Shown in pieces: positions 1 through 64,000 of a DNA stretch of 64,000 nt; within the stretch, counting starts at the first letter, position 1, and every line of letters begins with the position of its first letter. Below the pieces are notes generated by a model. It ran no database searches. It saw only the letters and a program-made list of their open reading frames with translations, and was not told where the DNA came from. A program made the position numbers and the translations under genes. This DNA comes from Oceanospirillaceae bacterium. Lineage in GTDB: Bacteria > Pseudomonadota > Gammaproteobacteria > Pseudomonadales > Balneatricaceae. The DNA lies in the NCBI GenBank assembly GCA_029938085.1, contig JAPYOS010000009.1:1-64000 (forward strand), in the 5' to 3' direction.

Positions 1-69
1 GGGTAAATGGAAATTAGATCAAAAAAAGGGAAATAAGGCTAACAACGTGCGCCACTTACGTGGCACAGG

Positions 70-831
70 TCACTTGGTAATCTTAAGCACCCAACAAACA
101 GGCCCAGATACCGCAAACACAAGAAATGTTAGCGCCAATAGTATCGGCGGCTGCAAAGAGTAGATGGCAAACACCAACACTACAGCTAACAGAGCTACAA
201 ACGGCACCTTGCCTTTGAGATCTAAATCCTTAAAGCTATAATACTTGAAGTTACTCACCATCAAGATACCAAGCACTGCCGTGACTACGGCCACCATATA
301 ACTCAAACTCTCGCCGCCCAAGCCATAATCGACGCCAGTCCAAAGCATACCCGCCATCACACCGGCGGCTGCGGGAATCGGCAAACCAATAAAGTACTTA
401 CTGTCTGTAATTTCCAGCTGCACATTGAAACGCGCCAAACGTAATGCACCACCCGCCACATAGATAAACGCAGCCACCCAACCAAAATTGCCTAAACTTT
501 GTAACGACCAAGAAAATAACACCAAGGCTGGCGCCACACCAAAAGCCACCACATCGGCTAGACTATCGTATTCTGCGCCAAACTTACTGGAGGTATTGGT
601 TAAACGAGCCACTCGGCCATCCAGCGTATCCAAGATCATCGAGATAAAAATGGCGATAGCCGCGTTTTCAAAATTACCACTCATGCCTGAGACAACAGCG
701 TAAAAACCAGAAAATAACGATGCCGTAGTAAAGCTATTAGGTAGCAGATAGACGCCTTTAGCCGGCTTTTTAACCGCAATTTCTTCTTGCTGTTCTGGCT
801 TGCTCGGCTGCTCTGAAGGATCTTGAGTCAT
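70..831 (-). CDS. pssA: CDP-diacylglycerol--serine O-phosphatidyltransferase
   Basis: This inner-membrane enzyme makes phosphatidylserine from CDP-diacylglycerol and L-serine, the first committed step to phosphatidylethanolamine. The CDP-alcohol phosphotransferase signature is complete: Asp68, then DGRVAR at 71-76, Gly85, Asp89 and Asp93. Several hydrophobic membrane segments follow, and the N-terminal ~25 residues are polar and charged. The 253-residue length fits the multi-spanning (type II) family rather than the E. coli soluble PssA. It lies downstream of ilvI-ilvN but behind their terminator, so it probably has its own promoter in 832-894. In Pseudomonas-like genomes ilvC usually sits between ilvN and pssA; it is absent here. 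Confidence 0.95.
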   Translation of the reverse strand: MTQDPSEQPSKPEQQEEIAVKKPAKGVYLLPNSFTTASLFSGFYAVVSGMSGNFENAAIAIFISMILDTLDGRVARLTNTSSKFGAEYDSLADVVAFGVAPALVLFSWSLQSLGNFGWVAAFIYVAGGALRLARFNVQLEITDSKYFIGLPIPAAAGVMAGMLWTGVDYGLGGESLSYMVAVVTAVLGILMVSNFKYYSFKDLDLKGKVPFVALLAVVLVFAIYSLQPPILLALTFLVFAVSGPVCWVLKITK

Positions 832-894
832 GAATTTACTGCTCTATTAATGAATTAACGCTAGCTTACCATGGCTAAACCACAATACAGAAAC

Positions 895-918
895 AAAAAA
901 GGCAGCCTCAGCTGCCTT
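895..918 (-). terminator. Rho-independent terminator after ilvIN
   Basis: A hairpin with arms AAGGCAGC and GCTGCCTT around a CTCA loop is followed on the minus strand by a run of six T. It lies 17 bases after the ilvN stop. It separates ilvI-ilvN transcription from pssA. Confidence 0.85.
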
Positions 919-934
919 TTCCTTGATGCTAAAA

Positions 935-1426
935 CTAAATGCTCAGCACTTTGTCGCCCCGAGCAATGCCCGACACACCCGTACGTACCGTTTCCAATAC
1001 GTAAGTTTCACCAATGGCAGCAATAAATGCATCCAACTTGCCTTGATCACCGGTTAGCTGCACCGTGTAAATACTGCTGGATACGTCGACGATCTGACCA
1101 CGGAAGATGTCTACAGTGCGCTTTACTTCGTCGCGGTGCTGACCTGTCGCTTTAAGCTTAATCAACATCATTTCGCGCTCGATATGCTCGCCCTCAGTCA
1201 GATCCACCAACTTCACCACTTCAATCAACTTATTAAGCTGCTTGGTGATTTGCTCAATCACACGATCACTGCCCGAAGTAGTGACCGTGAGACGGGACAA
1301 AGTGGGGTCCTCTGTTGGCGCAACGTTCAAGGTTTCGATGTTGAAATTACGCTGCGAGAACAAACCTACAACCCGAGACAAGGCACCGGCTTCGTTTTCT
1401 AACAACACTGCAATAATGTGTCTCAT
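935..1426 (-). CDS. ilvN: acetolactate synthase small (regulatory) subunit
   Basis: Regulatory subunit of acetohydroxyacid synthase. It activates the large subunit and carries the valine feedback site. An N-terminal ACT domain (about residues 3-75, starting RHIIAVLLENEAGALSRVVG) is followed by the C-terminal ALS small-subunit domain. At 163 residues it matches the IlvH (AHAS III) type, so ilvH is an equally good symbol. Its start codon shares one base with the stop of ilvI, so the two subunits are probably translationally coupled at equal levels. Confidence 0.95.
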   Translation of the reverse strand: MRHIIAVLLENEAGALSRVVGLFSQRNFNIETLNVAPTEDPTLSRLTVTTSGSDRVIEQITKQLNKLIEVVKLVDLTEGEHIEREMMLIKLKATGQHRDEVKRTVDIFRGQIVDVSSSIYTVQLTGDQGKLDAFIAAIGETYVLETVRTGVSGIARGDKVLSI

Positions 1427-3147
1427 TAGGTTCTCTCCGTCTTATTCAACCACATATCACGCATCGAGGCCTTAGGCACCAACATCGGATACACGTGTTC
1501 GGTTGGATCAACGTGAATATCGAGAAATACCAATTCGTCTTTGAGGGCAAACGCCTCTTCTAGAGCTGGAATTAATTCTGCTTCTGTCTTTACAGTTATC
1601 GCCTTATGTCCATAAGCATCGGTGAGCTTATGGAAATCAGGTAATGACTGCATATAGGACTGGGAATGACGACTCTCGTAGTTCATATCCTGCCACTGGC
1701 GCACCATGCCTAGAGAGTGGTTATTTAAGCAGACAATTTTAACCGGTATGCCGTACTGGCTACAGGTGGAAAATTCTTGCAAGTTCATCTGAAAACTACC
1801 TTCACCGGTAATACAAACCACTTCGGCTTCAGGGTAGTGTAGCTTCACACCCATGGCTGCTGGAAAACCAAAACCCATGGTACCTAGGCCACCAGAGTTA
1901 ATCCAACGGTTAGGTTTATCAAACTTGTAATATTGCGCGGCAAACATCTGATGCTGACCTACGTCGGAACAAACGTATGCGTCACCCTTAGTGACTTGGT
2001 ACAGAGCCTCAACAACTTGCTGCGGCTTTAACATGCCGCCTTCGTTACGCTCGTAGCGGCCGCCATGGCGCTCGCGCCATTGATCAATTTGACTCCACCA
2101 ACTGGATATCGCATCTGCATCAGGCTGCTTGCCGCTCTTCGCTAATAGTGCCAACATTTCTATCAGCACACTTTTGGCTGGGCCAACAATCGGCACGTCT
2201 GCAGCAATGGTTTTAGAGATGGATGACGGGTCGATATCAATATGAATAATCTTAGCCGTTGGGCAGAATTTTTCTGTGGCATTAGTTACGCGGTCGTCAA
2301 AACGCGCACCGATGCTCAAGATCAAGTCTGAACTATGCAACGCCATGTTCGCTTCGTAGCTGCCGTGCATACCCGGCATACCCAACCACTGCCTGTCGGT
2401 TGAAGGATAACCACCCAAGCCCATCAATGTATTACTTACTGGGAAGTTTAGGGTTTTGGCCAACTCAGTAGCTTCGGCTGTGGCTTTACCACCTACAGCA
2501 CCGCCACCCACAAGAATCACTGGGCGACGAGCGGCCAGCAACAATTCAACCGCCTTCTTAATTTGACCACTGTGACCACGAGTCGCAGGATTATATGAGC
2601 GCATTGACACAGTTTCGGGGTAACTATATTCAAACTTATCAGTTGGCGTGGTCATATCCTTAGGGATGTCGATAACCACAGGCCCGGGACGACCGCTGCT
2701 GGCGATATAGAAGGCTTTTTTAATAAGACCCGGAATTTCTGAAGGATGCTTAACCGCAAAGTTATGTTTAACCACTGGACGAGAAACACCCATCATATCG
2801 GTTTCTTGGAACGCATCTTCGCCAATCAAAGTACTGGGTACCTGACCACAAATCACCACCATTGGAATAGAATCCATAAAGGCGGTAGCAATACCGGTGA
2901 CTGCGTTGGTAGCCCCTGGGCCAGACGTCACTAACACCACACCAGGCTTACCAGATGCACGCGCATAAGCGTCGGCCATATGGGTAGCCGCTTGTTCGTG
3001 ACGAACTAGAATGTGTTTTACTTGCTCTTGTTGAGCCAAGGCATCGTATATATGTAATACAGAGCCACCGGGGTAGCCGTATATATATTCTATTTTTTGA
3101 TCCTGTAAACTACGGATCACCATTTCTGCGCCGGAAAGCATTTCCAC
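1426..3147 (-). CDS. ilvI: acetolactate synthase large (catalytic) subunit
   Basis: Thiamine-diphosphate and FAD enzyme that condenses two pyruvates, or pyruvate and 2-oxobutyrate, in valine, leucine and isoleucine synthesis. The opening [10 protein letters not shown] and the YGYPGG motif fit the IlvI type. His50-Glu51 includes the Glu that activates the cofactor. The central FAD/dehydrogenase-like and C-terminal TPP domains are intact. The TPP/Mg motif, usually GDGS, reads GEGS here (Glu449, codon GAA at 1801-1803). From memory the same variant occurs in Pseudomonas-type IlvI, so I do not treat it as inactivating. It is first in an operon with ilvN. Confidence 0.96.
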
Positions 3148-3586
3148 TGTAATATCCTCTCGCCGTACTTTAAAAGCAGCGGCCGTTATTTTTTGTCTGA
3201 GACTTTTCTCATGTAACCATCGATGGTTTGCGGGCAGCGCTTGTAGCCAGACCGCAATATCGTGTAGGCGCGAATGCGCCTAAAGTGGTGACGCTCAAAG
3301 CTCCAGCATTGTCGGGTTGCAACGTGCGTAGAACTCAGGGCAGACAAGCGAAAGGGTACTGCTTACCGTATCACAAACGCCAGGGATCACCTGAGCGACA
3401 TGTGCATCAACCTAAAGAAATAATTTTCACACGCCAAGGCCCTTAATTCAAGGGCTTAGACGTAAATCAGGGACGAATATACTAACTATTTGAGTAAATT
3501 ATTGACCACTTTTTCAAACCCGATTCGAAGGTTTGGTGTTATAGTGACCAGCATATAGCAAAACGTTTTTAGTTTGAGGGTACCCC
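3148..3586. promoter_or_regulatory. 439-base gap: ilvI leader region and orf88 upstream region
   Basis: No convincing gene lies in this gap. On the minus strand a possible -10 (TATATT, 3476-3481) would give an ilvI leader of about 320 nt. That leader contains an imperfect GCCCTT/AAGGGC hairpin (3439-3455), a perfect 7-bp hairpin TAGGCGC-GAAT-GCGCCTA (3265-3282) and a perfect 14-bp palindrome AACCATCGATGGTT (3215-3228). A tiny [11 protein letters not shown], precedes ilvI; it has no run of branched-chain codons, so it is not an obvious attenuator peptide. Close to orf88, CAAACC-N9-GGTTTG (3515-3535) is an inverted repeat. No tRNA is present. Confidence 0.5.
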
Positions 3587-3853
3587 ATGTCTAGTTTAGA
3601 GTTACGAAACCGCGATCGCATCATTGAAGAGCTGCGAATTTTTCTTAAAAAAATCTTGGTAGAGCCAGAGATTATTCCACAATCTCTAGCCATTACTCGT
3701 GAATTGATTGACGAAGACAATGCCAACCAAAAAATAGCTCAAAGGATTTCAGACTCTACTAACGTAAAGATTCCCGCTGAACATAGCGATGCCGACAAGT
3801 TGTTTTTGGAAGCCTTGCGCGAAGTCGTACGTGATGAGAAAGCCATGTATTGA
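3587..3853 (+). CDS. uncharacterised 88-residue protein
   Basis: I do not recognise this protein. It is small and highly charged, with no signal peptide, membrane segment or cysteine. It looks mostly helical: an Arg/Glu-rich first third (RNRDRIIEELRIFL) and an acidic C-terminal helix ending REVVRDEKAMY. The start is ATG at 3587 behind a GAGGGT-like Shine-Dalgarno (about 3577-3582). It is the only plus-strand gene in the first 8 kb and converges on clpB, with a hairpin between them. Its isolated position, clear ribosome site and coding-like composition argue that it is real. Its function is unknown. Confidence 0.7.
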   Translation: MSSLELRNRDRIIEELRIFLKKILVEPEIIPQSLAITRELIDEDNANQKIAQRISDSTNVKIPAEHSDADKLFLEALREVVRDEKAMY

Positions 3854-3870
3854 TGGCAACCATCTAGCCT

Positions 3871-3900
3871 AGCCGAGGCATGTTAGCCCCCCTCGGCTTT
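3871..3900. terminator. hairpin between orf88 and clpB
   Basis: Perfect 8-bp arms AGCCGAGG (3871-3878) and CCTCGGCT (3891-3898) around a 12-nt loop lie between the two convergent stop codons. Only a short T run follows on the plus strand. It is probably a terminator for orf88, and possibly acts both ways. Confidence 0.55.
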
Positions 3901-3923
3901 CGCTATAGGCGACAAACACGAAG

Positions 3924-6509
3924 CTAGTGCTTGTCTGCCACGCCAAACGTGAGTTTGGTATCATCAACATCACAAAGTATGATCTGCCCCGGCACATAAT
4001 GACCAGCCAACAACTCCTGCGCTAATGGGTTCTCCAAATTGCGCTGAATCGCTCGCTTAAGCGGCCTTGCGCCATAGACCGGATCAAACCCTTCTTCTAC
4101 CAACAAGTCTTTCGCGGCATCCGTGAGTTGCAAACTCAAATCATGCTCTCCTAGACGATCTTGCAAACGCAACAACTGAATGTCGGCAATTTGTCTAACG
4201 TGATCCTTACCTAATGGGTGAAACACCACCAGCTCATCGATACGGTTAAGTAATTCCGGCCTAAAATACGCACCAACAATGTCCAACACCTGTGTACGCA
4301 TTGCCTCATACTGGCTTTCATCGGTCATGGTTTGAATAACATCAGACCCCATATTAGAGGTCATGACAATCACCGTATTACGAAAATCCACCGTCCGGCC
4401 TTGGCCATCGGTTAGTCTGCCATCTTCCAATACTTGTAACAAAATATTGAATACGTCTGGGTGCGCTTTTTCCACTTCGTCCAACAGCAAAACGGCATAA
4501 GGACGGCGGCGAACGGCTTCAGTTAGATAGCCTCCTTCTTCGTACCCCACATAACCCGGTGGTGCGCCTATCAACCGAGCTACGGAATGCTTTTCCATAA
4601 ACTCAGACATATCGATACGTACCATGGCTTCTTCTGTATCAAACAAAAAGGTAGCCAAAGACTTGCACAGCTCTGTTTTACCCACACCCGTTGGCCCGAG
4701 GAACAAAAACGAACCGTTTGGACGGTTAGGATCTGCCAAACCAGACCGCGAACGACGCACCGCATTGGAAACGCAAGACACCGCTTCGGCCTGGCCAATG
4801 ACTTGATCATGCAATACCGCTTCCATGTTAAGAAGCTTCTCGCGCTCGCCTGCTAACATACGGCTGACGGGAATACCGGTCCACATACTGACCACTTCGG
4901 CAATTTCTTCTTCGCCGACTTTGCTACGTAATAAGGTGGTTTCTACATCTTCAGCTTCATGGGCCGCTTCTAATTGTTTTTCTAAATCAGGAATACGGCC
5001 ATACTGCAGTTCAGACATGCGGCCTAAATCACTATTACGGCGAGCAACTTCGAGCTCTTGTCGAGCCAGCTCTAAGTCTTCTTTAAATTGCTGAACCCCA
5101 TATACCGAGGCTTTTTCTGCCTTCCAAATTTCCAGTAAATCAGCAAATTCTTTTTCGGTTTGAGCCAGCTCGCGCTGCAAATCTTCTAATCGCGCTGCAG
5201 CGGCTTTGTCTTTTTCTTTGCTCAAGGCTTGTTGTTCAATTTTTAGCTGAATCACATGCCGCTCTAGCTTGTCCATCACTTCGGGCTTAGAGTCCATTTC
5301 CATACGGATACGGCTGCCTGCCTCATCAATCAAATCAATGGCTTTGTCAGGCAACTGGCGGTCAGTAATATAGCGTTGTGACAAGCGTGCCGCAGCGATA
5401 ATGGCAGAATCGGTAATATCCACACCATGGTGTAATTCGTAGCGTTCTTTCAAACCACGTAAAATGGCAATGGTTGCTTGCTCTGTCGGCTCTCCTACAA
5501 ACACCTTTTGAAAACGACGTTCTAGGGCTGCGTCTTTTTCAATATACTTACGGTATTCATCTAGTGTGGTAGCACCCAAACAATGTAACTCGCCACGCGC
5601 TAGGGCAGGTTTAAGCATATTGCCCGCATCCATTGCGCCTTCGCCTTTACCCGCGCCCACCATGGTATGAATTTCGTCGATAAACAAAATCACATTGCCG
5701 TCTTGTTTACTCAGTTCATTCAATACACTTTTGAGGCGCTCCTCAAATTCGCCACGGAACTTAGCTCCCGCAATCAAGGCGCCCATATCCAATGACAAGA
5801 CTTGTTTCCCCAACAGGCCTTCGGGTACTTCGCCATTCACAATACGCTGCGCCAACCCTTCTACGATGGCGGTTTTACCCACGCCAGGTTCGCCGATCAT
5901 TACTGGGTTATTTTTAGTGCGGCGCTGTAACACCTGAATAGCTCGGCGGATTTCATCATCTCGGCCAATCACGGGGTCTAACTTACCCTGTTCTGCACGT
6001 TGCGTAAGATCAATGGTGAATTTATCTAACGCTTGTCGCTCTTCTTCTGCGCCTTGGCTGTTGATTTTGTCGCCACCGCGTAACTTATCAATGGCTTGAG
6101 TTAGCTTGTCGGTTTTTACGTCCGACTTACGCAGTAAGTCGCCCACACCACTGGTATCTTTAACCAGCGCTACGATTAGTTGCTCGCTCGAAATGAATTG
6201 GTCGCCTAATTTTCCTGCAGCTTTTTCTGCCACATTAAATAGACGCGCCAAACCATTGCCAAAATGCACATCACCGCTATCGTTAGCCACCTTGGCCATG
6301 TTGTTTAGTCGCTGGCTGAGTTTAGTTTGCAACATGGGCATATCTGCCCCCGCCTGAACTAACAAGGATTGTGCCGAACCACCTTGCTGCTGCAACAATG
6401 CACTGAGCATATGCTCTGGTTCTATAAATTGATGGTCCAATGAAAGGGCCAAAGATTGGGCTTCGCCTATCGCTTCTTGTAAACGGCTGGTGAGTTTTTC
6501 AAAACGCAT
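3924..6509 (-). CDS. clpB: ATP-dependent disaggregase ClpB
   Basis: Hexameric AAA+ chaperone that threads aggregated proteins through its pore together with DnaK. The order is the Clp N domain (1-~145), NBD1 with Walker A GEPGVGKT near residue 206, the long coiled-coil middle domain (~410-525) that docks DnaK, NBD2 with Walker A GPTGVGKT near 606, and a C-terminal small domain. At 861 residues it is the normal length. The internal Met start of the short ClpB form was not resolved. It has its own heat-shock promoter (6591-6616) downstream of pgeF, so it is expected to be induced separately from the rluD-pgeF pair. Confidence 0.97.
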
Positions 6510-6590
6510 GATATAACCTCAATAATACCCGTCAGTGCTTTTCAGAAAAGTCTAAATAAGGTGACGAGGTGATTAACTTGTGGTTTATTT

Positions 6591-6616
6591 ATGGGGTCGC
6601 GGGCAGCAACTTCAAG
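6591..6616 (-). promoter_or_regulatory. sigma-32 heat-shock promoter of clpB
   Basis: On the minus strand, CTTGAA (6611-6616) is followed after 14 bases by CCCCAT (6591-6596), matching the sigma-32 consensus and spacing. It lies about 80 bases upstream of the clpB ATG and outside pgeF. Confidence 0.85.
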
Positions 6617-6665
6617 AGCAGGCCATACCCACATTAGACAATCGAAATACGCCACTACAATTCGT

Positions 6666-7424
6666 CTAATCGAGCCAAATTACACTAGCCATGCGGCCAC
6701 TTGCGGAATCACGACGGTGGGAGTAGAAGTGTTGAGGGTCGGATACTGTGCAATATTGGCCCCCGTATATTTGCGTTACGCCCAACTGATTCAACTGTGC
6801 GCGCGCAATGGCATACAGGTTACCTAACCATTTTTTGGGGTGACCGTTCATTGGCTTGAATTCTGTAGATGTCGCCAATGGATCAACACCAAAGGCGCGC
6901 AACACATCAACACCCACCTCAAAGGCTTTTGGGCCGATAGCTGGACCAAGCCATGCCATGACTTGTGATGGCTCATCAAATTGGGCGACTGCTTTACCGA
7001 CGATGCCATTGGCTAAACCTTGCCAACCAGCGTGCACTGCCGCTACTTGAGTGCCACCAACATCACATAACAGCACCGGCAAACAATCTGCAGTCATCAC
7101 TACACAAGGCCAATTTTTGGTTTGCGTAGTGCTGCCGTCGCAATCATATAAGCCTGCAGGTGCGGGCAATTTTAATAGATCAGTCGAATGGGTTTGATTG
7201 ATCCAAAACGGCGGGCGTTCAAGACCAAGGTCCTGCTGTAGCTGTAAGCGATGCCGCAATACCCTCGCTGGGTCATCACCGACATGGAGCGCGAGGTTAA
7301 ACCCTGCTAAACCCTTTTCCAGCTCGCTGCCGCCTAAGTACCGGCAGGTTGAAACTGCGTGAACATTTGCAGGTGCGGGCCAGTCGGGTTGCAAATATCG
7401 CGAAGGCTGGCCCTTATCATTCAC
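6666..7424 (-). CDS. pgeF: laccase-domain purine nucleoside / muropeptide-editing protein (YfiH family)
   Basis: Member of the YfiH/PgeF (DUF152) family. Members have been described as polyphenol oxidases, as purine nucleoside phosphorylase/adenosine deaminase enzymes, and in E. coli as an editor that keeps wrong amino acids out of peptidoglycan precursors. The metal-site residues are visible: His79 in NQTHS, Cys114 in TADC and His131 in VHAGW. The 252-residue length is usual. The start ATG shares one base with the rluD stop, so the two genes are coupled. The rluD-pgeF-clpB order is common in gammaproteobacteria. The exact physiological substrate cannot be decided from sequence. Confidence 0.9.
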   Translation of the reverse strand: MNDKGQPSRYLQPDWPAPANVHAVSTCRYLGGSELEKGLAGFNLALHVGDDPARVLRHRLQLQQDLGLERPPFWINQTHSTDLLKLPAPAGLYDCDGSTTQTKNWPCVVMTADCLPVLLCDVGGTQVAAVHAGWQGLANGIVGKAVAQFDEPSQVMAWLGPAIGPKAFEVGVDVLRAFGVDPLATSTEFKPMNGHPKKWLGNLYAIARAQLNQLGVTQIYGGQYCTVSDPQHFYSHRRDSASGRMASVIWLD

Positions 7425-8395
7425 TAGAAGCGTGATTCTGGGTTAAGTTTGGTATCAACGTTGAGCTGCTTCAATAGGCCGAGCATGTCGTCTGGCAAGT
7501 CAACTTCCCACTCCATGTCTTCATGGGTAATCGGATGCATGAGCTCCAAACGCTTAGCGTGTAATGCTTGACGCTTAAAACCCCTCAAAGCTTCTAAGAA
7601 GTCTTCATCACAGCCCTTAGGTAACCGTTGGCGACCACCGTATAGCGGGTCACCCTGTAGCGGGTAATTAACGTGAGTCATGTGTACCCGGATTTGGTGA
7701 GTACGGCCCGTTTCTAGCTTCAAACGAATATGAGTGTGAGCGCGGAAACGTCGCAAAACACGATAGTGGGTAATGGCTTCTTTACCCATAGCAGACACTG
7801 CCATTTTTAAACGGTTACGGCTATGACGACCCATTGGCTCATCAACGGTTCCACCTCCGGTAAGCACACCTTTAACCACCGCCTCATATTCACGGCCCAT
7901 GCTGCGGTCTTGAAGCTGAGCCACTAGCGCAGTTTGTGCTGGAATGGTTTTTGCCACTACCATCAAACCGGTGGTGTCTTTGTCCAATCGGTGCACAATA
8001 CCTGCACGGGGCACACCATTAAGCTGTGGGCAGTGGTGTAACAATGCATTTAGCAACGTACCACCATGGTGACCCGCAGCGGGGTGTACCACCAAACCTG
8101 CAGCTTTATTGATGAGTAATATATGATCATCTTCATACACGATGTCTATATCAATTGGTTCTGGCTGCCAACGTTCTTGGATTTCAATTTTGCAATCTAG
8201 CGTGATTTTCTCACCACCATAGAGCTTTTCTCGTGGGCGTAGTTGCTCACCGTTGACCAGAATGTCGCCTTCTTCGATCCACTTTTTTAAGCGTGAGCGG
8301 GAATATTCAGAAAAGGCTAAAGCGGCGATTTGATCGACGCGCATGCCGGCCCATTCTGGGTCGACTTGGGCTTGGAGCGAAATTGTTTCGTGCAT
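7424..8395 (-). CDS. rluD: 23S rRNA pseudouridine synthase RluD
   Basis: Makes the three pseudouridines in helix 69 of 23S rRNA (positions 1911, 1915 and 1917 in E. coli), needed for normal subunit joining. An N-terminal S4 RNA-binding domain (about 15-70) precedes the pseudouridine synthase domain, whose catalytic motif HRLDKDTTG contains Asp138. The 323-residue length is typical. It is divergent from bamD, as in E. coli and Pseudomonas, with the two promoters in the 154-base gap between them. Confidence 0.95.
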   Translation of the reverse strand: MHETISLQAQVDPEWAGMRVDQIAALAFSEYSRSRLKKWIEEGDILVNGEQLRPREKLYGGEKITLDCKIEIQERWQPEPIDIDIVYEDDHILLINKAAGLVVHPAAGHHGGTLLNALLHHCPQLNGVPRAGIVHRLDKDTTGLMVVAKTIPAQTALVAQLQDRSMGREYEAVVKGVLTGGGTVDEPMGRHSRNRLKMAVSAMGKEAITHYRVLRRFRAHTHIRLKLETGRTHQIRVHMTHVNYPLQGDPLYGGRQRLPKGCDEDFLEALRGFKRQALHAKRLELMHPITHEDMEWEVDLPDDMLGLLKQLNVDTKLNPESRF

Positions 8396-8488
8396 TATAG
8401 ATATCGTTTGTGAGCAATCGTTGGCGCAAGCAGAGCTGGCATATTAAACTAGGGCTCATTGTACAGCATTTACCCCGATGATAGACAA

Positions 8489-8517
8489 TTACCCTCTGCG
8501 GAAGACAATGATATACT
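8489..8517 (+). promoter_or_regulatory. probable sigma-70 promoter of bamD
   Basis: TTACCC (8489-8494), a 17-base spacer and TATACT (8512-8517) lie 32 bases before the ATG at 8550. This promoter falls inside the longest possible bamD reading frame, which supports the shorter start. Confidence 0.5.
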
Positions 8518-8549
8518 CAACTCTCTTTGCAACAGGCGATCTACCCACT

Positions 8550-9404
8550 ATGCAACACACCCACACTACCCGTTCCTTTCAAGTCATTGGACTTTTACTC
8601 GCTGGTTTAATACTTGGCGCCTGCTCCAGCAACAGTAAAGAGCCAGTGATCGAAGAAGTTAAGCCAGAAGCCGAACTTTATACAAGCGCCATGAATAAAC
8701 TCGAAGGCGGCAACTACCGCCCTGCCATAGAGGATTTGGAAGCGCTGGAAGCACGCTACCCCTACGGGCGTCATTCACAACAAGCACAACTTGAGTTGGT
8801 GTATGCCTACTACCGCAGCAGCCAACCTGCTGCAGCCAAAGCCGCCGCGGCGCGGTTTATACGCTTACACCCCGATCATGAACACGTTGATTATGCATAC
8901 TACCTAAAAGGCTTAACCGCATTTGAAGAAAACAAAGGTGCCTTTGACCAATACCTTGGTACCGACAAAGCCAAAAAAGATCCTGGCGCAGCTAGAGACT
9001 CCTTTGCCGACTTTGCAACCTTGTTAGAACGCTTCCCGACCAGCCAATACGCACCAGATTCCCGCGTGCGTATGGTGTACTTACGTAACTTGCTCGCCAA
9101 ACATGAAATCCACGTCGCCAACTATTACATTTCTCGTAACGCCTGGTTAGCCGCAGCCAACCGTGCCAAGTATGTGGTTGAAAATTACCAACTCACGCCT
9201 TCGGTTGAAACGGCTTTGGGCATTATGGTAACAGCGTATGGAGAACTCGGCTTACAGGACAATGCCGATAACGCCCAGCGAGTATTAGACGCCAACTATG
9301 GCGCCGCGACCGACACAGCGACAATGCCTGTAGCCGAAGAACAGCAAGCCGACGCCAAGCCCCGCTCTTGGTTTAGCCGCTTAACCTTTGGTTTATTTGA
9401 CTAA
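8550..9404 (+). CDS. bamD: outer-membrane assembly lipoprotein BamD
   Basis: Essential lipoprotein of the Bam complex that folds beta-barrel proteins into the outer membrane; it contacts BamA and BamC/E. From the ATG at 8550 there is a lipoprotein signal with lipobox LGAC, giving Cys25 as the acylated residue. TPR repeats follow (about residues 45-245). The C-terminal ~30 residues are low-complexity. An in-frame ATG at 8478 exists but would put 24 polar residues before the signal peptide and start upstream of the likely promoter. The 284-residue length is somewhat longer than E. coli BamD because of the tail. Confidence 0.93.
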   Translation: MQHTHTTRSFQVIGLLLAGLILGACSSNSKEPVIEEVKPEAELYTSAMNKLEGGNYRPAIEDLEALEARYPYGRHSQQAQLELVYAYYRSSQPAAAKAAAARFIRLHPDHEHVDYAYYLKGLTAFEENKGAFDQYLGTDKAKKDPGAARDSFADFATLLERFPTSQYAPDSRVRMVYLRNLLAKHEIHVANYYISRNAWLAAANRAKYVVENYQLTPSVETALGIMVTAYGELGLQDNADNAQRVLDANYGAATDTATMPVAEEQQADAKPRSWFSRLTFGLFD

Positions 9405-9418
9405 TTAAAGCCCTAACT

Positions 9419-10264
9419 TCAAGTGTCCCACTGACAATATAAGGTCACGGGGCCTTGGCGTTTATGCTCTGTTTGGCGGTAGCGCTGCTCTAACTGTTCT
9501 TGTGCGTTAACGTCGATCACCTTACCTTCCAAATAGTCATCAATCTGGTCATAGCTTAAGCCCAAGGAATCTTCATCTGCCTGCTGTGGATTTTGCTCTT
9601 CCAAATCTGCCGTGGGCACTTTTTTCACCAAATTTTCTGGTGCACCTAAGTAGGCGGCAATGCTTCGTACCTGACGTTTGTTTAGGCCAAACAGTGGCGC
9701 AATGTCACAGGCTCCATCGCCGTGTTTGGTGAAAAAGCCAGTAATCGCTTCGGCCGCATGATCAGTGCCAATCACTAAACCGTTAAGCAAGCTGCCGACA
9801 TAGTATTGGGCGCTCATTCTAGCGCGGGCTTTGTTATTACCGCGGGCAAAATCCACCGTATGCGCGTCCAGGCTCAACTCTTGCACCAGCTCTTGAGCCC
9901 CTAAATCCAAGCCCTTCACCATAGCTTCTATATTCACCGTTACCCGTTGGCTAGGCTGAATAAATTCAAGTGCCTGCTGGGCATCCGCTTCGTCGGCTTG
10001 TACGCCATAAGGCAAACGTACCGCAATAAATCGATAGTCGTTGGTGTTGTGTATTTGATTGAGTTGGTCACATGCCAACTGAGCTAACTTACCCGCCGTA
10101 GTCGAGTCCACACCACCTGACAAACCCAACACCAAGGTCTTTACACCCGCAGTGTTTAGACACTGTTGTAAAAACTCAATACGTTTAGCCGCCTCTGCTT
10201 CAATGTCTATTAACGGTAAGGTATGCAGGGCAGATATTATTTTGTCTTGCTGTGAAACACTCAT
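9419..10264 (-). CDS. nadE: ammonia-dependent NAD synthetase
   Basis: Final step of NAD synthesis: amidation of deamido-NAD with ATP and ammonia. The N-type ATP pyrophosphatase P-loop SGGVDS is at about residues 49-54. There is no glutaminase domain, so the ~281-residue protein is the NH3-dependent type. The ATG at 10264 is preferred over a TTG 18 bases upstream. It follows the minor-pilin genes on the same strand after 65 bases and converges on bamD with only 14 bases between stops and no hairpin. Confidence 0.94.
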   Translation of the reverse strand: MSVSQQDKIISALHTLPLIDIEAEAAKRIEFLQQCLNTAGVKTLVLGLSGGVDSTTAGKLAQLACDQLNQIHNTNDYRFIAVRLPYGVQADEADAQQALEFIQPSQRVTVNIEAMVKGLDLGAQELVQELSLDAHTVDFARGNNKARARMSAQYYVGSLLNGLVIGTDHAAEAITGFFTKHGDGACDIAPLFGLNKRQVRSIAAYLGAPENLVKKVPTADLEEQNPQQADEDSLGLSYDQIDDYLEGKVIDVNAQEQLEQRYRQTEHKRQGPVTLYCQWDT

Positions 10265-10329
10265 AAAGAAAAAATCCAACAACTAAAAAACCCATTTTAC
10301 CCTATATCGCTATAGCGCCGTAACTCTAC

Positions 10330-10731
10330 TCATCCACAGATGTTAGATTCACCATGGCTACCATAGCTTTTAACTTCGCCATTGGCCGCTAAGGTCAACC
10401 TTTGGCAACGCAAATCGCGGGCTTGAGGGCCATTGGCTTTAATGGTTGCAGATAATAAATAGCCACTGTCTGTTAGCGCAATAAAATAATCATAGCGAGT
10501 GGTTTCGGGAATCGGTGCCAACAACGCTACATCGTCAACGTAAACACCGTGTTGGAGGTGCCACATTTGTTGTTGCAAACCTATGCTCTGCAGCTGCAAC
10601 CACGCTTGCTGACGACCAGCTAGCCATTGATGTTGTTGCCAACTGGGCACCGCCATGACCAATAGAACCCCCACCAAAACCAGCACTAACAACAACTCCA
10701 ACAAACTAAAACCGGCCTCGTTATTCACCAT
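10330..10731 (-). CDS. pilE: type IV minor pilin, PilE-like
   Basis: Prepilin with a type III signal: the leader MVNNEAG is cut after Gly7, the mature protein starts FSLLE with the conserved Glu5, and a hydrophobic helix (LLLVLVLVGVLL) follows. A short globular domain carries two cysteines (C in DLRCQRL and in NICG) that can form the disulfide-bounded loop of PilE-type minor pilins. It is last of five overlapping pilin genes. Minor pilins of this set prime pilus assembly at the inner membrane. I chose PilE from position and the C-terminal disulfide pattern. Confidence 0.8.
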   Translation of the reverse strand: MVNNEAGFSLLELLLVLVLVGVLLVMAVPSWQQHQWLAGRQQAWLQLQSIGLQQQMWHLQHGVYVDDVALLAPIPETTRYDYFIALTDSGYLLSATIKANGPQARDLRCQRLTLAANGEVKSYGSHGESNICG

Positions 10732-10939
10732 TATTTAACTCCCGGCTAGTCAATAGCGGCGGCCATTGGTCAACATCATCTTGCAATGTTCGGTGCTCTT
10801 GCTGAACACTACGCAGCCCCAAATGGGCTTGCGCCATTAACATGGCGGCCCCCGCAGCGACCAATAACACCACCACCAGCACCGCCAGCAACAACCAGCC
10901 TGCTTGTTTAGCATCGATGCCGTTAGTCACTGCACACAT
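10721..10939 (-). CDS. miniature PilX-like minor pilin component
   Basis: A protein of about 72-80 residues whose N-terminal pattern KQAG-WLLLAVLVVVLLVAAGAAML resembles the PilX start: a basic/Gly junction followed by a membrane helix, without the Glu5 of ordinary pilins. Only about 40 residues follow the helix, whereas PilX proteins usually have more than 150 residues. Possible starts are ATG 10939 and GTG 10930; both overlap pilW, and neither has a clear Shine-Dalgarno. It overlaps pilE by 11 bases. The PilX assignment rests on position and the N-terminal helix. Confidence 0.65.
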   Translation of the reverse strand: MCAVTNGIDAKQAGWLLLAVLVVVLLVAAGAAMLMAQAHLGLRSVQQEHRTLQDDVDQWPPLLTSRELNNGE

Positions 10940-11555
10940 GAGCCACGCGCCAGATAAACCCAACCTTGTTTAGCAATACGTTGTCTTGCTCGTGCCACAG
11001 CCAACCACTTTCTAGGTTACCCCCTAGTTGCCTACTGGCTTCAGTACGCATGGTTAAGCGTACCCAAACTTGGTGCAAGCGGTGGTTTAAAGAAGTTTGG
11101 TAATGGTTAGTCCACAGGTTAATACCACAGTCACCATTAGTGTCGAGGCCATACCATAAATCTAGCGCCTCAACACCGGCCAAAAAACTACTATAACGGC
11201 CACCGGCGCGCTTGCGCTTAAGGCTATGTGCAGGCGCATTTAAACCGTAATCATAAGTCACACAGTGTGCTTGGTGCAGGCGTTTAAGAGAAATTGAGGT
11301 TGCTGAGCCTTGAACTACACCAGCGCCACACACATCAGCCCAATCTTGTAACACTTGAGCGCTGGCGAGCTGGCCTTGGGCCTGTTGATTAACAATGGTT
11401 TGAGCGACCAGTTTATGGCGATTAAATTGCATTAAACTGGTCATTAATGCTGTCATCATCAGCGCGGCCAAACCCGTGCTCAACACCAGCTCTAATAGGC
11501 TGAAACCGGCCTCACTATGGCGCGCGCTTACAGTGTCAGTTGCAGCGCTACACAT
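10923..11555 (-). CDS. pilW: type IV minor pilin, PilW-like
   Basis: Prepilin-like protein with cleavage motif EAG-FSLLELVLS, Glu5 and a hydrophobic helix (GLAALMMTALMTSL), then a globular domain of about 170 residues with several cysteines. Start ATG 11555 is directly preceded by GGAGGTGGC, a strong Shine-Dalgarno; the longer reading frame to 11642 would bury the prepilin signal and overlap pilV by over 100 bases. From this start it still overlaps pilV by 28 bases. At 210 residues it is short for PilW. Confidence 0.8.
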   Translation of the reverse strand: MCSAATDTVSARHSEAGFSLLELVLSTGLAALMMTALMTSLMQFNRHKLVAQTIVNQQAQGQLASAQVLQDWADVCGAGVVQGSATSISLKRLHQAHCVTYDYGLNAPAHSLKRKRAGGRYSSFLAGVEALDLWYGLDTNGDCGINLWTNHYQTSLNHRLHQVWVRLTMRTEASRQLGGNLESGWLWHEQDNVLLNKVGFIWRVAHVCSD

Positions 11556-12010
11556 GCCACCTCCAGCGGACAGTTTGGGCTTTCTGACGCCAACTTTTGC
11601 TGCCATTGTAATTTTATGGTCAGGCGCTGACCGGCGATACACCTATCGGTACAAGTCACAGTTAAATCAGCTTGGGGCAATTGTTGCAACGGGTGTTGGT
11701 GCCAATAGGTCGCCCAAGCCTGAGTCATCGCAGCAGGACTACAATGGCGCCCAGCAAGGCACATTGCGTCACCTGCATTTAACTCACTGGTTAACAATTG
11801 GTAATGCTGTGGGTAAGCCCATACTTGGCTGGCCACTTGAAACATCAACTGATTGGCATGATGTAGTTGCTGGCTATACACCAGCACGGCTTGGCTATGG
11901 CGTTGCGCGCTATAGAGCACCAACAGCATGACGCTAGACAGGCCCAAGGCCAGCAACACCTCAAGCAAGGCGAACCCATGCGCTGGGCCGGTGCCAAAAT
12001 CTATTCGCAC
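11528..12010 (-). CDS. pilV: type IV minor pilin, PilV-like
   Basis: Prepilin with leader MRIDFGTGPAHG cut before FALLEVLLALGLSS, with Glu5 conserved. It starts at GTG 12010, overlapping the fimT stop by 10 bases. The 160-residue protein has cysteines typical of PilV-type minor pilins (MCLAGRHC and later C residues). Position after fimT and before pilW matches the fimT-pilV-pilW-pilX-pilE order of Pseudomonas-type clusters. Assignment among minor pilins is by order and the N-terminus, not by globular-domain identity. Confidence 0.78.
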   Translation of the reverse strand: MRIDFGTGPAHGFALLEVLLALGLSSVMLLVLYSAQRHSQAVLVYSQQLHHANQLMFQVASQVWAYPQHYQLLTSELNAGDAMCLAGRHCSPAAMTQAWATYWHQHPLQQLPQADLTVTCTDRCIAGQRLTIKLQWQQKLASESPNCPLEVACVALQLTL

Positions 12011-12510
12011 GATGCCTCTGCCAACCTAGTACGACCATTAGAAGACAAAACCACAGACAAACCCGAACCCACGCCGCTAGCACACAACACTAGCGTGCCA
12101 GACTGGGCGGTATTACCTGAGCTATTGAAGCTAATTTGCGCTGCGCGATTAAACTTAAGCCTAAGGCCTGCTGGCATTTGCCAACGGGCTAAGCTTACCT
12201 CTGAAGTTTGCCACTGACCGTCGCCGTTGTCGTCGCGGTAGACGCGCAAACCGTTAGAGGCGCCACACGTTGGCGCCCAACAAAGGCTGATTTTAGTATT
12301 GGTCTGCAGGCCTGTTAGACGGGCATAGCGCAGGGCCTGCACCAACCGTTGACGCTCGTCGTGTAGTTGTTGCAAGCGCCATGACGCATGGAGTTTGGGG
12401 CCGGTAGTGGCCACCAAGAGAGCCATGATGGCAAGTACTACAAGTAGCTCGAGCAAGCTCCATGCCGCACAGCTAGGCAATAGTTTTTTTCTGACAGTGA
12501 GTAAGCGCAT
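12001..12510 (-). CDS. fimT: type IV minor pilin, FimT/GspH family
   Basis: N-terminal prepilin signal with a basic leader (MRLLTVRKKLLPSCAA), then WSLLELLVVLAIMALL with Glu5 present. Residue -1 is Ala rather than the usual Gly, which peptidases tolerate less well. The C-terminal part (about 60-165) has the GspH/FimT arrangement, with fragments such as LRYARLTGLQ and DDNGDGQW. Start ATG 12510 has AGGA nearby. FimT in some species takes part in DNA uptake; that role is only a possibility here. It is first in the pilin operon, 42 bases after fkpB. Confidence 0.82.
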   Translation of the reverse strand: MRLLTVRKKLLPSCAAWSLLELLVVLAIMALLVATTGPKLHASWRLQQLHDERQRLVQALRYARLTGLQTNTKISLCWAPTCGASNGLRVYRDDNGDGQWQTSEVSLARWQMPAGLRLKFNRAAQISFNSSGNTAQSGTLVLCASGVGSGLSVVLSSNGRTRLAEASCE

Positions 12511-12552
12511 GACAACATCCTTATTGGCTGCTGTCTGAAGTGTAGACTAGTT

Positions 12553-12984
12553 TTAGCTTACTGCGATGATTTCAACTTCAAATTTAATATCAACGCCGGC
12601 CAACGGATGGTTGAAATCCATGATCACCTGGTCGCCGTCAATAGACTGCACTACACCGGGTAGTTCGGTGTTTGCCGCATCAGAAAAGCTAACAATAAGC
12701 CCAGGTTCCAACACCATATCAGGGCCAAACTGGTGACGCTTTAAGGTTTGCAAGTTTTCTGGGTTGCGTTGGCCAAAAGCATTTTCTGGCTGCACCACAA
12801 ACGTTTGGTGATCGCCAGCAGACAAACCAATCAAACAGGCTTCAAAGCCCGCCAGCAAGTTGCCGTCGCCGACAGTAAACTCAACCGAGCTTTTACCAAA
12901 AGTGGAATCGATGACTTCACCATTTTCGTGGTGCAGCGCAAAATTTAGGCCCACTGTGGAGCCTTGAGCGATAGTTTGAGTCAC
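12553..12984 (-). CDS. fkpB: FKBP-type peptidyl-prolyl cis-trans isomerase (SlpA type)
   Basis: Soluble prolyl isomerase and chaperone of the SlpA/FkpB branch, with an FKBP half at each end (1-~70 and ~125-143) interrupted by an insert-in-flap domain (~70-120). The fragments GEVIDSTFGKSSVEF and VIMDFNHPLAGV are family hallmarks. It starts with GTG at 12984; a nearby ATG is out of frame. It follows lspA closely. In E. coli and Pseudomonas the next gene is ispH, but here the pilin gene fimT follows directly. Confidence 0.93.
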   Translation of the reverse strand: MTQTIAQGSTVGLNFALHHENGEVIDSTFGKSSVEFTVGDGNLLAGFEACLIGLSAGDHQTFVVQPENAFGQRNPENLQTLKRHQFGPDMVLEPGLIVSFSDAANTELPGVVQSIDGDQVIMDFNHPLAGVDIKFEVEIIAVS

Positions 12985-12995
12985 GTCTTCATGTC

Positions 12996-13565
12996 CTATT
13001 GTTGTTTAGCTTGTTTTTCACGTTTGTTGGTGCGCCAAAAATCTATAAAAAGGCCAACCACACCAAGAAAAATGACACTATCGGCTAGGTTAAATGCAGG
13101 GAAATAATAAGGTGGGTAATACACCAAAATGTAATCTACAACGTAGCCATTGGCTAATCGATCGGTTAAGTTGCCAAGAGCGCCTGCCAGCACCAAGCTC
13201 AAACTCAAACCCAGAACGCAATCGGTGAGAGGTGTTCGCTTTAGCCAAGCGACCAACCAACCACTAATACCAATAGCGATGGCTGCCAACACCCACCGTT
13301 GCCAACCCGACTGGCTGGCCAAAAAACTAAAAGCAGCACCGGTGTTATGGGCCAACACTAGATCGAAAAATGGCAACACATTAACTCGTTCGCCATAATT
13401 GAAGTGCTGGGTCACCCACCACTTAATCAACAAGTCTAGGCCCCATAGCAACAATATCAAGCCACCAAAACGCCTAAGGGCTGAGGCCGAAAAGTTCTCT
13501 GCCTCAGCAACTACAGGAGCATTAGGCAAACTTTCGAACCTCGCCATCACCATGGACGTTGTCAT
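12996..13565 (-). CDS. lspA: lipoprotein signal peptidase II
   Basis: Inner-membrane aspartyl protease that removes signal peptides from diacylglyceryl-modified prolipoproteins. Four membrane segments are visible. The catalytic aspartates lie in [10 protein letters not shown] (Asp135) and FNLADS (Asp162), and [11 protein letters not shown] is conserved. The N-terminus is about 15-20 residues longer than usual before the first helix, and every candidate ATG (13565, 13553, 13547) lies inside the end of ileS; a TTG at 13529 would reduce the overlap. No start has a clear Shine-Dalgarno, so the start is uncertain. Confidence 0.92.
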
Positions 13566-16314
13566 TACAACGGCCGCACAATTCAGGTTCTGCAGCCACT
13601 GTGCCTACGTCTTCGCGATAATGCCAACAACGCTCGCACTTGGCGTGCGCAGAGGCTTGAATATCGATGTTTAAGCCTTCTAGTTCAGTCGCAACGCCTT
13701 CGGTTTGGCCAGCCACCAAGGTGGCTGCCGAAGTGAGCAACACAAAGCGTAGTTCGTCTCCCAATTTAGCGAGCTGTTCATGCAAGGCTGGTGCCGCATA
13801 CAAGGTGATTTCTGCGCTTAACGAACCGCCGATCACACCGTCGTTACGTTGTGCTTCTAAGCTCTTATTAACGGCTTGTTTAACCGCCATCACTTGAGTC
13901 CAGTAGTCGGCGTTCATAGATGAGGCTTGAGATTGTGGCATGGCGTACCATTGATCCAACTGCACCGATGCTGCACGCGGTCCCGGAATGTGTTCCCACA
14001 GTTCGTCGGCGGTGTAACTCAAAATAGGAGCTACCCAACGTGTTAAAGTCTCGATCAAATGGTACATTGCCGTTTGCGCCGAACGCCGCGCTAAACTGTT
14101 GGCACCACAGGTATACTGGCGATCCTTGATGATGTCCAAATAGAAACCACCCAAATCTTGTGAACAAAAGTGGGATATTTTTTGATACACAGTGTGGAAG
14201 CTATAGCTGTGATAAGCCGCTTCAATCTCTGTTTGTAATTCGGACGCTCGGCCTAATACCCATTGATCCAAAGCCAACATGTCATCCACAGCCACCAAAT
14301 CGTCAGCCGGATTAAAGCCGTTAAGGTTTGATAACAAGAAACGCGCCGTATTACGGATGCGACGGTAGGCGTCGGCCGTGCGATTAAGGATCTCATCAGA
14401 CACTGACATTTCAGCACTAAAATCGGTAGCAGCCACCCACAAACGGATAATATCTGCGCCTAAGGTGTTACACACTTTTTGAGGTGACATCACGTTGCCG
14501 ATCGACTTAGACATCTTGCGGCCTTGTCCATCCACCGTAAAGCCGTGGGTTAACACGCCTTTGTACGGCGCGACGCCATGCATGGCAATGGAGGTCTTAA
14601 GGGACGATTGGAACCAACCACGATGCTGATCCGAACCTTCTAAATATAAATCCGCTGGGAAGCGTAGTTCTGGACGCTGCTCCAATACAGAAAAATGAGT
14701 GGTGCCGGAATCAAACCATACGTCCATGGTGTCGGACACTTTTTGATAGTCTGCAGCTTCATCACCGAGTAAGTCAGCAGCGTCTAGCTCAAACCAAGCA
14801 TCAATGCCTTTTTCTGCCACTTTTTGCGCCACTTCTTCAAACAACTCAGCCGTGCGTGGGTGTAATTCTTGGGTTTGGCGATTAACGAACAAGGTAATTG
14901 GCACGCCCCAAGTACGCTGACGAGACACACACCAGTCTGGGCTAGACGACAACATACCAGCAATACGAGCTTCGCCCCACTCTGGGTGCCATGCCACTTG
15001 TTTCACTGCATCTAAGGCTTTTTCTAACAAGCCGTTCTCAGACATCGAAATAAACCACTGCGGTGTGGCACGGTAGATCAATGGTGTTTTGGTACGCCAG
15101 CAATGAGCGTAACTGTGAGTGATTTTGGTCTGAAACACGAGGTTATTTTGAGCCTTAAGGGCTTCAATTACTTGATCATCAACTTTGTAGACGTGGGCGC
15201 CAGCAAATTCGCCAGCCGCGTCGACATACACGCCGTTATCATCCACTAGGTTTAGGGTGCCAATGCCATAAGCACGGCCGACATTAAAGTCGTCTACACC
15301 GTGGTCTGGCGCAGTGTGTACGTTACCGGTACCGGCTTCGGTGGTAACGTGATCACCTAAAATAACCGGCACCTGCAAACCTTCGATAAATGGATGCTGT
15401 ACCGCAAACCGTTCAAACGCCTGGCCTTTAGCTTCGCCAAGCACTTGGTAATCTTCAATGCCGTAACGTTGCATGGCATTGGCTAACAAGTCTTTAGCAA
15501 ACACTTGGCATTGGCCATCTACTTGCGCCAATACATAGTCCAGTTCGGCATGCACACTCACCGCCTGGCTCGATGGCAAGGTCCATGGGGTGGTGGTCCA
15601 AATCACCACAGAGATAGGCAGATCTGTATTGGTGCCAAAAGCCGTATTCCATGCTTGCTGATCAACCACAGGGTAGCGGACGTCTATGGAGTTTGAGGTT
15701 TTGTCTTGGTATTCAACTTCGGCTTCCGCCAACGCAGAGGCGCCTACTACACTCCAATAAACCGGCTTGTAGCCTTTCACCAAGTGACCGTTTTCAACAA
15801 TCTTGCCTAATGAGCGAATGATGTTGGCTTCGGTTTCAAAACGCATGGTTTTGTATGGATTTTCCCAGTCACCAATAATACCTAGACGCACAAAGTCGGC
15901 CATTTGACCGGCCACTTGTTTTTCGGCATACACACGGCACTTTTCACGGAATACGGCATGGCTAACTTTATTGCCTGCCTTGCCTATTTTTTGCTCAACC
16001 TTATGTTCGATCGGCAAGCCATGGCAGTCCCAGCCCGGCACGTATGGCGCATCAAAACCACTTAAGGTCTTGGATTTAACGATAATGTCTTTAAGGATTT
16101 TGTTGACCGCATGGCCAATATGAATGTCGCCGTTGGCGTACGGAGGACCATCATGCAAAATAAACTGTTCGCGGCCTTTACCGGCCTCGCGCAACTTATT
16201 GTAGAGATCCATTTGCTGCCACTTTTTGAGTATTTTGGGCTCACGTTGGGCTAAGTTACCACGCATAGGAAAATCGGTTTGTGGTAAGTTCAAGGTGGAT
16301 TTATGGTCGCTCAT
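13522..16314 (-). CDS. ileS: isoleucyl-tRNA synthetase
   Basis: Class I synthetase charging tRNA-Ile, with an editing domain against valine. The catalytic signatures are HIGH at residues 65-68 and KMSKS at 600-604. The CP1 editing insert, an anticodon-binding region and a C-terminal zinc motif (CERCW and CGRC) are all present. At 930 residues it has the usual bacterial type 1 length. Its 3' end overlaps the lspA reading frame. It lies between ribF and lspA, the standard gammaproteobacterial order. Confidence 0.97.
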
Positions 16315-16350
16315 GCTTTATTTCGCTTCTTTATGTAATCAAATGTATTG

Positions 16351-17289
16351 TTAAACTGCAGTAGGCAACGCAAAAAAGTCTCTCGCCACCTGCATATCTT
16401 TTTTAATCTGTGCCTGCAATTGCTCCAGGCCGTCAAACTTTTGTTCGGTGCGGATAAACTCACACACTTCAACACTAATATTCTTTCCGTATATGTCGCC
16501 GCTAAAATCAAACAAATGCACTTCTAGCTGCGGCTGTACTCCAGCTACCGTGGGCCGGTAGCCAATATTGGCCACACTGGCAATGGGTTGATCCAGCAAA
16601 CCATGGACCCAGGTAGCATACACGCCCTGTAGGGCAGGCCGAGGCTTTTGTAAACGAATGTTGGCCGTGGGCACACCTAACTGACGACCTAACTGTTGCC
16701 CATATGCCACCTTGCCGCTGATGGTAAATGGCCGCCCTATAAAACGTTCTACTGCGGCTAAGTTGTGCGCTTCTAAGGCATTACGTATGCGGGTACTCGA
16801 CACCCGTTCGCCGTCTAATTCACACGTCTGTGTATTCTGCACTTCAAACTTGTGTTCGGCGCCCGCTTTTTGCAACAGTGCAAAATCACCAGTGCGGCCT
16901 TGACCAAAACGAAAGTCATCACCCACGACAAAGTGACTTACTGCCAAACCACTGACTAACAATTGGTCAATAAAGTCGTTAGCCGTTAATGCCAATAGCC
17001 GTGCGTCAAACCGCAAACACAAGACTCGGTCGATGCCATGCTCTTCGAGCAGTCGGAGTTTTTCTCGCAACCGAGTAATGCGCAGTGGCGCCTGATCCTT
17101 CGCAAAAAATTCCAGAGGCTGTGGTTCAAACAGAATCACCACCGCCGGCAACCCTTGCATAATGGCTTGTAGCTTTACCTGGCGCAGAACCCGCTGGTGC
17201 CCTAAATGCACACCATCAAAATTACCAATGGTCGCTACACAGCCACGATGTTCCGGCTTGAGGTTGTATAGGCCACGAATAAATTCCAT
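16351..17289 (-). CDS. ribF: bifunctional riboflavin kinase / FAD synthetase
   Basis: Converts riboflavin to FMN and FMN to FAD. The N-terminal adenylyltransferase domain has the nucleotide motif GNFDGVHLGHQ at about residues 22-32. The C-terminal riboflavin kinase domain (about 185-305) contains the conserved PTANI motif. The 312-residue length is normal. It is followed by ileS after 36 bases and preceded by murJ after 88 bases. No FMN riboswitch is seen upstream. Confidence 0.96.
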   Translation of the reverse strand: MEFIRGLYNLKPEHRGCVATIGNFDGVHLGHQRVLRQVKLQAIMQGLPAVVILFEPQPLEFFAKDQAPLRITRLREKLRLLEEHGIDRVLCLRFDARLLALTANDFIDQLLVSGLAVSHFVVGDDFRFGQGRTGDFALLQKAGAEHKFEVQNTQTCELDGERVSSTRIRNALEAHNLAAVERFIGRPFTISGKVAYGQQLGRQLGVPTANIRLQKPRPALQGVYATWVHGLLDQPIASVANIGYRPTVAGVQPQLEVHLFDFSGDIYGKNISVEVCEFIRTEQKFDGLEQLQAQIKKDMQVARDFFALPTAV

Positions 17290-17377
17290 AGGGTTCCAAC
17301 AATAAAAAAATAAGCCGATGATTATATACTAGACACGGCCTATTAGGCGACTTGTGTGGCTCATTTGTATGCCAAAA

Positions 17378-18949
17378 TTATGCTTCTTTAGGGCCCCGCA
17401 AATGGCGCAAGCGTAAGCCTGTAAGCAGTAACGCCGCTAGGTAAGCTAGGGCACCGCAAATAACGATCAGTGACAAGTGCCCAATACGCTGCCACAAGCC
17501 CCAATCCAACCACACCTGTACCGGTTGATAGGTCAGGAAAATGACCGCCACTAGAGCCAAACTAGCCGCCAACAAGCGCCCACCCAGCGCCCACCAGCCC
17601 GGCGCTGGGTACCATATTTTCTGGCGATACAAACCAAGCGCCAACCAACCGGCATTTAAGCAGGCCGACAAGGCGGTAGCCATAGCCAAGCCGACGTGAT
17701 CAAACTCCCACACCAGCAATAAATTAAACACCATATTGGCAGCCATGGCCCAAATACCAATGCGTACAGGTGTCTTCATGTCTTGACGCGCAAAGTAGCC
17801 CGGCGCCAACACTTTCACCAACATGAAGGCCAACAATCCAAATGCATAGGCGCGTAAGCTGGCCGCGCTAAATAACACGTCACGATCACCCATGGCGCCG
17901 TAGTGAAACAAGGTGGCGATCAAAGGCTCGGCCAACACCCCTAAGGCGATAGCAGCGGGCACACCAATAATCAACACCATGCGCAACGCCCAATCTAAGG
18001 TCAGGCTAAATGCCTGCTGCGACTTGGACGCATGGCGCTGCGATAAGCCCGGCAAAATCACCGTGGCAATGGCAATCCCAAATACACCCAAGGGCAACTC
18101 CATGAGTCGATCGGAATAATACAGCCACGACACGCTACCCGCTTGTAACAAAGACGCTAACACCGTATCTAACAACAGGTTAATTTGGGCCACGGAAACA
18201 CCAAACATAGCAGGCAACATCAAACGCATGACTTGCTTAACCCGGGCATCAGAAAAACCGATTTGCGGCTTGACCAACAAACCTAAACGCGCCACAAACG
18301 GCAACTGCAGCGCTAACTGCAAAATACCTGCAGCCAGCACCCCCCATGCCAAAGCCATCACCGGCACGCGCATTTGTGGCGCTAACCACAAGGCCGCGGT
18401 AATCAAACTTAAATTGAGCAGCACTGGCGTAAGCGCAGGGATCGCAAACCGCTGAGCATGGTTTAGCAGACTGCCTAAAAAGCCAGTCATAGAGATTAAT
18501 AACAAATAGGGAAAGGTAATGCGCAGCATATCAGCCGTTAAACCCAACTTATCGCCGTCGTCGGCAAACCCGGGCGCAAACACTAGGGCCAACACTGGCG
18601 CAGCCACCAAGGCCACCACAGTAATGGCTGACAACACCAACAACAAACTGCCAGACACTTTACTGACCATGGCTTTAAGTAATTGCCGGTCGCCTTGCTG
18701 GCTAATGTCCGCCAACACTGGCACAAAGGCTTGGTTAAACGCCCCTTCGGCAAATAGGCGGCGTAAGAAATTGGGGATTTTAAAGGCCACAAAAAAAGCA
18801 TCGGCGTGGGAGCCGGCACCAAACATCGAGGCAATGACGATATCGCGCACTAAACCGAGCACCCTTGACAACATGGTCATGCTGGCGACAATCAAACTCG
18901 AGCCAAGTAAGCCTTTGGAGGTATGTTTCTGAGGTAACGTTGAACTCAT
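17378..18949 (-). CDS. murJ: lipid II flippase MurJ
   Basis: MOP-superfamily membrane protein that moves lipid II across the inner membrane for peptidoglycan synthesis. The 523 residues contain about 14 hydrophobic segments. The first transmembrane region carries the conserved basic motif SRVLGLVRD (about residues 24-32), and AEGAFNQAFVPV follows near 67-78. It is divergent from rpsT with a 258-base gap and upstream of ribF, as in Pseudomonas. Confidence 0.95.
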   Translation of the reverse strand: MSSTLPQKHTSKGLLGSSLIVASMTMLSRVLGLVRDIVIASMFGAGSHADAFFVAFKIPNFLRRLFAEGAFNQAFVPVLADISQQGDRQLLKAMVSKVSGSLLLVLSAITVVALVAAPVLALVFAPGFADDGDKLGLTADMLRITFPYLLLISMTGFLGSLLNHAQRFAIPALTPVLLNLSLITAALWLAPQMRVPVMALAWGVLAAGILQLALQLPFVARLGLLVKPQIGFSDARVKQVMRLMLPAMFGVSVAQINLLLDTVLASLLQAGSVSWLYYSDRLMELPLGVFGIAIATVILPGLSQRHASKSQQAFSLTLDWALRMVLIIGVPAAIALGVLAEPLIATLFHYGAMGDRDVLFSAASLRAYAFGLLAFMLVKVLAPGYFARQDMKTPVRIGIWAMAANMVFNLLLVWEFDHVGLAMATALSACLNAGWLALGLYRQKIWYPAPGWWALGGRLLAASLALVAVIFLTYQPVQVWLDWGLWQRIGHLSLIVICGALAYLAALLLTGLRLRHLRGPKEA

Positions 18950-19080
18950 GAGCGGCTTAATTAATCTCTAAAATAAAACAAAGACAGGGTAATTTACACC
19001 GTCTATTCAAGTGTTTTCCCCATGTTAACGCAAAAACATCAAAATGATCGCATATTTATGCCAAAAAGGCGTAATCTAAG

Positions 19081-19109
19081 TTGACAAGAGACGCCCAAAC
19101 GGGAATAAT
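19081..19109 (+). promoter_or_regulatory. sigma-70 promoter of rpsT
   Basis: TTGACA (19081-19086), a 17-base spacer and AATAAT (19104-19109) give a near-consensus promoter. The transcript would have a leader of about 90 nt before rpsT. Confidence 0.8.
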
Positions 19110-19145
19110 TTCGCACCTCATAAACACCCTGCTTAGGATGTTGTA

Positions 19146-19163
19146 TTTCACTCAATAGTGAAA
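19146..19163 (+). promoter_or_regulatory. hairpin in rpsT leader
   Basis: Perfect 7-bp arms TTTCACT and AGTGAAA around a CAAT loop lie in the rpsT 5' leader. S20 is known to repress its own mRNA in E. coli; whether this hairpin takes part is inference. Confidence 0.45.
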
Positions 19164-19207
19164 CGTTATTTTAAGCTTTAATTATTATTTTATATAGGAG
19201 CCAGATC

Positions 19208-19468
19208 GTGGCCAATTCCGCTGGATCAAAGAAACGCGCTCGCCAATCAGAGAAACGTCGCAGCCACAACGCAAGCCTGCGCTCCATGGCACGCACATAC
19301 TTAAAGAAAGTTCTCGCTGCTATTGAAGCTGGCGACAAAGAAGCTGCCCAAGCCGCGTACGCAACTGCCGTATCAATCATGGACAAGAGTGTCTCTAAAG
19401 GCATTTTCACCATGAACAAAGCTGCTCGTCATAAGAGCCGTTTAAGCGCAAAAATCAAAGCTCTATAA
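19208..19468 (+). CDS. rpsT: 30S ribosomal protein S20
   Basis: Primary 16S rRNA-binding protein of the small subunit. It is very basic, 86 residues, all helical, with the family start [18 protein letters not shown]. It begins with GTG at 19208 behind TAGGAG (19195-19200). A weak start codon is also typical of E. coli rpsT (UUG), where it matters for autoregulation. It has its own near-consensus promoter and a strong terminator, so it is monocistronic. Confidence 0.97.
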
Positions 19469-19485
19469 TTTTTAATTATAGCGTT

Positions 19486-19513
19486 AAAAAAACCGGCCTA
19501 GGCCGGTTTTTTT
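19486..19513. terminator. bidirectional terminator between rpsT and proB
   Basis: A short GC hairpin CCGGC-CTAG-GCCGG is flanked by seven A and seven T, giving a good terminator on either strand between the two convergent stop codons. Confidence 0.9.
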
Positions 19514-19520
19514 GTGCCCG

Positions 19521-21945
<2,425 letters not shown>

Positions 21946-21947
21946 CT

Positions 21948-21975
21948 AAAAAAGCCCCGCTAGGCGGGGCTTTTT
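21948..21975 (-). terminator. terminator after rplU-rpmA
   Basis: Seven-bp GC arms GCCCCGC and GCGGGGC around a 3-nt loop, with A and T runs on each side, lie 21 bases after the rpmA stop. Read on the minus strand it ends ribosomal-protein transcription before obgE. Confidence 0.9.
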
Positions 21976-21995
21976 GAAATAGGTATTGAAACCCC

Positions 21996-22253
21996 TTAAG
22001 CCGGTACGATAGTAACGAACTTACGGTTTTTAGGACCTTTCACTACAAACTTAACAGTGCCAGCTTCGGTAGCAAACAAAGTGTGGTCTTTACCACAACC
22101 TACGTTAGTACCGGCGTGGAAGTGAGTTCCACGTTGACGAACAATAATGTTGCCCGCTTCTACTGCTTGGCCGCCAAATCGCTTAACGCCTAAGCGTTTC
22201 GATTCTGAGTCGCGACCGTTATTAGTACTACCACCAGCTTTCTTATGAGCCAT
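21996..22253 (-). CDS. rpmA: 50S ribosomal protein L27
   Basis: Large-subunit protein whose N-terminal tail reaches the peptidyl-transferase centre. It opens [20 protein letters not shown], the standard L27 sequence without the N-terminal extension found in Firmicutes. At 85 residues the length is exact for the family. It is cotranscribed with rplU, 17 bases upstream. Confidence 0.98.
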
Positions 22254-22270
22254 GGATTATCTCCTTACGA

Positions 22271-22582
22271 TTAGGCACTAATGCCAGTAATCTTAACTTC
22301 AGTAAACCACTGACGGTGACCCATCTGCTTCATGTGGTGCTTACGACGCTTGAACTTCATGATGCGTACTTTCTTACCGCGACCGTGAGACACGATTTCA
22401 GCAGAAACCTTAGCACCTTCAACAACAGGAGCGCCGATCTTAACATCTTCACCGTTAGCTACTAAAAGCACACGGTCAAAGTCAACGCTGGCGCCAACTT
22501 CAATGTTCAATTTCTCAAGCTTGAGGGTCTCGCCCTCTTCTACACGGTGTTGCTTACCACCGCTTACAATTACTGCGTACAT
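22271..22582 (-). CDS. rplU: 50S ribosomal protein L21
   Basis: Large-subunit protein that binds 23S rRNA with L20. It starts [14 protein letters not shown] at ATG 22582 behind GGAG; an upstream in-frame start adds only four residues. The C-terminus [14 protein letters not shown] is typical. It is 103 residues long and first in an operon with rpmA, transcribed divergently from ispB as in E. coli and Pseudomonas. Confidence 0.98.
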
Positions 22583-22712
22583 ACACTTCTCCAATATGTG
22601 CTGATCCGGCTACTAAAAAAGGGCCTGCTGCTAATAGCATTTTAAGGCCTCAAAAAGGCCTCAAATAATGCCATATGACAGGGAGCAAGGTGGACCAGTC
22701 ACAGGGGGCGTA

Positions 22713-22741
22713 ATTTTACGCTAAGTAGACCCCTTTAACAA
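22713..22741 (-). promoter_or_regulatory. sigma-70 promoter of rplU-rpmA
   Basis: On the minus strand TTGTTA (22736-22741), 17 bases and TAAAAT (22713-22718) form a near-consensus promoter. The leader of roughly 120 nt contains a duplicated TTGAGGCCTT segment (near 22645-22670). Confidence 0.75.
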
Positions 22742-22798
22742 GCCAAATTGAGCAGTTATTTAGCACATCCATAAGCCTCCTTTTACTCGCACCTTCCC

Positions 22799-22827
22799 TT
22801 GACACTTGGGCCTCAGCTCACTAGCAT
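22799..22827 (+). promoter_or_regulatory. sigma-70 promoter of ispB
   Basis: TTGACA (22799-22804), 17 bases and TAGCAT (22822-22827) lie 40 bases before the ispB ATG. It is back-to-back with the rplU promoter. Confidence 0.7.
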
Positions 22828-22866
22828 TGCGCACTCAACTTTCTAATATTAGACACCGTCTAACCT

Positions 22867-23835
22867 ATGCAGGCTACCGACCTTTATTCCGCCGTCAAAA
22901 AAGACTTTGAAGCCGTTGATGCGGCCATAGTTCACCACCTGAGCTCGCAAGTTCCGTTGGTAGAAAAAATTGGCCAATATATCATCGAAAGCGGCGGCAA
23001 ACGCCTGCGCCCTCTGCTGGTGTTATTGGCAGCTCGCGCCTGCGACTATGACAAAGACCAGCACATCACTCTAGCCGCCGTTGTAGAGTTCATTCACACG
23101 GCCACTTTACTACACGACGATGTGGTAGACACCTCAGATTTACGCCGAGGCCAACCCACTGCAAATAACAAGTGGGGCAATTCGTCCAGCGTGCTAGTGG
23201 GCGATTTTTTATACTCCCGCGCGTTTCAAATGCTGGTATCTATTGGCCAGGTGGACGTCATGGGCACGTTATCCAATGCCACTAACGTGATCGCCGAAGG
23301 CGAAGTATTACAATTATTAAACGCCAAAAACCCAGATGTCAGCGAAGCCGATTACTTGCAGGTGATTTTAGGCAAAACCGCCATGTTATTCGAAGCGGCC
23401 AGCCATACCGGCGCACAATTAGCACAAGCGGACCCACAACAAACTGAAGCCTTACGCCGTTTTGGCCGTCACTTGGGCATTGCCTTTCAACTCATTGACG
23501 ACCTAATGGACTATACCGGCGATGAAACCACCATGGGCAAAAACGTGGGTGACGATTTAGCCGAAGGCAAACCCACCCTGCCACTAATCCATGCCATGGC
23601 CCACGCCAGAGACGACGAGCGCAAACTTATACGCAAAGCCATTCGCCAAGGTAGTGTCGAAAACATTAACAGCATTCAACAAATAATCAAACGCTGCGGC
23701 TCCCTAGATTACACTTACCAGCTCGCAACCAAAGAGACTCAGCAGGCTCTTACCTGCCTAGATGCACTAGCTGACTCACCTTACAAGCAGTCTTTAGCTG
23801 ATTTATGCACCCTAGCCTTAGCCCGACAAAACTAA
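22867..23835 (+). CDS. ispB: polyprenyl (octaprenyl-type) diphosphate synthase
   Basis: Trans-polyprenyl diphosphate synthase that builds the side chain of ubiquinone from farnesyl and isopentenyl diphosphate. The two aspartate-rich motifs are present: DDVVD (in [11 protein letters not shown]) and DDLMD (in [12 protein letters not shown]). The 322 residues fit IspB. The final chain length (C40 or C45) cannot be read with confidence. It is downstream in isoprenoid metabolism and does not show which pathway makes its substrate. The divergent rplU-rpmA arrangement is conserved. Confidence 0.94.
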
Positions 23836-23841
23836 TAATGC

Positions 23842-23847
23842 TATAAT
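23842..23847 (+). promoter_or_regulatory. -10 element before fabA
   Basis: A perfect TATAAT lies between ispB and fabA, 38 bases before the fabA ATG; the matching -35 (TAGCCC) is poor. A GCTGA-CTTA-TCAGC inverted repeat follows at the expected transcription start. No good FabR or FadR site is visible. Confidence 0.5.
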
Positions 23848-23884
23848 CGCTGACTTATCAGCCATAACTATACGGAAATACTTC

Positions 23885-24400
23885 ATGACCAGACCTTCTT
23901 CCTTTAACCGTGACGAATTACTTTCTTGCGGCCACGGCGATATGTTTGGCCCAGGTAACGCACGCCTGCCGGTTGGCAACATGCTTATGATGGACCGAGT
24001 TACGCACATTTCTGAAACCGGCGGCAGCCACGACAAAGGTCAGATCATTGCTGAATTAGACATCAACCCAGACCTTTGGTTTTTTGATTGCCATTTTCCA
24101 ACAGACCCAGTCATGCCTGGCTGCCTTGGCCTAGACGCCATGTGGCAGATCGTTGGCTTTTACCTCGGCTGGAAAGGCAACAAAGGCCGCGGCCGTGCCT
24201 TAGGCGCTGGCGAAGTTAAGTTTTTTGGTCAAGTGCTACCTACAGCCAAAAAAGTCACATACAAAATTGACATTACCCGCTGCATCGAACGTAAATTGGT
24301 CATGGGCATTGCCAATGCCAGCATGGAAGTTGATGGCCGCGAAATATACAGCGCCAAAGATTTACGTGTAGGTCTATTCACCAGCACCGATGATTTTTAA
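23885..24400 (+). CDS. fabA: 3-hydroxydecanoyl-ACP dehydratase/isomerase
   Basis: Dehydrates 3-hydroxydecanoyl-ACP and isomerises the product to the cis-3 form, starting anaerobic unsaturated fatty acid synthesis. The hot-dog-fold active site is intact: His in [21 protein letters not shown] with Asp of LGLDAMWQ. The 171-residue length is standard. It is paired with fabB, the partner needed for unsaturated acids, 39 bases downstream. The FabA-FabB pair is a gammaproteobacterial marker. Confidence 0.97.
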
Positions 24401-24439
24401 CTAGCACTCTCTATACACCACAGAATAACGAGGTCTATT

Positions 24440-25657
24440 ATGCGACGAGTTGTCGTTACCGGTTTAGGTATTGTTTCTTGTATTGGTCACAATCAAGACG
24501 AAGTATTAGCGTCCCTACAAGCGGGAAAGTCGGGCATTAGTTTTCAGCCTGAATACCAAGAAATGGGTTTCAAAAGTCACATTGCCGGCAGTGTTGATAT
24601 AGACTTTGCCAGCCTCATCGACCGTAAGCAAATGCGCTTTATGGGCGACGCCGCGGCATACGCCTATTTATCTATGGAACAGGCTATTGCTGACTCAGGT
24701 TTAACTGAAGAGCAAGTCTCTAATCCCCGCACCGGTTTAATCGCCGGCTCTGGTGGCGCCTCTAACGGCAACATCGTAGAAGCGGCCGACGGCATGCGCG
24801 AAAAAGGCTTACGCCGAGTGGGCCCTTATCGTGTAACCCGCACCATGGGCAGCACGGTTTCTGCATGTTTGGCTACACCCTTCAAAATTAAAGGCTGTAA
24901 CTACTCCATTACCTCGGCTTGTTCCACCAGCGCCCACTGCATCGGCAACGCCATGGAACAAATTCAGCTCAACAAACAAGATATTGTGTTTGCTGGCGGT
25001 GGTGAAGAGCTACATTGGAGTCAAAGCGTATTATTTGATGCCATGGGTGCCCTATCAAGTAAGTACAACGATACACCAACCAAGGCGTCTCGAGCATACG
25101 ATGCTAACCGCGATGGTTTTGTAATCGCTGGCGGCGGCGGCATGTTAGTGATTGAAGAGCTAGAACACGCTAAAGCCCGTGGTGCAAAAATCTACGCTGA
25201 ACTCGTCGGTTATGGCGCCACGTCTGATGGCTATGACATGGTATCACCTTCAGGTGAAGGCGCTATGCGCTGCATGCAACAAGCCATGAGCACCACCGAC
25301 ATGCCGATTGATTACATCAATGCCCATGGCACCAGCACACCTGCAGGTGACATTCAGGAACTGAAAGCGGTAAAGTCGGTATTTGGTGACCAATGCCCTC
25401 GCATCACCTCAACCAAGTCTCTTACTGGTCACTCTTTGGGTGCTGCTGGCGTACAAGAAGCGGTATACAGTTTACTTATGCAAGCTAACAGCTTTGTAGC
25501 AGCCTCGGCAAATATTGACGAACTGGATGAAGGTGCCAATGGCATGCCCGTAGTCACGCAGAAGCAAGACAACGTGGAATTAACCACGGTCATGTCTAAC
25601 AGCTTTGGCTTTGGTGGTACTAACGCAAGCTTGGTATTTACTAAATACGTTGCTTAA
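24440..25657 (+). CDS. fabB: 3-oxoacyl-ACP synthase I
   Basis: Condensing enzyme that elongates the cis-3-decenoyl-ACP made by FabA. The Cys-His-His catalytic set is visible: Cys in SACSTSAH, His in [11 protein letters not shown] and His in [10 protein letters not shown]. The C-terminus has the [12 protein letters not shown] motif. It is 405 residues long. The start ATG is preceded by AACGAGG. No terminator follows at once; the palindromic repeat at 25669-25794 begins 12 bases after the stop and may take that role. Confidence 0.97.
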
Positions 25658-25668
25658 GTAGACGGGCT

Positions 25669-25794
25669 GTCATCCTGACGGCCCAACTTGTCATCCTGAC
25701 TACCCTACGCGTCATCCTGACAAAGGTCAGGATCTCAGAAAACCCACTCAGATTCCGGCCTTCGCCAGAATGACAAGTAGTTAGGCCGAATGAC
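25669..25794. repeat. dispersed palindromic repeat with three 21-bp tandem units
   Basis: GTCATCCTGAC occurs at 25669, 25690 and 25711, exactly 21 bases apart with unlike 10-base spacers. The third copy forms a perfect 8-bp hairpin with GTCAGGAT (25714-25733). Next comes ATTCCGGC-CTTC-GCCAGAAT (25752-25771, one G-U pair) and two GAATGAC ends. This is the GTCATTC(T/C)GGCGAAGGCCGGAATC type of non-coding repeat seen in many proteobacteria. A minus-strand reading frame across it with a repeating RMT pattern is an artefact. Confidence 0.85.
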
Positions 25795-25822
25795 AATATG
25801 CTTTTCACTTGGCTTGAGATGA

Positions 25823-26533
25823 TTAAGAAATCTCTGCCAAGTTGTCCGTCATCCATGCCACCATTTTGGTATGCATCTCTTTAGTGGGCACATCCGCCTC
25901 GATCACTGGACCAATCTTCACTTCCACAACACCCGCATGTTTTACCCAACTATGCGCGGGTGATAAGCGGCCGCTGTTTTGCACGATAGGCAAAATAGGT
26001 ACCGCGGCCTTATGGGCCAGCATCGCTGCACCCTTGGTACAAGGCCCCAATTGACCAGGTGGATTACGCGTACCTTCAGGAAAAATAACCACCGAAATAC
26101 CTGCGCCTAAACGCTCACAACCTTGTTGCGACAACTGTTTTAAGGCATTAGTTTTACGTTTTCGATTGATAGCAATCGGATTAAGCATGGCTAGCGCCCA
26201 ACCAAAAAACGGAATATACAAGAGTTCTTGTTTGAGCACGGTGCTCACAGGCAAACCCATGGTGAGCAAATAAAAGGTTTCCCAATCGCCTTGGTGGTTA
26301 CAGGCAACCACTACCGGGCGGTCCTTGGGAAGGTTATCTAGGCCGCTAATATTGAAATTCACACCACAGGTTAAGCGCATCCACTGCAACACAGCACGGT
26401 TGCAATAACCCACAAATTTAAACCGCAGCTGGCGCTTTACAAGCGGCGCAGTGAGCACCAACAGCGTAGACGCTAAGATGGAAATAACAGCTAAACCAAT
26501 ATAAAAAACTAGGGCCCTAACAAATAAAATAAT
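25823..26533 (-). CDS. plsC: 1-acyl-sn-glycerol-3-phosphate acyltransferase
   Basis: Acylates lysophosphatidic acid to phosphatidic acid at the inner membrane. Motif I is NHQGDWE, the H-x4-E variant of H-x4-D; motif III is FPEGTRNPPG. The first in-frame ATG/GTG/TTG-type start is TTG 26461, which lacks a Shine-Dalgarno and cuts off a hydrophobic N-terminal helix. The frame stays open upstream and codes a typical PlsC helix (IILFVRALVFYIGLAVISIL). An ATT pair at 26533-26528 lies 5-8 bases after GGAGG. With that start the protein has about 236 residues, normal for the family. I therefore propose an ATT start. The Shine-Dalgarno is formed by the last MoaD codons. Confidence 0.88.
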   Translation of the reverse strand: MILFVRALVFYIGLAVISILASTLLVLTAPLVKRQLRFKFVGYCNRAVLQWMRLTCGVNFNISGLDNLPKDRPVVVACNHQGDWETFYLLTMGLPVSTVLKQELLYIPFFGWALAMLNPIAINRKRKTNALKQLSQQGCERLGAGISVVIFPEGTRNPPGQLGPCTKGAAMLAHKAAVPILPIVQNSGRLSPAHSWVKHAGVVEVKIGPVIEADVPTKEMHTKMVAWMTDNLAEIS

Positions 26534-26534
26534 A

Positions 26535-26783
26535 CTAGCCTCCGGTAACGGGTGGGAAAAAAGCCACTTCAGCAGCCACAGGAACCAAGGTATCTGGCTT
26601 AGCCATCACTTGATCTACCGCCACTAATAGCTTGTCATTATTCAAGTCATGGGCCCATTCAGGTCGGCCCTCGATGATATTAACTAGCAGTTGAGACACC
26701 GTTTGTGGGGCCTCACTTTGCAATTCAAAGACGTCCGTTTGCAGCTGATCTTTGAGCTGTCCAAAAAACAAAACCTTAATCAC
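26535..26783 (-). CDS. moaD: molybdopterin synthase small subunit
   Basis: Ubiquitin-like sulfur carrier of molybdopterin synthase. The 82-residue protein ends in the required Gly-Gly (FPPVTGG), which is adenylated by MoeB and then made a thiocarboxylate. It starts with GTG at 26783, overlapping the moaC stop by 4 bases (GTGA). Its partner MoaE is usually the next gene, but plsC follows here instead. Confidence 0.92.
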
Positions 26784-27277
26784 AAGGCACCGCCATCTTG
26801 GCCTTCAATCACCCAATGGCCACTTTTTCCACCTTGTTTTTCGGTGACGCGCAAACCCCCAATGATCATGCCTCGATCCACGGCTTTACACATGTCATAC
26901 AAGGTGAGTGCGGCTGTTGAGGCTGCGCACAAGGCTTCCATTTCTACGCCAGTACGGCCATTAAGCTTACACATGGTGCTCACATTGATCCGATTAGCCG
27001 CCACGTCTGGCACTAGCTCCACACTCACCTTAGACAACATCAACGGGTGACACAGGGGAATTAAGTCACTGCATTTTTTTGCCGCTTGAATGCCGGCAAT
27101 ACGCGCCACAGCAAGCACATCGCCTTTCTTGTGCTTGCCATCGGTTATTAACGACAAGGTGGCGGGCAACATTTCTACATAGGCCTCGGCACGGGCCACA
27201 CGCGTGGTGATGTCCTTTTCTGACACGTCCACCATGTGGGCATGGCCTTGCGTATCCAGGTGAGTCAATTGCGACAT
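26780..27277 (-). CDS. moaC: cyclic pyranopterin monophosphate synthase
   Basis: Works with MoaA to turn GTP into cyclic pyranopterin monophosphate, the first molybdenum cofactor intermediate. The family segments [26 protein letters not shown] and [11 protein letters not shown] are present. Its 165 residues are the usual length. It is separated from moaA by an acyltransferase gene and coupled to moaD. Confidence 0.96.
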
Positions 27278-27300
27278 GAATCAGCAGTCCTTAAATAATA

Positions 27301-28428
27301 TTAGCTGGCATCAACCAGGTTAAAGTCGTTTTTCCTAATTACCGGGTTGGCATACATGGCCAACGCGTGCTGCTTTTGTTCAACATCTAAGTCGGCAAAG
27401 CGCTGTTCTAAAACGGCTTGCGCTGCATGTTGCTGACCGGTCTGTAATGCTCGTGCGGCCAAATTAGTATCCTGCAAACAATAATTTTGCGCAATACTAG
27501 CATCAATAGCTCGAGCGATATCCTCGGGTGCTGCAAACTCGCCTTCCAACGGTTTGCCAAAGGCTACATGCACCTTGCCTTTGTGGCCGGTAATGCCTTT
27601 AACGATGCTTTTCATGTCTTCAAACTTGCCTTTTACGTACTCACCGTTATTGGCCAACGCCGCCAACTCTTCGGCCTTAGCAACATCACAGGGATCAAAT
27701 TCGTAAGCAATTGAAACGGGTACGATATGCAAACTGTTAATATAATCGGCGTAACTTTGACCCGATTTCTTCTTACACATATATAACATCTTCATCACCG
27801 CTACATCTGTCGCATCAATGCCATCTTTGGCGCGACCTTCTCGTTGAGCAATCCAAATATTATGCCCAGTGTGGACCGACTGATCAATGTAACTAGACAA
27901 GTCCATATAGGACTTCATCTTCTCTCGAATGCCTGTCGCCGAGCGTTTCACTACAAAACTTTTGTTGAGGCGCATAATGTCACTGACATACGGCTTTTGC
28001 AGCAAGTTATCACCAATCGCCACCCGCGGCGTTTCCAAACCGTTCTGTTCAAGACCGTAACTAACAAGGGCTGGGTCCATGGTGATATCGCGGTGATTAG
28101 AAATAAACAAATAACCTTTGCCAGACTGCAGGTATTCTAAGCCGCTGTATGTGAGCTGAGAAACAGTACGTTTGAGGGTTTTCCCCATATACTTGGAGAT
28201 TATTTTTTGCCAAGCAAAAACGGTGTCTACACCCTCAAATTCACGCTTTAATGCCCATCGAACCAGTGGGTTCATGGCAGGCCCTAAAAGTGATTTGGTG
28301 CGCGGAAACTTAAAACGCCCCAGCACATCGAGCAGTTCTTTATTATGTATTAAAGCGTAGATTACTGGCCTTACTTCGTCATCGTTGTAAGGGCGTATAT
28401 CGTGGAATGGATCAGTATCGTGGGTCAT
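27301..28428 (-). CDS. glycerolipid acyltransferase-family protein
   Basis: A 375-residue protein of the PlsC-like acyltransferase superfamily. The motif block is NHRDITMD (His-x5-Asp rather than the strict H-x4-D) near residues 111-118, and a later REGRAKDG resembles the EGTR block. About 100 residues precede the domain and about 120 follow, and there is no obvious membrane segment. Related proteins of this size are annotated in marine gammaproteobacteria as glycerol acyltransferases, without a known substrate as far as I know. It is unexpected between moaA and moaC, with only 14 and 23 bases separating them. Confidence 0.75.
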   Translation of the reverse strand: MTHDTDPFHDIRPYNDDEVRPVIYALIHNKELLDVLGRFKFPRTKSLLGPAMNPLVRWALKREFEGVDTVFAWQKIISKYMGKTLKRTVSQLTYSGLEYLQSGKGYLFISNHRDITMDPALVSYGLEQNGLETPRVAIGDNLLQKPYVSDIMRLNKSFVVKRSATGIREKMKSYMDLSSYIDQSVHTGHNIWIAQREGRAKDGIDATDVAVMKMLYMCKKKSGQSYADYINSLHIVPVSIAYEFDPCDVAKAEELAALANNGEYVKGKFEDMKSIVKGITGHKGKVHVAFGKPLEGEFAAPEDIARAIDASIAQNYCLQDTNLAARALQTGQQHAAQAVLEQRFADLDVEQKQHALAMYANPVIRKNDFNLVDAS

Positions 28429-28442
28429 TGTTATAGTTCTTA

Positions 28443-29435
28443 TTATCCGCCAGTGGCATTCATAAATCGGAGGATCTGCGGCTTTTCATGCAAATCAAAG
28501 TGATGTTTTTCTGGCTTTAGTGACATGGCGTTTACAATCGCCTCCTTAATAGGCCCTACTTGTCCAGGATGTGCCCTAAGCAGAGGCATCAGACTTACGC
28601 TGTGCTCATTACCTAGGCACAACAATAAACGTCCTTCTACCGTCACCCTCACACGATTACAATCGCCACAGAAATTATGACTGTGGGGCGAGATAAAGCC
28701 AATACGCGAGCTATGGCCCGGCATGGCGTAATAGCGCGATGGACCAGCTGTCTTTTGAGGTACATGGGTTAACGTATAGCGCTGCTCTATAATTTCACGC
28801 ACATCGTCGCTCGAGCAAAAGGTTAGCGCTCGATCGTGGCTTTCGATAGCACCCAGAGGCATTTCTTCAATAAAAGCAATATCAATGCCTTTATCTCGTA
28901 CAAACTCAACCAGGCCTAACACTTCGTCGTCGTTGCTTCCACGCATGACCACAGCATTAATTTTAATACGCTCAAAGCCTTCTTCAATAGCGGCATTAAG
29001 CCCCTCTAGCACTTGAGGTAATTTACCAATACGTGTCATGGCCTTAAACTTAGCTTCATCTAACGAATCTAAACTCACGTTAAGGCGCTTAACACCCGCA
29101 GCCTTGAGAGCCTTGGCATGGCGCACTAGTTGAGACCCATTGGTGGTAATGAGCAACTCCTCCAAACCGTCGAGCTGGCCAATTTTGTGTAGGTTCTCAA
29201 CTAAACCACGGCGCACCAACGGCTCGCCACCGGTTAGACGTATACGGCTGACCCCAAGCTCAACAAACGCATGGGCCACCAGTTCAATTTCCTCGATGCT
29301 CATAATGCTATCACGCGGCAAAAAGGTCATTTCTTCTGCCATACAATACACACAGCGAAAATCGCATCGGTCGGTAACCGAAATCCTTACATAATCTACT
29401 CGACGCCCGAAGCCATCGATCAGCTGTTTTTGCAT
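28443..29435 (-). CDS. moaA: GTP 3',8-cyclase
   Basis: Radical SAM enzyme that opens molybdenum cofactor synthesis on GTP. The N-terminal cluster motif is CDFRCVYC (C-x3-C-x2-C). The second Fe-S site is CGDCNR...CLG near residues 258-276. The C-terminus ends in the conserved Gly-Gly (NATGG) needed for activity. The 330 residues are normal. No molybdenum-cofactor riboswitch fits in the 66-base upstream gap. Confidence 0.96.
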
Positions 29436-29487
29436 AAATTAACTCATGGCCTATCTATAGCGCCGACTTCAAATTTATTGAGCGCAT

Positions 29488-29493
29488 ATTATA
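29488..29493 (-). promoter_or_regulatory. -10 element before moaA
   Basis: A perfect TATAAT on the minus strand lies about 50 bases before the moaA ATG, at the end of the upstream reductase gene. The -35 is not recognisable, so this is a tentative promoter. Confidence 0.4.
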
Positions 29494-29501
29494 CGCTTCC
29501 T

Positions 29502-30389
29502 TCACTCAGACTGCTTAAACACTTTCGCAATCACCTTCACTAACCCAGAGCGCCAAGGTCGCTGCCTAATACCAAAGGTGGCCAGCAATTTACTACAATC
29601 TAGCACGCTATAGGCGGGCCGAGGCGCAGTTGTAGGCCACTGGGCACTAGTAACGGACTCAATCATGTCAGCTTGGGGCGCCCCATGGGTTTTAGCGGCG
29701 GCTAAAATGGCCTCGGCAAAACCTTTCCAGGTGGCGATTTCGGCGCCGCTATAATGATAGGTGCCCCAAACGTCAATGCCGCAACTCAGCTGCTTGATAA
29801 TGGCGATAAGTACGCGCGCCACATCATTGGCATACGTAGGGCAGCCGTACTGGTCAGACACGGCTTTAACATGACTTTGATGCTGTAGCTGTCGCAAGGT
29901 ACGTAATACAAAGTTGTTACCTTGGGCACTAAAAATCCAACCCACCCGCAATATAATATGGGCGGCACATTGATCTCTAATCACATTTTCGGCCGCTAAC
30001 TTAGCAGTGCCAAAATGGTTTACAGGTGCTGTTTTTGCATCTTCTTTGTAGGGTTGCTGTTGCTCACCTGAAAACACATAATCGGTAGATAAATGTAGCA
30101 ATGGCAGCGACAAGGCCTGGCATGCCTGTGCTAATACCTGTGCCACATCATGGTTGTCACGGTAGCAGTCTTGAGGGTTTGTTTGTGCTTTGTCTACCAC
30201 CGAATAACTGGCGGTATTTATTACGTAACTCGGCTGATGCCTACTGATTGCCGCTTCGATAGCACTTGCATCCAAACTATTAAGAATGTCATCGTCAAAC
30301 CAAACCACTGACATACCTTCGGAGAGTGCACGCGCACATAGCGCCGACCCCACCTGGCTAGAAGCACCGGTTACTAGAAGTTTAATCAA
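29502..30389 (-). CDS. RmlD-like sugar-nucleotide reductase, catalytic Tyr replaced by Phe
   Basis: Extended SDR protein of the RmlD (dTDP-4-dehydrorhamnose reductase) family. The Rossmann motif VTGASSQVGSAL lies at 6-17, and STDYVFSG at about 101-108 supplies the catalytic Thr. The next motif should read YxxxK but reads HFGTAK, with Phe126 (codon TTT at 30012-30014) and Lys130. The 295 residues are full length and there is no frameshift. No rhamnose genes (rmlA, B, C) are nearby. It overlaps the adenine deaminase by 4 bases. It may be a non-catalytic nucleotide-sugar-binding protein or have altered chemistry. Confidence 0.8.
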   Translation of the reverse strand: MIKLLVTGASSQVGSALCARALSEGMSVVWFDDDILNSLDASAIEAAISRHQPSYVINTASYSVVDKAQTNPQDCYRDNHDVAQVLAQACQALSLPLLHLSTDYVFSGEQQQPYKEDAKTAPVNHFGTAKLAAENVIRDQCAAHIILRVGWIFSAQGNNFVLRTLRQLQHQSHVKAVSDQYGCPTYANDVARVLIAIIKQLSCGIDVWGTYHYSGAEIATWKGFAEAILAAAKTHGAPQADMIESVTSAQWPTTAPRPAYSVLDCSKLLATFGIRQRPWRSGLVKVIAKVFKQSE

Positions 30390-31447
30390 GCATCTGCCTC
30401 CGCCTGCTCTACATAGGCCAACACCAGTGCGTGTAATTGCTGCTTACGATCCTGCGAACAAAAGCTTGCCGCAATGGCATTATGAGTGAATTGTGCCAGC
30501 TCCTTCTGAGTAACTGGTATAGCGTTTGCAACCGCGTTGAAATTGTCGTTCATGTAGCCACCAAAATAGGCCGGGTCATCGGCATTGATGCCGACACTTA
30601 TGCCCTGCCGCAACAGCTCAACAACATTGTGCTGGTGCATATGCTCAAATACCCTTAACTTGGTATTGGATAAGGGGCACACGGTTAAATGCACTTGATC
30701 GCTGACCAAACGAGCCACTAATGCAGGGTCTTCGACACAGCGCACGCCGTGGTCGATGCGATCCACGTTAAGAATATCTAGTGAATCAACAATATTGCTT
30801 GCGGGGCCTTCTTCACCTGCATGGGCTACGGCTAAATAACCTTGCTGACGGGCTTCGGAAAACACTCTGGCAAACTTTTGAGGTGGATGCCCCACTTCTG
30901 ACGAGTCTAGACCCACGGCCACTATTTGAGGCTTCCACGGTTCGGCTTGACGTAGCGTTGCAAACGCACTGGCCTCGTCCAAATGGCGTAAAAAACACAT
31001 GATGAGCTGGCTAGTAATACCTAACTCGCGTTCGGCTTGGTCTAGGGCCTGGGTGATGCCTGCCATCACAACATCAAACTCAACACCGCGTTCTGTGTGG
31101 GTTTGTGGGTCAAAGAATATTTCTGTGTGATGCACCTTGTCGGACTTGCAGCGCAACAAATAGGCCCACGTCAAGTCGTAAAAATCGGTTTGAGTCAGTA
31201 AGACTTGTGCACCTTGATAATAAATATCTAAAAATGACTGCAAGTTAGAAAAATCGTAGGCTGCTTTTACTGCGGCAGGTGTATCGTAAGGTATAGCGAT
31301 GCCATTACGTTTAGCCAAAGTAAACATTAGTTCAGGCTCAAGGCTCCCTTCAATATGTAAGTGCAGCTCTACTTTAGGTAAATTGGCAATAAATTGATGC
31401 AAGGGGACGTCCGCACAGTGGTCATAGCTAAAAGCGTATTCTAACAT
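30386..31447 (-). CDS. adenine deaminase (adenosine deaminase-like, type 2)
   Basis: Metal-dependent amidohydrolase that turns adenine into hypoxanthine for purine salvage. Zinc and catalytic residues are visible: HLH in ELHLHIEGS, His in VAHAGEEGP, His in DRIDHGVRC and the Asp pair in NADDPAYFGG. The segments HTEIFFDPQTHTERG and GLDSSEVGHPP are those of the adenine- rather than adenosine-specific branch. The 353 residues are normal. It is divergent from dgkA and leads a cluster with the RmlD-like reductase. Confidence 0.85.
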   Translation of the reverse strand: MLEYAFSYDHCADVPLHQFIANLPKVELHLHIEGSLEPELMFTLAKRNGIAIPYDTPAAVKAAYDFSNLQSFLDIYYQGAQVLLTQTDFYDLTWAYLLRCKSDKVHHTEIFFDPQTHTERGVEFDVVMAGITQALDQAERELGITSQLIMCFLRHLDEASAFATLRQAEPWKPQIVAVGLDSSEVGHPPQKFARVFSEARQQGYLAVAHAGEEGPASNIVDSLDILNVDRIDHGVRCVEDPALVARLVSDQVHLTVCPLSNTKLRVFEHMHQHNVVELLRQGISVGINADDPAYFGGYMNDNFNAVANAIPVTQKELAQFTHNAIAASFCSQDRKQQLHALVLAYVEQAEADA

Positions 31448-31558
31448 CTTTTACCACCCTCAAGGAGACACATGTGAGGCCAAACACTTTTCACCAGAGG
31501 GCTATATAGTTAAACTAAGCATCGCCACAATCATAGCCTAAAACATAAGAATAAAACC

Positions 31559-31957
31559 ATGAACAAACCACAATCTCACCCCACTAGCTATCCGAAAAAT
31601 GGTGGCTGGGCGCGCATGTATACCGCCGCTAAATTTTCCCTTAAGGGCATGGTATATTGTTTTAAACACGAAGCAGGTATGCGTGAATATAGCTTTATAT
31701 TCATAGCAAGCATTCCCTGTGCCATCTACTTGGGTGAGTCCCCTGTAGAGCGCATCTTGATGCTCGGCGCGGGCATATTAGTGATTTTAATGGAGTACTT
31801 GAATTCCGCCATAGAAGCCACCTTAGACCGCATCAGCACCGACCATCACGACTTAACAGGCGCTGCCAAAGACATGGGATCGGCTGCTGTGTTTGTCGCA
31901 GCCTTATTGTTTGTTTATGTATGGGGAGAATTTGTGTATCGGGCCTTGTCGGCCTAA
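31559..31957 (+). CDS. dgkA: diacylglycerol kinase
   Basis: Small trimeric inner-membrane kinase that recycles diacylglycerol to phosphatidic acid. Three membrane segments and the signature MEYLNSAIEATLDRI, with AKDMGSAAVF, are present. The 132 residues are slightly longer at the N-terminus than E. coli DgkA. Its stop overlaps, in convergent orientation, the stop of the acyl-CoA dehydrogenase by a few bases, with no terminator between them. Confidence 0.95.
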   Translation: MNKPQSHPTSYPKNGGWARMYTAAKFSLKGMVYCFKHEAGMREYSFIFIASIPCAIYLGESPVERILMLGAGILVILMEYLNSAIEATLDRISTDHHDLTGAAKDMGSAAVFVAALLFVYVWGEFVYRALSA

Positions 31958-33753
31958 AACATAAAGTGCTCTTCATCCAAGCCTTGTAGCGTATCGGCTC
32001 CGGCTAACATGGTTGTAGCATGGCTTTGGGTACGCGGTAATAAACGACTATAGAAGAAGCGTGCGGTAAATAGCTTGGCCTCATAGAAGTCTGTTTCAGA
32101 GCTCTCACCTGCCAGCGCCTCTTGTGCAACTTTGGCGGCTCGGGCAAACAAATACGCTTGGGTTACGTAGCCCGAGTACATTAGGTAATCCACTGACGCT
32201 GCACCGACTTCGTTACGATCTTTCATGGCGGCCATACCTATTTTCAAGGTCAGGTCACCCCACTCTTTGTTGGCAGCCATGAGTGGCTTAATAAACTCCG
32301 CCATGGCGTCATTGCCTGCTTCGGCTTTACAGAACTTATGTATTTCTTTGGTAAAGGCCTTAAGGCTTTCACCTTGTGTCATCAGCACCTTACGACCCAA
32401 TAAGTCTAACGCCTGGATACCTGTGGTGCCTTCGTATATGGTAGAGATACGCGCATCACGCACAATCTGCTCCATACCCTGCTCGCGGATATAGCCATGA
32501 CCACCAAAACACTGCATGCCTAAGTTTGCTGATTCAAGGCCCGTTTCTGTCATAAATGCTTTGGCAATCGGCGTCAGCAAAGACAAACGCACTTCAGCAT
32601 CTTTTGCTTTATCGGCATCAGTACTTCCTTTTACCGTGTCATTTAGCTGCGACAAATAGTACGCCAACATACGGCCACCTTCAGCAAAGGCTTTGGCCGT
32701 GAGCAACATACGGCGTACGTCTGGGTGAACAATAATGGGGTCGGCAGCTTTTTCTGGGGCCACTGGGCCAGTTAGTGCACGCATTTGCAAGCGCTCTTTG
32801 GTGTACTCTAACGCACCTTGGAATGCACCTTCGGCTGAGCACAACCCTTGTACCGCAGTACCAATACGGGCCGTGTTCATAAAGGTAAACATGCAGTTTA
32901 GGCCTTTATTGGCAGGGCCGATAAGATAGCCTTTTGCCTGATCGAAGTTCATTACACAAGTGGCGTTACCGTGGATGCCCATTTTATGTTCAATGGAACC
33001 ACAAGCCACCTGATTGCGCTCTGCCGAACTGCCATCTTCATTCAAGTTGAATTTAGGAACAATAAACAGCGAGATGCCTTTGGTACCTTGCGGGGCATCG
33101 GGTAGGCGGGCTAGTACAATGTGAACAATGTTGTCCACCATGTCGTGTTCACCGGCCGAAATAAAGATTTTAGTGCCACTAATGGCATAGCTACCGTCGG
33201 CCTGTGGTTCAGCTTTGGTGCGTAGCATGCCTAGGTCGGTACCACAGTGTGACTCGGTTAAACACATAGTGCCCGTCCAACGACCTTCCACAAGGGGCAT
33301 TAAGTAGTGTTGCTTTTGTTGGTCTGTGCCATGGGCGGCAATGGTATTCATAGCACCGTGGCTTAAGCCTGGGTACATGCTCCAGGACCAGTTGGCGGTG
33401 CCATTAATTTCACTGATCATAGTGCCCAAAGATTCAGGCAGGCCTTGGCCACCGAGCTCTGGATCAAGCGACAATGAAGGCCAGCCACCATCCACATATT
33501 GCGAGTAAGCTTCTTTAAAACCATCGGGTGTGGTGACTACGCCATCATTCCATCGACAACCTTGCTCATCGCCAGAAGCATTGATTGGTGCCAGCACGTT
33601 TTCAGAAAACTTTGCCGCTTCTTCAAGTATGGCATCAATCATTTCTGCGTCCATGTCTTCACCACCAGGCAGCGTTTTATAGTGCTCTGCCATGGCCAAA
33701 ACTTCGTGCATAACAAATTGAATGTCTCGGCGAGGGGCGCGATATGTAGGCAT
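31954..33753 (-). CDS. acyl-CoA dehydrogenase (long, FadE-type with C-terminal extension)
   Basis: Flavoprotein for the first step of fatty acid beta-oxidation. It opens with the short MPTYRAPRRDI segment of this ~600-residue subfamily, then has the N-terminal helical domain (~40-150), the FAD-binding middle domain with CLTESHCGTD and GTKIFISAGEHD, and the C-terminal domain with GGHGYIREQG and YEGTTGIQALDL, where the Glu of YEGTTG is the likely base. The last ~130 residues are the extra domain found in Pseudomonas FadE1/FadE2-like proteins. A PsrA-type palindrome lies just upstream (33779-33796), implying repression relieved by fatty acids. Confidence 0.93.
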   Translation of the reverse strand: MPTYRAPRRDIQFVMHEVLAMAEHYKTLPGGEDMDAEMIDAILEEAAKFSENVLAPINASGDEQGCRWNDGVVTTPDGFKEAYSQYVDGGWPSLSLDPELGGQGLPESLGTMISEINGTANWSWSMYPGLSHGAMNTIAAHGTDQQKQHYLMPLVEGRWTGTMCLTESHCGTDLGMLRTKAEPQADGSYAISGTKIFISAGEHDMVDNIVHIVLARLPDAPQGTKGISLFIVPKFNLNEDGSSAERNQVACGSIEHKMGIHGNATCVMNFDQAKGYLIGPANKGLNCMFTFMNTARIGTAVQGLCSAEGAFQGALEYTKERLQMRALTGPVAPEKAADPIIVHPDVRRMLLTAKAFAEGGRMLAYYLSQLNDTVKGSTDADKAKDAEVRLSLLTPIAKAFMTETGLESANLGMQCFGGHGYIREQGMEQIVRDARISTIYEGTTGIQALDLLGRKVLMTQGESLKAFTKEIHKFCKAEAGNDAMAEFIKPLMAANKEWGDLTLKIGMAAMKDRNEVGAASVDYLMYSGYVTQAYLFARAAKVAQEALAGESSETDFYEAKLFTARFFYSRLLPRTQSHATTMLAGADTLQGLDEEHFMF

Positions 33754-33778
33754 AGTGACTCCAGAAAAGTAAAATTAT

Positions 33779-33796
33779 TTCAAACAACCGTTTGAA
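33779..33796 (-). promoter_or_regulatory. PsrA-type operator before the acyl-CoA dehydrogenase
   Basis: Perfect 7-bp inverted repeat TTCAAAC-AACC-GTTTGAA. Its core CAAAC-N4-GTTTG matches the published PsrA consensus (G/C)AAAC-N2-4-GTTT(G/C), and it sits 26 bases upstream of the start codon. Confidence 0.7.
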
Positions 33797-33877
33797 TCTA
33801 TGCCGACAATGTACCCAGCAATAACACCAAGGTCAAATGCGAGACTTTAGAGTCATGCCAGCCAGTAGCATATAGAG

Positions 33878-34576
33878 TTAGTTGATGAGCGCGTCTAGGC
33901 AAAGGTATGTTTGCGCAGTATCTACCCGCTCCGCACTGTTGGCGCAGGTTGATAAATGCGGCACTACCCCTAGCAAGGGCGCCTGAACACGTTGCTCTAG
34001 GGTGGCCAAATTTTGCTCGAACACAGCCATGTTTGGGTCAATACGATTAGCTACCCAACCCGCCAATTGCACGCCATCCCTGACAATAGCCTCTATGGTT
34101 AATAAGGCGTGATTGATGCAGCCTAAGCGCATACCCACCACCAAAATCACTGGCACACTAAGTGCCTTGGCTAGGTCTGCCAAAGTCTCGGTTTGATTAA
34201 GCGGTACGCGCCAGCCGCCGGCTCCTTCAATTAAGGTTAAATCGGCGCCCTGCATGGTGACACCACGGCAAAAACCAGCCAAACGATCTACCTGTAAACG
34301 TTGACCTAACTCTTGTGCGGCAAGGTGCGGGGCAATAGGCGCCTCAAAGGCCACGGGGTTAATTTGCTCATAATAGAGGGGCAAGCTGCATTGAGCCATG
34401 AGTTGTAGCGCGTCGTCATTTCGCAGGCCTTCATTGGTTGGCTCGCAACCGGCGGCCACAGGTTTTACCGCCGCCGTGGTTAAACCTTGCCCACGAGCCT
34501 TAGCCAACAAGGCACAAGCCACCAGAGTTTTACCGGCATCCGTATCGGTACCGGCAATAAAATAAGTCTTTTTCAT
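33878..34576 (-). CDS. bioD: dethiobiotin synthetase
   Basis: Closes the ureido ring of dethiobiotin from DAPA, CO2 and ATP. The P-loop is GTDTDAGKT at residues 9-17 and a family segment is LIEGAGGWRVPL. The 232 residues are standard. It is last in the bioB-F-H-C-D operon, overlapping bioC by 4 bases (ATGA). bioA, which would make its substrate, is not in the window. Confidence 0.95.
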   Translation of the reverse strand: MKKTYFIAGTDTDAGKTLVACALLAKARGQGLTTAAVKPVAAGCEPTNEGLRNDDALQLMAQCSLPLYYEQINPVAFEAPIAPHLAAQELGQRLQVDRLAGFCRGVTMQGADLTLIEGAGGWRVPLNQTETLADLAKALSVPVILVVGMRLGCINHALLTIEAIVRDGVQLAGWVANRIDPNMAVFEQNLATLEQRVQAPLLGVVPHLSTCANSAERVDTAQTYLCLDALIN

Positions 34577-35424
34577 GAACTAACCCTACTTTTATTGGCC
34601 CGACCGCTGGTTTGTCGTGCAGTGATAAAATACACCTCATAGGTGACTGGTAACTGGCCGTTTTCATCACGTAAACTTTCGTAGGCTTGCATCATTCGTC
34701 GTAAACGACCGACGCCGGTTAAGCCAGGCGCAGCTTGAGCATTGTGATTACTCGCCCCTAAATCTTTTAAATCGCGGGTTAGCTGCTGCACCGTGTCATA
34801 GCCAAGCACCACTTCTTTTGTAACTAGCTCAACGTCGTCAAAATGTTGATTTAAGGCCGCCTGCAACGCCTGTTTGGCAACAAATTCGTTCACATGCTGG
34901 TAGTCATCGGCCTGAGCCCAAGCCCACTTTAGCTGATGCAAGGTATTGGGACCCAAGGTGGCCGCATGAAACACGCCTGCTGGGGTTAAACTCTGGGCCA
35001 CTCCGGAGAACAGGGCCACTAAATCGCTACACCATTGAATAGCCAAGGACGAAACCACGGTATCAAAAGAGCCACGGCGTGTGCCTAAGGCACTAGACAA
35101 GTTCTGTGCATCACCTAACAACCACGAGAGTTTGTCATGCGCATGTTGACTGCTGGCAAAATCGAGCATGCCTTGTGCAATATCGATACCGGTCACCGAC
35201 ATCACATCTGCCTTGCTTGCAAGGTGAGCACTCACATACCCTGTACCGCTCCCGATATCTAATATTTTACCTGTATGCAGTGCTTGACCACGAGCCAACA
35301 AGTCGTCGGCCACCAAACGTTGCAGCCCCGCAACTTGGTCGTAGGTTTGTGCTGCTTGGCTAAAAGCTTGGGCAATTTGCTGCACACTAGGAAGCGCGTT
35401 ATGGATAGGATTAATGGAGGTCAT
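34573..35424 (-). CDS. bioC: malonyl-ACP O-methyltransferase
   Basis: SAM-dependent methyltransferase that masks the free carboxyl of malonyl-ACP so that fatty acid synthase can build the pimeloyl chain. SAM motif I is LDIGSGTGYVSAHLA near residues 54-68. The 283-residue length fits BioC. It overlaps both bioH (ATGA) and bioD by 4 bases. Its product is finally demethylated by BioH, encoded just upstream. Confidence 0.92.
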   Translation of the reverse strand: MTSINPIHNALPSVQQIAQAFSQAAQTYDQVAGLQRLVADDLLARGQALHTGKILDIGSGTGYVSAHLASKADVMSVTGIDIAQGMLDFASSQHAHDKLSWLLGDAQNLSSALGTRRGSFDTVVSSLAIQWCSDLVALFSGVAQSLTPAGVFHAATLGPNTLHQLKWAWAQADDYQHVNEFVAKQALQAALNQHFDDVELVTKEVVLGYDTVQQLTRDLKDLGASNHNAQAAPGLTGVGRLRRMMQAYESLRDENGQLPVTYEVYFITARQTSGRANKSRVSS

Positions 35425-36212
35425 TGGGTCACCGTAACGGGCGTTGCTTGCGGGCTTAAAAAGGCAATCACACGAGACGCTAAGGTTTCACTTTGCAACA
35501 CATAAGCATGACCACCTGCCACCAAATTAACCATGCATGTCGGCGCTAACACCCATTGTTCTACCCAGTCTTTGGGCACTAGCTGATCATCAGTTGCCAG
35601 CTCTATTAAGCAAGGTCTAGTAAGCGCCTTTAAATGCGCGCGTTCGTCTAACGTGTGTAACAATTTCAACCCCAATAACTTACTTGATTCAGGCGCCATC
35701 TGCGCCACCATCTGTGCTGCAAACGTTTTACTCTGCTCGCACCCCAAGGCCTGCAAACTGGCAAAGCGGCGCATGGTTTTAGCGGGCTGTGCCTGATACT
35801 TTTCCACAAATTGTGTTAACAATCCCAAACTCATACCATGCTGCCAATCGTGATCGCGTACAAACTTGGCATTGGTGGCTAATAAAATAAGGCGATCAAC
35901 ATGGCTATTGTTATGGGCTAAGCGGATAGCAACCTGGCCACCCAACGACCAGCCCAAAACATGGTAGCGGTTAGGCAGTTGTGCTTTAGTGACATCCAGC
36001 CAGGCATCTAACTGATCGACACAATCATCGCCGTAAGCAGTGTCAAGCACAGGTTCTGGGGCACCGCTGTGACCTGGAAGATCCAATAATATGACATTGA
36101 AGTGGCGCTCCAGTTGCGCTACCAAACCATCGGGCCAACACGAGTTGTCGTAACCCCAACCGTGAATCAAAACCAAATTCACTTGGACTGGGCATGCCTC
36201 AGGGCTAATCAT
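35421..36212 (-). CDS. bioH: pimeloyl-ACP methyl ester carboxylesterase
   Basis: Alpha/beta hydrolase that removes the methyl group from pimeloyl-ACP methyl ester. The nucleophile elbow is GWSLG, the acid lies in ATDDQLVP and the His in AGGHAYVL, giving the catalytic triad. An oxyanion-type HGWGYDNSCW segment is near the N-terminus. At 263 residues it fits BioH. It is inside the bio operon, as in Pseudomonas and unlike E. coli, where bioH is elsewhere. Confidence 0.92.
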   Translation of the reverse strand: MISPEACPVQVNLVLIHGWGYDNSCWPDGLVAQLERHFNVILLDLPGHSGAPEPVLDTAYGDDCVDQLDAWLDVTKAQLPNRYHVLGWSLGGQVAIRLAHNNSHVDRLILLATNAKFVRDHDWQHGMSLGLLTQFVEKYQAQPAKTMRRFASLQALGCEQSKTFAAQMVAQMAPESSKLLGLKLLHTLDERAHLKALTRPCLIELATDDQLVPKDWVEQWVLAPTCMVNLVAGGHAYVLQSETLASRVIAFLSPQATPVTVTQ

Positions 36213-37411
36213 TAATGTTCTACCTTACTGATTAGCCCCTGGTTTTGTAGTCGACCTAGGGCGGCTAGCAATTCATCAACATTGGCTTCGCTGTGGGCGG
36301 CACTCAAGGTAATTCTTAAACGTGCCGTATCTTTGGGTACGGTAGGCGGCCGTATAGCCGTCACCAATAAACCTGCCTGTCTAAGCTCATCACTAATCTG
36401 TAGCGCGACTTTAGATGAACCGACGAGTAGGGGCTGGATGGCGGTTTGACTGAGCATTAAGGGCAGCCCCATGGACTGCGCTTGATGCGTGAAATAATTA
36501 ATGAGCCGGTTTAAATGCTGCTGGCGCCATGCTTCTTCTGTCAACAAAGCTACTGCGGCTATGCTCGCAGCCGCCACCGACGGTGGTAACGCCGTGGTAT
36601 AAATGTAGTTACGAGAAAACTGAATCAAACTTTCAATGAGCTCTTCACTCCCCGCCACAAAAGCACCATAACTACCTAAGGCTTTGCCTAGTGTGGCCAT
36701 GTATATCGGGCAATCGTTGACACTGAGCCCTTGCTCTAACGCACTGCCACCACCAGCCTCTCCGAGCACACCAAAGCCGTGGGCGTCATCAATCATGAGC
36801 CAGGCCTGATGTTCATTGGCCACTTGACTCAAGCCTTTAAGCGGCGCTATGTCGCCGTCCATACTAAACACGGCATCAGTGGCAACCACATGCCTACGGG
36901 CTTGGGTTGCTGCTAACTTGCCAGCCAAGTTGGCGGTGTCATTGTGTCGATAGCGCTGGAACTTGGCCCCACTGAGTAAACCGCCATCAAGCAGAGATGC
37001 GTGATTCAGGCGATCTTGATAAACCGCATCACGGCGATCTAACAAGGCATTAAGCACCCCCATATTCGCCATGTAACCGCTGCTAAATAACAAGGCCCTA
37101 GGCCTTTGCGTGGCTGCAGCCAGCGCTTGCTCTAATTGATGGTGCAAGTCTGTATGGCCGTTCACGAGGTGGGATGCACCACTACCTAGGCCATACTGCT
37201 TACTGGCACTGTACGCGGCACTGATGAGTTTAGGATGATTGGCGAGCCCTAGGTAATCATTGCTTGTAAAGGCCAACAGTTGACTGCCGTTAACCTTTAT
37301 TAGCGGTATTTGCGGGCCGCTATGCTGGTTGCGCTGACGATACAGGTGGTCAGCACGACGCGCCTGCAAATCCGCCGCCAGCGCTTGATCCATCGGTATT
37401 GAGTCTGCCAT
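36212..37411 (-). CDS. bioF: 8-amino-7-oxononanoate synthase
   Basis: PLP enzyme that joins pimeloyl-ACP and L-alanine. Family segments are FTSNDYLGLANHPK, DDAHGFGVLGE and the PLP lysine region ATLGKALGSYGAF. The 399 residues are slightly long. Start and stop each share one base with the neighbours (TAATG), indicating tight coupling between bioB and bioH. Confidence 0.96.
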   Translation of the reverse strand: MADSIPMDQALAADLQARRADHLYRQRNQHSGPQIPLIKVNGSQLLAFTSNDYLGLANHPKLISAAYSASKQYGLGSGASHLVNGHTDLHHQLEQALAAATQRPRALLFSSGYMANMGVLNALLDRRDAVYQDRLNHASLLDGGLLSGAKFQRYRHNDTANLAGKLAATQARRHVVATDAVFSMDGDIAPLKGLSQVANEHQAWLMIDDAHGFGVLGEAGGGSALEQGLSVNDCPIYMATLGKALGSYGAFVAGSEELIESLIQFSRNYIYTTALPPSVAAASIAAVALLTEEAWRQQHLNRLINYFTHQAQSMGLPLMLSQTAIQPLLVGSSKVALQISDELRQAGLLVTAIRPPTVPKDTARLRITLSAAHSEANVDELLAALGRLQNQGLISKVEH

Positions 37412-38517
37412 TAAAGGGCGGCGTCTATAAACATCTGCTCCGACTTAGCGCTCTCTATGGCTTGTTCGATAGCGCCTTGATGGGCTTCATCAGACACGTC
37501 TTGGCGTTTTTCAGGGCGAATACCCAGTTTCACGAACAATGCCCGGTCTTTTTCTGCCGCGGGGTTGTCTGTGGTTAACAAACGCTCGCCATAAAATATA
37601 GAATTAGCGCCAGCAAAGAAGCACATGGACTGCATTTGTTCATTCATTTCTTCACGGCCTGCAGACAAACGCACATGCGATTGCGGCATCAAAATACGGG
37701 CCACTGCAATGGTACGAATAAAGTCGAATGGCTCTAAATCTTCTACTTGATCTAACGGCGTCCCTTCCACTTTTACCAACATGTTGATCGGCACGCTTTC
37801 TGGGTGCTGTGGCATGTTAGCTAACTGCTGTAGAAGACCTACGCGGTCTCGTAAGTTTTCGCCCATGCCAACAATACCGCCGGCACACACTTTCATACCT
37901 GCATCACGTACGTTGCCAAGGGTATTAAGGCGGTCTTGGTAGGTACGGGTGGTGATAATTGAACCATAAAATTCTGGCGAAGTATCCAGATTATGGTTGT
38001 AGTAGTCGAGGCCAGCATCGGCTAATTGCTGGGCTTGATCTGGCGCCAACATACCCAAGGTCATACAGGTTTCTAGGCCCATGGCTTTGACTTCTTTCAC
38101 CATTTCTAATACGTAGGGCATGTCTTTAGCACGAGGGTTTTTCCATGCTGCTCCCATACAAAAACGGCTCGCGCCTTGTTGTTTAGCGGCTACCGCTTCT
38201 TCAATGACCTCTTTCACCTTCATCAGGCGCTCGGCGTCTAAACCCGTATCATTGTGCACGCTCTGCGGACAGTATTTACAGTCTTCAGGGCAGGCACCGG
38301 TTTTGATTGAAAGCAAGGTGCTAACTTGCACTTCATTAGGGTCAAAATGTGCGCGGTGAGTTGTCTGGGCCTTAAACAACAAATCATTCAATGGCATATT
38401 GAACAGATCGGTGATTTCGGCAACACCCCAATTATGGCGCTGGCCATTAGCCAAGCTTGAGCTAGACTTATTATCCATGGTGGTATGGGTAGGGGTGGCA
38501 ACAGTGGCAAAGGTCAT
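37411..38517 (-). CDS. bioB: biotin synthase
   Basis: Radical SAM enzyme that inserts sulfur into dethiobiotin. The cluster motif is CPEDCKYC (C-x3-C-x2-C), and the region with [14 protein letters not shown] carries the conserved Arg ligand of the second cluster. The N-terminal ~25 residues are a Thr/Ser-rich extension. The 368 residues are normal to slightly long. It is first of the operon, with a BirA-type operator 51 bases upstream. Confidence 0.97.
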
Positions 38518-38567
38518 AGAGACTCCAACAATTTAATTCTGCACGCATATTAAAAGCTGCTCGCTTG

Positions 38568-38600
38568 TAGTCAACCTATACCCTAAAAGGAGGTTTACAT
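38568..38600. promoter_or_regulatory. BirA-type biotin operator
   Basis: TAGTCAACC, 15 bases, then GGTTTACAT. These match the two halves of the BirA site TTGTAAACC-N15/16-GGTTTACAA at 7/9 and 8/9 positions with standard spacing. It lies between divergent bioB and comF. Confidence 0.78.
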
Positions 38601-38631
38601 CTGGTCACTATTTAACCAATTTGCTCAGCTT

Positions 38632-39291
38632 GTGCAACCATCTTGCCTGCTTTGTGGTCGCCACCCTCACTATCGACATAACATATGCCAAGCATGCCTA
38701 CTGGATTTACCTTGGGCTCAGCCATCCATAGTGAATCAAACGCTGGGATATACCTATTCCGTATGCGCCTTGGACTATTTACCACCCATCAACGGACTCA
38801 TTAAACAGTTTAAACATCAGCGCAATTTAGCGGCTGGACGCTTGCTTGCGTTTAGTTTATCTCAAACCATAAGCTCAGCCTTGTTAGAACAACAAATGTA
38901 CCGGCCACAACTGTTGATTCCTGTACCGTTACACAGTACTCGGTTGAGGCAGAGAGGTTTTAATCAAGCAGAGTTCATCGCCCAAGGGCTAAGTAAGGAC
39001 CTGCACATCCCCATGTGCAAAAGCCTTTGCCGGCGACTCGGTGATCAGTCACCACTACAGGGCCAGAATCGGCGTCAACGCCTGAGGCATATGCAAGGTG
39101 TATTTGAGGTCAATACTAAAGAAGTGAGTTCGCGGTTACACAGTATCGCCATTATTGACGATGTCACAACCACAGGAGCGACGGCACAAGCGCTAAGCAG
39201 TTGCCTACAAAGTGCTTGGCCTGGGCCCCTGCACATTCAATTATGGTGCTTAGCTAGAACGCCAGCACCAAAAACGCAACTTGAATGGTAG
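38632..39291 (+). CDS. comF: ComF-family phosphoribosyltransferase-like protein
   Basis: Protein of the ComF/GntX group, needed in naturally competent bacteria for moving single-stranded DNA inside. A four-cysteine zinc motif (CLLC and CQAC) opens the protein, and a type I PRT domain follows with the PRPP loop IIDDVTTTGAT near residues 178-188. The start is GTG at 38632. It is divergent from bioB across the BirA operator and converges on csrA with 5 bases between stops. Together with the type IV minor pilins it leaves open the possibility of competence. Confidence 0.88.
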   Translation: MQPSCLLCGRHPHYRHNICQACLLDLPWAQPSIVNQTLGYTYSVCALDYLPPINGLIKQFKHQRNLAAGRLLAFSLSQTISSALLEQQMYRPQLLIPVPLHSTRLRQRGFNQAEFIAQGLSKDLHIPMCKSLCRRLGDQSPLQGQNRRQRLRHMQGVFEVNTKEVSSRLHSIAIIDDVTTTGATAQALSSCLQSAWPGPLHIQLWCLARTPAPKTQLEW

Positions 39292-39296
39292 ACTGA

Positions 39297-39479
39297 TTAA
39301 TCTTCTTCAGAAGATTTTTCATCTTGGATACGCTGGTAAATCTCTTCACGGTGCACAGCAACATCGCGGGGAGCATTTACACCTATACGTACTTGATTAC
39401 CCTTTACACCTAAAACAGTGACGGTAACTTCATCACCCACCATTAGTGTTTCGCCTACGCGGCGGGTTAATATCAACAT
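39297..39479 (-). CDS. csrA: carbon storage regulator CsrA (RsmA)
   Basis: Dimeric RNA-binding repressor of translation that binds GGA motifs in leaders. The 60-residue sequence begins [16 protein letters not shown] and contains the RNA-contact segment [10 protein letters not shown]. It starts at ATG 39479 behind AAGGAG. The alaS-lysC-csrA neighbourhood is typical. Its last codons also form the plus-strand terminator of comF. Confidence 0.98.
39299..39319 (+). terminator. comF terminator inside the csrA coding end
   Basis: AATCTTC-TTCA-GAAGATT followed by a T run makes a plus-strand terminator 8 bases after the comF stop. On the other strand the same bases code the end of CsrA (KSSEED). Confidence 0.6.
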
Positions 39480-39628
39480 GACATACTCCTTATCATTTGG
39501 GCCGATAAGCCAAATACCGCTAGCTTCCGAACACCTTAATTATTCCTAATTGCTTCCTTTGGGCGATATGTATACGGCAACAGAAAAACTACTGTCATAT
39601 ACACCGACTCATCATAATGACTTATAAA

Positions 39629-40864
39629 CTAATCTTCAATAGTTTCCGGCTTATCCATTTCAAATGTAGTGTGTAGCGCGCGTACAGCCAATTCCAAATA
39701 TTTTTCATCCAGTACCACAGACACCTTAATCTCTGATGTCGAGATCATCTGAATGTTAATATTTTCTTGCGCAAGGCTGTTGAACATGCGGCTAGCCACG
39801 CCTGCGTGAGATCGCATGCCCACACCAACAATAGACACCTTAGCAATTTTGTCACTACCGATTGCGCCGGTGGCGTTCATGTCAACGGCCACCTTTTTTA
39901 GGGTTGTTAAGGCCAAGTCGTAGTCGTTGCGGTGTACGGTAAAGGTAAAGTCCGTTAGACCCTCGGCACTCACATTTTGCAAAATCATATCAACTTCAAC
40001 GTTAGCATCACTGATAGGACATAGAATTTTAGAGGCCACACCAGGCACGTCTGGCACGCCAGTAATGGTTAATTTCGCTTCGTCTCGGTTAAAGGCTATG
40101 CCAGAAATAACAGGTTGTTCCATGGTACTTTCACTCTCAGTTGTAATCAGTGTTCCTGGGCCGTCTTTGAAACTATGTAACACTCTTAACGGCACGTTAT
40201 ATTTGCCTGCAAACTCTACAGCGCGGATTTGCAACACCTTAGACCCAAGGCTTGCCATCTCCAACATTTCTTCGAAGGTAATTTCGTTAAGACGCTGGGC
40301 GCTCGACACCACTCGCGGGTCGGTGGTGTAGACACCATCAACATCAGTATAAATTTGGCATTCGTCAGCCTTAAGCGCAGCTGCAAGTGCAACCCCAGTC
40401 GTGTCGGATCCACCCCGACCTAACGTGGTGATATTGCCTGCATCATCCACACCTTGGAAACCAGCGACTACGACAACTCGGCCCCTATCAAGATCACTGC
40501 GCATGTTATCAACATCAATGTTTTGGATGCGCGCCTTGGTATGGGATGAATCAGTTTGGATTTTGACCTGCCCACCGGTATAAGATCGTGCTGGGCAATC
40601 CCTTGCTGTGAGCGCCATACATAACAGCGCTATGGTCACCTGCTCGCCGGTGGACACTAACACATCCATTTCGCGTAAGCTGGGCTTTTCCTGCATCGCA
40701 TTAGCCATGCCAATCAGGCGATTGGTCTCGCCACTCATCGCCGACACCACGACGACTATATCGTGGCCTTGATCGCGAAATTTTTTTACTTTGTCTGCCA
40801 CTTGTTGAATACGCTCCACTGAGCCTACCGAAGTGCCACCATATTTTTGTACGTACAACGCCAT
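39629..40864 (-). CDS. lysC: aspartate kinase
   Basis: Phosphorylates aspartate, the first step to lysine, threonine, methionine and diaminopimelate. The catalytic domain begins [11 protein letters not shown] and contains GRGGSDTT. Two ACT domains close the protein (about 265-405). The start ATG 40864 (MALYVQKYG) has AGGAAA before it; the longer frame to 40921 overlaps alaS and is rejected. The 411-residue size matches the Pseudomonas-type lysine/threonine-sensitive enzyme. There is no room for a lysine riboswitch. Confidence 0.96.
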
Positions 40865-40893
40865 TTTATATTTCCTATAACTACTTAAACTGC

Positions 40894-43506
40894 TTACCCG
40901 GCTAGAGTCTCTTGTAACCAAGCCCGTGCACTGGTTAAAGCGTCATCTAATTGATCGGCTTGGCCACCACCTTGAGCCATATCAGGTCGTCCACCACCCT
41001 TACCACCCATGGCTGTTGCCGTGTGGCGTATCAAATCACCGGCCTTAACACGTTGGGTTAAGTCTGGTGTTACACCCGCCACAACACTGGCTTTACCATC
41101 GACGTTTACCGCCAACATCACCACACCTGATCCTAGTTTATTGCGTAACTGGTCCATAGCATCCCGTAGCGACTTAGGCTCTACGCCTTCGAGCCTGCTA
41201 ATCAATACGTTAACACCGTTAATTTCGACTGCAGAAGTTAACAAATCAGCGCCTTTTGAAGCCGCCATTTTTGCCTTAAGTTGATCCAGTTCTCGCTCTA
41301 AAACACGATTACGATCGAGTATGGACTTTACCTTTTCCACCACCTGTTCACGGCCACCTTTAACCAGTCCAGTCACTTGGTTTAGTAACTGCGTATTGCC
41401 AGCAAACCATTGGCTAGCAGCAGCGCCGGTGAGTGCTTCAATACGCCTTACCCCTGCTGCCACACCGCTCTCGGCAATGATGGTGAAAGCACCGATATCG
41501 CCCGTACGCTGCACATGGGTACCGCCACACAACTCTAGGGAAAAGACCGCCTCCTGGGCCGTTGAACCCATAGTCACAACCCGTACTTGGTCACCGTACT
41601 TTTCGCCAAACAACGCCATTGCGCCAGCCGCTTTGGCATCATCAATGGCCATGGTATTTGCGGCGACGTCTGCATTGCCTCTTATTTCTAAGTTAACCAA
41701 GGCTTCTATTTCTGCCATTTGGGCCGCTGTAACTGGTTCAGAATGAGAGAAATCAAAGCGTAAGCGTTCTGGGTTAACCAACGATCCTTTTTGGGTCACA
41801 TGCTCACCAAGCACACGTCGCATGGCTTCATGTAGTAAGTGGGTAGCCGAGTGATTTTGTGCGGATGCAGCTCTGAGCTCTGCATTAACACAAGTTTCAA
41901 CAGTGTCGCCCACACTCAATTCACCGTTGATAAGTTGGCACTGGTGAATAAAATGGCCACCTTGTTTAGTGGTATCAGTTACGCAAAGTTGAGCTGAGTC
42001 GTTGCTAAGCTCACCATGATCACCCACCTGGCCGCCCGCTTCGGCATAAAACGCGGTTTTGTCCAATACCACCTGTACCGCGCCAGTACCGCTTACATTT
42101 TTGACTGATTCAGCGTTCTGAATCAAAGCCACAACTGTGCCTGTTTGCACCAATTCATCATAACCAGTGAATTCTGTATTGCCTGTTAAATTAAGGTTGT
42201 GACTGTAATCCACACCAAAATTACTCGCAGAACGAGCCCGCGTACGTTGAGCTTCCATAGCCGTCTCAAAACCGGGCATGTCCATAGTTAATTCACGTTC
42301 ACGGGCAATGTCTGCGGTAAGGTCTACAGGAAAGCCGTAGGTGTCGTACAGTTTAAAGATCGTATCACCGGCAATTTCTTTGCTGGTAAGTTTCGCCAAA
42401 TCTTGCTCCAAGATTCGCATGCCCTGATCAAGAGTCTTAACAAACTGCTTCTCTTCTTTGACGATCACTTGTTCAACTTGAGATTGGGCTGCACTCAGTT
42501 CAGGATAGGCTTCGCCCATCTCTTGCACCAGAGGCTGAACCAACTGATGGAAAAAGTTTGCAGGTGCACCCATTTTGTTACCGTGACGAATGGCTCGTCG
42601 CATAATACGGCGTAACACATAACCACGGCCTTCGTTGGAAGGGGTAACACCATCTACAATTAAAAATGACACCGAACGAATGTGGTCGGCAATAACTCTT
42701 AGAGACTTATTTTGGTGATCTTCGGTACCAATCACTTGCGCCGTAGCGGCCAGCAAATTTTGGAATAAATCAATTTCGTAATTTGAGTGTACGTTTTGTA
42801 AAACCGCTGCAATACGCTCAAGCCCCATACCCGTGTCAATCGATTGCTTGGGGAGGTCCACCATCACGCCATCGGCTGAACGGTTGTACTGCATAAACAC
42901 CATGTTCCAGATTTCGATGTAACGGTCGCCGTCTTCTTCCGCAGTGCCCGGAGGCCCACCCCAAACATCGGCACCGTGATCATAGAATATTTCTGAACAA
43001 GGGCCACAAGGTCCGGTATCGCCCATAGACCAGAAGTTATCTTCGTCCAAGCGGGAAAACCGGCTTTGATCAATACCCATCTCATTGAACCAGATTTCTT
43101 CTGCCTCAGCATCACTGTGGTGTACAGTCACCCAAAGCCGCTCTTCTGGTATATTGAGTTCTTTAGTTAAAAAGTGCCACGCGAACTTAATAGCATCACG
43201 TTTAAAATAATCGCCAAAACTAAAATTGCCTAACATTTCGAAAAAGGTGTGATGACGTGCGGTGTAACCCACGTTTTCTAGGTCGTTATGTTTGCCACCC
43301 GCACGCACGCAACGCTGAGAAGACACCGCACGATTATAGGGCCGCTGTTCGTCGCCTAAAAACACATCCTTAAATTGCACCATGCCCGCGTTGGTAAAAA
43401 GCAGGGTAGGATCGTTACCAGGCACTAAAGAACTACTACGCACCGGCTCGTGTCCGAGTTGCTGATAATAGTCGAGAAAAGCCTGTCGAATGGCGGCAAT
43501 TTTCAT
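40894..43506 (-). CDS. alaS: alanyl-tRNA synthetase
   Basis: Class II synthetase that charges tRNA-Ala through the G3-U70 pair. It contains the catalytic domain ([15 protein letters not shown], near residues 40-54), the tRNA-recognition domain, the editing domain with zinc-site [10 protein letters not shown] and CGGTHV, and the C-terminal C-Ala domain ending with DHHA1-type motif [14 protein letters not shown]. The start ATG 43506 (MKIAAIRQ) is preferred over a TTG 18 bases upstream. It is 870 residues long. It sits between recX and lysC. Confidence 0.97.
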
Positions 43507-43619
43507 GGAAGGTCTCGCTGTCAAAACAAAAGCGTAAGTATATACTGATACACCAATACCTTTCGACCGCTGCGGGCCAAAAATGGCGTAAAATACGGCT
43601 TTTTAAGCGAAAATAGAGT

Positions 43620-44111
43620 TTATTTTGGCTGCGTTTGCAGCGCGTATTGGATCTGCTCTTGAGCAAAACCACGTTGATACAAATATCGTGCTTGCTTGGC
43701 CCGTGCTGGCGCATTGGTAACAACACACCAACCACAGTGCTTGCGCTTTTGCGCAAGGGCAATTTCAAACCAATCTGGCTGTTGCGCGTCCACCTGCGAT
43801 TGCACTAACAAACGGTTTAAACCGTATTGATGACCCCACTGATAAATGCGGGTAACACCATAGCCGTCGTTGGCCTTTGAACGCACCAATACTTCTGCAA
43901 ACCGTTCGTCAGACTGCAAACCTTGGCGCTCTAACTCATCAAGCAAATGATCTAAATCTACAAGCCAATCTTTTGCTAGACATTTGATCTGCAATTTCTG
44001 TAGCAATTCACTACGAGATTGTTCGCGTTGCGCCAACAATCCCATGGCTTGATAGCGCAATGACGCTAACTGTTTATTGCTCTTGTCTTGATCATGCTCA
44101 ACATCCGTCAT
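43620..44111 (-). CDS. recX: RecA regulator RecX
   Basis: Small helical protein that caps RecA filaments and inhibits recombinase activity. It has RecX triple-helix repeats (for example LLAQREQSRSELLQKL near residues 27-42 and the C-terminal YLYQRGFAQEQIQYAL). The likely start is ATG 44111, with AGGTGG about 12 bases upstream. It follows recA after about 16 bases and is therefore probably SOS-induced with it. Confidence 0.92.
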   Translation of the reverse strand: MTDVEHDQDKSNKQLASLRYQAMGLLAQREQSRSELLQKLQIKCLAKDWLVDLDHLLDELERQGLQSDERFAEVLVRSKANDGYGVTRIYQWGHQYGLNRLLVQSQVDAQQPDWFEIALAQKRKHCGWCVVTNAPARAKQARYLYQRGFAQEQIQYALQTQPK

Positions 44112-44127
44112 GGGTAACAACGCCCAC

Positions 44128-45162
44128 CTAAAATGTGAGCGGCGTTACCACGTCAGCAGCTTCTTCCGCTTTAGGGATAGCCAATAGCTCATCACGGATT
44201 TGCTGTTCAATTTCTAACGCAATCTCAGGGTGATCTAGCAAGTATTGCGACGCATTGGCTTTACCTTGGCCAATTTTATCACCCTTGTACGCATACCAAG
44301 CACCGGCCTTGTCTACTAGGTTTTGCTTGACTCCTAGGTCGATAATTTCACCCATACGATAGATGCCTTTACCGTAAATAATTTGGAATTCGGCCTGCCT
44401 AAATGGCGGCGATACTTTGTTCTTCACTACCTTCACTCGGGTCTCGTTACCAATGACTTCATCGCCATTTTTAACGGCGCCAATGCGGCGAATGTCCAAG
44501 CGTACAGAAGAGTAAAATTTCAAAGCGTTACCACCGGTTGTGGTCTCTGGACTACCAAACATAACACCAATCTTCATACGAATTTGGTTAATGAAGATCA
44601 CCAAACAATTAGCGTTTTTGATATTACCTGTAATTTTGCGCATAGCTTGCGACAACAATCGCGCTTGCAAACCCACATGGCTTGCGCCCATTTCACCTTC
44701 AATTTCGGCCTTAGGTGTAAGTGCTGCAACCGAGTCAATAATGATCACATCAACCGCACCAGAACGTACCAACATGTCGGTAATCTCTAAAGCCTGCTCC
44801 CCAGTGTCCGGCTGACTTACCAATAAATCGTCAACATTAACACCGAGCTTTTCTGCATAACTTGGATCCAAGGCATGCTCAGCATCAACAAAGGCACAGG
44901 TCTTGCCGATTTTTTGTGCTTCGGCGATAACCTGCAAAGTGAGTGTTGTTTTACCGGATGACTCTGGGCCGTATATTTCACAAATGCGGCCAAATGGTAA
45001 GCCGCCTATGCCCAGGGCAATATCTAGCCCTAAAGAACCGGTAGACACCGATGGAATGGCTTCACGTGGCTGGTCACCCATGCGCATGACTGCACCTTTG
45101 CCGAACTGACGCTCAATTTGACTTAGGGCCGCGTCGAGAGCTTTTTGTTTGTTTGCATCCAT
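44128..45162 (-). CDS. recA: recombinase RecA
   Basis: Strand-exchange ATPase and LexA co-protease. Walker A is GPESSGKT (near residues 66-73), and the L1/L2 DNA loops ([35 protein letters not shown]) are intact. It is 344 residues long. The start is ATG 45162 (MDANKQKAL); an in-frame ATG three codons upstream is also possible. Two LexA boxes lie upstream. The C-terminus is less acidic than in E. coli. Confidence 0.98.
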
Positions 45163-45215
45163 GTGATTCACCTTAAATTACGGCTATTGCCTATGCGCTA
45201 TGTGCAACATTTACA

Positions 45216-45231
45216 CTGTAATTACATACAG
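45216..45231. promoter_or_regulatory. LexA (SOS) box 1 of recA
   Basis: CTGTAATTACATACAG, an exact CTGT-N8-ACAG site with AT-rich centre, 54 bases before the recA ATG. Confidence 0.88.
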
Positions 45232-45234
45232 TAC

Positions 45235-45250
45235 CTGTGTATTTGTACAG
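45235..45250. promoter_or_regulatory. LexA (SOS) box 2 of recA
   Basis: CTGTGTATTTGTACAG, a second exact CTGT-N8-ACAG site only 3 bases from box 1 (centres 19 bases apart). Confidence 0.85.
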
Positions 45251-45288
45251 TATTAAAACATAACCAGAAAAAAGTGCAAGGGTTATTC

Positions 45289-45792
45289 TTACAAGCAGGG
45301 TAAATGCGCTCTATTCATCCCTTCTAACGCTGCCGCTATGGTCTGCTGACGTACACTTTGACGGTTGCCTACAAACTGAAAAAGCTCACTCGCTACCGCC
45401 CCATTTGATTGCGCCCAGGCGACCCACACACTGCCTACAGGTTTTTCTGCGGTGCCGCCACTTGGCCCTGCAACGCCACTCACCGCAACACAAACGTCAG
45501 CGTTTAACGCCCGACACCCACCCAAAGCCATCGCTTCTACCACCGCCTCACTAACCGCGCCATGGGCTTCTAACAGCCCTGACGACACCTTGAGGAGATT
45601 AATTTTGGCGCTATTGCTGTAACTGATAATGCCCCCAGAGAACCACCCAGAGCTACCTGCTACAGCGGTTATTTCAGCCCCTATACCGCCGCCGGTACAT
45701 GATTCTGCGGTGGCCATGATTAAGCCTTTTTGACTTAACCTACCGCCAAGCGCCAAGATTAAATCATGCTGTTTCTGTAGTTGGTTGGACAT
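45289..45792 (-). CDS. pncC: nicotinamide-nucleotide amidase (CinA C-terminal domain)
   Basis: Deamidates NMN to nicotinate mononucleotide in pyridine nucleotide recycling. The single CinA C-terminal domain is marked by AESCTGGGIGAEIT near residues 29-42 and VSGVAGPSGGT. At 167 residues it is the stand-alone form without the N-terminal MPT-binding domain. It lies upstream of recA and divergent from mutS, a conserved gammaproteobacterial arrangement. Confidence 0.94.
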   Translation of the reverse strand: MSNQLQKQHDLILALGGRLSQKGLIMATAESCTGGGIGAEITAVAGSSGWFSGGIISYSNSAKINLLKVSSGLLEAHGAVSEAVVEAMALGGCRALNADVCVAVSGVAGPSGGTAEKPVGSVWVAWAQSNGAVASELFQFVGNRQSVRQQTIAAALEGMNRAHLPCL

Positions 45793-45926
45793 CTGTGCTG
45801 CTCTTACGGTTGAGACCCCTTAATGATGCCAGCTTGTGTCGATCAGTCAAGCAAGTTTTATTGTTCAGCCTCGCTCGATTGAAGTAACATATGGCATTCA
45901 TTTAACTCCTTTCGGATACACCCTTC

Positions 45927-48497
45927 ATGGCAGCCTCTGCACCGTTAAGTAACCACACTCCCATGATGCAACAGTACCTTGGTATTAAGCGCGACCACCC
46001 TAACGATCTGGTGTTTTACCGCATGGGGGATTTTTACGAGTTGTTCTATGACGACGCTAAGAGCGCTTCTGAGTTACTTGATATTTCCCTTACATCAAGG
46101 GGCCAGTCTGCCGGGCAGCCCATACCTATGTCAGGCATCCCTTATCATGCCGCTGACGGCTATATTGCCAAAATTGTGAATGCCGGCCGCTCCGTTGCTG
46201 TGGCCGAGCAAATTGGCGACCCCTCCACCAGCAAAGGCCCTGTAGACCGTAAAGTAGTGCGCGTGGTTACCCCAGGCACCCTCACCGATGAAGCGCTAAT
46301 GGATGCAGGCAGCGAGCGTTTACTTACGGCAGTGTACCAATTACAGGGTCGCTACGGCATTTCTAGCTTAGATATGAGTAGTGGTCGATTTTCGTTACTT
46401 GAAGCTGACTCTGCTGACCAACTACACACCCAATTACAGCGCTTAAAACCGGCTGAGTTATTGTTTGACGAAAGCAGTGATATGCTGATCCAGATTCAAG
46501 ACTGGCCCTGCCGTAGGCCACAAGCAACTTGGAACTTTTCCCTTGATACCGCTCAGCGTTTGCTATGCAACCAATTTAATACCCGCGATTTGAGCGGCTT
46601 TGGCTGTGATGAAATGGCCGCTGCCATCTGTGCTGCGGGCTGCTTACTCAACTATGCCAAAGAAACTCAAAAAGGAGAACTGCCTCATTTACGTAACTTG
46701 CAGGTTGAATTGGCCCAAGACACTCTGATACTCGACGGACCGAGCCGAAAAAATCTGGAAATCGATCAAAACGTCCAAGGCGGCGACCAATTCACCCTAG
46801 CCCAAACCCTTGATTCAACCTCCACACCCATGGGTGGGCGGTTGTTGCGCCACTGGCTCAACAATCCGTTACGCTGCATCAACACCTTACATCAGCGCCA
46901 AGATTTTATTGCACAAGCCATAGAAACAGATATTACCGAGTCGCTGCAACTGTCACTTAAGCCCATTGGCGACATTGAACGCATATTGTCTCGTATTGCG
47001 CTACGCTCAGCACGCCCAAGGGACCTGTCACGTCTCAGCGCCAGCTTGCAAGCTTTGCCTCAACTGCAACAACACTTAAGCCTACTAGACACTGCCAAAT
47101 CGGCGTCCTTGGCCAAAAACATCAATCAATTTCCCGAGTTAGTTCAACTCTTAGATCAGGCCATTATCGAAAACCCACCGGTCATCATCCGCGACGGCGG
47201 TGTTATTGCCGAAGGCTATGATGCCGAACTCGATGAACTACGTGGTTTAAGTCAAAATGCGGGTCAGTTCTTGCTAGACCTAGAAACCCAAGAACGCGAA
47301 CGCACTGGCTTGTCGACCCTTAAGGTGGGTTATAACAGGGTGCATGGTTATTATATTGAGATCAGCAGGTTACAGTCGGGCCAGGCACCTACTGAATATG
47401 TGCGCCGCCAAACGCTGAAGAACGCTGAACGCTTTATTACCCCCGAGCTCAAAACTTTTGAAGACAAAGCTCTGAGTAGCAAGAGCCGCTCATTAGCCAG
47501 AGAAAAGGCACTATATGAAGCCCTTGTTGAACAGTTGGCAGGACACCTAAGCGACCTTCAGCTTGCGTCAGATGGCATTAGCGAACTGGATATTCTCGCC
47601 TGCCTAGCCGAGCGAGCCGTTAGCCTAGACTTAGTACAGCCACAATTAACTGAACAAGCGGGCATCAATATTGATCATGGCCGCCATTTGGTTGTCGAAC
47701 AGTTGATCAGTGAACCTTTTGTTGCCAACGACTGCTGTCTCTCAGCTAGCCAAAGTATGAAAATCATTACTGGGCCAAATATGGGTGGTAAGTCCACCTA
47801 CATGCGGCAGGTAGCCCTGATCGTTATCATGGCTCAAATAGGGTCTTTTGTACCTGCAAAAAATGCCAGCATTGGCATTGTAGATCGTATATTTACACGT
47901 ATGGGCAGCAGTGACGACCTTGCAGGTGGTCGTTCAACCTTTATGGTGGAGATGACAGAAACCGCCAATATACTAAACAACGCAACCCATCAAAGCCTAG
48001 TGCTCATGGACGAAGTAGGCCGTGGCACCAGCACCTTTGATGGCCTCTCACTAGCCTGGTCCTGCGCCTTCAACCTAGCCCAAGACATTGCTGCGCTGAC
48101 CTTATTCGCCACTCACTATTTTGAAATGACGCATTTAGTCGACCAGTTGACGCAAGTGGAGAATGTGCATTTAGACGCGACCGAACATGGCGACAGCATT
48201 ATCTTTATGCACAAAGTGTTGCCCGGCCCAGCGAGCCAAAGCTACGGTTTACAAGTGGCTAAACTGGCAGGTGTACCTCTCAACGTAATCAATGATGCAC
48301 ACACTAAATTGCAACAACTTGAGGTAGATGACGGTTCAAGCAAGCCTAGTAAATCAACCACACCATTACAAACCGATTTATTCAGTAGCTTGCCCCATGC
48401 CGTGGAAAGTTTGTTGCAAAACAACAACGCCGACGACATGACACCAAGGCAGGCCCTGGACCTAGTTTATCAAATGCAACGCGCCCTAAAACAATAA
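45927..48497 (+). CDS. mutS: DNA mismatch repair protein MutS
   Basis: Mismatch-recognition ATPase. The Phe-x-Glu wedge that stacks on mispaired bases is in [13 protein letters not shown] near residue 35. The connector, core, clamp and ATPase domains follow; Walker A is GPNMGGKST near 618-626, Walker B is [14 protein letters not shown], and a C-terminal helix-turn-helix dimer region ends the 856-residue protein. It converges on rpoS with 15 bases between stops. Confidence 0.97.
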
Positions 48498-48508
48498 CAA
48501 GGCGCGTT
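48478..48508. terminator. possible hairpin between mutS and rpoS
   Basis: Perfect 8-bp arms AACGCGCC (48478-48485) and GGCGCGTT (48501-48508) span the mutS stop with a 15-nt loop. No T run follows on either strand, so termination is uncertain. Confidence 0.35.
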
Positions 48509-48512
48509 AACA

Positions 48513-49454
48513 CTACAGCTTTGCGTCGAGCATATCGGCGCTACTTAGGCCTTCGGTTTCTAAAATATTGCGTAAACTGCGTAACGCATCGACTTGGATC
48601 TGTCTGACTCTTTCTCGCGTCAGGCCGATTTCTTTACCCACTTGCTCTAACGTGTATACGGCATGGCCTCGTAAACCAAAACGCCGACATATAATGTTTT
48701 TTTGCAAGTCCGTTAGGTGATCAAGCCATTGTTCCATGTTGGTCATCAAATTACTGTCTACAGCATGATGCTCTGGTCCTGGGCTATTCACATCAGCAAT
48801 GGTATCTAGCAGCGTGCTGTCGTTATCTGGGCCTAGAGCACTGTCAACCGAACTGACTCGATCGTTAAGGCTAAGCATAGCGGTGACTTGTTTAACCGGT
48901 TTATCCAAATACTGTGCAATTTCTTCGGCTGTGGGTTCATGGTCTAACTTTTGTGCTAACTGCCGTGCTGCACGAAAATAAACATTGAGCTCTTTAACCA
49001 CATGAATCGGTAACCGAATAGTACGAGTTTGGTTCATAATTGCTCGCTCTATGGTTTGGCGTATCCACCAAGTGCCATAGGTCGAAAATCGAAAGCCTCG
49101 TTCTGGGTCAAATTTTTCGACCGCTCGAATCAGGCCTAAGTTGCCTTCTTCAATCAGGTCTAGCAAAGTTAAACCGCGATTGAGGTAACACCGGGCAATT
49201 TTAACTACCAAGCGAAGATTGCTTTCAATCATTCGGTGGCGGGCACTTTCGTCGCCCTTCAAGGCCAAACGAGAAAAATATTGTTCTTCTTCTGCCGTTA
49301 ATAGTGCGCGAAATCCAATTTCGCCCAAATAAAGCTGCGTCGCATCCTTGAACTGAGTGACATTGTTAGATTTATTGCTTTTGCCTTTATAGGCAGCAAA
49401 TTTAACTTGACTACGTTTCTCGTGTGCTTGTTCTACCGATAATTCTTGCATCAT
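48513..49454 (-). CDS. rpoS: stationary-phase sigma factor RpoS
   Basis: Sigma-38, the general stress and stationary-phase sigma factor. Region 1.2 [12 protein letters not shown], region 2 ([40 protein letters not shown]..., with the DNA-melting part [15 protein letters not shown]), region 3 and region 4 ([18 protein letters not shown]) are present. The 313 residues make it slightly shorter than the E. coli protein, mainly at the N-terminus. It follows nlpD, which in E. coli holds the main rpoS promoter, and the 54-base gap here suggests the same. Confidence 0.96.
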
Positions 49455-49508
49455 TCAACTATCCTATACTCATCAAAGTCGTTACTACGGAGCTTTATGG
49501 GCAACTGC

Positions 49509-50315
49509 TTATAGTTTTGGCAAGTACTGTAGTGGATTAACCGGTTTTCCATCTTTTCGAATTTCGAAGTGTAACCGAGGATCCAACTGGGGACCCTTTC
49601 CTACCTCTGCAATCACTTGGCCAGCGTTAACCTGGGCACCCTCTGTAACCAAAATCCGGCTGTTATAGGCGTAAGCACTCAAAAATGTTTCATTGTGCTT
49701 AACCACGACTAAATTGCCGTAACCTTGGATACCGCTGCCAGCATATACTATTATTCCACTTGATGCAGCTTTTACTGAATTTCCGAGACGTGATGAGACC
49801 TCGATGCCGTGAGAAATGACTCCTTTACTGGCAAATTTTTGTACCACCAAGCCTCTTAGTGGCCACTGCCACTTGACCGACCCGGTGTCAATTTCTTGCT
49901 TATTATTCAATGAATTAGTTCTAATATTCGAAACTTTTTTAACTACATTTTTTGGCGAAACCTTCGGCTTAGAAACCGACAATAATGTTTTTTTATTTAA
50001 ATTAGCGTTTATTTCACTAAAAACCAAATTTTGCCCCACATAGATAGTATAAGGCGACGCTATAGCATTCACTTTTGCCAATTTTTTATAGTCCCAGCCA
50101 AAACGCCAGGCGATCGCAAACAGCGTATCGCCACTTCGCACTTGATAGGAAGTTGGGGCTGAGCGCACACTACTGGCACTGGCCGACCGTGTGCTTAAGC
50201 TGTATCCAAGCTCCTGCACAGGCGCATATTGGCTGGCCCCACAGGCCGTCACAAGCACCCCGAATACGCCATAACATAATGCTTGCAACACAGCCGAAGG
50301 GGCACACTTACCCAT
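49509..50315 (-). CDS. nlpD: NlpD-type LysM/M23 lipoprotein
   Basis: Envelope lipoprotein that activates the cell-separation amidase AmiC. The signal peptide ends at a lipobox-like VTAC (Cys26 in the 269-residue form). A LysM repeat (YQVRSGDTLFAIAWRFGW..., ~58-101) precedes a Ser/Lys/Asn-rich linker and a C-terminal M23 domain (~150-265). The zinc site is degenerate: HGIEVS instead of HGxDxx, and AYAY where catalytic His is expected, although LHFEIR remains. This fits an activator, not a peptidase. The start ATG 50315 overlaps the upstream gene by 8 bases. Confidence 0.9.
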   Translation of the reverse strand: MGKCAPSAVLQALCYGVFGVLVTACGASQYAPVQELGYSLSTRSASASSVRSAPTSYQVRSGDTLFAIAWRFGWDYKKLAKVNAIASPYTIYVGQNLVFSEINANLNKKTLLSVSKPKVSPKNVVKKVSNIRTNSLNNKQEIDTGSVKWQWPLRGLVVQKFASKGVISHGIEVSSRLGNSVKAASSGIIVYAGSGIQGYGNLVVVKHNETFLSAYAYNSRILVTEGAQVNAGQVIAEVGKGPQLDPRLHFEIRKDGKPVNPLQYLPKL

Positions 50316-51294
50316 CAACGTTAGCCTTTAAGTCTTGCAACCTAATTCGACCAAATTTAAACACCAGCGCAGCCGCCAACAAAAACACGACCAGGCTGGC
50401 CACTAACTGATGATCTAAACCCGTCATTTGGCTATAGTTCCAGGGCAATAAGTTTTCTTGTTGTAGCGGCACTTCTGCACCAGAACTGTTCAACCGATAG
50501 GTGATGGTGTGTTTCCAGGGCCACAATTTAACCGCTGAACCGATCATCAACCCTGTCAGCAGGCTCATTACCGAAGCCATATAATGAGTTAATAGGTAGC
50601 TAACTAAGCGGCTGAAGGTGAGTAAACCTACGCCACAACCCAGGGCAAAAACAACAATAACTTGCAGGTCTAAGGCGGCCAATCGACCAATCAAGTAGGG
50701 GTAAACGCCAATGATAAGCAAAATAAAACTACCCGAAATACCGGGTAATATCATCGCACTTATGGCCAAGGCGCCTGCGGCCATAAGCCACAAATAACCC
50801 CAGCCAGAAAACCCATCAACAACGGCTAGCACGGGCATATTGGCCAGCGTGGCACTCACCACTACACCTAACATGAGCCAAACCAATCGCAAGCTCTTCC
50901 GTGCCAACAATTCTTTGAGGAGCAACCCGCTGGCCACCAAGATCAAACCTAAGAACAAGCTCCACATGAGCAAGGGCTGAACCACGAGTAACCAACTAAT
51001 CAGCTTAGACAGCAACAACAGACTCACACCTATGCCTAGCCCTAGGTTAACTAAAAAGCTCGCGTCGAGGTGCCGCCACGCCTGTGCCACCTGACCACGA
51101 GCTAAAAACTTAGCAAAGGTTAGATCTACACCACTAATGGCCGCCAACAACCGGCCGTATATGCCGCTGAGCAAGGCCACTGTACCGCCAGAGATGCCAG
51201 GCACCAAGTCTGCTGCGCCCATCATCATACCGGTAATTATTGTACGCCACTGCCACCAAAAGTCTTTTTGTTTCATCGTCTTATCATAGTCCAT
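50308..51294 (-). CDS. DUF368 (PopT-family) polyprenyl-phosphate transporter
   Basis: Polytopic membrane protein with the DUF368 hallmark MMMGAADLVPGISGGTVALLSGIY near residues 23-46 and a second GISGSF motif near 184-189, consistent with inverted repeats. About eight or more hydrophobic segments fill the 328 residues. DUF368 proteins were recently identified as undecaprenyl-phosphate translocases that return the lipid carrier to the inner leaflet. Its place between pcm and nlpD-rpoS is outside the usual order of that locus. Confidence 0.85.
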   Translation of the reverse strand: MDYDKTMKQKDFWWQWRTIITGMMMGAADLVPGISGGTVALLSGIYGRLLAAISGVDLTFAKFLARGQVAQAWRHLDASFLVNLGLGIGVSLLLLSKLISWLLVVQPLLMWSLFLGLILVASGLLLKELLARKSLRLVWLMLGVVVSATLANMPVLAVVDGFSGWGYLWLMAAGALAISAMILPGISGSFILLIIGVYPYLIGRLAALDLQVIVVFALGCGVGLLTFSRLVSYLLTHYMASVMSLLTGLMIGSAVKLWPWKHTITYRLNSSGAEVPLQQENLLPWNYSQMTGLDHQLVASLVVFLLAAALVFKFGRIRLQDLKANVDG

Positions 51295-51305
51295 TAACTA
51301 AGTCG

Positions 51306-51995
51306 TTAACCTACTGTGCCAGTAACCAATGGCACAAAATTGGCAGCTTCTACTTTTTGTTTACTAAAGTGATTGCCGGAGCGGGTGATTTTTAACAAAT
51401 GTTGCTCATTGTCGCCCACTGGAATAATCATACAACCCCCTTCCGCCAGCTGCCACTGCAAGGTTTTAGGCACTTGCGACGGTGCCGCCGTCACCATAAT
51501 ACCATCGAAAGGTTCTCTGTCTGGCCAGCCTTCGTAACCATCGCCATGGCGGTAAACCACATTATGGATAGCCATCGCTTCCAGCCGCAGTTTGGCCCTA
51601 TTTAACAATGGCTCAATACGTTCCATGGTAAACAAGCGTGGTACCAATTGCGCCAACACACAGGTTTGATAACCTGAACCAGTGCCCACTTCCAACACTT
51701 TTTTGGCGCTGCAAGAAGCGAGCAACAACTCACTCATGCGGGCTACCGTATAGGGCCGTGACAAAGTTTGATTGTGGCCTATGGGTAAAGACTTGTCTTC
51801 GTAGGCTCGATGCGCCAAGGCTTCGTCTAAAAAAAGATGCCTCGCTGTGGTACGCATCACTGCAAGTACTCGTGGGTCCTGCACACCTAACATCTGCAAT
51901 TGCTCAACTAATCGCTCGCGAGTGCGCTGAGAGGTCATACCTATACCTTGGCGACGCGCGTGTTGGCGTTTAGGATCTGTCACACTGTAGCGCAT
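51306..51995 (-). CDS. pcm: protein-L-isoaspartate O-methyltransferase
   Basis: Repairs isoaspartyl damage in aged proteins by SAM-dependent methylation. SAM motif I is LEVGTGSGYQTCVLAQL, and the family segment RPYTVARMSELL is upstream of it. The start ATG 51995 shares one base with the surE stop (TAATG); a longer frame exists but runs into surE. The 229 residues are slightly longer than E. coli Pcm at the N-terminus. The surE-pcm-nlpD-rpoS order is classic stress-survival clustering. Confidence 0.94.
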   Translation of the reverse strand: MRYSVTDPKRQHARRQGIGMTSQRTRERLVEQLQMLGVQDPRVLAVMRTTARHLFLDEALAHRAYEDKSLPIGHNQTLSRPYTVARMSELLLASCSAKKVLEVGTGSGYQTCVLAQLVPRLFTMERIEPLLNRAKLRLEAMAIHNVVYRHGDGYEGWPDREPFDGIMVTAAPSQVPKTLQWQLAEGGCMIIPVGDNEQHLLKITRSGNHFSKQKVEAANFVPLVTGTVG

Positions 51996-52738
51996 TAAAA
52001 GGTATCCTGCAGCCAATCTGTAACGCTGTCAAAGGCATCATAACAAGCCATATCGGGAGTTAATGGCGTCACCGATACATAGCCATGCTCGATGGCATGA
52101 AAGTCTGTACCAGGTTGAGCATTTTTAATCAGACCGACAGGCCCAATCCAATAACACTGATGACCTCGAGGGTCTCTGGCATCAATGGCTGATGCTCCTA
52201 ACTCCCTGGTACCCAACTTGGTCACTTTTATGCCCTTAATCTCTGCATAGGGCAAGTCTGGTACGTTGACGTTAATAATGCAGCGAGGCGGCAATTGTAA
52301 TTGTTGCATACCCTTGACCAACTGACGTGCAACTTTTGCAGCACTCTCAAAGTGTTGTTTGCCCACCAAAGACACAGCCATTGCATGGTGCTTTAAATAG
52401 CGCCCTTCCATGGCCGCCGCCACGGTACCTGAATACAGCACATCGTCACCTAGGTTGGCACCGTGGTTAATGCCCGACACCACCATGTCTGTTGCAATAT
52501 CGAGGGCGCCATTAATACCCAGATGCACACAGTCTGCGGGTGTGCCATCGATAGCAAAAAAGCCATTTTGCTGAGGCATCAAGCGTACTGGACGAGACAA
52601 GGTCAGTGAGTTGCTGGCGCCGCTTAGGTCTCGGTCGGGAGCAACCACGGTAATTTGATGATCTAACTCTAGCTGCTTAACCAGGTGGGAAAGACCAACC
52701 GCCTGCACGCCATCGTCGTTTGAAATCAATATTTTCAT
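51995..52738 (-). CDS. surE: 5'/3'-nucleotidase SurE
   Basis: Stationary-phase metal-dependent nucleotidase and exopolyphosphatase. Metal ligands are Asp8-Asp9 in MKILISNDDG and the Asn of SGINHGANLGDDVLYSGTV; the latter is a family signature. The 247 residues are normal. It lies between truD and pcm, coupled to pcm by TAATG. Confidence 0.96.
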   Translation of the reverse strand: MKILISNDDGVQAVGLSHLVKQLELDHQITVVAPDRDLSGASNSLTLSRPVRLMPQQNGFFAIDGTPADCVHLGINGALDIATDMVVSGINHGANLGDDVLYSGTVAAAMEGRYLKHHAMAVSLVGKQHFESAAKVARQLVKGMQQLQLPPRCIINVNVPDLPYAEIKGIKVTKLGTRELGASAIDARDPRGHQCYWIGPVGLIKNAQPGTDFHAIEHGYVSVTPLTPDMACYDAFDSVTDWLQDTF

Positions 52739-52751
52739 AACGCTGTTTCTG

Positions 52752-53825
52752 TCATTGTGTTTGCGTGATCTCGCGTATTAAGGCGGTTGCGTAACTGCCA
52801 CGCATAAGATGAAACTTCAATTCTAAAACGTCACCGTCGACCCAGTGCCAACTGAAATCTTTGGGCCACAAACGTAAACTACGCCTTTGTGCGCTTAGGT
52901 CTTGCGCCACCAACGCCTCGATCCAAGGTGAAAACGGGGCCAATATCTGGCCTTCATATAGGCTTGCGGGCGTCGCAGGGGGATTACCCACACGTCCGGC
53001 CATGGGGCCCGTAGGCGCAAGGTCACCTGCATCAATACGACCCTGAACGTCGGCTAAATCCGCACCATCAGCGGCGGCATCAAACTGACTAAAACCATCA
53101 CTAAACATACATCGATCACCGGCTATGGCTTGCAACCAAGAGGCATCGTTGACCCGCTCACTGAGCAGCTGATTAAACAGATAGGACCTTACAGAAGACA
53201 ACGCCATGCCTCGTTTAAAGCGGTCCTTGATACGCTTACCTTGCAGCATCGACAATGCCAACCCGAGGTTACCGCCATGGTGACCAAAGCGCTGATCACC
53301 AAAGTAATTAGGCGCACCCTGCTGAGCAATTGTTGCCAACCTGTGCTCAACCAGATCAGAGGTGTTAATACCACGTAAACGGATGCAAAAATAATTGCCC
53401 TGATGCACCCCTGTTTTGAGTTTACGCAAGTGACGCACGGCATGATGAAGGTGTACTTGTGGGGATTGGAGTTGCTGCCAATCTGGATCTACATCTTCTG
53501 CCTTGCCGGGCAGATGAACGCCAAACCATTGACGCGTCACACCCCTACGGTCCTTGAGGCCCGAGTAATTAACCTGGCGCAAGGGAACGCCAGCTAACTT
53601 GGCGATATTGCGTGCCAAAAAGTCGGTATTGGTATCGGTCTTAGTAATATCCAAATACACATGTTCACCCTCACCGCAGGGTTCGAAACCAAGGTCTTCG
53701 GTCACCAAAAAGTCGCTGCAGTGGGTTTTAAGCTGCGCTGTAGTTTGCGGTTCACCATGGGCATAGGCCCAATTGATGGGCCACGCCAGGGGCGCTAAGG
53801 TTTGTACGGAGTCGGCATTAGCCAT
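52752..53825 (-). CDS. truD: tRNA pseudouridine-13 synthase
   Basis: Makes pseudouridine 13 in tRNA-Glu. The catalytic Asp is in YSGLKDRRGVTRQWFGV near residue 86, and the TruD insertion domain follows. It is 357 residues long. Its start shares one base with the ftsB stop. In most gammaproteobacteria ispD and ispF lie between ftsB and truD; here they are gone and the two genes touch. Confidence 0.96.
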   Translation of the reverse strand: MANADSVQTLAPLAWPINWAYAHGEPQTTAQLKTHCSDFLVTEDLGFEPCGEGEHVYLDITKTDTNTDFLARNIAKLAGVPLRQVNYSGLKDRRGVTRQWFGVHLPGKAEDVDPDWQQLQSPQVHLHHAVRHLRKLKTGVHQGNYFCIRLRGINTSDLVEHRLATIAQQGAPNYFGDQRFGHHGGNLGLALSMLQGKRIKDRFKRGMALSSVRSYLFNQLLSERVNDASWLQAIAGDRCMFSDGFSQFDAAADGADLADVQGRIDAGDLAPTGPMAGRVGNPPATPASLYEGQILAPFSPWIEALVAQDLSAQRRSLRLWPKDFSWHWVDGDVLELKFHLMRGSYATALIREITQTQ

Positions 53826-54097
53826 TAATCTTCTACCAATTGATAAAATGTTTCGTTGGGCTTAACCATACCAAGATTATAACGCGCTCGCTCTTCGATG
53901 GCGGCTATGCCTTGCTTTAGATCCAACACCTCGGCATGCAGCTGTCGATTGCGCTCGGCCAAGGTGGCGTTAACTGATTCTTGCGCATCAATTTGCTGCT
54001 GTAGCTGTGCCACTTCCAGCAAACCCGACGGGCCCCACCAAAGGCTGTACTGCATCAACACTAAAGCAATAAATATTAGACCGACTAACCATTTCAT
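53825..54097 (-). CDS. ftsB: cell division protein FtsB
   Basis: Divisome component that bridges FtsL and FtsQ. One N-terminal membrane helix (WLVGLIFIALVLMQYSLWW) is followed by a periplasmic coiled coil (about 25-70) and the short C-terminal tail GMVKPNETFYQLVED. At 90 residues it matches the family. It lies downstream of eno, beyond the eno terminator. Confidence 0.95.
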   Translation of the reverse strand: MKWLVGLIFIALVLMQYSLWWGPSGLLEVAQLQQQIDAQESVNATLAERNRQLHAEVLDLKQGIAAIEERARYNLGMVKPNETFYQLVED

Positions 54098-54136
54098 AAG
54101 CGTAACCTACCTGACGCTGTGCCAGTTTCTATTCAC

Positions 54137-54182
54137 AAAAAAAGGGAGCCTGCTTGGACTACAATGCCCAGCTAAACTCCCT
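54137..54182 (-). terminator. terminator after eno
   Basis: Arms AGGGAG and CTCCCT, with partial inner pairing, are followed on the minus strand by seven T. It lies in the 146-base gap between eno and ftsB. Confidence 0.65.
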
Positions 54183-54243
54183 CGCTTACGTTAGTAGGCT
54201 AGCACATTTGCCAACAATCTATATAGACTCGTTGAACTGAGCG

Positions 54244-55581
<1,338 letters not shown>

Positions 55582-55598
55582 CTACTTGAACAACTGTA

Positions 55599-57248
<1,650 letters not shown>

Positions 57249-57441
57249 TTAGTAACGTCGATTTGAACAAAACACGATGGAGCAACCACAGAACAACGCC
57301 TTACTCGTGGCGGGGTGGGCTACTCTAACGTTTATAATAATTGACGCGGAAACGGGCGCTTTATATGCGATCAAATTTCCGTCTTAAGATGGGAGTGTAG
57401 GATACCAGAAGTGGCTATTCTGAACAATAAAAAGCTGCGTT

Positions 57442-58812
57442 TTAGCTGGGCTTTTGCCAACCCCAAGCTGGCTGGCCAAACGCCGGCTCAAAGCCAGCAT
57501 TAACCCATAAGTCAGCCACCATGGCTAACTCGCCATTGACATAAAACAGTGGCAAGCGCTGCCGCTCCCACGCTGGCACTTTGGCTTCTTGCAATAGTTT
57601 CTTAAGGCTCTGGCTATGATCTCGCCCCAAGGGCTTGCAGCGCTCCCCACCCACTCGCCCTCGCAACTCCAAATGATCACCCACCGACAAAGCTATCGCC
57701 ACTGTATAGTCACCAGCATGGAGCTTGCCAGCACTCAAAACCATCACACCATAATCTAAGTCAGCTTGGGTGATGGTGGCCGACCACGGCTCACAAACCC
57801 ATACTTTGCCATGCCCTTCATATGGTGCAAGCCATAACTGACCATGGTTACGGCGCAAGCTCCAAGCCCCAAATACAAGGCAAGGCTGGGCATCATCGGC
57901 ACTGGCTAACACCTCGACGTCAACCTGCTGCATGGCTGCATGACTGAGTACGGGAACCTTATGCAATGCGAGCCAATAGCGCAAAACGTTATGGCGGCGC
58001 GGTTTTGACAGGGCCAACAAAGCCGCCGTAGGTAAGCATTCACTATTAGCTAAATCGCTATTTAACAGGTATAAGTCTGCGGCAGCAACTTCATCAAGCA
58101 ACTGCGCAGTATCACCCATAACCGCCGCGGTAGTCGCCAACCGACGATCCATCGTTGGCCATCGTTGGCGCAATAAGGGCAACACTTGATGGCGCAAAAA
58201 ATTACGGTCAAAACGAGCATCGTCATTGCTGGGATCGTCACACCAGACGAGTTGGTGTTGGTTTGCATAGTCGATAAGGGCTTGCTGGCGCACATTGACA
58301 AGCGGCCTAAGCATACAACCCAAACCCAGTCTACGTTGTTGCGGCATGGCGCGTAGTCCTGCTACTCCAGCGCCGCGCATCAAGCGCAATAACATGGTTT
58401 CGCTTTGATCGTCGGCATGCTGAGCTAACAACAGCACTTCCCCGACTCGCAATTGCTGTTCAAAAAATTGGTAGCGTGCATCACGAGCAGCGGCTTCTAG
58501 GCCCAGTTTTTGCTTGAGCAAAGGATTGATAACAGCATTTTGAGTTGCACAAGCAAGGCCATACGCCTGTGCTTGTTGCTCAACTTGCTGCTGCCAAACC
58601 TGCGCATTTGCATGTAAACCGTGATTTACATGCACTACTCGGATTGGAGGACACTGCTGAGACTGGCTCAATTGCACAAGTGCGTGCAACAGCACCATAG
58701 AATCTAACCCACCACTAACGGCCACCAACCAACCTGCAGCCTGAACGTGTTGTTTCAGACCCGAGGCTTCGGAGGATAATACATGGTGGGTAAAGGCCAT
58801 GACAGAAGACAC
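57442..58812 (-). CDS. tilS: tRNA(Ile)-lysidine synthetase
   Basis: Modifies C34 of the minor tRNA-Ile (CAU) to lysidine, so that it reads AUA. The PP-loop SGGLDSM lies near residues 33-39, and the HxxH-like and DDARFDRNFLRHQVLPLL segments are typical. The central TilS substrate-binding and C-terminal domains are present in a 456-residue long form. An ATG four codons inside is an alternative start. accA ends 15 bases upstream. Confidence 0.95.
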   Translation of the reverse strand: MSSVMAFTHHVLSSEASGLKQHVQAAGWLVAVSGGLDSMVLLHALVQLSQSQQCPPIRVVHVNHGLHANAQVWQQQVEQQAQAYGLACATQNAVINPLLKQKLGLEAAARDARYQFFEQQLRVGEVLLLAQHADDQSETMLLRLMRGAGVAGLRAMPQQRRLGLGCMLRPLVNVRQQALIDYANQHQLVWCDDPSNDDARFDRNFLRHQVLPLLRQRWPTMDRRLATTAAVMGDTAQLLDEVAAADLYLLNSDLANSECLPTAALLALSKPRRHNVLRYWLALHKVPVLSHAAMQQVDVEVLASADDAQPCLVFGAWSLRRNHGQLWLAPYEGHGKVWVCEPWSATITQADLDYGVMVLSAGKLHAGDYTVAIALSVGDHLELRGRVGGERCKPLGRDHSQSLKKLLQEAKVPAWERQRLPLFYVNGELAMVADLWVNAGFEPAFGQPAWGWQKPS

Positions 58813-58827
58813 AACCTAACTATGAGT

Positions 58828-59781
58828 TTAAGAGCTTAGGCCGTAAGCCATGAGCCGCTTGTAACGACGATCGACCAATGTATCAGCGTCCATGAGATCA
58901 AGTTCGGCCAACTGGCTAATCAAGGTTGACTTAATACTTGCAGCCACTAAACCGGCATCACGGTGAGCACCACCGAGGGGCTCTTTGATCACATGATCCA
59001 CAAGACCTAAATCATGTAAGCGGCCAGAGGTAATCCCCATGGCATTGGCCGCATCAGCAGCATACTCAGCACTTTTCCAAAGGATAGAGGCGCACCCTTC
59101 TGGGGAGATAACTGAATAGGTGGAATATTGCAGCATGTTAAGCTGATCACAGACGCCAATGGCTAACGCACCACCAGAACCACCCTCGCCAATAACGGTG
59201 GCAATTACAGGGGTTTTAAGACCCGACATTTGGGCTAAGTTATAGGCAATGGCTTCACTTTGGCCGCGCTCTTCTGCATCAATACCTGGGTAGGCACCTG
59301 GCGTGTCGATAAAGGTCAAAATAGGCATCTTAAAGCGTTCAGCCATTTGCATCATGCGCAAGGCTTTGCGATAGCCTTCTGGGCGAGGCATACCAAAGTT
59401 ACGAGCCACTTTTTCTTTGGTACTACGGCCTTTTTCTTGCCCCATCACCATCACTGCACGGCCATTTAAGCGGGCGATACCACAAACCATTGCCTGATCG
59501 TCACCAAAATGTCGATCGCCATGCAATTCATCGAAATCGTCAAATATGCTAGCAATGTAATCAATGGTGTGAGGACGCAAAGGGTGGCGGGACACTTTAG
59601 ACACTTGAGCTGCTGACAAGTTAGAGAATATAGACTCTGTCAGGTTGACACTTTTAGCGGATAATTTAGCAATTTCGTCACTAATATTCAGCTCGTTGTC
59701 ATTACCCACCAATCGCAGGGCTTCAATCTTGGTTTCAAGGTCAGCGATGGGTTGTTCAAAGTCGAGGTAATTTGGATTCAT
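58828..59781 (-). CDS. accA: acetyl-CoA carboxylase carboxyltransferase subunit alpha
   Basis: Alpha half of the carboxyltransferase that makes malonyl-CoA for fatty acid synthesis; AccD is the partner. The start [16 protein letters not shown] and the segments [28 protein letters not shown] and [13 protein letters not shown] are family hallmarks. It is 317 residues long. The conserved dnaE-accA-tilS order is kept. Confidence 0.98.
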
Positions 59782-59822
59782 AGGGCCTAGCTTCTAATTA
59801 TTGATCAGCAAATATGGGGTTA

Positions 59823-62800
59823 TTATAACTTGCGATAACGCATTTTTACAGCGTCTTCGCCCAGCAAGTATGCGAGATCTTGCAACATATCATCTTCTAC
59901 CTGCAATCGCCACGGCGAAGCACAACGAATAACCCCTCGGCCAATGTCATTTTCAACCTGTAGCTCTAGCTTCGCAGCGGGTGTATCGCCGCTCACTTGA
60001 TGCGGGGTAAGTATCTGCAACAACTGCTGCAATCCCTTACCCTGAGCAAACTCTGCGGCTACCGACAAGTGCAAACCTTTGGAAAAAACCGTGCGTGCTT
60101 GGGGCATGGTTAAGATCTGTTGAGCGCTTACTTTAAGCCCACCAGAATAATCATCTTCAGACACTTCGCCTTCAACAATAAGCAAACGGTCGTTCTGTAA
60201 CAATTCGCGGTATTTATTGTAGGTATCGCCAAACAGCACTACATCAACTCGTGCTCGCCGATCATCCAGAGTTAAAAAGGCGATGGTTTTACCACGTTTG
60301 GTTTTCATGGTGCGGCTAGCAACCACTAAACCTGCAATCCACTGCTTTTCTTTTTTCGCAAACAACTGGTCTAAGCGACAACGTAAGAATCGACCTAGCT
60401 CATGGTCGTAACTATCGATAGGGTGGCCTGTCACATACAAGCCAAGGGTATTTTTTTCGCCTTTTAGTCGCTGCTTGAGCGTTAGGGGGCGGGCACTCAT
60501 ATGCCGATCATATGCCGCATCTAGGGCATCAACATCATCCACTACAGCGGCGATTTCGCCAAACAAATCCATCATACCGGCGTCTTGGTTACGCTCGTTT
60601 TGATCAGCCGCTTGCACCGCATCAGGGATGGCGCTATAAAGCACGGCGCGTTCTTGGTTAGGCACCATTTGGTCGAGCGCACCACTGGCTACTAGGGCTT
60701 CGAGCACACGTTTGTTGATTTTTTTACTACCCACTCGTTTACAAAAATCAAACAGGTCAACAAACGCACCACCGGCCTCTCGGGCCTCAATGATAGCGGC
60801 CACAGGGCCTTCGCCAACGCCCTTTACTGCGCCTAAACCATACACCACTTCACTGTTATCATTAACCGTAAATTTGAAGTGACTGGCATTGACGTCGGGT
60901 AAATTAAGGGGCAATTCCATACGGCGGCATTCTTCAACAAAAATCACGATTTTGTCAATATTTTGCATATCCGCCGACAACACCGCTGCCATAAATTCGG
61001 CTGGGTAATGGTACTTGAGCCAAGCGGTTTGATAGGCCACTAAGGCATAAGCAGCCGAATGTGATTTGTTAAATCCGTAACCGGCAAACTTTTCTACCAG
61101 ATCAAAAATATTGCCTGCAAGCTCGTCGGCAATGCCGTTAGCTAAACTACCGGCGATAAAACCAGAGCGCTGCTTGGCCATTTCTTCTGGCTTTTTCTTA
61201 CCCATAGCACGCCGCAACATGTCGGCCTCGCCTAAACTATAGCCCGCCATCACCTGAGCAATTTGCATGACCTGCTCTTGGTACAAAATAATGCCGTAGG
61301 TAGGTTCTAGCACTGGCTGCAAAGAGTCTAACTGGTAGTTTTCGTGGGGCCAGGCCAACTTAGCACGGCCGTGCTTACGGTTGATAAAGTCATCCACCAT
61401 GCCCGACTGCAACGGCCCCGGACGAAACAGCGCCACCAAAGCAATGATATCTTCGAAAGTACTAGGTAACTGCCGTTTGATCAGGTCTTTCATACCGCGT
61501 GATTCCAACTGGAATACACCCGTGGTCTCGGCCCGTTGCAATAACTTAAACACCGGCTCATCATCCAGCGGTATGGTTTCAATGGCGATGGCCGACTCGC
61601 CCTTTTCTGCCCGTCGCTGGTTGATCATGCCCATGGCCCAATCCACCACGGTGAGAGTTTTTAGACCCAAAAAGTCAAATTTAACCAGGCCTGCATCTTC
61701 GACGTCATTTTTGTCGTACTGAGTCACTAAGCCAGAGCCATCAACGTCACAATAAAGCGGCGAAAAGTCAGTTAACTTGGTGGGCGCGATCACCACACCA
61801 CCGGCATGTTTACCGACGTTGCGGGTTAAGCCTTCCAGCTGATAAGCCATCTCCATGATTTCTTGGACTTCGTCACTGCCATCAATAAACTCTCGCAGAG
61901 CATCTTCTTGCTCCACCGCTTTACTCAGGGTAATGCCCACTTCAAAAGGAATCAATTTAGACAACTTATCGGCCAAACCAAACGGTTTACCTTGCACCCG
62001 AGCGACGTCTCGCACCACGGCTTTAGCGGCCATGGTACCGAAGGTGATGATTTGTGATACTGCGTCTTTACCGTAAGTTTGGGCCACATACTCGATCACT
62101 CGGTCGCGGTTATCCATACAAAAATCGATATCGAAGTCGGGCATCGACACCCGTTCCGGATTTAGGAAACGCTCAAACAGCAAATCGTACTTAAGGGGGT
62201 CTAGGTCGGTAATTTCTAACACATAAGCCACTAACGAACCGGCACCCGATCCACGGCCAGGGCCCACAGGGATGTCGTTATCTTTGGCCCACCGGATAAA
62301 GTCCATAACAATAAGGAAGTAGCCGGGGAAACCCATTTGGGTAATGATGTCGAGTTCAAAATCTAACCGATCATCAAACTCTTTTCGCTTTACAGCAAAG
62401 TCTGGATCGTTGCTATCGAGAATGGTTTCAAGGCGCTTGTCCAACCCTTTACGAGACACGTCACCAAAAAACTGATCCATGGTCATGCCTTCCGGTACCG
62501 GGAAGTTAGGCAAGCAACAGCGGCCTAACTCAATGTCCAGATTACAACGCTTGGCAATTTCAACACTATTAGCTAAAGCCGATGGCAAGTCCACAAACAA
62601 GGCTTGCATTTCTTCGGGGCTACGTAGATATTGCTGATTGGAATAATTCTTAGGGCGGCGTGGGTCATCCAAGGTCATACTTTGGTTAATACAGACGCGA
62701 GTTTCGTGGGCTTCAAACTCTTCTGCCGCCACAAACATGACGTCATTAGTGGCCACCAAGGGCACCTGCGCCACGTGGGCTAAGGCCACTGACAGGTGCA

Positions 62801-63353
62801 GACACTGTTCATCATCTTGACGTCCAGTGCGCTGCACCTCTAAGTAAAAACGGTCGCCGAACACGCCAGTCCAATAGGCCAGCACGGCCTCTGCTTCGTC
62901 CACACCACGATTAAGAAGGGCACGGCCCACCTCACCCTGCGAGGCTCCAGACAGGGCAATCAAACCGTCACTTTGCTGTGCCAGCCAATGACGCTCTACA
63001 ATGGCTTTGCCCTCTGGGGTCTGGCCTTCTTGAAACGAGCGTGAGACCAACTCGGTTAGGTTAAGGTAGCCTTGGGGGTTCATGGCCAACAGGGTCATAC
63101 GGCTCACTGGCAGGTCGGTGGCCGGATCGGCAGCTAGATAAATGTCGCAGCCACAAATGGGTTTTATACCGGCCCCTTGTGCCGCTTTGTAAAACTTGAC
63201 CATGCCACACATATTGGACTGATCCGTTAAGGCAATCGCAGGCATTTGTTCGGCTTGCAGAGTTTTCATCAATGGTTTGATACGCACCATGCTATCAATC
63301 AATGAAAACTCGGAGTGCATTCGCAAATGCACAAAGGGTACAACTAGTGACAT
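59823..63353 (-). CDS. dnaE: DNA polymerase III subunit alpha
   Basis: Catalytic subunit of the replicative polymerase. The N-terminal PHP domain starts FVHLRMHSEFSLIDS. In the C-family palm, Asp406 and Asp408 of MPDFDIDF are catalytic. The beta-clamp-binding, OB-fold and tau-binding regions fill the C-terminus (OB fold about 1000-1080). The 1176 residues are standard. It follows rnhB after 3 bases. Confidence 0.98.
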   Translation of the reverse strand: MSLVVPFVHLRMHSEFSLIDSMVRIKPLMKTLQAEQMPAIALTDQSNMCGMVKFYKAAQGAGIKPICGCDIYLAADPATDLPVSRMTLLAMNPQGYLNLTELVSRSFQEGQTPEGKAIVERHWLAQQSDGLIALSGASQGEVGRALLNRGVDEAEAVLAYWTGVFGDRFYLEVQRTGRQDDEQCLHLSVALAHVAQVPLVATNDVMFVAAEEFEAHETRVCINQSMTLDDPRRPKNYSNQQYLRSPEEMQALFVDLPSALANSVEIAKRCNLDIELGRCCLPNFPVPEGMTMDQFFGDVSRKGLDKRLETILDSNDPDFAVKRKEFDDRLDFELDIITQMGFPGYFLIVMDFIRWAKDNDIPVGPGRGSGAGSLVAYVLEITDLDPLKYDLLFERFLNPERVSMPDFDIDFCMDNRDRVIEYVAQTYGKDAVSQIITFGTMAAKAVVRDVARVQGKPFGLADKLSKLIPFEVGITLSKAVEQEDALREFIDGSDEVQEIMEMAYQLEGLTRNVGKHAGGVVIAPTKLTDFSPLYCDVDGSGLVTQYDKNDVEDAGLVKFDFLGLKTLTVVDWAMGMINQRRAEKGESAIAIETIPLDDEPVFKLLQRAETTGVFQLESRGMKDLIKRQLPSTFEDIIALVALFRPGPLQSGMVDDFINRKHGRAKLAWPHENYQLDSLQPVLEPTYGIILYQEQVMQIAQVMAGYSLGEADMLRRAMGKKKPEEMAKQRSGFIAGSLANGIADELAGNIFDLVEKFAGYGFNKSHSAAYALVAYQTAWLKYHYPAEFMAAVLSADMQNIDKIVIFVEECRRMELPLNLPDVNASHFKFTVNDNSEVVYGLGAVKGVGEGPVAAIIEAREAGGAFVDLFDFCKRVGSKKINKRVLEALVASGALDQMVPNQERAVLYSAIPDAVQAADQNERNQDAGMMDLFGEIAAVVDDVDALDAAYDRHMSARPLTLKQRLKGEKNTLGLYVTGHPIDSYDHELGRFLRCRLDQLFAKKEKQWIAGLVVASRTMKTKRGKTIAFLTLDDRRARVDVVLFGDTYNKYRELLQNDRLLIVEGEVSEDDYSGGLKVSAQQILTMPQARTVFSKGLHLSVAAEFAQGKGLQQLLQILTPHQVSGDTPAAKLELQVENDIGRGVIRCASPWRLQVEDDMLQDLAYLLGEDAVKMRYRKL

Positions 63354-63356
63354 TAT

Positions 63357-63935
63357 CTAATTTCCAATCAATCGTCGCACCGGCGCAAAACTACGCCGAT
63401 GTTGCGGGCTCACGCCGTGTTCTTCAAGGGCCTGCATATGGGCTTTAGTGGGGTAACCCTTATGCTTATCAAGACCGTAATCTGGGTATTGTTGATGCCA
63501 GCCTAGCATTTCTCGGTCGCGGGTGACTTTAGCAATAATAGACGCCGCGCCAATACAAATTTCTTTAGCATCGCCTTTAACGATGGCCTCACTGGCACAA
63601 GGCAGCTGCGGGCAACGATTGCCGTCAATTAACGCTAAATCTGGCATCACCGACAAACCCAATACGGCGCGCTGCATCGCAAGCATGGTGGCCTGCAATA
63701 TATTGATATTATCAATCTCAGCAACACTAGCCCGCCCCACAGACACACTTAAAGCATCGCGTAAAATGAGATCAAACAACCGCTCACGGGTTTTTTCGGT
63801 GAGGGCTTTTGAGTCTCCTAGCCCAGCAATGGGCTTATTTGGGTCAAGTATCACAGCCGCCGCCACCACATCACCAAACAAAGGCCCTCGCCCTGCTTCA
63901 TCTACGCCGCAGATCAAACTCATTGCTTGGGTCAT
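63357..63935 (-). CDS. rnhB: ribonuclease HII
   Basis: Removes single ribonucleotides and RNA from DNA duplexes. The catalytic DE pair is in [16 protein letters not shown] near residues 9-24, and further acidic residues are in LIDGN and [13 protein letters not shown]. It is 192 residues long. Its ATG overlaps the lpxB stop by 4 bases (ATGA). Confidence 0.97.
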
Positions 63936-64000
63936 GTTGCCGCCTTATCAGATGTCTGTTGCGCAATCACCTCTAACACCGCATGGGCCGCCGTGGCACT
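63932..64000 (-). CDS. lpxB: lipid-A-disaccharide synthase, C-terminal end (partial)
   Basis: The last 22 codons of an open frame (ending [18 protein letters not shown]) run off the window edge and overlap rnhB by ATGA. The AxxAVLE pattern and the position before rnhB-dnaE-accA match LpxB, which makes the lipid A disaccharide. Too little is present for proof; the call rests mainly on conserved order. Confidence 0.7.

Follow-up and report, generated by a model that had tools for sequence, protein, structure and literature searches.

The recA gene of the window (the whole stretch of DNA analysed, 64,000 nucleotides) is preceded by two exact LexA boxes that, judged on their sequence, are a real, conserved and functional-looking pair. 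We read this pair as a double LexA operator: two LexA dimers would lie side by side, each blocking the one promoter, and the result would be tighter repression (a probability of about 0.75). One of the boxes is shared with relatives that have a single box; the other looks like an addition made within the genus.

The recA operator and its promoter

As the earlier note had placed them, the two boxes lie 3 bases apart and 19 bp centre to centre, and they span 54–88 bp upstream of recA (Table 1). Read along the recA strand, the distal box (45250 to 45235) comes first, followed by GTA, the proximal box (45231 to 45216), 53 bases, and the ATG. The same note described the spacing as close to two helical turns, which is loose; with 10.5 bp to the turn, 19 bp makes 1.8 turns and puts the dyads ~70 degrees apart. 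Downstream, recX is probably cotranscribed with recA; upstream, beyond the cinA/pncC-like gene, lies a divergent mutS.

Table 1. Features of the recA region in the window; elements marked putative are read from the sequence.
Feature	Position	Strand	Details
recX, immediately downstream of recA	43620..44120	-	matches to 13 NCBIfam RecX models, the best at 92.3 bits and below its own cut-off of 189
recA, 344 aa, ATG at 45162	44128..45162	-	NCBIfam TIGR02012, 558.8 bits (cut-off 325.3)
Putative ribosome-binding site TAAGGT	45170..45175	-	read from the sequence
Proximal LexA box	45216..45231	-	exact CTGT-N8-ACAG; CTGTAATTACATACAG on the forward strand, CTGTATGTAATTACAG on the recA strand; profile 23.4 bits; about +15 to +30
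Distal LexA box	45235..45250	-	exact CTGT-N8-ACAG; CTGTGTATTTGTACAG on the forward strand, CTGTACAAATACACAG on the recA strand; profile 21.9 bits
Putative recA transcription start region, inside the distal box	45243..45247	-	5–9 nt past the -10 hexamer
Putative extended -10 element TG-T-TTTAAT	45252..45260	-	TG and TTTAATACTG invariant in 13/13 genus genomes
Putative -35 element TTGCAC	45274..45279	-	16 nt before TTTAAT; same distance in 13/13 genus genomes
cinA/pncC-like gene, upstream neighbor of recA	45289-45792	-	boxes sit in the 126-bp intergenic gap

Directly upstream of the distal box is a putative promoter, TTGCAC, 16 nt, TGnTTTAAT, that is common to 13 genomes of the genus; many members of the family have a TTGCA-type and a WWTAATA-type sequence at the corresponding place (by eye). 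Because this element directly precedes the distal box, transcription would start inside that box. The promoter is not of the E. coli recA type, in which the box is located between the -35 and -10 elements; the putative elements are wholly upstream of both boxes. A strict sigma-70 scan detects no promoter at the locus, the proposed upstream promoter included; the second base of its -10 hexamer must be A, and TTTAAT does not have one there. A third, overlapping box (e.g., CTGTGCTTTAATACTG in G014, 13 bp upstream) looks like a TGnTTTAATACTG promoter element that resembles a box, and it was not counted.

A lone exact box is unremarkable in 64 kb, because the window contains three such sites against 1.03 expected (12 of 100 shuffles reach three). 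The third (38921-38936; L040) lies within an open frame with a weak, sub-cut-off match to a double zinc ribbon, presumably a comF-like gene; with a profile score of just 14.9 bits, this site probably occurs by chance. Across the genome there are 18 exact sites (six in the reversed control), and by our arithmetic the chance of any two lying 0–12 bp apart is ~0.002 per genome; one such pair is found, and the reversed control contains none. Loose matching is uninformative: at a spacer of 3 bp, with as many as three mismatches tolerated, this genome has six pairs and the control five; when at most two mismatches are allowed, only the pairs at recA (none) and lexA (two) are left. Thus, although single boxes are common enough, a chance origin is ruled out by the pair itself, together with the footprint and the spread described below.

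We also scored the sites with a 20-bp LexA profile built from 253 sites, all outside the genus. The proximal and distal boxes are the top two sites in the window (the next score 14.9 and 7.7 bits). Both have the exact palindrome of a gammaproteobacterial SOS box, and both fall inside the middle half (19.6–23.7) of the training sites. With the same profile, the two lexA boxes of this genome reach 21.2 and 17.9 bits and the single box before imuA (ImuA by NCBIfam) scores 29.1 bits; the E. coli recA operator, in the sequence that we take it to have, scores 23.7 bits, near the window boxes. A separate observation concerns a 91-aa frame (L034:1541-1813; G000:C35) that has no Pfam or NCBIfam match and a LexA box of 27.8 bits 25 bp upstream; this frame may resemble yebG.

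The genome encodes one copy of LexA (PF01726, 100.3 bits; TIGR00498, 244.3 bits). Its recognition region, LGFKSPNAAEEH, is identical in the solved chain 8s7g and is LGFRSPNAAEEH in 7b5g, which we take to be the E. coli protein; by its sequence, the genome's own LexA has an E. coli-type recognition helix.

Conservation within the genus and a single box beyond it

The genus set comprises 15 genomes, including the window's own; 13 contain recA, and the two that do not are 67% and 72% complete. As in a lexA-type double operator, in which two boxes within about two turns are conserved together, the pair occurs at 19 bp in 13/13 of these recA promoters; both boxes are exact in 11 of them, and the other two have decayed copies (G005, matching 7 and 8 of 8 positions; G012, 6 and 7 of 8). 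All 13 have a 3-bp spacer, and the stretch from the proximal box to the ATG varies (32–60). In the ten-genome clade that includes the window, the mean pairwise identity is 0.45 upstream, 0.88 in the distal box, 0.96 in the proximal box, and 0.43 downstream (0.41, 0.85, 0.83, and 0.40, respectively, for all 13 genomes); because the ten genomes are closely related, part of this identity is inheritance, and the weight lies on the contrast with the flanks. The decay of both boxes in G012 and of one in G005 shows that selection on the pair is less than absolute.

Outside the genus, pairs are the exception. Each of the 44 members of the family that belong to other genera has, within 260 bases of recA, a box matching 7/8 positions or better; a pair at a pitch of 16–27 is absent from 43 of them, and one (G039) is paired at a pitch of 24. 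A 19-bp pair with both boxes at 7/8 or better occurs in none of the 44, and when 43 of these family members are scored at exactly 19 bp, the best second site matches 6/8. The family's single box follows the promoter element, that is, it has the place of the distal box (by eye; including G046 and G052). In the rest of the order, 26 of the 32 genomes with a recA upstream region have a box without a pair, four have no box, and two have two boxes at 7/8 or better at a pitch of 16–27 (G065, pitch 19; G088, pitch 16, possibly by chance). Of at least 594 named recA loci, the best 80 were scored, and none of these has two such boxes at a pitch of 16–30 within 300 bases.

From these comparisons, we take the unpaired arrangement as the rule and the distal box as the old one; the distal box looks ancestral and the proximal box looks like a gain at the level of the genus. 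The earlier note would have counted the loss of one box in relatives against the pair. Within the genus this does not apply, since both boxes persist there (with decay in G005 and G012); outside the genus it does, as the proximal box is missing.

Pairs nevertheless recur at recA elsewhere in the order. In addition to two genomes of the window's genus (G000 and G011), exact pairs precede recA in G146 (pitch 18) and in G155 and G182 (pitch 25). Near-exact pairs at pitch 19 (7 and 7 of 8 positions) are found in G065, G216, and G237 and, in another genus of that family, in G141 (6 and 8 of 8) and G193 (6 and 7); G114 has a near-exact pair at pitch 18 (7 and 8 of 8), and G257 (L327) has a more decayed pair. 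Besides the window's own family, three others contain recA pairs.

In a RecA tree of 83 rows, 22 of them labeled as paired, at least six changes are needed (five if G039 is counted as single), and constraining the 21 others to one group is rejected (p-AU 0.00445); this is a quick tree of one gene, with labels refined after an earlier tree had been seen and genomes partly chosen for having pairs. The relaxed pair labels of G052 and G040 were dropped as chance-like, and that of G039 (pitch 24) was kept and then counted as single too; G257 (L327) and L161 (more than two stops) were left out, and G141 was kept with 20% of the kept columns filled. On this evidence, the recA pairs in other families are probably of separate origin. 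A broader proposal is that closely packed pairs of LexA operators evolved several times at recA in one order to give a multiplicative two-dimer switch and that, in the window's genus, recA and lexA, as the two arms of the SOS feedback loop, share a 19-bp design and are tuned together; we regard this as tentative and would sooner bet against it than for it.

Two further features were seen next to recA in other genomes. Genomes of genus g87 have, in addition to a complete recA, a partial second copy ~11 and 23 kb further along the same strand (residues ~200–339; L334, G155:C4:59454-59876, with one stop in G155; L333, G182:C21:120144-120557); G182 has a gene with a weak phage-integrase match near recA, and none of five frames scanned in G155 matched an integrase. 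This arrangement could have arisen when an element integrated into recA and regenerated the 3' end of the gene. Just past recA-recX in G182, one open frame (L336:2681-3973) combines a match to positions 1–67 of the serine hydroxymethyltransferase profile with a sub-cut-off match to phage integrase.

The lexA gene, present in 14 of the 15 genomes of the genus, is preceded in 14/14 by two boxes with the same 3-bp spacer (19-bp pitch). Order-wide (390 genomes), 100 genomes contain an exact pair with 0–12 bp between the boxes, for 111 pairs by our sum; the reversed control contains 24 pairs in 22 genomes, many of these from one genus. We classified 105 of the 111 (the others are in G244, G081, G116 (two), G313, and G166): 55 are before lexA (43 at pitch 19), five before recA, and 45 before other or unidentified genes, one 'recA' (L300, 24% identity) having been moved to the last group as ImuA-like. 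Because 55 of the 105 are before lexA, the pair is not special to recA and is chiefly a lexA arrangement in this order. Five frames beside such pairs in other genomes include one RecN/SMC match, two SulA-like proteins, and two without a match. Separately, thirteen genomes of genus g42 in family f27 (L278-L280, L282, L284-L292) have an exact pair at pitch 18 beside a gene other than lexA or recA; the single neighboring frame tested (L279:228-815) has no Pfam match.

The pitch ranges from 16 to 20 at lexA and is 18, 19, or 25 at recA. We rejected a helical rule for 19 bp, since lexA pitches of 16–20 occur, and also the idea that the recA pair is a plain copy of the lexA operator, because the distal recA box is common to the single-box relatives (by eye).

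A second dimer and its alternatives

In the double operator that we propose, a LexA dimer on the distal box, within which transcription would start, would block RNA polymerase or promoter escape, and this would be the ancestral single-box design of the family. The genus would then have gained the second box within the early transcribed region (see Table 1), two dimers would sit adjacent with either able to block the promoter, and recA(-recX) would be freed only once both are off. Because the promoter would be free only when both dimers are off, the repression factors of independent sites would multiply with no need for cooperation; induction would be steeper and would require lower LexA levels, again without dimer–dimer contact.

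That the pair represses recA more tightly than one box is plausible by analogy with an engineered promoter. A box added at the Vibrio natriegens recA promoter in E. coli Nissle 1917 lowered the baseline from 3588 to 2089 and the maximum from 18844 to 7088 (PMC8601168, Table 3); dividing these figures, we obtain an induction range of 5.3-fold before and 3.4-fold after the addition. The paper itself states a 5.2-fold drop, which takes the wild-type box as its reference; relative to the matched one-box construct the drop is 1.7-fold.

The second site might instead be a spare one that arose by chance, binds LexA, and hardly alters expression. This possibility draws on the E. coli lexA promoter, for which the cited part of PMC7440846 describes a single strengthened operator that did the work of two and behaved like the pair in every test, and on the decay in G012 and G005; however, a drifting site would not be expected to have a proximal identity of 0.96 in the window's clade against 0.43–0.45 in the flanks, nor to appear repeatedly at recA elsewhere, so we consider it unlikely.

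The earlier note had suggested that the pair could allow cooperative binding and later induction; in the cooperative reading, two dimers touch across the 19-bp pitch to form a sharp switch. The fixed 3-bp spacing, seen at every recA and every lexA promoter of the genus that was compared (13/13 and 14/14), and the predominance of pitch 19 among the classified lexA pairs in the order (43 of 55) fit such contact, but constant spacing within one lineage may be plain inheritance. The lineages differ in pitch at both genes, 19 bp is a non-whole number of turns, and, in the portion of the study cited, expression from the paired lexA operator of E. coli revealed no interdimer cooperativity (PMC7440846); the cooperative claim is therefore unsupported, and we judge it quite improbable.

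Less probable by far is an arrangement of two promoters with one box each, in which the proximal box would control another recA promoter further downstream. One could be imagined around that box because the recA box of E. coli and V. natriegens lies between the -35 and -10 elements (as listed in Table 2 of PMC8601168). In the genus, however, the sequence past the proximal box contains no conserved hexamer of the -10 type; the next 20 bases are 0.40–0.43 identical, and with nothing conserved downstream a second promoter is very unlikely. The empty sigma-70 scan points the same way, although it missed the proposed upstream promoter as well.

A conserved leader hairpin in place of a LexA site is scarcely credible: each palindrome could pair in a transcript, but the leader folds no better than its shuffles (z 0.34), positions 44000-46000 have no Rfam match at the gathering score, and only the proximal palindrome would be transcribed whole if the start lies in the distal box.

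Comparison with known LexA operators

The double operator that we propose would matter beyond this gene, because the sister genera offer a natural comparison, that is, the same promoter core with and without a second box, probably with repeated origins. If the pair sharpens or delays the induction of recA, it would show how the number of operators sets the timing of the SOS response; if it has no such effect, it would argue that paired operators are near-neutral. Among the open-access matches listed, no title or abstract opening names a naturally occurring pair of LexA boxes upstream of recA in Gammaproteobacteria; the subscription literature is mostly outside this set, so this is weak evidence of absence.

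Single-box recA operators (E. coli, V. natriegens, and family f1) resemble that of the window in having a LexA box at the recA promoter, and the distal box corresponds to the single box of family f1; the window differs in its extra second box. It also differs in position, with both boxes after the putative -10 element, whereas that of E. coli and V. natriegens falls between -35 and -10, according to the promoter descriptions cited from PMC8601168.

Promoters that take two or more LexA dimers are also described for recN, with its multiple operators, and for the colicin genes, with their overlapping SOS boxes (PMC7440846 and PMC2994835). In contrast to the overlapping colicin boxes, those in the window are separated by 3 bp and belong to recA.

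The closest likeness is to lexA. The lexA genes of the order and operators I and II of E. coli lexA share with the window two adjacent LexA boxes at one promoter; the E. coli boxes are 21 bp apart, and the lexA of the genus itself has the 3-bp spacer found at the window's recA. Two boxes are likewise ascribed to lexA in the cited text of PMC2994835, and, in that of PMC7440846, both E. coli operators repress and the inactivation of one weakens repression. The difference is in the gene, since the lexA double operator stands before lexA and the window's pair before recA; the recA pair is a variation on well-known SOS control, in an arrangement better known from lexA.
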